32,445 nucleotides of DNA. Source: Rodentibacter trehalosifermentans. Lineage in GTDB: Bacteria > Pseudomonadota > Gammaproteobacteria > Enterobacterales > Pasteurellaceae. The notes beneath the pieces were generated by a model, which saw nothing but the letters and a program-made list of their open reading frames with translations, had not been told where the DNA came from and did no database searches. Of the stretch, positions 1 through 32,445 are shown one piece after another (position 1 is the stretch's first letter; every line of letters begins with the position of its first letter). Position numbers and translations under genes: made by a program. The DNA is taken from assembly GCF_002000545.1 (NCBI RefSeq), contig NZ_MLHL01000035.1:1-32445 (forward strand), given 5' to 3'.

Positions 1-43
1 AATCATCAAGAAGAATAAAATCATCATCAAATTGGTTTTTCAT
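1..43 (-). CDS. 5' end of a truncated gene of the mobile element
   Basis: The first 14 codons of a minus-strand gene run off the left edge. The visible peptide begins MKNQFDDDFILLDD and is strongly acidic. The ATG at 43-41 follows a GAGG ribosome-binding site with 5 bases between. It lies downstream of the AlpA and coiled-coil genes on the same strand, but the terminator at 148-174 and a repeat-bearing gap separate it from them, so it probably has its own promoter. In related satellite elements this position often holds a replication or regulatory gene, but too little is visible to assign a function. Confidence 0.6.
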   Translation of the reverse strand, partial: MKNQFDDDFILLDD

Positions 44-101
44 ACATGCCTCAATACTGTTTATTTATATAGTAAAGATAGCACAATATTTTTTGTTTGA
101 A

Positions 102-141
102 TAGTCTCAAGTCGTCCAAATTCGTCCCAAATCGTTCAAAA
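102..141. repeat. four tandem 10-bp repeats upstream of the left-edge gene
   Basis: Three close units follow one another without a gap: TCGTCCAAAT (112-121), TCGTCCCAAA (122-131) and TCGTTCAAAA (132-141). A weaker fourth unit, TAGTCTCAAG, precedes them at 102-111. The 10-base period puts each unit on the same face of the helix, as expected of binding sites for an oligomerising protein or replication iterons. They lie about 60-100 bases upstream of the ATG at 43. Two related units occur upstream of the AlpA gene at 1142-1161. Confidence 0.65.
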
Positions 142-147
142 CAACAT

Positions 148-174
148 AAAAAAGCCCCGTATTTTCTACGGGGC
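148..174 (-). terminator. intrinsic terminator after the coiled-coil gene
   Basis: GCCCCGTA (154-161) and TACGGGGC (167-174) form a perfect 8-bp GC-rich stem with a 5-base loop. On the minus strand it is followed by six U from the A run at 148-153. It sits 21 bases beyond the stop of the 195-890 gene and should end the AlpA/coiled-coil transcript. Confidence 0.9.
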
Positions 175-194
175 GTTACGTCCAAAATTTTCAA

Positions 195-890
195 CTACTG
201 ATTAGCCAGCTCTTCTATTTCTCGTATATATTCACGCTTTTGCCATGAGCTGTCACCTTGGGTTGGTATGGTAAATTTGATCTCCGGAATATTAATTTTT
301 AAATGGCTAATATCAAGTTTTTCATCTAAATGAGTTTTGATTTTACTAACAAAGAAATTCAAGAAAGCATCTCTATAATCATAGTTAATATAATTCCCAA
401 ATAGGACACTACTTTTATTTTCAAATAGAACTGAATAGATTTCATTGATTTTCTTCATAGATTTACTTTTGAAGAACTCTTCCATAAATTCTTGAGCAAC
501 TAGATCTAGAGCTTTTGTTTTGATACTGATAGAGTTATCTGAAAATGCTTTATACTCTGTGATTAGTAGAAGTTTTAATTTCGCATCAAATTTTGTGATA
601 ACTTTATTTAGCGCATTAATCTTTAACGTATTTTTACTCACAAGTTCAGACACTTCATCAAAACCATCAAAGTTAATTTCACCGGTATCACTTACTTGAA
701 GATTATCAATTTCTTTTTGTGCCTCTTGGTTTTCCTGTTCCAGTGCCTCAATCATTTTTTGATTACGTTCAATATTTGATTTAATCGTTAAAGCCTTATC
801 TTGAACGGCTAAAAAGGCTTGATTATTTTTGTTAAGTTCTGCAATCAGTTTTTCGAGTTCCGCTTGCTTTTCCGGATTTTGTAGTGTCAT
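195..890 (-). CDS. uncharacterised coiled-coil protein of the mobile element
   Basis: A 231-residue protein I do not recognise. Residues about 5-70 are rich in Glu, Lys, Gln and Leu with heptad-like spacing (for example IEALEQENQEAQKEI), which predicts an N-terminal coiled coil. Residues 70-231 are mixed charged and hydrophobic with no catalytic motif I can name. There is no signal peptide or membrane segment. The start codon overlaps the stop of the upstream AlpA gene as ATGA (890-887), so the two are translationally coupled. A strong terminator follows. The pairing suggests a job under AlpA control, such as regulation, replication or interference with a helper phage, but this is inference from position only. 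Confidence 0.85.
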   Translation of the reverse strand: MTLQNPEKQAELEKLIAELNKNNQAFLAVQDKALTIKSNIERNQKMIEALEQENQEAQKEIDNLQVSDTGEINFDGFDEVSELVSKNTLKINALNKVITKFDAKLKLLLITEYKAFSDNSISIKTKALDLVAQEFMEEFFKSKSMKKINEIYSVLFENKSSVLFGNYINYDYRDAFLNFFVSKIKTHLDEKLDISHLKINIPEIKFTIPTQGDSSWQKREYIREIEELANQ

Positions 891-1108
891 TGGTTTATCT
901 CCTGTTGGTTTCGTTTGTTAATTTGTTCTTTCATCCAGGCATTCACTTCACTTTCAAGCCAAACTGAATTTTGTTTATTCAGTTGAATACTTTTAGGAAA
1001 TTCACCGGCTTTCATATTTCGATAGATTGTGGAGCGCCCTAAGCCTGTTTTATTCATCACTTCCGGCAGTTTGATAAATCGTTCCGCCTGTGCTGTCTTC
1101 TCGGCCAT
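887..1108 (-). CDS. AlpA-family DNA-binding regulator
   Basis: A 73-residue protein of the AlpA family (MerR/excisionase-like winged helix-turn-helix). The visible family pattern is FIKLPEVMNKTGLGRSTIYR, then GEFPKSIQL near residues 43-51, then a Trp and a SEVNAWMKEQ helix. Relatives regulate integrase or excision, and in Gram-negative phage satellites an AlpA-type protein is the main activator of the element. I chose the ATG at 1108 because AAGGAAA lies four bases upstream. An in-frame ATG at 1123 has no ribosome-binding site and would add five residues. The gene is coupled to the coiled-coil gene by a 4-base ATGA overlap. The related decamers at 1142-1161 are 34-53 bases upstream of its start. 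Confidence 0.9.
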   Translation of the reverse strand: MAEKTAQAERFIKLPEVMNKTGLGRSTIYRNMKAGEFPKSIQLNKQNSVWLESEVNAWMKEQINKRNQQEINQ

Positions 1109-1141
1109 AACTTTCCTTATCATAAAAAAGTAGATTCATAG

Positions 1142-1161
1142 GTATCCAAATTCATCCCATT
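1142..1161. repeat. two decamers related to the 102-141 repeats
   Basis: GTATCCAAAT (1142-1151) and TCATCCCATT (1152-1161) match the units at 112-131 at about 7 of 10 positions each and in the same order. They lie just upstream of the AlpA start codon, as the first set lies upstream of the left-edge gene. They may be a shared operator. Confidence 0.5.
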
Positions 1162-1266
1162 GGATAGGGCAAAAATAAAATATTTATCTCGGATCGAATA
1201 GAAAATTTAATTGTGAAATGAGAAATCACAATAAAAGGATAAAAAATAAACAATTCTTAGACATGA

Positions 1267-1304
1267 CACGGAAATTTCTCACGGAAAATTCCACGCCACG
1301 GAAA
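1267..1304. repeat. three direct CACGGAAA repeats
   Basis: CACGGAAA occurs at 1267-1274, 1280-1287 and 1297-1304, spaced 13 and 17 bases apart, in the divergent region of the element. The second and third copies share the longer form CACGGAAAAT. This is a candidate operator or replication iteron. No function is established. Confidence 0.55.
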
Positions 1305-1582
1305 ATCCACTTCCTCCCCCGCCGAATTTGCGTTAAAAATTGATAAAATTACAGTTAATTTTCAGCCTATAAAATGCCGTAAAGCCTTGCTACATATAGC
1401 TTTAAACGCACTGATTAAGCCAATTCTTAACTGTAAAAATTACACACTTTTTCACTATTTTTCAGCTAAGAAAAAATGTAATTTTCTTGATATAAAATAT
1501 AACTATTTGATTTATAATAAATTTCAAGATTTTCCGTGGGGTTATTTGCAAGAAAAGCATTTCAGTTAAGAGAGAAGGGAAA

Positions 1583-1753
1583 ATGATAGAATGTAAAATA
1601 TGCGGCTCAAAAGCTCTAATAAACAAAAGCCAAAGAGAACATAAAGAATTTACTAAGCTCTATTGCACCTGTAAAAATCAGGATTGCGGGCATAAATTCG
1701 TATTAAATTTAGAATTTAGCCACACAACAAAGCCTAGTAAATTAAAAGAATAA
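1583..1753 (+). CDS. Ogr/Delta-like zinc-finger activator, possibly shortened
   Basis: A 56-codon gene with AGAAGG five to seven bases before the ATG. Cysteines at 4, 7, 30 and 35 give C-x2-C-x22-C-x4-C, the zinc-binding signature of the P2 Ogr / P4 Delta family. These proteins switch on late promoters of P2-like phages. The surrounding CKNQDCGHKF and SHTTKPS also fit the family (compare CQNVNC in Ogr). The gene converges on the integrase and ends 74 bases before the integrase stop. After its TAA the same frame stays open for 37 more codons (1754-1864) of protein-like composition, resembling the helical C-terminal tail of longer Ogr-like proteins. This suggests a nonsense mutation in a gene of about 94 codons. 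The zinc finger itself is intact. Confidence 0.85.
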   Translation: MIECKICGSKALINKSQREHKEFTKLYCTCKNQDCGHKFVLNLEFSHTTKPSKLKE

Positions 1754-1827
1754 GATTATTTTAAATATATCCTCACTTGTTTACCGAATGACAAAAAACA
1801 AGAAATTTTAGAGGTGTTAATGAATGA

Positions 1828-3036
1828 TCAAGCGCAAAGTGCCTTAAATTTACATTCTTCCACATAATCGCCCCATTTCTGCATAATTTCTTGTCGGGAG
1901 CGCCATTTTTTCGATTTATCATACGCCGCGCGCACCTTACCGCGGTTCTCATGGGATAAACAAAGCTCAATGGCTTCAGATGAAAAAATATCAAGCTCAT
2001 GAAGATAAGTACTGGCAATACTGCGCAAGCCGTGAGCGACTAACAAATCTTTAAATCCCATTCGTTTCAATGCCACGTTAGCCGCACCGCTATTCATAGG
2101 GCGATTATAAGGCGCAACACGGCTACAAAACACATATTTACGGCTGCCCGTATAACGGCGCATTTGCTCTAACACATTCAAGGCTTGAGAAGAAAGCGGA
2201 ACACTGTGAGGGCGCTTACCACCTTTCATTCGCTCTGCCGGAATATGTAAGGCTTTCGCCTCCCAATCAATATCAGCCCATTCTATCGTCACCGCCTCGG
2301 AACTTCTCAAAATGCTCAATAACTGCCACTCGATTAAAAGTGCGGTCGGTCTCTTCACATCTGCCCCTTGTAACACTTGGAATAGGCGCGGCAAATCTTC
2401 CGGCTTAATGGTCGGGTGATTCCTCGTCTCTACATACGTAAATTCATCATGAATATTGCGAAAAGGATTCTTAATAATTAAATCCTCATCTTCTGCCATT
2501 CTAAAAATCTGATTAATAGCAATATTGATCTTATAAAGCGTATTGGAATTTTTCAGCGGAGAAAGAGCCGGGCGAAAAGTCTCATAATTTGCCTCATCAA
2601 TCGGCAAATCCGCGATTTTAGGGAATAAATGCAATTCCACGCGGCGGAATGCTTCATTGACTGTCTGCGCCTTTAATTTACCCACCCTCAACCGCTTATC
2701 ACGCCACCTAACCGCCATTTCTGAAAAAGTGATTTTCTTTTCTTCGGTAGTTTCATTTAAATCTTGCCGATGCTTTAGCGGGTCAATATTACGCAAGATA
2801 AGCCCTCGATATTCTTGAGCTATTTCCCGTGCATGGGCAAGGGATAAATCAGGGAATGCGCCCAAACTTAGCTTTCTATGTTTGCCTTGCCATTTATAGG
2901 CAAAATACCAAATTTTAGCGGAATTGGGTTTAACTCTAATATAAAGCCCGCCCCCATCTGATTTAATGTATTCTTTCTTCGTTGGTTTAAGATTCTGAAT
3001 TGTTGTGTTTGTTAAAGGTTTAACTATCTTGCTCAT
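1828..3036 (-). CDS. int: P4-type tyrosine integrase
   Basis: A 402-residue site-specific recombinase that inserts and excises the element at a tRNA gene. Residues about 5-90 form the arm-type DNA-binding domain of the P4 integrase group (SDGGGLYIRVKPNSAKIWYF, then KLSLGAFPDLSLAHAR). A core-binding helical domain covers about 100-200. The catalytic set is complete: Arg244 (in SILRSSE), Lys271 or Lys274, His335-x-x-Arg338 (HGLR), His362 and Tyr372. Length is normal for the family, so the protein is probably active. The start faces the 3' end of tRNA-Ser 200 bases away, the usual arrangement for this integrase class. The gene contains one full uptake signal at 2338-2346. Confidence 0.95.
   Translation of the reverse strand: MSKIVKPLTNTTIQNLKPTKKEYIKSDGGGLYIRVKPNSAKIWYFAYKWQGKHRKLSLGAFPDLSLAHAREIAQEYRGLILRNIDPLKHRQDLNETTEEKKITFSEMAVRWRDKRLRVGKLKAQTVNEAFRRVELHLFPKIADLPIDEANYETFRPALSPLKNSNTLYKINIAINQIFRMAEDEDLIIKNPFRNIHDEFTYVETRNHPTIKPEDLPRLFQVLQGADVKRPTALLIEWQLLSILRSSEAVTIEWADIDWEAKALHIPAERMKGGKRPHSVPLSSQALNVLEQMRRYTGSRKYVFCSRVAPYNRPMNSGAANVALKRMGFKDLLVAHGLRSIASTYLHELDIFSSEAIELCLSHENRGKVRAAYDKSKKWRSRQEIMQKWGDYVEECKFKALCA
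2338..2346 (+). repeat. DNA uptake signal inside the integrase
   Basis: A complete AAGTGCGGT, extended to AAAAGTGCGGTC, within the integrase coding sequence. It is the only perfect copy in the element part of the window. It suggests long residence in, or descent within, Hin-type Pasteurellaceae. Confidence 0.9.
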
Positions 3037-3072
3037 ATCACATCATCTCATAAAGAATAAGGTGTAATCGCA

Positions 3073-3119
3073 TTTTTAGATCCCTCGTAAAAAGCCCTAA
3101 ACAGTGAGGGATCTAAAAA
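3073..3119. repeat. 14-bp perfect inverted repeat between integrase and tRNA
   Basis: TTTTTAGATCCCTC (3073-3086) and GAGGGATCTAAAAA (3106-3119) are exact complements around a 19-base loop. Neither strand has a U run directly after the stem, so it is not a classic terminator. It lies 37-83 bases upstream of the integrase start, where an operator for integrase expression or a recombination accessory site would sit. Confidence 0.75.
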
Positions 3120-3153
3120 GTGCGGCTATAAGCAATCAGATATAAATAGTAAT

Positions 3154-3228
3154 GAACATTAATGAATAATAACTCATTGAAATATCAATAAATTTTATCT
3201 GAAACGAACATTGGTGAACGTTGATGAA
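3154..3228. repeat. decamer repeats TGAACRTTRR next to the attachment site
   Basis: GAACATTAATGAA (3154-3166), GAACATTGGTGAA (3206-3218) and GAACGTTGATGAA (3216-3228) share GAACRTTNNTGAA. The last two overlap so that units recur every 10 bases. They end nine bases before the tRNA CCA end. Directly repeated sites here fit arm-type integrase or excisionase binding sites. Confidence 0.55.
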
Positions 3229-3236
3229 TTGTATTC

Positions 3237-3326
3237 TGGCGGTGAGAGGGGGATTCGAACCCCCGATGCACTTTCGCACATACACGCTTTCCAGGCGTGC
3301 TCCTTCAACCACTCGGACATCTCACC
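3237..3326 (-). tRNA. serX: tRNA-Ser (anticodon GGA), integration target
   Basis: A 90-base tRNA gene including an encoded CCA end (3239-3237). The acceptor stem GGTGAGA pairs with TCTCACC, followed by discriminator G. The anticodon stem-loop CACGCCTGGAAAGCGTG gives anticodon GGA, and the long variable arm (TGTGCGAAAGTGCA) is the serine type. The T arm GGGGGTTCGAATCCCCC is intact. The P4-type integrase and its element abut the 3' end, so the tRNA 3' part is the likely attachment core, restored on insertion. The gene symbol follows E. coli usage for tRNA-Ser(GGA) and is tentative. Confidence 0.95.
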
Positions 3327-3342
3327 GTGTTGAGGTGCGCAG

Positions 3343-3371
3343 ACTATAAAGATTTGTATCGGTTTAGTCAA
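3343..3371 (-). promoter_or_regulatory. promoter of tRNA-Ser
   Basis: On the minus strand TTGACT (3371-3366) and TATAGT (3348-3343) are separated by 17 bases, close to the sigma-70 ideal. The -10 lies 17 bases upstream of the tRNA 5' end. Confidence 0.8.
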
Positions 3372-3452
3372 GTTTTTTTGAGCTAGAACATAAAAATCTT
3401 TTCATATTTTCGCTAGAATATCGGAGTTTTATTCACTTTTTGTCGTTTTTTT

Positions 3453-5195
3453 ATGCACGTTAAATCATTATTTTCCAAAAATGTGTTTTTAGCCGTAAAA
3501 CCCTTCAGCGCATTGAAAGATTCTTTTCGTCTAGGCTATACGAAAAAATTATTGGTTCGGGATATCATTGCGGGTTTAACCGTGGGGGTGATTGCTATTC
3601 CGCTTTCTATGGCATTGGCTATCGCGAGCGGCGTTCCTCCGCAACACGGGCTTTATACCGCCATTATCGCCGGCATAGTCATCGCACTCACCGGGGGCTC
3701 ACGTTTCAATGTATCCGGACCCACTGCTGCCTTTGTGGTGATTTTATATCCCGTCACCCAACAATTCGGGTTGAGCGGATTGCTGATGGCTACCTTGCTT
3801 TCCGGTGTAATCTTAATTTTAATGGCATTATTCCGTCTTGGTCGCTTAATAGAATATATCCCGTTGCCGGTAACCTTAGGTTTTACCTGTGGAATCGGTA
3901 TAACTATCGGTACGTTACAAATTAAAGATTTTCTCGGCTTGAAGATTGAACAGATGCCAGCACATTATTTGGAAAAAATTCAGGCTATTTTTACCGCACT
4001 TTCGACAATAAATTGGGCTGATGCAATCGTAGGGATCACAACATTGTTGGTATTAACACAATGGCGTAAATTACGCCTTGCCATACCCGGTCATTTACCT
4101 GCCGTGATAATCGGCACAATATTGGCATTGCTCTTACAATATGTCGGTTTTCATATTGAAACAATTGGCTCTGCATTCCAATATACGTTACCGGATAGTT
4201 CTATAGGGCAGGGTATTCCCAATGTGTTACCCGATTTTGCTTTGCCGTGGAATGTGCCAAATGCACAAGGTGAATTAGTACAATGGAATTTTGATAGTTT
4301 GCAAACCTTATTGCCGGCTGCGTTTTCCATGGCGGTTTTAGGGGCGATTGAATCCCTCCTCTGTGCCGTAGTGCTGGATAATATGACAGACACTAAACAC
4401 CATTCCAATGATGAATTGTTAGCCCAAGGTTTAGGCAATATTGTCTCGCCTTTCTTTGGCGGTATTACAGCCACGGCAGCCATTGCCCGCTCTACTGCCA
4501 ATGTGAAATCCGGTGCGGTTTCGCCTATTGCCAGTGTAGTACACGCACTTTTAGTACTATTTGCTTTATTGCTTTTCGCTCCAGCCCTTTCTTATTTACC
4601 ACTTTCATCTATGGCAGCCCTCCTGTTGGTAGTGGCATGGAATATGGCGAGCGTACAGGAAATCATCACCCTTGCCCGTCGTTCAGGCAAGAATGAAATG
4701 ACGGTATTATTGACCTGTTTAATTTTGACCGTGCTGTTTGATATGGTAATTGCTATCAGTGTTGGTGTATTGCTTGCGAGCTTGTTATTTATCCGCACCA
4801 TTGCGGAAATGACCAAAGCCATTGAGCATAATGCCCCGGAAGATCTCAATGATGTGTTGGTTTATCGCATCAGCGGTCCTTTATTTTTTGCTGCAGCAGA
4901 TAAATTGTTTGCGGATCTACATGATAAGACCGTGCATACGGATCACGAAATCAAACATATTGTTTTGCAATGTGATGCGGTGACGGTGTTGGATACCGGG
5001 GGAATTCATGCTCTCACCCGTTTTGTGCAACATATGTTGCCCCATCAACAACTTTATTTATGCAATATGCAATTCCAGCCACTGAGAATGTTGGTAAAAT
5101 CCAACACTACGCCGGAAATACAAAAAATTAATTTTGCTTCGGATTTAAAAGATACTTTTAATAAAATTCGTGATTTTGAGCATTCTAACCCATAA
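3453..5195 (+). CDS. SulP-family anion transporter with STAS domain
   Basis: A 580-residue inner-membrane transporter of the SLC26/SulP family (relatives include E. coli DauA and bacterial sulfate or bicarbonate carriers). The signature is near the N terminus: [20 protein letters not shown], followed by [14 protein letters not shown]. Many hydrophobic segments cover residues about 40-450. Residues about 465-570 form a cytoplasmic STAS domain, with [19 protein letters not shown] matching its conserved loop. The substrate cannot be read from sequence. No good ribosome-binding site precedes the ATG; GGAG lies about 30 bases upstream. The gene has one internal uptake signal (3993-4001). It is not part of the integrated element: it lies on the far side of the tRNA. 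Confidence 0.93.
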
Positions 5196-5204
5196 TTAAA
5201 AAAC

Positions 5205-5233
5205 AAAAGCGTGCTAGAATAGTGCGCTTTTTT
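5205..5233 (+). terminator. probable terminator after the SulP gene
   Basis: AAAAGCG (5205-5211) can pair with CGCTTTT (5225-5231), followed by TT and an A/T stretch. The loop contains TAGAAT (5215-5220), which could instead act as a -10 box for rph. Confidence 0.5.
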
Positions 5234-5256
5234 ATTAACTGATGAAGGAATTTTCA

Positions 5257-5973
5257 ATGCGTCCGAATAATCGAGAGAATCATCAATCCCGTTTAATTAG
5301 CATCACCCGTCATTATACTAAGCATGCGGAAGGTTCCGTTTTAGTTGAATTTGGCGATACCAAAGTGCTTTGTACTGCCAGCGTGGAAGAAAGCGTGCCA
5401 CGTTTTCTGAAAGGTCAAAACCAAGGTTGGGTCACCGCTGAATACGGCATGTTGCCACGTTCAACCCACAGCCGTATGCCACGCGAAGCGGCAAAAGGCA
5501 AACAAGGGGGACGAACCTTAGAGATTCAACGCTTAATCGCCCGCTCTTTACGCGCGATGGTGGATCTCAACGCTCTCGGTGAGCGAACCATCACCTTAGA
5601 TTGTGATGTTATCCAAGCCGATGGCGGCACCCGCACCGCCTCAATTACCGGTGCGGCAGTGGCATTGTGCGATGCTATTCACAGATTAATGGAAAACGGC
5701 ATACTAAAAAACAATCCGATTAAAGGTTTGGTTGCCGCCATTTCCGTTGGCATTGTCGAAGGCGAAGCCGTTTGTGATTTAGAATACGTGGAAGATTCCG
5801 CTGCCGAAACAGATATGAACGTGGTGATGATGGAAGACGGACGGATGATCGAAGTGCAAGGCACCGCAGAAGGCGAGCCTTTCAGTCATGAAGAATTGCT
5901 GGTTTTACTTGATCTTGCCAAACAGGGTTGCCAACAAATTTTTGCCGCACAACGTGAAGCATTGGGCTTATAA
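5257..5973 (+). CDS. rph: ribonuclease PH
   Basis: A 238-residue phosphorolytic 3'-5' exoribonuclease that trims tRNA 3' ends using phosphate and forms a hexameric ring. Family motifs include [16 protein letters not shown] near residues 84-99 and [17 protein letters not shown] near 117-133, the phosphate-binding and catalytic region. I chose the ATG at 5257 because AAGGA lies seven bases upstream and the length then equals that of E. coli Rph. An ATG at 5242 would add five residues and has no ribosome-binding site. pyrE follows nine bases downstream, reproducing the widespread rph-pyrE operon. Unlike the shortened Rph of E. coli K-12, this one looks full-length. Confidence 0.97.
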
Positions 5974-5982
5974 GGATTAAAA

Positions 5983-6624
5983 ATGGAACAATATAAACGT
6001 GATTTTATTGAATTTGCCCTCAGCCGTAACGTGTTGAAATTCGGTGAGTTTACCCTAAAATCCGGGCGTAAAAGCCCGTATTTTTTCAACGCCGGATTAT
6101 TCAACACCGGGGCTGATTTAGCCCGTTTGGGTGAATTTTATGCGGCAGCCATTCAAGCAAGTGCGGTTGATTTTGATGTGATTTTTGGGCCGGCTTACAA
6201 AGGTATCCCTATTGGTACTACCGTTTCGGTGGCGTTGTTTAACCGCTATAGTGTGGATAAACCCGTCTGTTTTAACCGTAAAGAAGCCAAAGATCACGGC
6301 GAGGGTGGCAATTTAATCGGTAGCCCGCTGCAAGGTAAAATTTTATTGGTGGACGATGTCATCACCGCCGGCACGGCAATTCGTGAATCTATGGAACTTA
6401 TCAATGCTAATCATGCCGAACTTGCCGCCGTGTTCATCGCATTAAACCGTAAAGAACGGGGCAAGGGCGAACTTTCCGCCATTCAAGAAGTGGAACGGGA
6501 TTATCAATGCCGTGTTTTATCCATCATTGATTTGGACGATTTAATGCAATTTATTGAGCAAGATGCCAAATATCGTGAATATTTACCTGCAATGCACGCT
6601 TACCGTACAGAATTTGGCGTATAA
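5983..6624 (+). CDS. pyrE: orotate phosphoribosyltransferase
   Basis: A 213-residue enzyme that joins orotate to PRPP to give OMP, the fifth step of UMP synthesis. The PRPP-binding signature [14 protein letters not shown] covers residues 120-133. The catalytic-loop region [10 protein letters not shown] (about 100-109) and the N-terminal [16 protein letters not shown] segment are intact. Length matches E. coli PyrE. AAGGA lies upstream of the ATG and the gene is only nine bases after rph, so both are co-transcribed. An uptake signal lies inside at 6159-6167. Confidence 0.98.
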
Positions 6625-6699
6625 AACTTGATAAATTGATCTTTATCGCTATTTTAAAAAAACGTGGCAAAAACCAACCGCACTTTTTAGAGGAAAAGT

Positions 6700-7566
6700 A
6701 TGAATTTTATTGGAAAAATTTTAGGCGTATTAATTGGCTGGAAAATTGGCGGATTTTTTGGGGCGATTGCGGGGCTGATTTTGGGCTCGATTGCGGATAA
6801 AAAACTCTATGAGCTAGGTGCGGTGAATTCGAGTTTTTTTAACCGAAAAACCACACGCCAAACCCTTTTTATGCAAACCACCTTTGCTGTATTAGGGCAT
6901 TTGAGTAAAGCGAAAGGTCGTGTGACGGAAGAAGATATCCAACTTGCCAATCAATTAATGGCACAAATGAAATTGGATGATCAAGGCCGTCGTCTCGCAC
7001 AAGATGCTTTCCGCCGTGGTAAAGAGGCAGATTTTCCTCTTCGCCAAATTATCCGTGAATTTCGTATTGGCTGCGGTCAACGTGCCGATTTATTACGAAT
7101 GTTCTTACACGTACAAGTGCAAGCCGCTTTCTTGGATTCACAGTTACACGAAGGGGAAAAAGAGGTGCTTTACGTGGTGGCGGAAGAACTTGGGCTTTCC
7201 CGTATGCAATTTGAGCAAATGATAGCCATGGAAATGGCTGCCAGAGCTTTCACACAAGGCGGTTTTTATCAGCAATATCAACAAGGTGCTTATCAACAAC
7301 GCGGCAGCTATGACTATCAACAAAATCATCACTACCAACAAGCATCCGGTCCGACCTTAAGTGATGCCTATAAAGTGCTTGGCGTGAGTGAATCCGATGA
7401 TCGCAATACCGTCAAACGTGCCTATCGCCGTTTAATGAACGAACATCACCCGGATAAATTGGTGGCAAAGGGTTTACCGCCGGAAATGATGGAAATGGCA
7501 AAAGAAAAAGCCCAACAGATCCAAGCCGCTTATGATTTGATTTGTAAATCAAAGGGCTGGAAATAA
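6700..7566 (+). CDS. djlA: DjlA, membrane-anchored J-domain co-chaperone
   Basis: A 288-residue type III membrane J protein that stimulates DnaK at the inner membrane. A Gly-rich single membrane segment at residues about 5-31 (VLIGWKIGGFFGAIAGLILG) is typical of DjlA. A TerB-like helical domain spans about 50-180. A Gln/Tyr-rich linker at about 190-217 (QQYQQGAYQQRGSYDYQQ) leads to a C-terminal J domain with the essential His-Pro-Asp at 250-252. AGAGGAAAAG precedes the ATG. An uptake signal occurs just upstream (6677-6685). dusC begins three bases after the stop, so the two are coupled. Confidence 0.95.
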   Translation: MNFIGKILGVLIGWKIGGFFGAIAGLILGSIADKKLYELGAVNSSFFNRKTTRQTLFMQTTFAVLGHLSKAKGRVTEEDIQLANQLMAQMKLDDQGRRLAQDAFRRGKEADFPLRQIIREFRIGCGQRADLLRMFLHVQVQAAFLDSQLHEGEKEVLYVVAEELGLSRMQFEQMIAMEMAARAFTQGGFYQQYQQGAYQQRGSYDYQQNHHYQQASGPTLSDAYKVLGVSESDDRNTVKRAYRRLMNEHHPDKLVAKGLPPEMMEMAKEKAQQIQAAYDLICKSKGWK

Positions 7567-7569
7567 AGC

Positions 7570-8499
7570 GTGCGTGTTCTTCTCGCCCCTATGCAAGGCG
7601 TACTGGATCCTTTCGTACGCCAACTTCTTACCGAAATCAACGATTACGACTTATGTATTACGGAATTTATCCGTGTGGTCGATCAGTGCTTGCCTGAAAA
7701 GGTGTTTTATCGTTTATGCCCAGAACTCAAACATCAAGGTTTCACCCATTCAGGCACGCCGGTTCGGGTGCAATTGCTTGGACAACATCCCGATTATTTA
7801 GCCGAAAATGCCGTTCGAGTCATTGAGCTTGGTTCCCACGGCATTGACTTTAACTGCGGCTGCCCCTCAAAAACCGTCAACGGTAGCCATGGCGGTGCGG
7901 CACTTCTCAAACAACCCGAATTAATTTATCGTGCCACGCAGGCGTTACGAAAAGCCGTACCGAAATCGCTTCCTGTGAGCGTAAAAGTGCGGTTAGGTTG
8001 GGATGATATTTCTCAAGCCGTTGAAATTGCCGATGCCGTGCAGCAAGGTGGAGCAACGGAAATCACCGTTCACGGTCGTAGCAAAGTCGATGGTTATCGT
8101 GCCGACCGCATCAACTGGGAAAAAATTGGTGAAATTCGTACCCGCCTAAACATTCCCGTTATTGCCAATGGTGAAATTTGGCATTGGCAAGACGCTCAGC
8201 GTTGCCTTACCATCACCGGTTGCCAAGATCTGATGGTGGGGCGTGGTGCGTTGAATATTCCAAATTTAAGCCACGTACTCAAATCAAATGCCGCCAAAAT
8301 GCCTTGGACGGAAATTCAAAAACTATTACAAAATTATGCGGAAATGGAAAATTTCCATGACTCCGGTTTTTACCACGTGGCACGCATTAAACAATGGCTA
8401 CGTTATTTGAATAAAGAATATGATGAAGCCAATAAGATTTTTGAAAAAATAAAAACCTGCCAAACGGCAGAAGATTTGAGGGAAAGGTTAAGAGAATAG
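7570..8499 (+). CDS. dusC: tRNA-dihydrouridine(16) synthase DusC
   Basis: A 309-residue FMN enzyme that reduces U16 of tRNA to dihydrouridine. It starts at GTG ([13 protein letters not shown] aligns with the E. coli DusC start) and keeps the TIM-barrel pattern: APMQGV near residue 6, [15 protein letters not shown] at about 95-109 with catalytic Cys98, VKVRLGW, VHGRSK and IANGEIW. The C-terminal helical domain contains [20 protein letters not shown], a DusC-type rather than DusA or DusB ending. The ribosome-binding site is weak, which fits coupling to djlA three bases upstream. It has one internal uptake signal (7985-7993). Confidence 0.95.
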
Positions 8500-8501
8500 A
8501 A

Positions 8502-8529
8502 AAAGTGCGGTCAAATTTAACCGCACTTT
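8502..8529. terminator. bidirectional terminator made of two uptake signals
   Basis: AAAGTGCGGT (8502-8511) and ACCGCACTTT (8520-8529) form a 10-bp stem with an 8-base loop. It lies between dusC and the convergent lipoprotein gene. Confidence 0.8.
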
Positions 8530-8538
8530 CATAAGAAA

Positions 8539-8844
8539 TTATTTTGCACAATTGCCGAGAGTTGGATCAATTACCTCTGTACCTTCAATCCTTCCGTTAT
8601 TATCCTCTCTAACATTCGTTAAAGCGACAGTGCAAGAGTTTTGTGAGATAGCATCATCAATCGCCTTTTGGTGGGCTGAATGAGTGTTGCCTGAGCGATA
8701 AACAATAACCTGCTTGCCTAATTTTAACTTTTTATTATAGAAATCATAACTTTTAGTACTAATTATTGTTTCATTTGGTATTCCGCCCGGAGCACAACCG
8801 GCTAGCATAAGTGTTATCAATAAGATTGTTATTATTTTTTTCAT
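8539..8844 (-). CDS. small lipoprotein, related to its upstream neighbour
   Basis: A 101-residue predicted lipoprotein of unknown function. MKKIITILLITLMLAGC is a short signal peptide with lipobox LAGC, so Cys17 would carry the lipid. I chose the ATG at 8844 because AGGA lies eight bases upstream and the signal peptide then has the usual length. An ATG at 8859 overlaps the upstream stop (TAATG) and would add MRILK. The mature part has ISTKSYDF, a pattern seen in small lipoproteins with an STKN-D motif, and a C-terminal core (AISQNSCTVALTNV, then EGTEVIDPTLGNC) shared with the next gene. Two cysteines (71 and 99) could form a disulfide. Confidence 0.85.
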   Translation of the reverse strand: MKKIITILLITLMLAGCAPGGIPNETIISTKSYDFYNKKLKLGKQVIVYRSGNTHSAHQKAIDDAISQNSCTVALTNVREDNNGRIEGTEVIDPTLGNCAK

Positions 8845-8858
8845 TTTTAATATCCTCA

Positions 8859-9218
8859 TTAACGTCTAGATTCACAACCAGGAAGTGACTTATCAATTAA
8901 TTGACGCCCTTCCACAACTACATTACTGAAACCAATACCAACCCAAAGAGTATGGCTTGTTATGGTTACGTCAGTTAATGCAACGGTACAGCGATCTTTA
9001 CTGATGGCTCGACCTAATGCTGCACCAGAATCAGGTTTTCCACCAAAAATTCCCACAACAAGTGACACATCAGCACCATCTACAATTTCACCGCGTGTAA
9101 AATTTTGGGAATGACTAATATCAATATTGCGATTGCTTAGTAGGGAATATTCCCCCCATCTTGTTGTGCAACCGGTTAAAAGAATTGCCGATAAGACAAT
9201 AAGGAGAAGTTTTTTCAT
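8859..9218 (-). CDS. small lipoprotein, paralogue of its downstream neighbour
   Basis: A 119-residue predicted lipoprotein of unknown function. MKKLLLIVLSAILLTGC is a signal peptide with lipobox LTGC, lipidated at Cys17. The mature start WGEYSLLSNRNIDIS resembles the G-x-x-S-x-x-STKN-x-D start of a widespread small-lipoprotein family. The C-terminal part (AISKDRCTVALTDV, then VEGRQLIDKSLPGC) aligns with the neighbouring lipoprotein, including Cys77 and Cys115. AAGGAAATTA precedes the ATG. The pair is co-transcribed, since the stop and a possible start of the next gene share a base, and diverges from an XRE regulator 127 bases away, which may control them. Confidence 0.88.
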   Translation of the reverse strand: MKKLLLIVLSAILLTGCTTRWGEYSLLSNRNIDISHSQNFTRGEIVDGADVSLVVGIFGGKPDSGAALGRAISKDRCTVALTDVTITSHTLWVGIGFSNVVVEGRQLIDKSLPGCESRR

Positions 9219-9345
9219 ATTAATTTCCTTAATGAAAATTGGTTCAATAGGATAGCTATGTTATATTTAGGGCAAATTTAATCCACTCACTCAAAGAACT
9301 ATTTAAAACTCCGAGAGTATAGAAAAATGATTAATAGGGTAAGTT
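9219..9345. promoter_or_regulatory. divergent intergenic region, lipoproteins / XRE gene
   Basis: A 127-base A/T-rich region holding the promoters of the lipoprotein pair (minus) and the XRE gene (plus). I see no clear palindromic operator. It is the natural place for the XRE protein to bind. Confidence 0.4.
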
Positions 9346-9711
9346 ATGGAATCATCAGAAAAAATCAAAATTATGCGTGAAATGAACCAATGGACTCAGG
9401 AAGAAGTAGCAGAAAAATTGGGGATGTCCACCACGGGTTATGCCAAAATTGAACGGGGACAAACCAATGTGAGTGTTGAGAAATTAAAGCAAATTGCACA
9501 AGTTTTTAATATTAATGTTGCTCAGTTGCTGGACGATGACGAACGTTTTGTTATTTGTTCTATTGGGGATAACCATTCGAATTATAGTAATTATTTTGCT
9601 TCAAACGAAAAGCTCTCCATCGAAAATGAAAAATTAAAACAGCTGCTTAACGCAAAGGACAATGAAATTGAAGCCTTGAAAAAAGTCATTTCCCTGTTGG
9701 AAAATAAATAG
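9346..9711 (+). CDS. solo XRE-family regulator with C-terminal coiled coil
   Basis: A 121-residue DNA-binding protein. Residues about 5-62 are a Cro/CI-type helix-turn-helix: IKIMREMNQWTQEEVAEKLG, then STTGYAKIERGQTNVSVEKL, then LKQIAQVFNINVAQLL. Residues about 85-121 form a leucine-rich coiled coil (KLSIENEKLKQLL, EIEALKKVISLLENK), probably a dimerisation arm. No toxin or methylase partner lies beside it. The ribosome-binding site is weak (AGGG). It diverges from the lipoprotein pair, a plausible but unproven target. Confidence 0.9.
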   Translation: MESSEKIKIMREMNQWTQEEVAEKLGMSTTGYAKIERGQTNVSVEKLKQIAQVFNINVAQLLDDDERFVICSIGDNHSNYSNYFASNEKLSIENEKLKQLLNAKDNEIEALKKVISLLENK

Positions 9712-9713
9712 AC

Positions 9714-9747
9714 AAAAAAATGCGGTCAAAATCGACCGCATTTTTTT
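9714..9747. terminator. bidirectional terminator, 14-bp perfect stem
   Basis: AAAAAAATGCGGTC (9714-9727) and GACCGCATTTTTTT (9734-9747) pair perfectly around six bases, with T runs on both strands. It ends the XRE gene and hflC. The stem uses AAATGCGGT, one base off the uptake signal. Confidence 0.93.
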
Positions 9748-9750
9748 GAG

Positions 9751-10638
9751 TTATTTATTCGGTGTTTGCATAAATCGGAAGAAATCACTATTTGGCTTTA
9801 AGATCATCATATTATCCGAATTGGCAAAACTGGTTTCATAGGCTTTTAAGCTACGAATAAAACTGAAGAACTGTGGATTTTGTGAAAAGGCATCAGAATA
9901 TAATTTTGCTGCCGTCGCATCACCCGAACCTCGTAATTCTTGTGCGGTTTTATTGGCATTAGCCAAAATCAGGGTGACTTTACGATCCACATCTGCTTGA
10001 ATAAACGCCGCTTTCTCCTTACCTTGTGAACGATGTTCACGCGCCACGGCATCCCGCTCTGCACGCATACGTTGGTAAATGGAAGAAGAAACCTCATCCG
10101 GTAGATTAATTTGTTTTACACGAACATCAACCACTTCAATACCCAGCTCTGCTGTACTGTCTTGCCCTGAATTTAAGGCTTTTTTCGCCCCTTCCATCAG
10201 CTCACCACGAGTACCGGAAACAATATCTTTAATGGTGCGTGTACCAATTTCGGAGCGTAGGCGATCGTTGACTTTACGACTTAATAAACTGGCAGCCTGA
10301 CCATAATCACCGCCACCGGTTGAAGTATAGAAACGACCAAAATCGCTAATTTTCCATTTTACATAGGAATCCACCAATAAGTCTTTTTTCTCAACGGTAA
10401 CAAAACGGGTGGCAGACCCATCTAGCGTACGAATACGGGCATCCAACACTTTAATACTATCAATGAGTGGAATTTTAAAATGCAGTCCCGGTTCATAGAC
10501 CACCACTTTATTATCCGCATCACGTTGCACCTTGTTAAAACGCAGCATAATGCCTCGGGTTCCTTCGGTGACAACAACGATGCTTGAATAAAGCACTGCC
10601 ACAATGAGCAAAATAACGGGGAATAAAAATTTACGCAT
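9751..10638 (-). CDS. hflC: FtsH modulator HflC
   Basis: A 295-residue SPFH/prohibitin-type protein of the inner membrane. HflC and HflK form a large periplasm-facing cage around the FtsH protease and restrain its action on membrane proteins. An N-terminal anchor (FLFPVILLIVAVLYSSIVVV, about 4-23) is followed by the SPFH domain (GTRGIMLRFNKVQRD through SIYQRMRAERDAVAREHRSQGKEKA). The end FMQTPNK is intact. The start codon overlaps the hflK stop by one base (TAATG), so translation is coupled. Confidence 0.97.
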   Translation of the reverse strand: MRKFLFPVILLIVAVLYSSIVVVTEGTRGIMLRFNKVQRDADNKVVVYEPGLHFKIPLIDSIKVLDARIRTLDGSATRFVTVEKKDLLVDSYVKWKISDFGRFYTSTGGGDYGQAASLLSRKVNDRLRSEIGTRTIKDIVSGTRGELMEGAKKALNSGQDSTAELGIEVVDVRVKQINLPDEVSSSIYQRMRAERDAVAREHRSQGKEKAAFIQADVDRKVTLILANANKTAQELRGSGDATAAKLYSDAFSQNPQFFSFIRSLKAYETSFANSDNMMILKPNSDFFRFMQTPNK

Positions 10639-11861
10639 TAATTAAATCTCCCTTGGCGAACCGGCTCAACTTTAGTGGGTTGAGTGAGGTTTGATTGAGT
10701 TTCTGATGGCGCTAAAACCGGGGTAGAATTGACCGCACTTGGTGCTTTATTCGATTCCATTTTTTTCCCCATAATTTGTTCAAGGGGTAATACAGTCAAA
10801 TTGTTACCATGATTGCCATCTAACATCACTTTCGGTGTATTTGCCATCACTTTTTCCATGGTTTGAATATACAAGCGCTCACGCAATAACTCCGATGAAG
10901 CTTTAAATTCCGGTAATAAACGCTGTAAGCGCTCTACTTCCCCTTGCGCATCAAGCACAATGCGATCTTTGTAAGCCGTAGCTTCTTCTACAATACGTTG
11001 CGCATCACCGCGGGCAATCGGTTCTTTTTCTCGAGCGTAGGCCTCCGCTTCACGGATAAAGCGTTGTTCGTCTTCTTGGGCTTTAATGGCATCATCAAAG
11101 GCATCTTTCACCTCTTCCGGCGGCCGTGCAGATTGGAAGTTCACATCAATCACCTCAATGCCCATATCATAAGGCTTGATGATGTCATTTAAGGCTTTCC
11201 AAGTATTTTCACGCACCACAGCACGACCGGTGGTGAGAATATCGTCCATTGTCATATGCCCAACAACATAGCGTAACGCACTATCTGTTGCTTGATTTAA
11301 ACTATCGTCAGCGTTAGTGACACTGAAACGATATTTAGCCGGGTCCTGCACACGATATTGCACTGTCATTTCGACTTTGACCATATTTTCATCTTGGGTG
11401 AGCATGGCGCCTTGGGTTCTCAGTTCTTTCACCTGCTCAACATTAACCGGTAAGACTTTATCCACAAAAGTCGGTTTCCAGTTTAAACCCGGTTGAACAA
11501 TGGAATGAAGCTCGCCAAAACGTAATACCACACCCCGCTCGGCTTCTTTAATGGTATAAAAACCGCTCGCACCCCAAACGATTGCACCTAACACAGCGGC
11601 GATCGGTAAGGCTTTAGTAAAATTAAACGGGAGAGAAGGGGGAGGGGCAGAACTGCCATTATTTTGACCGCTCTTTTTATTGCCTCCGCCCAGTTTCTTT
11701 AATAAATTGTTAAAAATTTCTTCAATATCAGGTGGGGATTGTTCTTGATTACCACGATTTTGGTTAGCATCCCATCCGTTATTTGATGAGTTTTCGGGCT
11801 TTTGCTCATTGCGCTGCCCCGGCTTGCCCCAAGGATCTTGCCCTGAACCATTTTGCGACAT
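10638..11861 (-). CDS. hflK: FtsH modulator HflK
   Basis: A 407-residue partner of HflC. The N terminus is a Gly/Asn/Gln-rich cytoplasmic tail (SQNGSGQDPWGKPGQRNEQ), as in E. coli HflK. One membrane segment at about 85-105 (ALPIAAVLGAIVWGASGFYTI) precedes the SPFH domain (EAERGVVLRFGELHSIVQPGLNWK). A Pro/Ser/Thr-rich C-terminal tail ends the protein. I chose the ATG at 11861 because GGAGA lies six to seven bases upstream; an ATG at 11873 would add four residues. One uptake signal lies inside (10732-10740). The element carrying hflKC here lacks the hfq-hflX context known from E. coli. Confidence 0.96.
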   Translation of the reverse strand: MSQNGSGQDPWGKPGQRNEQKPENSSNNGWDANQNRGNQEQSPPDIEEIFNNLLKKLGGGNKKSGQNNGSSAPPPSLPFNFTKALPIAAVLGAIVWGASGFYTIKEAERGVVLRFGELHSIVQPGLNWKPTFVDKVLPVNVEQVKELRTQGAMLTQDENMVKVEMTVQYRVQDPAKYRFSVTNADDSLNQATDSALRYVVGHMTMDDILTTGRAVVRENTWKALNDIIKPYDMGIEVIDVNFQSARPPEEVKDAFDDAIKAQEDEQRFIREAEAYAREKEPIARGDAQRIVEEATAYKDRIVLDAQGEVERLQRLLPEFKASSELLRERLYIQTMEKVMANTPKVMLDGNHGNNLTVLPLEQIMGKKMESNKAPSAVNSTPVLAPSETQSNLTQPTKVEPVRQGRFN

Positions 11862-11974
11862 GTCTTTCTCCATTTGTCAAAAAATTGTGACGAGTTTATC
11901 GAAATAATGGGGCCTCGTCCATTAAAATACAAGGGATTTCCGTAAGAAAAATCCTTGAATATTTTCAAGCATTT

Positions 11975-12700
11975 TTAGCTTTCATTGACCTGATAACGAA
12001 TGATTTCTGAAGGTTTTTTCGGCACTAAAACGCCCCCCTCCCAACAGAAAAACTGCACTTGATGTTGACGACGGTTGATAAAAGCGGCGAAATAAAAAGG
12101 GAGGGTTTCAGTAAAAAACAGCTCACCCGGCGGACAATATTCGGAAAAAATCTTTTGCTCACAGGGTAAATGACGGACTTCCGATAGCTTGACAATTCCC
12201 ACCCCTTGGGATTTCAATACCGCCTCACGCAAACACCAACAGCGATAAAAAGCGCTTTCGGCATCAGCCTGTTGCTCAAACCACGCCACTTCCTCTTGAG
12301 GTGCAAAATGTGCTATCAGTGCAGAAAAATCACGGGATTTAGGAAATTCAATATCAATTCCCACCGCACTTTGCCGGTTTTGCTCTCCCTTTTCGGGAAT
12401 GTCTAATATCACCGCAACCCAATCACCGGAATGACTTATATTAAAATCGATCATCTCATTGGGAAAATAAGGGCGTCCGCTTTCCGTACGTTCAATTTTG
12501 CCTAAAAGTGCGGTATCTTTTCCCGCCACTTTTAACAATTGCCATAACAAAAAATGTGCCAATCGGCGACATTGATAGCTTTGTCGAACAAGCGGATTTT
12601 GAGGAAAAGGTGAACGTAATGTTTCAGGCACCCATTGACAAGGAATTTCATCAAAGGGGTAAGACTGCTGAATATTGGCGTAAGCGATAAAGGTTGTCAT
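11975..12700 (-). CDS. Sfp/AcpT-type 4'-phosphopantetheinyl transferase
   Basis: A 241-residue enzyme that moves phosphopantetheine from CoA onto a Ser of a carrier protein. The key motifs are ESGRPYFP (73-80), FNISHSGDW (86-94), VGIDIEF (113-119, Mg-binding Asp and Glu) and FYRCWCLREAVLKSQG (151-166, the W-x-x-K/R-E-A-x-x-K signature). A fatty-acid ACP is the likely target, since no polyketide or peptide synthetase lies nearby. The open frame continues upstream for 83 codons, but that part reads through the GC-rich repeat at 12750-12876. I therefore start at the ATG at 12700 (MTTFIAYANIQQ), the usual length for the family, although no strong ribosome-binding site is visible; ATG 12733 is an alternative. 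Two internal uptake signals. Confidence 0.9.
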   Translation of the reverse strand: MTTFIAYANIQQSYPFDEIPCQWVPETLRSPFPQNPLVRQSYQCRRLAHFLLWQLLKVAGKDTALLGKIERTESGRPYFPNEMIDFNISHSGDWVAVILDIPEKGEQNRQSAVGIDIEFPKSRDFSALIAHFAPQEEVAWFEQQADAESAFYRCWCLREAVLKSQGVGIVKLSEVRHLPCEQKIFSEYCPPGELFFTETLPFYFAAFINRRQHQVQFFCWEGGVLVPKKPSEIIRYQVNES

Positions 12701-12749
12701 AAGAAAATCTACAGGATGATATAGCAGTTGCATAATAGATAATTTTTCG

Positions 12750-12876
12750 TTCCCTACCTTCGGGGGAGCTGGACGTAGCCCTGAGGGGATTACAACAACG
12801 TTGCAAAAACTCGGTGAAAAATAACCGCACTCCCCCTGCGCCTGCGGCACCTCCCCCCGTAAACGGAGGGAGGGAA
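12750..12876. repeat. GC-rich nested inverted-repeat element
   Basis: About 127 bases with similar, oppositely oriented ends. The left end is TTCCCTACCTTCGGGGGAG followed by CTGG. The right end read backwards is TTCCCTCCCTCCG, then GGGGGGAGGTGCCGCAGG. The right half also folds by itself: CCTCCCCCCGT pairs with ACGGAGGGAGG (12850-12873, one mismatch). The middle (12791-12820) is ordinary A/T-rich DNA. The structure resembles small non-coding dispersed repeats. It lies in the upstream region of the phosphopantetheinyl transferase, and no second copy is present in this window. Confidence 0.65.
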
Positions 12877-12923
12877 GAGAGCCAATCGTTTTGTGCAAGT
12901 GCGACATACCACCGAAAATGTAG

Positions 12924-12956
12924 AAAAGTGCGGTCAAAATCAACCGCACTTTTTTG
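12924..12956. terminator. uptake-signal hairpin after thrC
   Basis: AAAAGTGCGGT (12924-12934) and ACCGCACTTTT (12943-12953) form an 11-bp stem with an 8-base loop, one base beyond the thrC stop. It ends the thr operon transcript. Confidence 0.85.
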
Positions 12957-14231
12957 TTATTTCAGCAAATAGGCACGCAATTGGGCAAAATCATTGTCCA
13001 TCTCATCGGAAAGCAATGGTAGCTTATTGTGCTTATCCAAGGCTTCCGGCAACGGCAATTCAAGATGAAGAATTCGCTCAACCGATTCTTTAAATTTTGC
13101 TGGGTGGGCGGTGCATAGGAAAATACCGGTTTCCTCTGCCTGAAGCTTATCTTTGAGTAATTGATAAGCAATGGCTCCGTGTGGCTCACAGGTGTAATCT
13201 ATCTTGTACATCGCTTTTAAGGTCTCTTCCGTTTGAGCATCGGTGAGCATACCTGCCCCCAATTCAGCCAAGCCCCAACCATTACGTTTAAATAATTCTT
13301 CTACCCGTGGCCAGTTGTTTGGTCGGCTCACATCCATCGCATTAGAAAGTGTCGCAACAGTGGCTTTCGGTGCCCATTCACCGGATTGTAAATAACGTGG
13401 CACCGTATCATTCGCATTGGTTGCTGCGATAAAGCGTTTAATAGGCAAACCTAAGGTTTTGGCAATTAATCCCGCCGTTAAATTCCCGAAATTACCACTT
13501 GGCACGGAAACCACCACATTATCACGTTTTTCTTTTGGCAATTGGGAAACCGCTTCAAAATAATAACAAACTTGTGCCAGTAAACGGCTGATGTTAATAG
13601 AGTTGGCGGAGTTTAAGCCAATTGCTTCACGCAATGTTGCATCATCAAAAGCTTGTTTTACCAACGCCTGACAAGCATCGAAATCACCATTAATGGCAAC
13701 GGTTCGGATATTTCCCCCAAGGGTACAGAACAATTTTTCTTGTAATGGGCTGATTTTTCCTTTCGGATATAAAATCACCACATTAATATTTTCTAATCCA
13801 TAAAAGGCGTGAGCCACTGCCGCACCGGTATCCCCAGAAGTCGCTGTTAAAATGGTGATTTTGCCATCACCACGCACGGCAGCCAACGCTTGAGCCATAA
13901 AACGCCCGCCAAAGTCTTTAAACGCCAGTGTCGGTCCATGGAAAAGCTCTAAAGCATAAATATTTTCTTCAACTTTTTGCAAAGGTGCAGGGAAAGTAAA
14001 GGCATTTTTCACCATGGTATTGAGGGTTTCCGTTGGAATTTCATCACCAATGATAGCAGAAAGAATTTTTTGGCTGCGTTCGACCAAAGGAAGATCCAAT
14101 AATTCGTTGATATTGGAAAGTTGCGGAATGATTTCCGGAAAAAATAAGCCCTGGTCTTTTCCAAGCCCTTGGCGTACTGCTTGGGCAAAATTAACTTGTT
14201 CTTCCGAGTGTTTAATATTGTATAGCTTCAT
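12957..14231 (-). CDS. thrC: threonine synthase
   Basis: A 424-residue PLP enzyme that converts O-phosphohomoserine and water to threonine and phosphate. The PLP lysine is Lys105 in HGPTLAFKDFGGRF (98-111). ATSGDTGAAVAHAF and VPSGNFGNLTAG are the substrate and phosphate-binding loops. Length matches the E. coli enzyme class. It is the last gene of thrABC, 108 bases after thrB; that gap holds an imperfect pair of uptake signals, which might lower its expression relative to thrAB. Confidence 0.98.
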   Translation of the reverse strand: MKLYNIKHSEEQVNFAQAVRQGLGKDQGLFFPEIIPQLSNINELLDLPLVERSQKILSAIIGDEIPTETLNTMVKNAFTFPAPLQKVEENIYALELFHGPTLAFKDFGGRFMAQALAAVRGDGKITILTATSGDTGAAVAHAFYGLENINVVILYPKGKISPLQEKLFCTLGGNIRTVAINGDFDACQALVKQAFDDATLREAIGLNSANSINISRLLAQVCYYFEAVSQLPKEKRDNVVVSVPSGNFGNLTAGLIAKTLGLPIKRFIAATNANDTVPRYLQSGEWAPKATVATLSNAMDVSRPNNWPRVEELFKRNGWGLAELGAGMLTDAQTEETLKAMYKIDYTCEPHGAIAYQLLKDKLQAEETGIFLCTAHPAKFKESVERILHLELPLPEALDKHNKLPLLSDEMDNDFAQLRAYLLK

Positions 14232-14284
14232 AATTAATCCATTTTTAAATTGACTATTTTGTTTTATGGTTCAAGTAAAATGAT

Positions 14285-14330
14285 AAAAGTGCGGTTCATT
14301 TTACGGCGTTTTTGGTATAACCGCACTCTT
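14285..14330. repeat. imperfect uptake-signal inverted pair between thrB and thrC
   Basis: AAAAGTGCGGTT (14285-14296) faces AACCGCACTCTT (14319-14330) with a 22-base loop and one mismatch. No U run follows on the minus strand, so it is more likely a weak attenuating or RNA-stabilising hairpin than a full terminator. Confidence 0.5.
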
Positions 14331-14339
14331 ACGCTCTGA

Positions 14340-15284
14340 TTAGCTAATTTCTCTTGCGCCCTCATTATCCACCTTGCATACATGAACAAATCCCTCATTA
14401 TTTTGCAAATAATGATGTTCAAGATAGGTCGCAAGTTTCGTTGCTGTTTGTAAATCCGAGGCTATAGAAAAAATAGTCGGGCCTGAGCCTGAAATGCCGG
14501 TAGCAAGCGCGCCTAAATCACGGGTTGCCTGTTTGACTTCCGCAAAATTAGGTAGTAATGATTCACGATAAGGTTCGGCAATCACATCTTTCATCATCAT
14601 CGCCGCTAAGTTTTCTTGTCGGGTGTGGCAGGCATGAACGAAACCGCCTAAGTGGCGGCCATGGGCTATCACATCTTGTCGTGTATAACTTTTTGGGAGA
14701 ATCGCACGGGCCTCTGCGGTAGAAACCTCAATCCCCGGATAAGCCAAAACCCAATACCAATTGTCGAAAAACGGCAGTTTTTGACAAATATTACCGAGGG
14801 ATTGCACCATAAACTGCACACCGCCAAGATAACAAGGTGCAACATTATCATAATGAATAGAACCTGAGATCCGTCCTTCTAATTCCCCCATCATCTCCAG
14901 CAATTCCATTTTTGAAAAAGGTTCATCATGGAATTGATTTAATGCCACTAATGCCGCCACAATAGAGCAAGCACTGGAGCCCAAACCGGACCCAATCGGC
15001 ATATTTTTTTCAAGCGTTAAACGCAATGGCTTGATATTTCTACCACGCAACTTTAACTGCTCACTGAATAAAACATAGGCTTGATAAACAATGTTTTTTT
15101 GCGGCTCTTTTGGTAATTTACGGACAAAATAGCCCGCACTTTCCAATTCAAACCCACTGGCGATAGATTCAATTTGAATCACATCGCCCAATAATGAACC
15201 ATCAATAGGGGAAATTGCCGCCCCTAAGGTATCGAAGCCTACGCTGATGTTTGCGCTGGATGCTGGAGCATAAATTCGTAACAT
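14340..15284 (-). CDS. thrB: homoserine kinase
   Basis: A 314-residue GHMP-family kinase that phosphorylates homoserine with ATP. The N-terminal [17 protein letters not shown] and the ATP loop [12 protein letters not shown] (96-107) are diagnostic. [12 protein letters not shown] near residue 257 is the third GHMP motif. Two ATG codons are adjacent; I chose the second (15284) because AGGA is six bases upstream of it and the protein then aligns with E. coli ThrB. The ribosome-binding site sits in the 12 bases after the thrA stop, so translation of the two is linked. Confidence 0.97.
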
Positions 15285-15296
15285 CATCAGTCCTCA

Positions 15297-17744
15297 TTAG
15301 TGTTGTAATGTTCTTAAAATATCTGCGAAGATACCGGCAGCAGTCACCGCATTACCAGCGCCATAACCGCGTAATAATAACGGAATCGGCTGATAATAGC
15401 GAGTGTAGAACGCCAAGGCATTTTCGCCGTCTTTTACTTTGTAAAGCGGGTTATTTTGATCAACCGCAACAATGGAAACCTTGCATTTTCCTTCACTAAT
15501 TTGTCCCACATAGCGCAACACTTTTCCTTCCGCTTTGGCTGCATCTACTCGGGCTTTAAAATCCGCATCAAGCTGTGGCAACATGGCCATAAATTCATTG
15601 GTCGATTTTCCCTCGGAGAATCCCTGTGGTAGCACGCCTTCAACTTCCACATCGGAAAGTTCTAATTCTAATCCAGCTTCACGGGCAAGGATAAGGAGTT
15701 TGCGGGCCACATCTTGCCCGGATAAATCATCACGGGGATCCGGTTCGGTGAACCCTTTTTCACGGGCAAGTAGGGTGACTTCCGATAAGGAAAGCCCCTC
15801 TTCCAATTTACCGAAAATAAAGGAAAGCGAGCCTGATAAAATCCCTTCAAAACGCTCTAATTCATCACCGGCAGCAAGGAGATTTTGTAAGTTTTCAATC
15901 ACAGGCAACCCTGCTCCCACATTGGTCTCATACAAAAACTTATGCTGACTTGCCTGTGCATTTTTGCGTAATTGGTGATAATAGGCGAGATCCCTTGTAT
16001 TGGCTTTTTTGTTCGGTGTCACCACATGAAAGCCTTCTTTTAAGGCGCGTGCATAAAGCCCTGCGACAGATTCTGCCGAGGTGCAATCTACAAAGACAGG
16101 GTTTACCACATGGTGTAATTTAATGAATGAAAGTAGCACATCAAAATCGGAAGGCTGTGTTGCATTTTCAAGATCGGTTTTCCAATTCTCTAAATTTAAA
16201 CCGTTTTCATTGAGGAGCATTTTATTCGAGTTGGCAATCGCACAGATGCGAATCTCAATGTCCTTTTTCGCTAAATACTCCTTTTGGCGCTTTACCTGCT
16301 CAATCAACTCACCACCGACACCGCCAACGCCAACGAGAAACATATCCACCACTTTTTTATTATTAAAAAGGGCTTGGTGTGTTGCTTTCACGGCTTCAAT
16401 GGCTTTGTTTTGCGGTACAACGGCAGAAATAGAACGTTCGCTCGAACCTTGCGCAATGGCGACAATGCTGATATTGGCTTGCGCTAATGCGGAGAAAAAG
16501 CGAGCAGCAATCCCTTTTGCCTCTTTCATTCCATCGCCCACGACAGAGATAATGGATAAATCTTTAATCACTTCAATCGGTTCTAATTGGTTAGCAGTCA
16601 GTTCATGAGAAAACTCATTTTCAAGCACGGCTTTGGCGGCCTCTGAAGATTTTACCGGCACACAGAAACTGATGCTGTATTCTGATGAGGATTGGGTAAT
16701 TAAAATCACAGAAATGCCGGCTCCCGACATCGCTGAAAAGACACGAGCCGCCATACCGACCATACCTTGCATTCCCGGGCCTGAAACGTTAAACATCGCC
16801 AAATTATCTAAATTGGTGATCCCTTTTACCTGTAAATCTTCTGATTTCACATTGCCGTCAATGATTGAACCGGGTGCTGAAGGGTTACCGGTATTTTTGA
16901 TCACACAAGGAATATTTTGTGGCAATAATGGACCAATAGTACGCGGGTGAATCACTTTTGCCCCAAAATAAGAAAGCTCCATAGCTTCACGATAAGAAAG
17001 GGTTGGCAATAATCGGGCATCCGGCACTAAACGGGGATCACAGGTATAAACACCGTCCACATCCGTCCAAATTTCACATACCCTTGCATTCAAACAAGCC
17101 GCCAAACAAGCCGCAGAGTAATCCGATCCGTTACGACCTAATAACACAAGCTCCCCTTTTTCATTGCCGGCAGTAAACCCTGCCATTAATACCACTTTAT
17201 CTTTTGCAATACTTGCTGCATTAACCCGTTTTGTGGATTCGGCAATTTCAACGGAGGATTCTAAATACCCTCCTTTTGCCAATAATTGTTTGACCGGATC
17301 CACAATATGCACACTGTAACCCCGAGCTTCAAACCAGGCTTTCATCATCGCAATGGAGAGTTTTTCCCCTCGACAATCAATGGTGGCTTTCACCGCATCT
17401 TCAACTTTACCGGCTTGGCGAATTTCTTCCAACAACCCTTTAATTTGAGCAAATTCCGCATCAATCAGTGCTTTTGTGCCTGGTAAGTCAAATTGATTAT
17501 TTTCTGCATATAAGCCATTAATAATGTGATAGAAAATATCGAGAGCTTCGTTGAAATGCGTATCAGTGGATTGGTTTAATGCGGCTTTTTCAGAGAGGGC
17601 AACAAGGTGATTAGTGATTTTTGCCGGAGCGGATAAAACGCCTGCCGCTTGCTCTTCCAAATGGGCTTGTTCGATCAGCTTGGCTGCCTGAGAAAAACGT
17701 TCGGGATTTGCAAGCGAAGTGCCACCAAATTTGAGTACGCGCAT
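15297..17744 (-). CDS. thrA: bifunctional aspartokinase I / homoserine dehydrogenase I
   Basis: An 815-residue fusion enzyme catalysing the first and third steps from aspartate to homoserine. The N-terminal kinase begins [17 protein letters not shown] and contains [11 protein letters not shown]. Two ACT-type regulatory segments follow at about 310-460 (for example [34 protein letters not shown]), the threonine-binding region in E. coli. Homoserine dehydrogenase occupies about 465-815, with NAD(P) loop [12 protein letters not shown] and the [15 protein letters not shown] and [11 protein letters not shown] motifs. Length matches E. coli ThrA (820). First structural gene of the thr operon, controlled by the leader and attenuator upstream. 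Confidence 0.98.
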
Positions 17745-17782
17745 ATTAATTCTCCTAAAGATGTTGTATTTTTAAAATTGAT

Positions 17783-17816
17783 AAAAAAACCCGCATTCGG
17801 TTGAATTGCGGGTTTT
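17783..17816 (-). terminator. thr operon attenuator
   Basis: On the minus strand AAAACCCGCA pairs with TGCGGGTTTT (outer limits 17816 and 17786), ending in seven U. A second GCGGGTT lies at the end of the leader peptide gene (17850-17843) and can pair with the AACCCGC arm instead, making the antiterminator. This is the same logic and nearly the same sequence as the E. coli thr attenuator. Confidence 0.93.
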
Positions 17817-17837
17817 CGGTATCCTATCTTCTATGCA

Positions 17838-17915
17838 TTAACAACCCGCACCATTTTGCATCGTAATGGTCATCGTAATCATGGTCATGCGGTTAAAAGT
17901 GCGGTGATTTTTCAT
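17838..17915 (-). CDS. thrL: thr operon leader peptide
   Basis: A 25-codon gene starting MKNHRTFNR and continuing MTMITMTITM, then QNGAGC and a TAA at 17840. The control run holds four Thr and two Ile codons (five Thr in all). Threonyl- or isoleucyl-tRNA shortage should stall the ribosome there and favour the antiterminator. The ending NGAGC resembles the E. coli leader end GNGAG. I chose the ATG at 17915 because the peptide then starts MK as in E. coli; the ATG at 17888 would give a 16-codon version. Neither has a strong ribosome-binding site. An uptake signal (17897-17905) encodes residues HRTF of the longer form. Met codons alternate with the Thr codons, which is unusual. Confidence 0.88.
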   Translation of the reverse strand: MKNHRTFNRMTMITMTITMQNGAGC

Positions 17916-17946
17916 TGTGTTTTATTTTTCAAAACGAATGCGCTAA

Positions 17947-17975
17947 GAAATACTGAAATTTATCTAACTTGTCAA
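17947..17975 (-). promoter_or_regulatory. thr operon promoter
   Basis: On the minus strand a perfect TTGACA (17975-17970) is followed after 17 bases by TATTTC (17952-17947), a weaker -10. It lies about 35 bases upstream of the leader start. Confidence 0.7.
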
Positions 17976-18058
17976 ACAGAAAATGATAATTCGCTAGAAA
18001 TTTTCTCGTCTCATTAAATTTCGTGTAAACTAACCGCACTTTGAATGAGGAGAATCCA

Positions 18059-18763
18059 ATGAATATTCAACACCAACTACAACACATTCAACAAACCATT
18101 CATACCTTATGTGAGCAGGTTCATCGCCCTTCAAATTCGGTAAAGTTATTGGCTGTGTCTAAAACTAAACCTGTTTCCGATATTCTCACGGCTTATCAAG
18201 CGGGACACATCGCTTTCGGTGAAAATTATGTGCAAGAGGGCGTGGAGAAAATTCAGCACTTTGAGGCACAAGGCATAAAATTAGAGTGGCATTTTATCGG
18301 CCCTTTGCAATCCAATAAAAGTCGATTAGTCGCAACGCATTTCGATTGGATGCAAACCCTTGATCGGGTGAAAATTGCCCAACGATTAAATGAACAACGC
18401 CCCGCCAATAAAGCGCCATTAAATGTTTTGATTCAAATTAATATTAGTGATGAAGAAAGTAAATCCGGTATTGCGCCTGAAGCGATGTTCGAGCTGGCAA
18501 AACAGATAGAAAATCTACCGCACTTACGGCTACGTGGATTAATGGCAATTCCTGCCCCAACCACAGACATTACAGAGCAAGAAAAGAGCTTTAAAAAAAT
18601 GGCAGCGTTATTTGAACAGCTCAAACAGATCTTTCCACATCAGCCAATCGATACCCTTTCTATGGGAATGAGCGAGGATATGCCCAGTGCCATAAAATGC
18701 GGTTCAACGATGGTGCGTATCGGCACGGCAATTTTTGGTGAACGGGATTATTCGGCAAAATAG
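18059..18763 (+). CDS. yggS: YggS/PROSC-type PLP homeostasis protein
   Basis: A 234-residue single-domain protein with the fold of alanine racemase that binds and buffers pyridoxal phosphate. Lys35 in LLAVSKTKP is the PLP lysine. FGENYVQE (53-60), EWHFIGPLQSNK and SMGMSEDMPSAIKCGSTMVRIGTAIFG are the family blocks. I chose the ATG at 18059 because GAGGAG lies just upstream and the length then equals E. coli YggS; the frame extends six codons further to a TTG. It diverges from the thr operon, whose ThrC product uses PLP. One internal uptake signal (18517-18525) and one in the leader (18033-18041). Confidence 0.96.
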   Translation: MNIQHQLQHIQQTIHTLCEQVHRPSNSVKLLAVSKTKPVSDILTAYQAGHIAFGENYVQEGVEKIQHFEAQGIKLEWHFIGPLQSNKSRLVATHFDWMQTLDRVKIAQRLNEQRPANKAPLNVLIQINISDEESKSGIAPEAMFELAKQIENLPHLRLRGLMAIPAPTTDITEQEKSFKKMAALFEQLKQIFPHQPIDTLSMGMSEDMPSAIKCGSTMVRIGTAIFGERDYSAK

Positions 18764-18773
18764 AAAAAACGTC

Positions 18774-18805
18774 CAAAAAAATAACCGCACTTTTGTGCGG
18801 TTATT
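18774..18805. terminator. terminator for argG and yggS
   Basis: AATAACCGCAC (18780-18790) and GTGCGGTTATT (18795-18805) form an 11-bp stem with a TTTT loop. The A run at 18775-18781 gives a U run on the minus strand, so it mainly serves argG. One arm contains an uptake signal. Confidence 0.88.
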
Positions 18806-18820
18806 CCTATCAGCTCAATG

Positions 18821-20164
<1,344 letters not shown>

Positions 20165-20180
20165 TTACTTAAGGTTGTTT

Positions 20181-20215
20181 TGAATATTTAATCATTTTAT
20201 ATGAATAAAAACTCG
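20181..20215. promoter_or_regulatory. tandem ARG boxes (ArgR operators) of argG
   Basis: TGAATATTTAATCA (20181-20194) and TGAATAAAAACTCG (20202-20215) match the ARG-box core TGAATWWWWATTCA at 13 and 12 of 14 positions. Their starts are exactly 21 bases apart, the spacing of the paired 18-bp boxes bound by one ArgR hexamer in E. coli. They lie directly upstream of argG. Confidence 0.8.
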
Positions 20216-20295
20216 CAAGAATATAACCGCACTTTTCTCGTTTGTCCAGTGCTTTCCGAATTTAACGATGTATTTTTCTCATCGCTTTACATCAT

Positions 20296-20324
20296 AAAAA
20301 TCCCTGCTTTCTCGAGCAGGGATT
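20296..20324 (-). terminator. purC terminator
   Basis: AATCCCTGCT (20299-20308) and AGCAGGGATT (20315-20324) form a perfect 10-bp stem with a 6-base loop, followed on the minus strand by a short U run. It lies 7 bases beyond the purC stop. Confidence 0.9.
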
Positions 20325-20331
20325 TCTCGCA

Positions 20332-21198
20332 TTATTGTGTCAATAGATCCAAGGCTTCTTGGTATTTCGCAACCGTTTTTTCAATCACATCGCCAGGCAC
20401 TCTAGGCGCTGGAGGTTGCTTGTTCCAACCACTATTTTCTAACCAGTCACGTACAAATTGCTTATCAAAAGAAGGGGGATTTGTGCCTTCTTGATAAGTT
20501 TCAACCGACCAAAAACGGCTGGAATCCGGCGTGAGGACTTCATCCATCAGCGTTAGCGTGCCGTTTTCGTCTAAACCAAATTCAAACTTCGTATCACAAA
20601 TAATGATCCCTTTAGTGAGTGCATATTCTGCGGCAGCGGTATAAAGTGCAATGGCCTTTTCTTTGACTTGCGCCGCCAAATCTGCGCCGATTAATTTTTC
20701 ACATTCTTCATAGCTGATGTTAATGTCGTGGTTTCCCACTTCCTCTTTGCTTGAAGGGGTAAAAATAGGTTCGGGCAATTTGCTCGCTTCCACTAATCCT
20801 TCCGGTAATTTCAAACCGCAAATCGTGCCCGTTTGTTGATAATCCTTTAACCCGCTTCCGGTTAAATAGCCACGCACGATGGATTCAATTTTAATCGGGT
20901 TCAAACGCTTGCAAACCACTGCCCTGTCCTTCACGAAATCAGCCTCTTCCTTTGGTAGCACATCATAAACGGAATCACCGGTGAAATGATTGGGCATAAT
21001 GTGCGCTAATTTGTTAAACCAAAAATTTGAAATTTGTGTCAGGATTTCACCTTTTCGTGGAATGGGATCATCTAAAATCACATCAAAGGCGGAAAGACGA
21101 TCTGTGGCGACCATCAACATTCGCTTATCATCAATTTCATAAAGATCACGCACTTTGCCTGAGTAGATTTTTTTCAGACTGAGAATTTGTTGTGTCAT
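20332..21198 (-). CDS. purC: SAICAR synthetase
   Basis: A 288-residue enzyme that joins CAIR and aspartate using ATP to give SAICAR in purine synthesis. [30 protein letters not shown] is the N-terminal ATP-binding block. [19 protein letters not shown] and [29 protein letters not shown] are diagnostic. It belongs to the longer class (about 290 residues), not the 237-residue E. coli class. I chose the ATG at 21198 ([10 protein letters not shown]) with AAGG upstream; the frame runs 37 codons further into promoter DNA. A PurR-type palindrome overlaps the promoter. Confidence 0.96.
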
Positions 21199-21238
21199 GG
21201 TTTGCACCTTTTTTATTGCGGTAAAAAAATCGGCGCAC

Positions 21239-21270
21239 ATTGTACCGCACTTTTGAAGCAAACGTTTGCT
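21239..21270 (-). promoter_or_regulatory. purC promoter with PurR operator
   Basis: AGCAAACGTTTGCT (21257-21270) is a perfect 14-bp palindrome matching the PurR core GCAAACGTTTGC. A -10 box TACAAT lies at 21244-21239 on the minus strand, so the palindrome covers the -35 position, the usual repressing arrangement. An uptake signal (21244-21252) fills the space between. Confidence 0.88.
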
Positions 21271-21300
21271 GTTTTTGAAAAAATAATGAAATTCGATGAA

Positions 21301-21344
21301 TTTGCTCAATTTAATTTGAGCAAAATGCCAAAATCAGCGAGAAT
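21301..21344 (+). promoter_or_regulatory. candidate prfC promoter with 9-bp inverted repeat
   Basis: TTGAGC (21316-21321) and GAGAAT (21339-21344) are 17 bases apart and could be the prfC promoter. A perfect inverted repeat TTTGCTCAA (21301-21309) / TTGAGCAAA (21316-21324), with a 6-base loop, overlaps the -35. Confidence 0.45.
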
Positions 21345-21375
21345 AGCGAACATTTTTTACCAACAAGAGAAGATC

Positions 21376-22956
21376 ATGACTTATCCTCAAGAAGTGAATA
21401 AACGCAGAACATTTGCAATTATTTCCCACCCCGATGCGGGTAAAACCACGATTACCGAAAAAGTGCTTTTATATGGTAATGCCATTCAAACCGCCGGTTC
21501 GGTGAAAGGCAAAGGCTCGACAGCACATGCCAAATCCGACTGGATGGAAATGGAAAAACAACGTGGTATTTCGATTACTACTTCCGTGATGCAGTTTCCT
21601 TACAATGATTGCTTGGTAAACTTACTTGACACCCCGGGGCACGAAGATTTCTCTGAAGATACTTACCGCACTTTAACCGCAGTGGACAGTTGCTTGATGG
21701 TGATTGATGCCGCCAAAGGGGTTGAGGAACGGACAATTAAATTAATGGAAGTCACCCGCCTTCGTGATACGCCGATTATCACCTTTATGAATAAACTCGA
21801 CCGTGATATTCGTGACCCCATGGAATTGTTGGACGAAGTGGAAAATGTTCTGCAAATTCGTTGTGCGCCTATCACTTGGCCAATCGGCTGCGGTAAATTG
21901 TTTAAAGGCGTTTATCATCTCACCAAAGACGAAACCTATTTATATCAATCAGGACGAGGTTCAACCATTCAAGAAGTGCGTATTGTAAAAGGTTTGAATA
22001 ATCCGGAATTAGATGCCGCAGTCGGTGATGATTTAGCCCAACAGTTGCGTGATGAATTAGAATTAGTACAAGGGGCAAGCAATGAATTTGAATATGATGC
22101 CTTTATCAAAGGTGAATTAACCCCTGTCTTTTTTGGGACCGCACTGGGTAATTTCGGCGTGGATCACTTCCTTGACGGTTTAACAGAATGGGCACCAAAA
22201 CCACAGGCTCGTCAAGCAGACACCCGTACGGTAGAAAGTTCAGAAGAAAAATTTAGCGGTTTTGTGTTCAAAATCCAAGCTAATATGGATCCAAAACACC
22301 GCGACCGTGTCGCCTTTATGCGTGTGGTTTCCGGTAAATATGAAAAAGGCATGAAACTGAAGCACGTTCGTATCGGTAAAGATGTGGTAATTTCTGATGC
22401 CTTAACCTTTATGGCTGGGGATCGCTCGCACGCAGAAGAAGCCTATGCCGGCGATATTATCGGCTTGCATAACCACGGTACGATCCAAATTGGCGATACC
22501 TTTACGCAAGGTGAAAATTTAAAATTCACGGGTATTCCAAATTTCGCCCCTGAATTATTCCGCCGGATTCGTTTGAAAGATCCCCTCAAACAAAAGCAAT
22601 TGTTAAAAGGTTTGGTTCAACTTTCCGAAGAGGGTGCGGTGCAAGTATTCCGTCCACTCATCAATAATGATTTAATTGTCGGTGCAGTGGGCGTATTGCA
22701 ATTTGATGTGGTCGTTTCTCGCTTGAAAACGGAATACAACGTCGAAGCCATTTATGAAAATGTGAACGTGGCAACCGCACGTTGGGTGGAATGTCGCGAT
22801 GGCAAAAAATTTGAAGAATTTAAACGTAAAAATGAGCAAAATTTAGCCCTAGACGGTGGGGATAACCTCACTTATATCGCCCCGACTATGGTGAATTTGA
22901 ATTTAGCCCAAGAGCGTTATCCTGACGTGGAATTTTTCAAAACCCGTGAACATTAA
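21376..22956 (+). CDS. prfC: peptide chain release factor 3
   Basis: A 526-residue translational GTPase that removes RF1 and RF2 from the ribosome after termination. The GTPase motifs are SHPDAGKTT (17-25), RGISI (63-67), DTPGHED (85-91) and NKLD (139-142). The RF3-specific [21 protein letters not shown] and C-terminal [16 protein letters not shown] blocks are present. Length fits E. coli RF3 (529). I chose the ATG at 21376 ([15 protein letters not shown]) with AGAGAAG upstream; the open frame extends 63 codons earlier into non-coding DNA. One internal uptake signal (21665-21673). Confidence 0.97.
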
Positions 22957-22960
22957 AGCG

Positions 22961-22992
22961 AAAAGTGCGGTCAAAATTGACCGCACTTTTTT
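22961..22992. terminator. bidirectional uptake-signal terminator, 14-bp perfect stem
   Basis: AAAAGTGCGGTCAA (22961-22974) and TTGACCGCACTTTT (22977-22990) pair perfectly with a 2-base gap (effectively a 4-base loop). It sits between the convergent prfC and acyl-CoA ligase genes. Confidence 0.92.
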
Positions 22993-22997
22993 GCATT

Positions 22998-24800
22998 TTA
23001 GGTTTCATTATGTTGTTTATACATCGCTTCAATTTGATTGCGGTAGCGTTCCATAATGACTTTTCGTTTGAGTTTTAAGGTTGGGGTGAGTTCGCCCAGT
23101 TTGATACTAAAAGCTTGAGAGAGCAGGGTGAATTTTTTCACTTGTTCAAAGTGAGCCAATTCCTTTTGCATGGCATTAATACGTTGTTCAAACATTTTCA
23201 GAATTTCAGAATTTTTAATCAATTCTAGGCGATCTTGATATTTAATGTTGAGTTGTTTGGCGTATTCTTCCAAGCTATCAAAACAAGGCACAATCAGCGC
23301 CGAAACATATTTTTTGGCATCCGCCACAATAGCAATTTGCTCGATAAATTTGTCTTTACCGATTTTGCTTTCGATATATTGCGGGGCGATATATTTGCCG
23401 TTAGAGGTTTTCATTAATTCTTTAATGCGATCCGTAATAAAAAGGTTTCCTTCCGCATCAAACTCACCGGCATCGCCTGTTTTTAGAAAACCATCTTCGG
23501 TGAAGGCTTGGGTGGTTTCTTCCGGTTTTTTGTAATAACCTTTCATTACCATACCGCCTCGGACCAAAATTTCGTTGTTTTCACCAATTTTAATTTCTGC
23601 TTTCGGCATTAATGTGCCGATAGAATTTGGATTAAATTGTTTGTCGTGCCAACAGGAAACAGTTGCAGTGGTTTCCGTCATACCGTAGCCAAGTTTGATA
23701 TTAATGCCGATGCTGTGGAAAAACAGCCCGATAGCCGGTTCTAACTTCGCTCCGCCACAAGGCATCATTTTGATTCTGCCGCCTAATAATTGGCGAAGTT
23801 TTGATAAAACCAGTTTATCCGCAAGGCGATATTGTTGTTTTAGCCAAAAAGGAACGGCGTTGTTTTGTGTGGTAGATTCAAAGTGTTTTTGCCCAACGGC
23901 AATCGCCCAATGGAACAGAATTTGGCGAAGTTTTGGTGCTTTTTGCACTTTATCTAACACCGCCGCATAAATTTTTTCGTAAAAACGCGGTACGGCACAC
24001 ATAAGTGTTGGGCTAATCTCCGCCAAAACCGACCGCACTTGATTCGTATCTTCCAAATAACAGAGTGTTGCACCTCGGTGAAGGACATAAGCCGCCCACG
24101 CCCGTTCAAAGATATGAGAAAACGGCAGAAAAGAGAGGGAAATATCTTGAGGCGTGACATTAAGTGCAAGATCATGGGTTTCTAATTGATGAGCAAGGTT
24201 TGAATAGTCTAGCATCACCCCTTTAGGTTCACCTGTCGTACCGGAGGTATAGATGATGGTAAATAAATCCTCCATTTTTTTATCACGCAAACGTTGGTTT
24301 AATTCTGTTTGCTGTGCGGTTGAACCTAATTCAACAAATTGTTCCCATGTATAAGAGCGACCGTCTTGCTTAAGTTGAATAGTCGGTTTCATGGCGACAA
24401 TTTTTTCTAATTGAGGGCAATGAGAGGCAATCTCTAAAGCGTGGTCATATTGTTCTTGATCGCCCACAAATAAAATTTTAACGTCTGCGTGGTTAAGTAC
24501 AAATTCGGCTTGTTGTGCGGTATTGGTTGCATAAATTGGCACGGTAATCGCACGAATTTGTAATGCCGCTATATCAGCAATAGTCCAACGTGGCATATTT
24601 TGGGCGAAAATTGCAATTTTATCTTGAACTTGGATATTGCAGGCAAGTAGTGCGCGAGAGAGCTGGTTTAATCGGTTTTGGAATACAGCCCAAGAAATAT
24701 CTTTCCAGATACCATTTTCTTTATGACGAAGTGCGGTTGTATTTCCCAGTGTTTTTGCTTGTTGTTGAATACGGTAAATAAAATGAAGATCGAAATTCAT
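22998..24800 (-). CDS. long-chain fatty acid--CoA ligase (AMP-forming)
   Basis: A 600-residue adenylating enzyme that activates a fatty acid to acyl-CoA. The P-loop [17 protein letters not shown] is at residues 181-197. [14 protein letters not shown] is the A5 motif, and [33 protein letters not shown] spans the A7-A10 region with the catalytic lysine zone. The sequence belongs to the FadD15/ACSL-like branch, not E. coli FadD. The start ATG at 24800 ([11 protein letters not shown]) has AAGG six bases upstream; the frame extends 12 codons further without support. It follows gapA on the same strand, as I recall for H. influenzae, but a terminator separates them. Two internal uptake signals. Confidence 0.93.
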
Positions 24801-24951
24801 ATTAACCTTAATTTTTGATATTAATTGAGCTAACAACTGTGCGCTAATATAAAGTTAAATGAAATTAAAAGCCAGATAAATATTTTATTTTTTGATGATT
24901 CTGAGTGAACTTTTGTGCAATTTGTGAAGTGGATCCCAATCCGATTAAGGA

Positions 24952-24978
24952 ATAAAAAAACCGCTCCGAAGAGCGGTT
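24952..24978 (-). terminator. gapA terminator
   Basis: AACCGCTC (24959-24966) and GAGCGGTT (24971-24978) form an 8-bp stem closed by a UUCG-type tetraloop on the minus strand, followed by seven U. It lies 19 bases after the gapA stop. Confidence 0.95.
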
Positions 24979-24997
24979 GGTTTTCCAATTATTTTGA

Positions 24998-26032
<1,035 letters not shown>

Positions 26033-26097
26033 TTAGTTAAGTTAAACAAACAGTTATGTTTCAGAAACAAGAATTGCTTCCCAAAAACATCGGGCGG

Positions 26098-26103
26098 ATT
26101 ATA
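26098..26103 (-). promoter_or_regulatory. gapA -10 box
   Basis: A perfect TATAAT on the minus strand. The position 17 bases upstream has no good -35 hexamer, which fits an activator-dependent promoter. Confidence 0.65.
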
Positions 26104-26144
26104 GCACGGGCATTTGGATAAAACTAGAAATGGCAATTTATTTT

Positions 26145-26160
26145 TGTGATCTAGGTCAAA
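26145..26160. promoter_or_regulatory. CRP-like (possibly FNR) site upstream of gapA
   Basis: TGTGATCTAGGTCAAA matches the CRP consensus TGTGATCTAGATCACA at 14 of 16 positions. It also fits the FNR core TTGATNNNNATCAA loosely (GTGATCTAGGTCAA). Its centre lies about 61-62 bases upstream of the expected gapA start site, a standard class I activation position. It also faces gmk on the other side, 107 bases from its ATG. Confidence 0.65.
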
Positions 26161-26266
26161 GTTACTTTTTTCATCTATAAAATTTCCGGAAAAAGTGACC
26201 GCACTTTAATGATTTTTTGTCAAAGACTCGGCATAATAACCTGAAATTTCTAAAAAGGTTGGTGCT

Positions 26267-26893
26267 ATGTCTCAAGGTAATTTATATATTCTTTCTGCCC
26301 CAAGTGGCGCAGGTAAATCTTCGCTGATTTCTGCCTTATTGGAACAGGATTCTTCCACTCCTAAGATGGTGTCGATTTCTCACACGACCCGCCCTCCACG
26401 CCCGGGGGAAATTGATGGTGTGCATTACTATTTTGTGTCTAAAGAAGAATTTGAATCCCTCATTGAACAAGACCTGTTTTTGGAATATGCCACAGTGTTT
26501 GGCGGCAATTATTATGGTACTTCATTGCCGGCAATTGAGGAGAACCTTGCGAGAGGCATTGATGTTTTTTTAGATATTGATTGGCAGGGGGCGCAGCAAA
26601 TTCGCAAAAAAGTGGAGGATGTCAAAAGTATTTTTATTCTCCCTCCCTCATTGCCGGAATTGGAGCGTCGGTTGATTGGGCGAGGGCAGGATAGCGAAGA
26701 GGTGATTGCTGAACGTATGGCGAAAGCGAAAAATGAAATTTCTCATTACGATGAATATGATTATGTCATTGTCAATGATAATTTCGAGCAAGCATTAGCG
26801 GATTTACAGAGTATTTTACGGGCAGAGCGTTTGACGAAAGCCTATCAACAAATAGAAAACGCGGACTTAATTCATCAACTACTGGATAAATAA
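26267..26893 (+). CDS. gmk: guanylate kinase
   Basis: A 208-residue enzyme that phosphorylates GMP to GDP with ATP. The P-loop [10 protein letters not shown] is at 11-20. The GMP-binding block [25 protein letters not shown] (about 38-62) and the [11 protein letters not shown] motif are complete. Length equals E. coli Gmk (207). AAGG precedes the ATG. First gene of a cluster gmk-rpoZ-spoT-recG-murI reading to the right edge. GMP kinase next to spoT links GTP supply and (p)ppGpp metabolism, as in many gamma-proteobacteria. Confidence 0.98.
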
Positions 26894-26957
26894 TATGAGA
26901 TTTAGTATGATGTTTCCCCTTTATATCCCTTATTTTTTAGATAAATCGGAGTAGAAT

Positions 26958-27224
26958 ATGGCTCGTGTTACCGTGCAAGATGCAGTAGAAAAAATTGGCA
27001 ATCGTTTTGATTTAATTTTAACCGCCGCACGTCGTGCAAGACAATTACAACTACACCAACGTGACCCGTTAGTACCGGAGGATAATGATAAGCCAACGGT
27101 TATTGCGTTGCGTGAAATTGAAAAAGGCTTAATCTCTAACGATATTATGGATGCGCAAGAGCATCAAGATATTGCAGCCATTCAACATACGGAAGAAGTG
27201 GCTGTTGCCTTAATTACGGAATAA
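26958..27224 (+). CDS. rpoZ: RNA polymerase omega subunit
   Basis: An 88-residue protein that helps assemble RNA polymerase and forms part of a (p)ppGpp site with beta-prime. [31 protein letters not shown] is the conserved core (MARVT is needed for ppGpp response in E. coli). The acidic C-terminal tail is typical. Length is close to the E. coli protein (91). CGGAG lies upstream of the ATG. It sits between gmk and spoT, but a terminator-like hairpin follows. Confidence 0.98.
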
Positions 27225-27233
27225 TTATTTAAA

Positions 27234-27262
27234 AAAAGTGCGGTTATTTTTACCGCACTTTT
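27234..27262 (+). terminator. uptake-signal hairpin between rpoZ and spoT
   Basis: AAAAGTGCGGT (27234-27244) and ACCGCACTTTT (27252-27262) form an 11-bp stem with a 7-base loop. It is 10 bases after the rpoZ stop and 37 before the spoT start, so spoT may depend on read-through or its own promoter. Confidence 0.75.
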
Positions 27263-27299
27263 ATCTCAATTCATTCAACCCGAACAAGTTAGGTGTCCT

Positions 27300-29411
27300 T
27301 TGGAACTGTTTGCAGATTTAAACCGAATCATTCAGGGGTATTTGCCCGCAGATAAAATTGAATTAGTCAAACGTGCATTTGTTATTGCAAGAGATGCACA
27401 CGAAGGGCAGTTCCGCTCAAGTGGCGAACCTTATATCACTCACCCTGTAGCAGTGGCGGCTATCCTTGCTCAAATGCACTTGGATCACGAAGCGGTGATG
27501 GCGGCATTATTGCATGATGTGATTGAAGATACCCCTTATACGGAAGCACAACTCAGTGCCGAATTTGGCTCAAGTGTCGCTGAAATTGTCGAGGGCGTTT
27601 CTAAACTTGATAAACTCAAATTCCGTACCCGCCAAGAAGCGCAAGTGGAAAATTTTCGCAAAATGATTTTGGCTATGACCCGTGATATTCGGGTGGTCCT
27701 GATCAAATTGGCTGACCGAACGCATAATATGCGAACTTTAGGGGCACTTCGTCCCGATAAACGTCGCCGTATCGCAAAAGAAACACTAGAAATTTATTGT
27801 CCGCTCGCGCATCGTTTAGGCATTGAGCATATCAAAAACGAATTGGAAGATTTATCTTTCAAAGCGATGTATCCGAATCGCTATGAAGTGTTGAAGAGGT
27901 TGGTGGAAGTGGCGCGTAATAACCGTCAGGATCTGATTACACGTATTTCTAATGAAATCAAAGTGCGGTTGGAAAATACGGGAATTTTTGCCCGAGTATG
28001 GGGACGAGAAAAACATCTCTATAAAATCTATCAAAAAATGCGGGCGAAAGATCAGGAATTTCATTCCATTATGGATATTTATGCTTTTCGCATTATCGTT
28101 AAAACGGTGGATGATTGTTATCGTGCATTAGGGCAGATTCATAATCTCTATAAACCTCGTCCGGGACGAGTGAAAGACTATATTGCCGTACCCAAAGCAA
28201 ACGGGTATCAATCATTACAAACATCAATGATAGGCCCTCACGGCGCGCCGGTAGAAGTGCATATCCATACGGAAGATATGGAACAAGTAGCGGAAATGGG
28301 CGTAACGGCGTACTGGGGGGGGAAAGACAACGGTAAAAATGATAGTACAACCGCCCAAGTTCGTGCACAACGTTGGCTGCAAAATTTGGTGGAAATCCAA
28401 CAGAGCGTAGGAAATTCTTTTGAGTTTATAGAAAATGTCAAATCGGAATTTTTCCCGAAAGAAATTTTTGTGTTTACGCCGAAAGGCCGCATTGTCGAAT
28501 TGCCGAAAGGGGCAACGGCTGTCGATTTTGCTTATGCCGTGCATTCTGATATTGGAAATACTTGTGTCGGTGTAACGGTTGAGCATAAACCTTACCCGCT
28601 TTCTCAAGCGTTAGAATCCGGTCAAACAGTCAATATCATTACAGAACCGAATGCCCATCCGGAGACAAATTGGTTGAACTTTGTGGTGACGGCACGTGCG
28701 AAAACCCGTATTCGTCATTATTTAAAACAACGTTGTGCCATTGATGCAATAAAACTCGGGAAAACAGAATTAAACTCAGCATTGCAGCCTCATTCTTTGG
28801 ATGCACTTTCTCCACAGCAAATTCAATCCGCTTTGGAAGATCTCAAACTTTCTTCTATTGACGAATTATTACGTGAAATAGGCTTAGGCAATTTGCTTGC
28901 TTCAGTGGTTGCACACCAATTGATCGGCGAAAAAATTGAGATTGATGTGGATGGCAATATGCAAAATCACGGTAATACATTAATTATTTCACCGACACTG
29001 ATGACGAACACACAATTTGCACAATGTTGTCACCCCATTCCGGGGGATCCTATTGTTGGAAATAGTACACTCAATAATGGATTAGTGATCCATCATTGTC
29101 GGTGCAGCAACCTTAAAAATGCTCATCAGCTGGTGCAGGCTAAGTGGGAAGAGGGGCAAAGTGCGGTCAATTTTGATGCAGAATTACGGGTTGAAATTTT
29201 AAATGAGCAGGGCGCATTACCGAGTTTGATGACCGCAATCACTGCGAGTGAGGGGGGGATTCAAAATATTTGGACGGAAGAATTAGAAAATTCGCTTCTA
29301 CTTGTGATTTTGCAAATCAGCGTGAAAGATTTGAAACATCTTGAAAACGTTTTACACCGTATTAAAGGGATTACCGGTGTAGTGAGTGTAAAACGAAACA
29401 TTAATGCCTGA
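27300..29411 (+). CDS. spoT: (p)ppGpp synthetase/hydrolase SpoT
   Basis: A 703-residue bifunctional stringent-response enzyme. The N-terminal HD hydrolase domain has His48 (ITHPVAVA), His72-Asp73 and Glu76-Asp77 (LLHDVIED). The synthetase region has YAFRIIVKTVDDCYRALG and VKDYIAVPKANGYQSLQT. A TGS domain starts at about 390 (VFTPKGRIVELPKGATAVDFAYAVHSDIGN). The conserved-cysteine region (CCHPIPGD, HHCRC) and C-terminal ACT domain follow. It starts at TTG with AGGTG upstream, as E. coli spoT does. The intact HD site argues for SpoT rather than RelA. Internal uptake signals at 27961-27969 and 29159-29167. Confidence 0.97.
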   Translation: MELFADLNRIIQGYLPADKIELVKRAFVIARDAHEGQFRSSGEPYITHPVAVAAILAQMHLDHEAVMAALLHDVIEDTPYTEAQLSAEFGSSVAEIVEGVSKLDKLKFRTRQEAQVENFRKMILAMTRDIRVVLIKLADRTHNMRTLGALRPDKRRRIAKETLEIYCPLAHRLGIEHIKNELEDLSFKAMYPNRYEVLKRLVEVARNNRQDLITRISNEIKVRLENTGIFARVWGREKHLYKIYQKMRAKDQEFHSIMDIYAFRIIVKTVDDCYRALGQIHNLYKPRPGRVKDYIAVPKANGYQSLQTSMIGPHGAPVEVHIHTEDMEQVAEMGVTAYWGGKDNGKNDSTTAQVRAQRWLQNLVEIQQSVGNSFEFIENVKSEFFPKEIFVFTPKGRIVELPKGATAVDFAYAVHSDIGNTCVGVTVEHKPYPLSQALESGQTVNIITEPNAHPETNWLNFVVTARAKTRIRHYLKQRCAIDAIKLGKTELNSALQPHSLDALSPQQIQSALEDLKLSSIDELLREIGLGNLLASVVAHQLIGEKIEIDVDGNMQNHGNTLIISPTLMTNTQFAQCCHPIPGDPIVGNSTLNNGLVIHHCRCSNLKNAHQLVQAKWEEGQSAVNFDAELRVEILNEQGALPSLMTAITASEGGIQNIWTEELENSLLLVILQISVKDLKHLENVLHRIKGITGVVSVKRNINA

Positions 29412-29420
29412 TAATGAACT

Positions 29421-31502
29421 ATGAGCCTTTCATTGCTTGATGCGATTCCTCTCACAACGCTTTCCGGCGTTGGCGCAGCTGTCTCCGCTAAACTGAGCAA
29501 AATTGGCATTAATAATTTACAAGATCTCCTTTTCCATTTGCCGATTCGTTATGAGGATCGCACAAGAATTACACCTATCGCCCATCTTCGTCCCGAGCAA
29601 TATTTCACCATCGAGGGAATGGTACAAACCAGTGAAGTCACCTTTGGACGTCGACCAATTCTCTCTGTCAGTTTGTCAGACGGTACTTCAAAAATTATGT
29701 TACGTTTTTTCAACTTTAATGCGGGAATGCGTAATAGTTTTCAAATTGGTGTGCGGGTTAAAGCCTTTGGTGAAGTCAAACGTGGTCGTCATATGGCGGA
29801 AATTCATCATCCGGAATATCAGATTTTACGGGATAACTCGCCGCTTATTTTAGAAGAAACCCTCACCCCTATTTATTCCACCACGGAAGGGTTAAAACAA
29901 AATTCATTACGAAAGTTGACGGATCAGGCTTTAGCCTTATTGGATAAAGTACAGATTGCGGAAATTTTACCTCGGGAATTTAATCCCCATCCATTCAGTT
30001 TGAAAGAAGCGCTTCGTTTATTACATCGTCCCCCACCGGATGTCTCGTTAGAAATGCTCGAACAAGGCAAGCACCCTGCACAACAACGGTTAATTTTTGA
30101 AGAATTACTCGCCCATAATCTTGCTATGCAAAAAGTGCGGTTAGGAACGCAACAGTTTTTGGCATTGCCGCTTGCCCATCAGACGGATTTAAAACAGCGA
30201 TTTCTCGCCGGTTTACCTTTTCAGCCCACCAATGCGCAAAAACGTGTGGTGCAAGACATTGAACAGGATATGCAAAAAAATTATCCGATGATGCGTTTGG
30301 TACAGGGTGACGTGGGATCCGGTAAAACCTTGGTGGCTGCACTTGCGGCACTATTGGCGATTGATAATGGCAAACAGGTGGCATTGATGGCTCCCACAGA
30401 AATTTTAGCCGAACAACATGCCAATAATTTTCGTCAATGGTTTGAGCCTTTGGGATTTAATGTCGGCTGGTTGGCAGGAAAGGTCAAAGGGAAAGTGCGT
30501 CAAGCTACATTAGAAACTATTAAAAACGGATCGGTTCAAATGATAGTCGGCACTCACGCGCTATTTCAAGAAGAAGTGGAATTTTATGATCTTGCTCTTG
30601 TTATCATTGATGAACAACACCGCTTTGGCGTTCATCAGCGTTTAATGCTGAGAGAAAAAGGCGAGAAAGCGGGGTTTTATCCCCATCAGTTAATTATGAC
30701 CGCAACACCGATTCCAAGAACATTGGCGATGACGGTCTATGCGGATTTGGATACCTCTATTATTGATGAGCTACCTCCGGGGCGTACACCGATTACTACC
30801 GTTGTGATTTCTGAAGAACGACGGGATGAAATTGTTGAGCGGGTGAAAAAAGCCTGTGTTAATGAAAAACGCCAAGCCTACTGGGTCTGCACCTTAATTG
30901 ATGAATCCGAAGTCTTAGAAGCTCAAGCAGCGGAAGCGATTTGGGAAGATTTAACTAAGGCTCTGCCTATGTTAAAAATTGGTTTGGTACATGGGCGAAT
31001 GAAGCCGCAAGAAAAACAAAATGTGATGATGCAATTTAAGTATGCCGAACTAGAACTATTGGTAGCGACAACGGTGATTGAGGTGGGGGTGGATGTGCCG
31101 AATGCCAGTTTAATGATTATCGAAAATGCGGAGCGATTGGGATTATCGCAACTTCATCAATTACGAGGAAGGGTTGGACGAGGGAGTACAGCTTCTTTTT
31201 GTGTGTTAATGTATAAACCGCCGCTGGGGAAAGTGTCACAAAAACGTTTGCAAGTGTTGCGTGATAGCCAAGATGGTTTTGTGATTTCAGAAAAAGATTT
31301 GGAAATTCGAGGGCCAGGCGAGGTGCTAGGGACAAAACAAACGGGCGTTGCGGAATTTAAAGTCGCAAATTTAATGCGGGATCGTAAGATGATTCCAATG
31401 GTGCAACACTATGCCAAACAGCTGATTCAACAATATCCGGATGTGGCGGAAAGCTTAATTCAACGTTGGTTGAATCAAAAAGAAATCTATTCAAACGCTT
31501 AA
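29421..31502 (+). CDS. recG: ATP-dependent DNA helicase RecG
   Basis: A 693-residue branch-migration helicase that reverses stalled forks and processes Holliday junctions. An N-terminal wedge (OB-fold) domain at about 10-200 is followed by helicase motifs: [12 protein letters not shown] at about 296, DEQHRFG at about 399, [28 protein letters not shown] and QLRGRVGRG. The C-terminal [14 protein letters not shown] block is the RecG TRG-motif area. Length equals E. coli RecG. It begins nine bases after the spoT stop with a weak ribosome-binding site. E. coli has trmH between spoT and recG; here it is absent. One internal uptake signal (30133-30141). Confidence 0.98.
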
Positions 31503-31503
31503 A

Positions 31504-31512
31504 AAGTGCGGT
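31504..31512 (+). repeat. DNA uptake signal between recG and murI
   Basis: A perfect AAGTGCGGT in a 29-base gap. It is single rather than paired, so no terminator is formed and murI can be co-transcribed with recG. Confidence 0.85.
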
Positions 31513-31531
31513 CAATTTAAAAAGAATTTTT

Positions 31532-32341
31532 ATGAGTATAAAAAAAGCATACCCCACCGTCCTTTTTTTTGATTCCGGCGTGGGGGGATTCAGCGTTTAT
31601 CGTGAGACAAAAAAATTGTTACCTGATTGGCATTATCTCTATTGTTTTGATAATGCCGGTTTTCCCTATTCAGAACGTTCGGAGGAAAGTATTATTCAAC
31701 GTACCTTGGCGGTTTGTCGGTTGATTAATGGGCAACATCCTTTAGATGCCATTGTGATTGCCTGTAATACCGCAAGCACGGTTGTTTTGCCAACTTTACG
31801 AGAAAATTTTTCCATTCCGATTATCGGTACGGTTCCGGCAATTAAACCTGCTGCAGAGATTTCAAAGACAAAACATATTGGATTATTGGCAACAAAAGGG
31901 ACAGTAAAACGCCATTATGTGGATGAGCTGATCAATAAATTTGCTAAAAATTACCGAGTGGAACGTTTAGGATCGACAAGATTAGTGGAAATTGCCGAAC
32001 AAAAAATTCGTGGTTATTCGGTAGATTTGATTGCCATAAAAGATGAATTATCGTCTTGGTTGGATATGTCGGATTTGGATACGCTGGTTTTAGGTTGCAC
32101 GCATTTTCCTTTAATAAAAGATGAAATCCAATTATGCTTGCCTCAAGTGAAACATTTCATGGATCCGGGGGCGGCTATCGCAAAACGCATTAAATCCTTG
32201 TTGGATGGAGTGGATGTGAAAAATCAGAGCGAAAAAGTGAATCAAATGTTTTGCACGAAACATTTTCCGGAAGAATTGCAATTTAAAAAAATATTGCCTT
32301 TATGGGGATTTGATTCTCTGAATATAATAGAAATTGAATAA
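31532..32341 (+). CDS. murI: glutamate racemase
   Basis: A 269-residue cofactor-independent racemase that makes D-glutamate for peptidoglycan. The two catalytic cysteines are Cys78 (IACNTAST) and Cys189 (LGCTHFPL). [14 protein letters not shown] (12-25) and [14 protein letters not shown] (37-50) are the substrate-binding loops. I chose the ATG at 31532 ([14 protein letters not shown]); an earlier start would overlap recG. The ribosome-binding site is weak (AAAGAA). The gene is followed by an A/T-rich tract and a strong promoter, resembling the murI-rRNA operon order of E. coli. Confidence 0.96.
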
Positions 32342-32352
32342 AAAATAGTTGA

Positions 32353-32373
32353 TTTGCTGAAGTTTTCAGCAAA
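32353..32373. repeat. 9-bp inverted repeat after murI
   Basis: TTTGCTGAA (32353-32361) and TTCAGCAAA (32365-32373) pair perfectly around GTT. No U run follows on the plus strand, so terminator function is uncertain. Confidence 0.6.
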
Positions 32374-32445
32374 AGAAAGAAAAATTAATTTTTTTAAAAA
32401 AAAACACTTGCGTGGCATTAAAAAATGCCTATAATACGCCGCACA
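32374..32445 (+). promoter_or_regulatory. strong promoter, probably of an rRNA operon
   Basis: TTGCGT (32408-32413) and a perfect TATAAT (32430-32435) are 16 bases apart. Upstream is a 30-base run of A and T that looks like an UP element. Downstream, ACGCCGC is a GC-rich discriminator of the stringently controlled type. The transcribed gene lies outside the window; an rRNA operon is my inference from the promoter and from murI being next to it. The spacer contains GGCATT-AAAA-AATGCC, a perfect dyad. Confidence 0.7.

Follow-up and report, generated by a model that had tools for sequence, protein, structure and literature searches.

Introduction

The Ogr protein of coliphage P2 is 72 residues long and contacts RNA polymerase near residue 42, and part of its C terminus is reportedly dispensable. 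According to published work it is a zinc-binding activator whose cysteines are spaced C-x2-C-x22-C-x4-C (PMC3931495), and Ogr mutations have been described that suppress an RpoA defect (PMC11434276). That Ogr and Delta act as activators, and that the satellite P4 makes use of P2 Ogr, has also been described (PMC3931495, PMC8628076, PMC7552001). A limited literature search found no publication on C-terminal truncations of P2 Ogr. Within the Pasteurellaceae, the closest described relatives of the protein considered here are the Ogr homologues of Pasteurella phage F108 and of Haemophilus HP1/HP2 (Peduoviridae), which have the same four-cysteine domain followed by a homologous tail, with 43-49% identity across the position at which our reading frame stops.

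Here, we report an analysis of an ogr/Delta-like gene in a 32,445-nucleotide stretch of Rodentibacter trehalosifermentans DNA (contig NZ_MLHL01000035.1, positions 1 to 32,445), referred to below as the window. In F108 and HP2 the ogr gene adjoins the portal gene of a P2-like phage, whereas the window ogr lies next to a satellite integrase gene and is interrupted at codon 57. Its profile similarity to P2 Ogr extends over residues 2-41, and P2 Ogr has no match to the helical tail. On balance, we favour the reading that the ogr gene of a capsid-carrying Pasteurellaceae satellite of about 11 kb was recently hit by a nonsense codon at position 57, and the shortening was probably an ordinary recent mutation that spared the zinc-binding part. 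Among the matches listed, judged by title and the start of the abstract, we found no publication on this satellite.

Results

The interrupted reading frame

As now read, the ogr/Delta-like gene (1583-1753, plus strand) encodes 56 amino acids, comprising a four-cysteine ribbon-like domain and a linker, and ends in TAA. The former 3' part of the gene (1754-1867, plus strand) comprises 37 codons and a further stop, and two helices are predicted for it. The in-frame TAA at 1751-1753, the 37 sense codons that follow it up to the TAA at 1865-1867, and the 40-base overlap of the 94-codon frame with the 3' end of the integrase gene (1828-1867) had all been described in an earlier note on this DNA and were reproduced from the sequence. 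The note had also regarded the finger as complete within the 56 codons. This holds: Cys 4, 7, 30 and 35 give the motif C-x2-C-x22-C-x4-C, and the 56-residue product scores 50.2 bits against PF04606 (Ogr/Delta; cut-off 26.3, E 2.4e-13). The same product matches phrog_603, a transcriptional regulator family, with an E value of 5.6e-20. When the 94-residue frame is compared with X at the stop, the phrog_603 match reaches residue 82 and the score rises from 73.3 to 75.2 bits. Separate production of the tail is unlikely because the first in-frame start-like codon 3' of the stop is the GTG at codon 78.

The AlphaFold2 model of the 94-residue frame, built from 37 sequences, has strands at residues 10-20, 23-30 and 38-44 and helices at 56-66 and 69-91, with a mean pLDDT of 81.9 and a pTM of 0.45; the block-mean pLDDT is 91-94 up to residue 40, the linker is weaker, and confidence drops beyond residue 80. 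Modelled alone, the 56-residue protein retains the three strands at a mean pLDDT of 80.5. The stop at codon 57 is thus predicted to remove both helices and to leave the three-strand ribbon. This two-helix tail is typical of Pasteurellaceae phage Ogr; it is absent from the 56-residue product and present in the downstream frame and in the relatives. A fold search with the full-frame model against the PDB gave no match at E 0.001, and a profile search of solved structures gave a weak similarity of residues 3-43 to the RPB9 zinc ribbon (E 7e-4).

Homology and constraint of the tail

The earlier note had likened the tail to the C terminus of longer Ogr-like proteins, and the homologues bear this out. 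The 94-residue frame is matched by 112 phage records, 48 of which cover at least 80% of the query. The six best phage matches span query residues 2-83 to 2-89 of 94 and therefore run past the stop; the F108-like phages, HP2 and ESSI-2 align from residue 2 to residues 77-89. The HP2 record (NC_003315; L054 3001-3258) itself has no CDS for the Ogr homologue, only a terminator being annotated there. Homologues pass through position 1751 with a sense codon, as the note had expected of a gene that was shortened: the four near copies of the window gene (G121, G123, G131 and G102), which are 93-96% identical, all have a glutamine codon at position 57. G121 and G123 carry the genus label of the window's genome, and G131 does not.

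More widely in the family, a match to the ogr frame was found in 27 of 140 Pasteurellaceae genomes, giving 30 Ogr_Delta loci, and 26 of these have 33-47 residues beyond an F-S-H landmark. The exceptions are the window (nine residues), G051:C16 (eight), G025 (25) and G027, which lacks the landmark. Homologues in viral contigs (n = 42) are all longer than 56 residues, at 79-108 residues, two of them (L057 and L086) running to the contig end; the C terminus of the distant members looks different. A search of the viral contigs with the 56-residue product returned no relatives, and the plasmid records held no near match to window positions 1-3500. A chance open frame is ruled out by the homology to phage and Pasteurellaceae Ogr, and by this comparison the tail is homologous, formerly coding sequence.

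Comparison of the window gene with its four near copies places the stop in time. Just four of 285 sites are private to the window (in codons 2, 3, 11 and 57) and none lies in the tail; measured against the divergence of the copies, the stop is therefore young. Across the five copies, codons 1-56 show 12 synonymous and five nonsynonymous changes (P 2e-5 to 1e-4 against neutrality). Tail codons 58-81 show five synonymous and three nonsynonymous changes, again fewer nonsynonymous changes than under neutrality, at P 0.015-0.034 depending on the assumed transition bias. The one synonymous and two nonsynonymous changes in codons 82-94, where the frame overlaps the integrase gene, are not significant. 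The leader immediately 5' of the ogr start codon varies between copies.

The satellite element

The ogr gene is convergent with an open tyrosine integrase gene of 402 codons (1828-3036, minus strand; PF13356, PF00589, phrog_1). On its other side lie the genes for a 78-residue AlpA-like regulator (887-1123, minus strand; PF05930, E 6.5e-19) and for a 231-residue satellite protein of unknown function (195-890, minus strand). The latter has matches in 13 of the 140 Pasteurellaceae genomes, the window's included; it matched nothing in Pfam at E 1 or in phage records, and a search of viral contigs gave no relatives. A tRNA-Ser (GGA) gene found with ARAGORN beside the integrase end (3237-3326, minus strand) is the probable attachment site. 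The same tRNA-Ser(GGA) lies beyond the integrase in L032, L033 and L035, and the L034 stretch of G102 yielded no such gene. In G131 and G123 a 14-bp core, TGGCGGTGAGAGGG, occurs at both element ends and delimits elements of about 11 kb. In G131, G123 and G102 the integrase gene is followed by ogr, which lies on the other strand, then by alpA, the 231-residue gene, a variable gene, a capsid gene and further genes; the G121 contig breaks next to ogr.

Several repeats lie in the interval between alpA and ogr. Three CACGGAAAATYC-like direct repeats occupy window positions 1267-1308, with an inverted copy nearer ogr at 1528-1542, and these are possible iterons or an operator. The same interval has TTACAGTTAA / TTAACTGTAA-like repeats and a TGTAAAAATTACA dyad at 1349-1358, 1427-1436 and 1559-1569, which are largely conserved in three aligned relatives.

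The window contig (C53) starts inside the element, and we place the remaining half on contig C43 of the same genome. C43 carries a P2-family capsid gene (L044 103-1101; PF05125, E 2.6e-70), a gene for a small HTH protein slightly below the AlpA cut-off, a gene for a 76-residue cysteine protein that matches Ogr_Delta weakly and below the cut-off, at 17.7 bits (L044 1356-1586), and genes for an Ash-family protein (PF10554, E 4.8e-18), a 736-residue DUF927 protein (PF06048) and a ParE-type toxin. We infer that C43 and C53 belong to one element from the gene order, from the match to both ends of the corresponding G131 stretch, and from the presence of one 231-residue gene, one satellite-type capsid gene and one over-cut-off ogr in the genome. 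A second Ogr in the same genome was rejected, as no other protein there exceeds the PF04606 cut-off; there are four weaker matches, including the 76-residue protein on C43, which could have a bearing on how much ogr is needed.

An exact 121-bp repeat links window positions 3130-3250 with positions 6402-6522 of C43 (G000:C43:6402-6522, G000 being the window's genome). It comprises the att core and integrase-side DNA at the other element end, next to tat genes, as if it were the remnant of another element end.

The satellite capsid is 39-47% similar to capsids encoded within a few kilobases of 14 of the 15 prophage-type Ogr genes. Contig C57 was considered as a source of the helper and set aside: its P2-family capsid gene is just 31% similar to that of the satellite, its neighbours having been judged by eye.

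Lesions and short forms in other copies

Lesions are common among the other copies. The integrase is broken in two of the four near copies, by a frameshift in G102 and an in-frame stop in G121, and G123 has a stop at ogr codon 85, which leaves 84 residues, near the usual length. The ogr of G025 has been shortened by a frameshift to 77 residues. The window copy is otherwise without visible decay, since the other element genes seen are open.

Thirteen of the 30 Ogr loci have an integrase as neighbour and 15 a portal gene, and two (L020 and L024) could be assigned to neither type; in one locus of the integrase type (L025) ogr lies on the integrase strand. The integrase-type Ogr of G015:C6 (L011 near 1501) lacks the first cysteine of the motif. 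The portal-type genes keep the tail in all 15 cases, and the 13 integrase-type genes include two that are tailless (the window and G051:C16) and one, in G025, that is shortened by frameshift. This contrast between satellites and prophages is not significant by Fisher's test (p 0.087 for 3/13 against 0/15; 0.21 if 2/13 are counted), and its rows are not independent, several being close relatives.

The second tailless form belongs to a homologous satellite in another genus. The Ogr of G051:C16 (L131 7748-7930) has 60 residues with all four cysteines and stops in the same linker, and the integrase end follows 19 bases further on. Owing to this ending in the linker with the integrase so close behind, the tail appears to have been lost by deletion rather than to have been freshly stopped. 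Besides the integrase and the 60-residue Ogr, the satellite encodes proteins of 247 and 351 residues, a 330-residue capsid protein (38% match), a 741-residue protein and a further protein that resembles the Ash protein by eye. A search of viral contigs with the short Ogr gave no relatives, and its nine phage-record matches all fall in the F108/HP2/ESSI-2 group. A search for ogr relics beside the relatives of the 231-residue gene in G090 and G120 gave chance-level pieces, the G090 stretch stopping short of the integrase.

Discussion

Possible consequences of the stop

The earlier note had offered a point mutation that shortened the gene among its explanations, and this one is best supported. 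The cell would then make a 56-residue protein with a complete four-cysteine ribbon, lacking the two-helix tail of its relatives. The protein presumably acts on late promoters in the manner of Ogr and Delta, its truncated form is presumably impaired, and the stop allele would be one among several lesions that integrated copies of the satellite build up. Judged from the sequence, one satellite copy has probably lost this function, wholly or in part. Against such an impairment speak the intact finger and P2 Ogr, which, with its 72 residues, lacks a profile match to the tail. Moreover, a ribbon-only activator may be tolerated or even functional, given the tailless 60-residue Ogr of the related satellite in G051, which makes a viable short form of Ogr possible.

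An alternative that we hold to be unlikely, though it deserves weight, is that the 56-residue protein is a working activator, in which, as with P2 Ogr, the ribbon alone contacts DNA and RNA polymerase; the tail would then be dispensable, or in satellites would do no more than tune activity or helper choice. The three strands are predicted to persist without the tail, P2 Ogr aligns over the ribbon residues alone, and the Ogr of G051:C16 ends in the same linker. The suppression of an RpoA defect by Ogr mutations, the polymerase contact near residue 42 and the C terminus of P2 Ogr, said to be partly dispensable, point the same way. Nevertheless, the tail is kept in every prophage-type Ogr gene and is constrained in the satellite copies, and all 42 viral-contig homologues are longer, although the C termini of distant ones look different. 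A conserved target site was also not found. Of the TGT-N12-ACA sites through which Ogr/Delta activators work at late promoters, window positions 1-3240 contain none, against 0.9 expected, and the other four element stretches contain one or two, against 1.9-3.8 expected. The site common to C43 and G131 falls in the DUF927-type gene, and a site upstream of ogr in G131 is not conserved in the other copies. The earlier note had proposed that an activator lacking its tail might act differently on the late genes of a helper; the search for TGT-N12-ACA in noncoding DNA gave no site that the element copies share.

It is rather improbable that satellites repeatedly shed the Ogr tail because a ribbon-only activator serves them better, the surveyed phages keeping theirs. 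The routes in such a case would be a nonsense codon in the window, an apparent deletion in G051 and a partial loss by frameshift in G025, and the gain might be, for example, escape from tail-dependent control or access to a wider set of helper promoters.

We consider it quite improbable that the stop arose through faulty sequencing or assembly. The genome is a draft of 122 contigs and the stop was observed once, but one base has been exchanged without insertion or deletion, and the gene has three further substitutions private to this copy. Readthrough at some rate, giving short and full-length proteins, was another option of the earlier note; we hold it to be very improbable and reject it as the main reading. 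In its favour, the frame beyond the stop remains open and has no window-private changes. With four private sites overall, however, an intact tail is expected without selection and is no evidence for translation past the stop. Moreover, codon 57 is a sense codon in each of the four near copies, and there is no positive sign of readthrough beyond the intact young tail.

A recent nonsense mutation, our preferred reading, draws attention to the C-terminal two-helix tail of Pasteurellaceae Ogr, which is without a match in P2 Ogr. The tailed forms (in prophages and most satellites) and the tailless forms (in the window and G051) are natural alleles with which the role of this tail can be probed.

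Comparison with known satellites

In P4, an activator of the Ogr type, Delta, is likewise borne by the satellite, along with an integrase, an excisionase/regulator and epsilon. If C43 does hold the rest of the element, as its genes suggest, then the P4-like set of integrase, delta, AlpA and epsilon (Ash), as listed in PMC8628076, would be present here. P4 Delta has 166 residues in two finger-like halves (by eye) and is encoded between sid and psu, whereas the window Ogr has one domain and its gene, flanked by those for the integrase and AlpA, is the only one there on the plus strand. Psu gave no match at E 0.01 among ten proteins (nine from C43 and one from G102) and none at E 1 among the four window gene products scanned, a search that in the window's genome reaches the gap between C43 and C53 from either side. 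The 736-residue protein has no match at E 0.01 to the P4-type alpha primase (PF03288) and matches PF06048 (DUF927) instead.

The window element also shares a trait with PmCI172, a PICI of Pasteurella multocida: besides int and alpA, both in the window, it has a major capsid homologue of its own, on C43. PmCI172 is also a Pasteurellaceae satellite with a major capsid protein homologue, and we liken the two by gene content, as given in its description (PMC6092414, PMC6893505). The helper of PmCI172 is described as a Mu-like phage, and the word 'ogr' is absent from the main text of these two papers (PMC6092414, PMC6893505). By analogy with what has been speculated there for PmCI172, the satellite's own capsid protein may possibly redirect capsid size (PMC6893505, PMC6092414).
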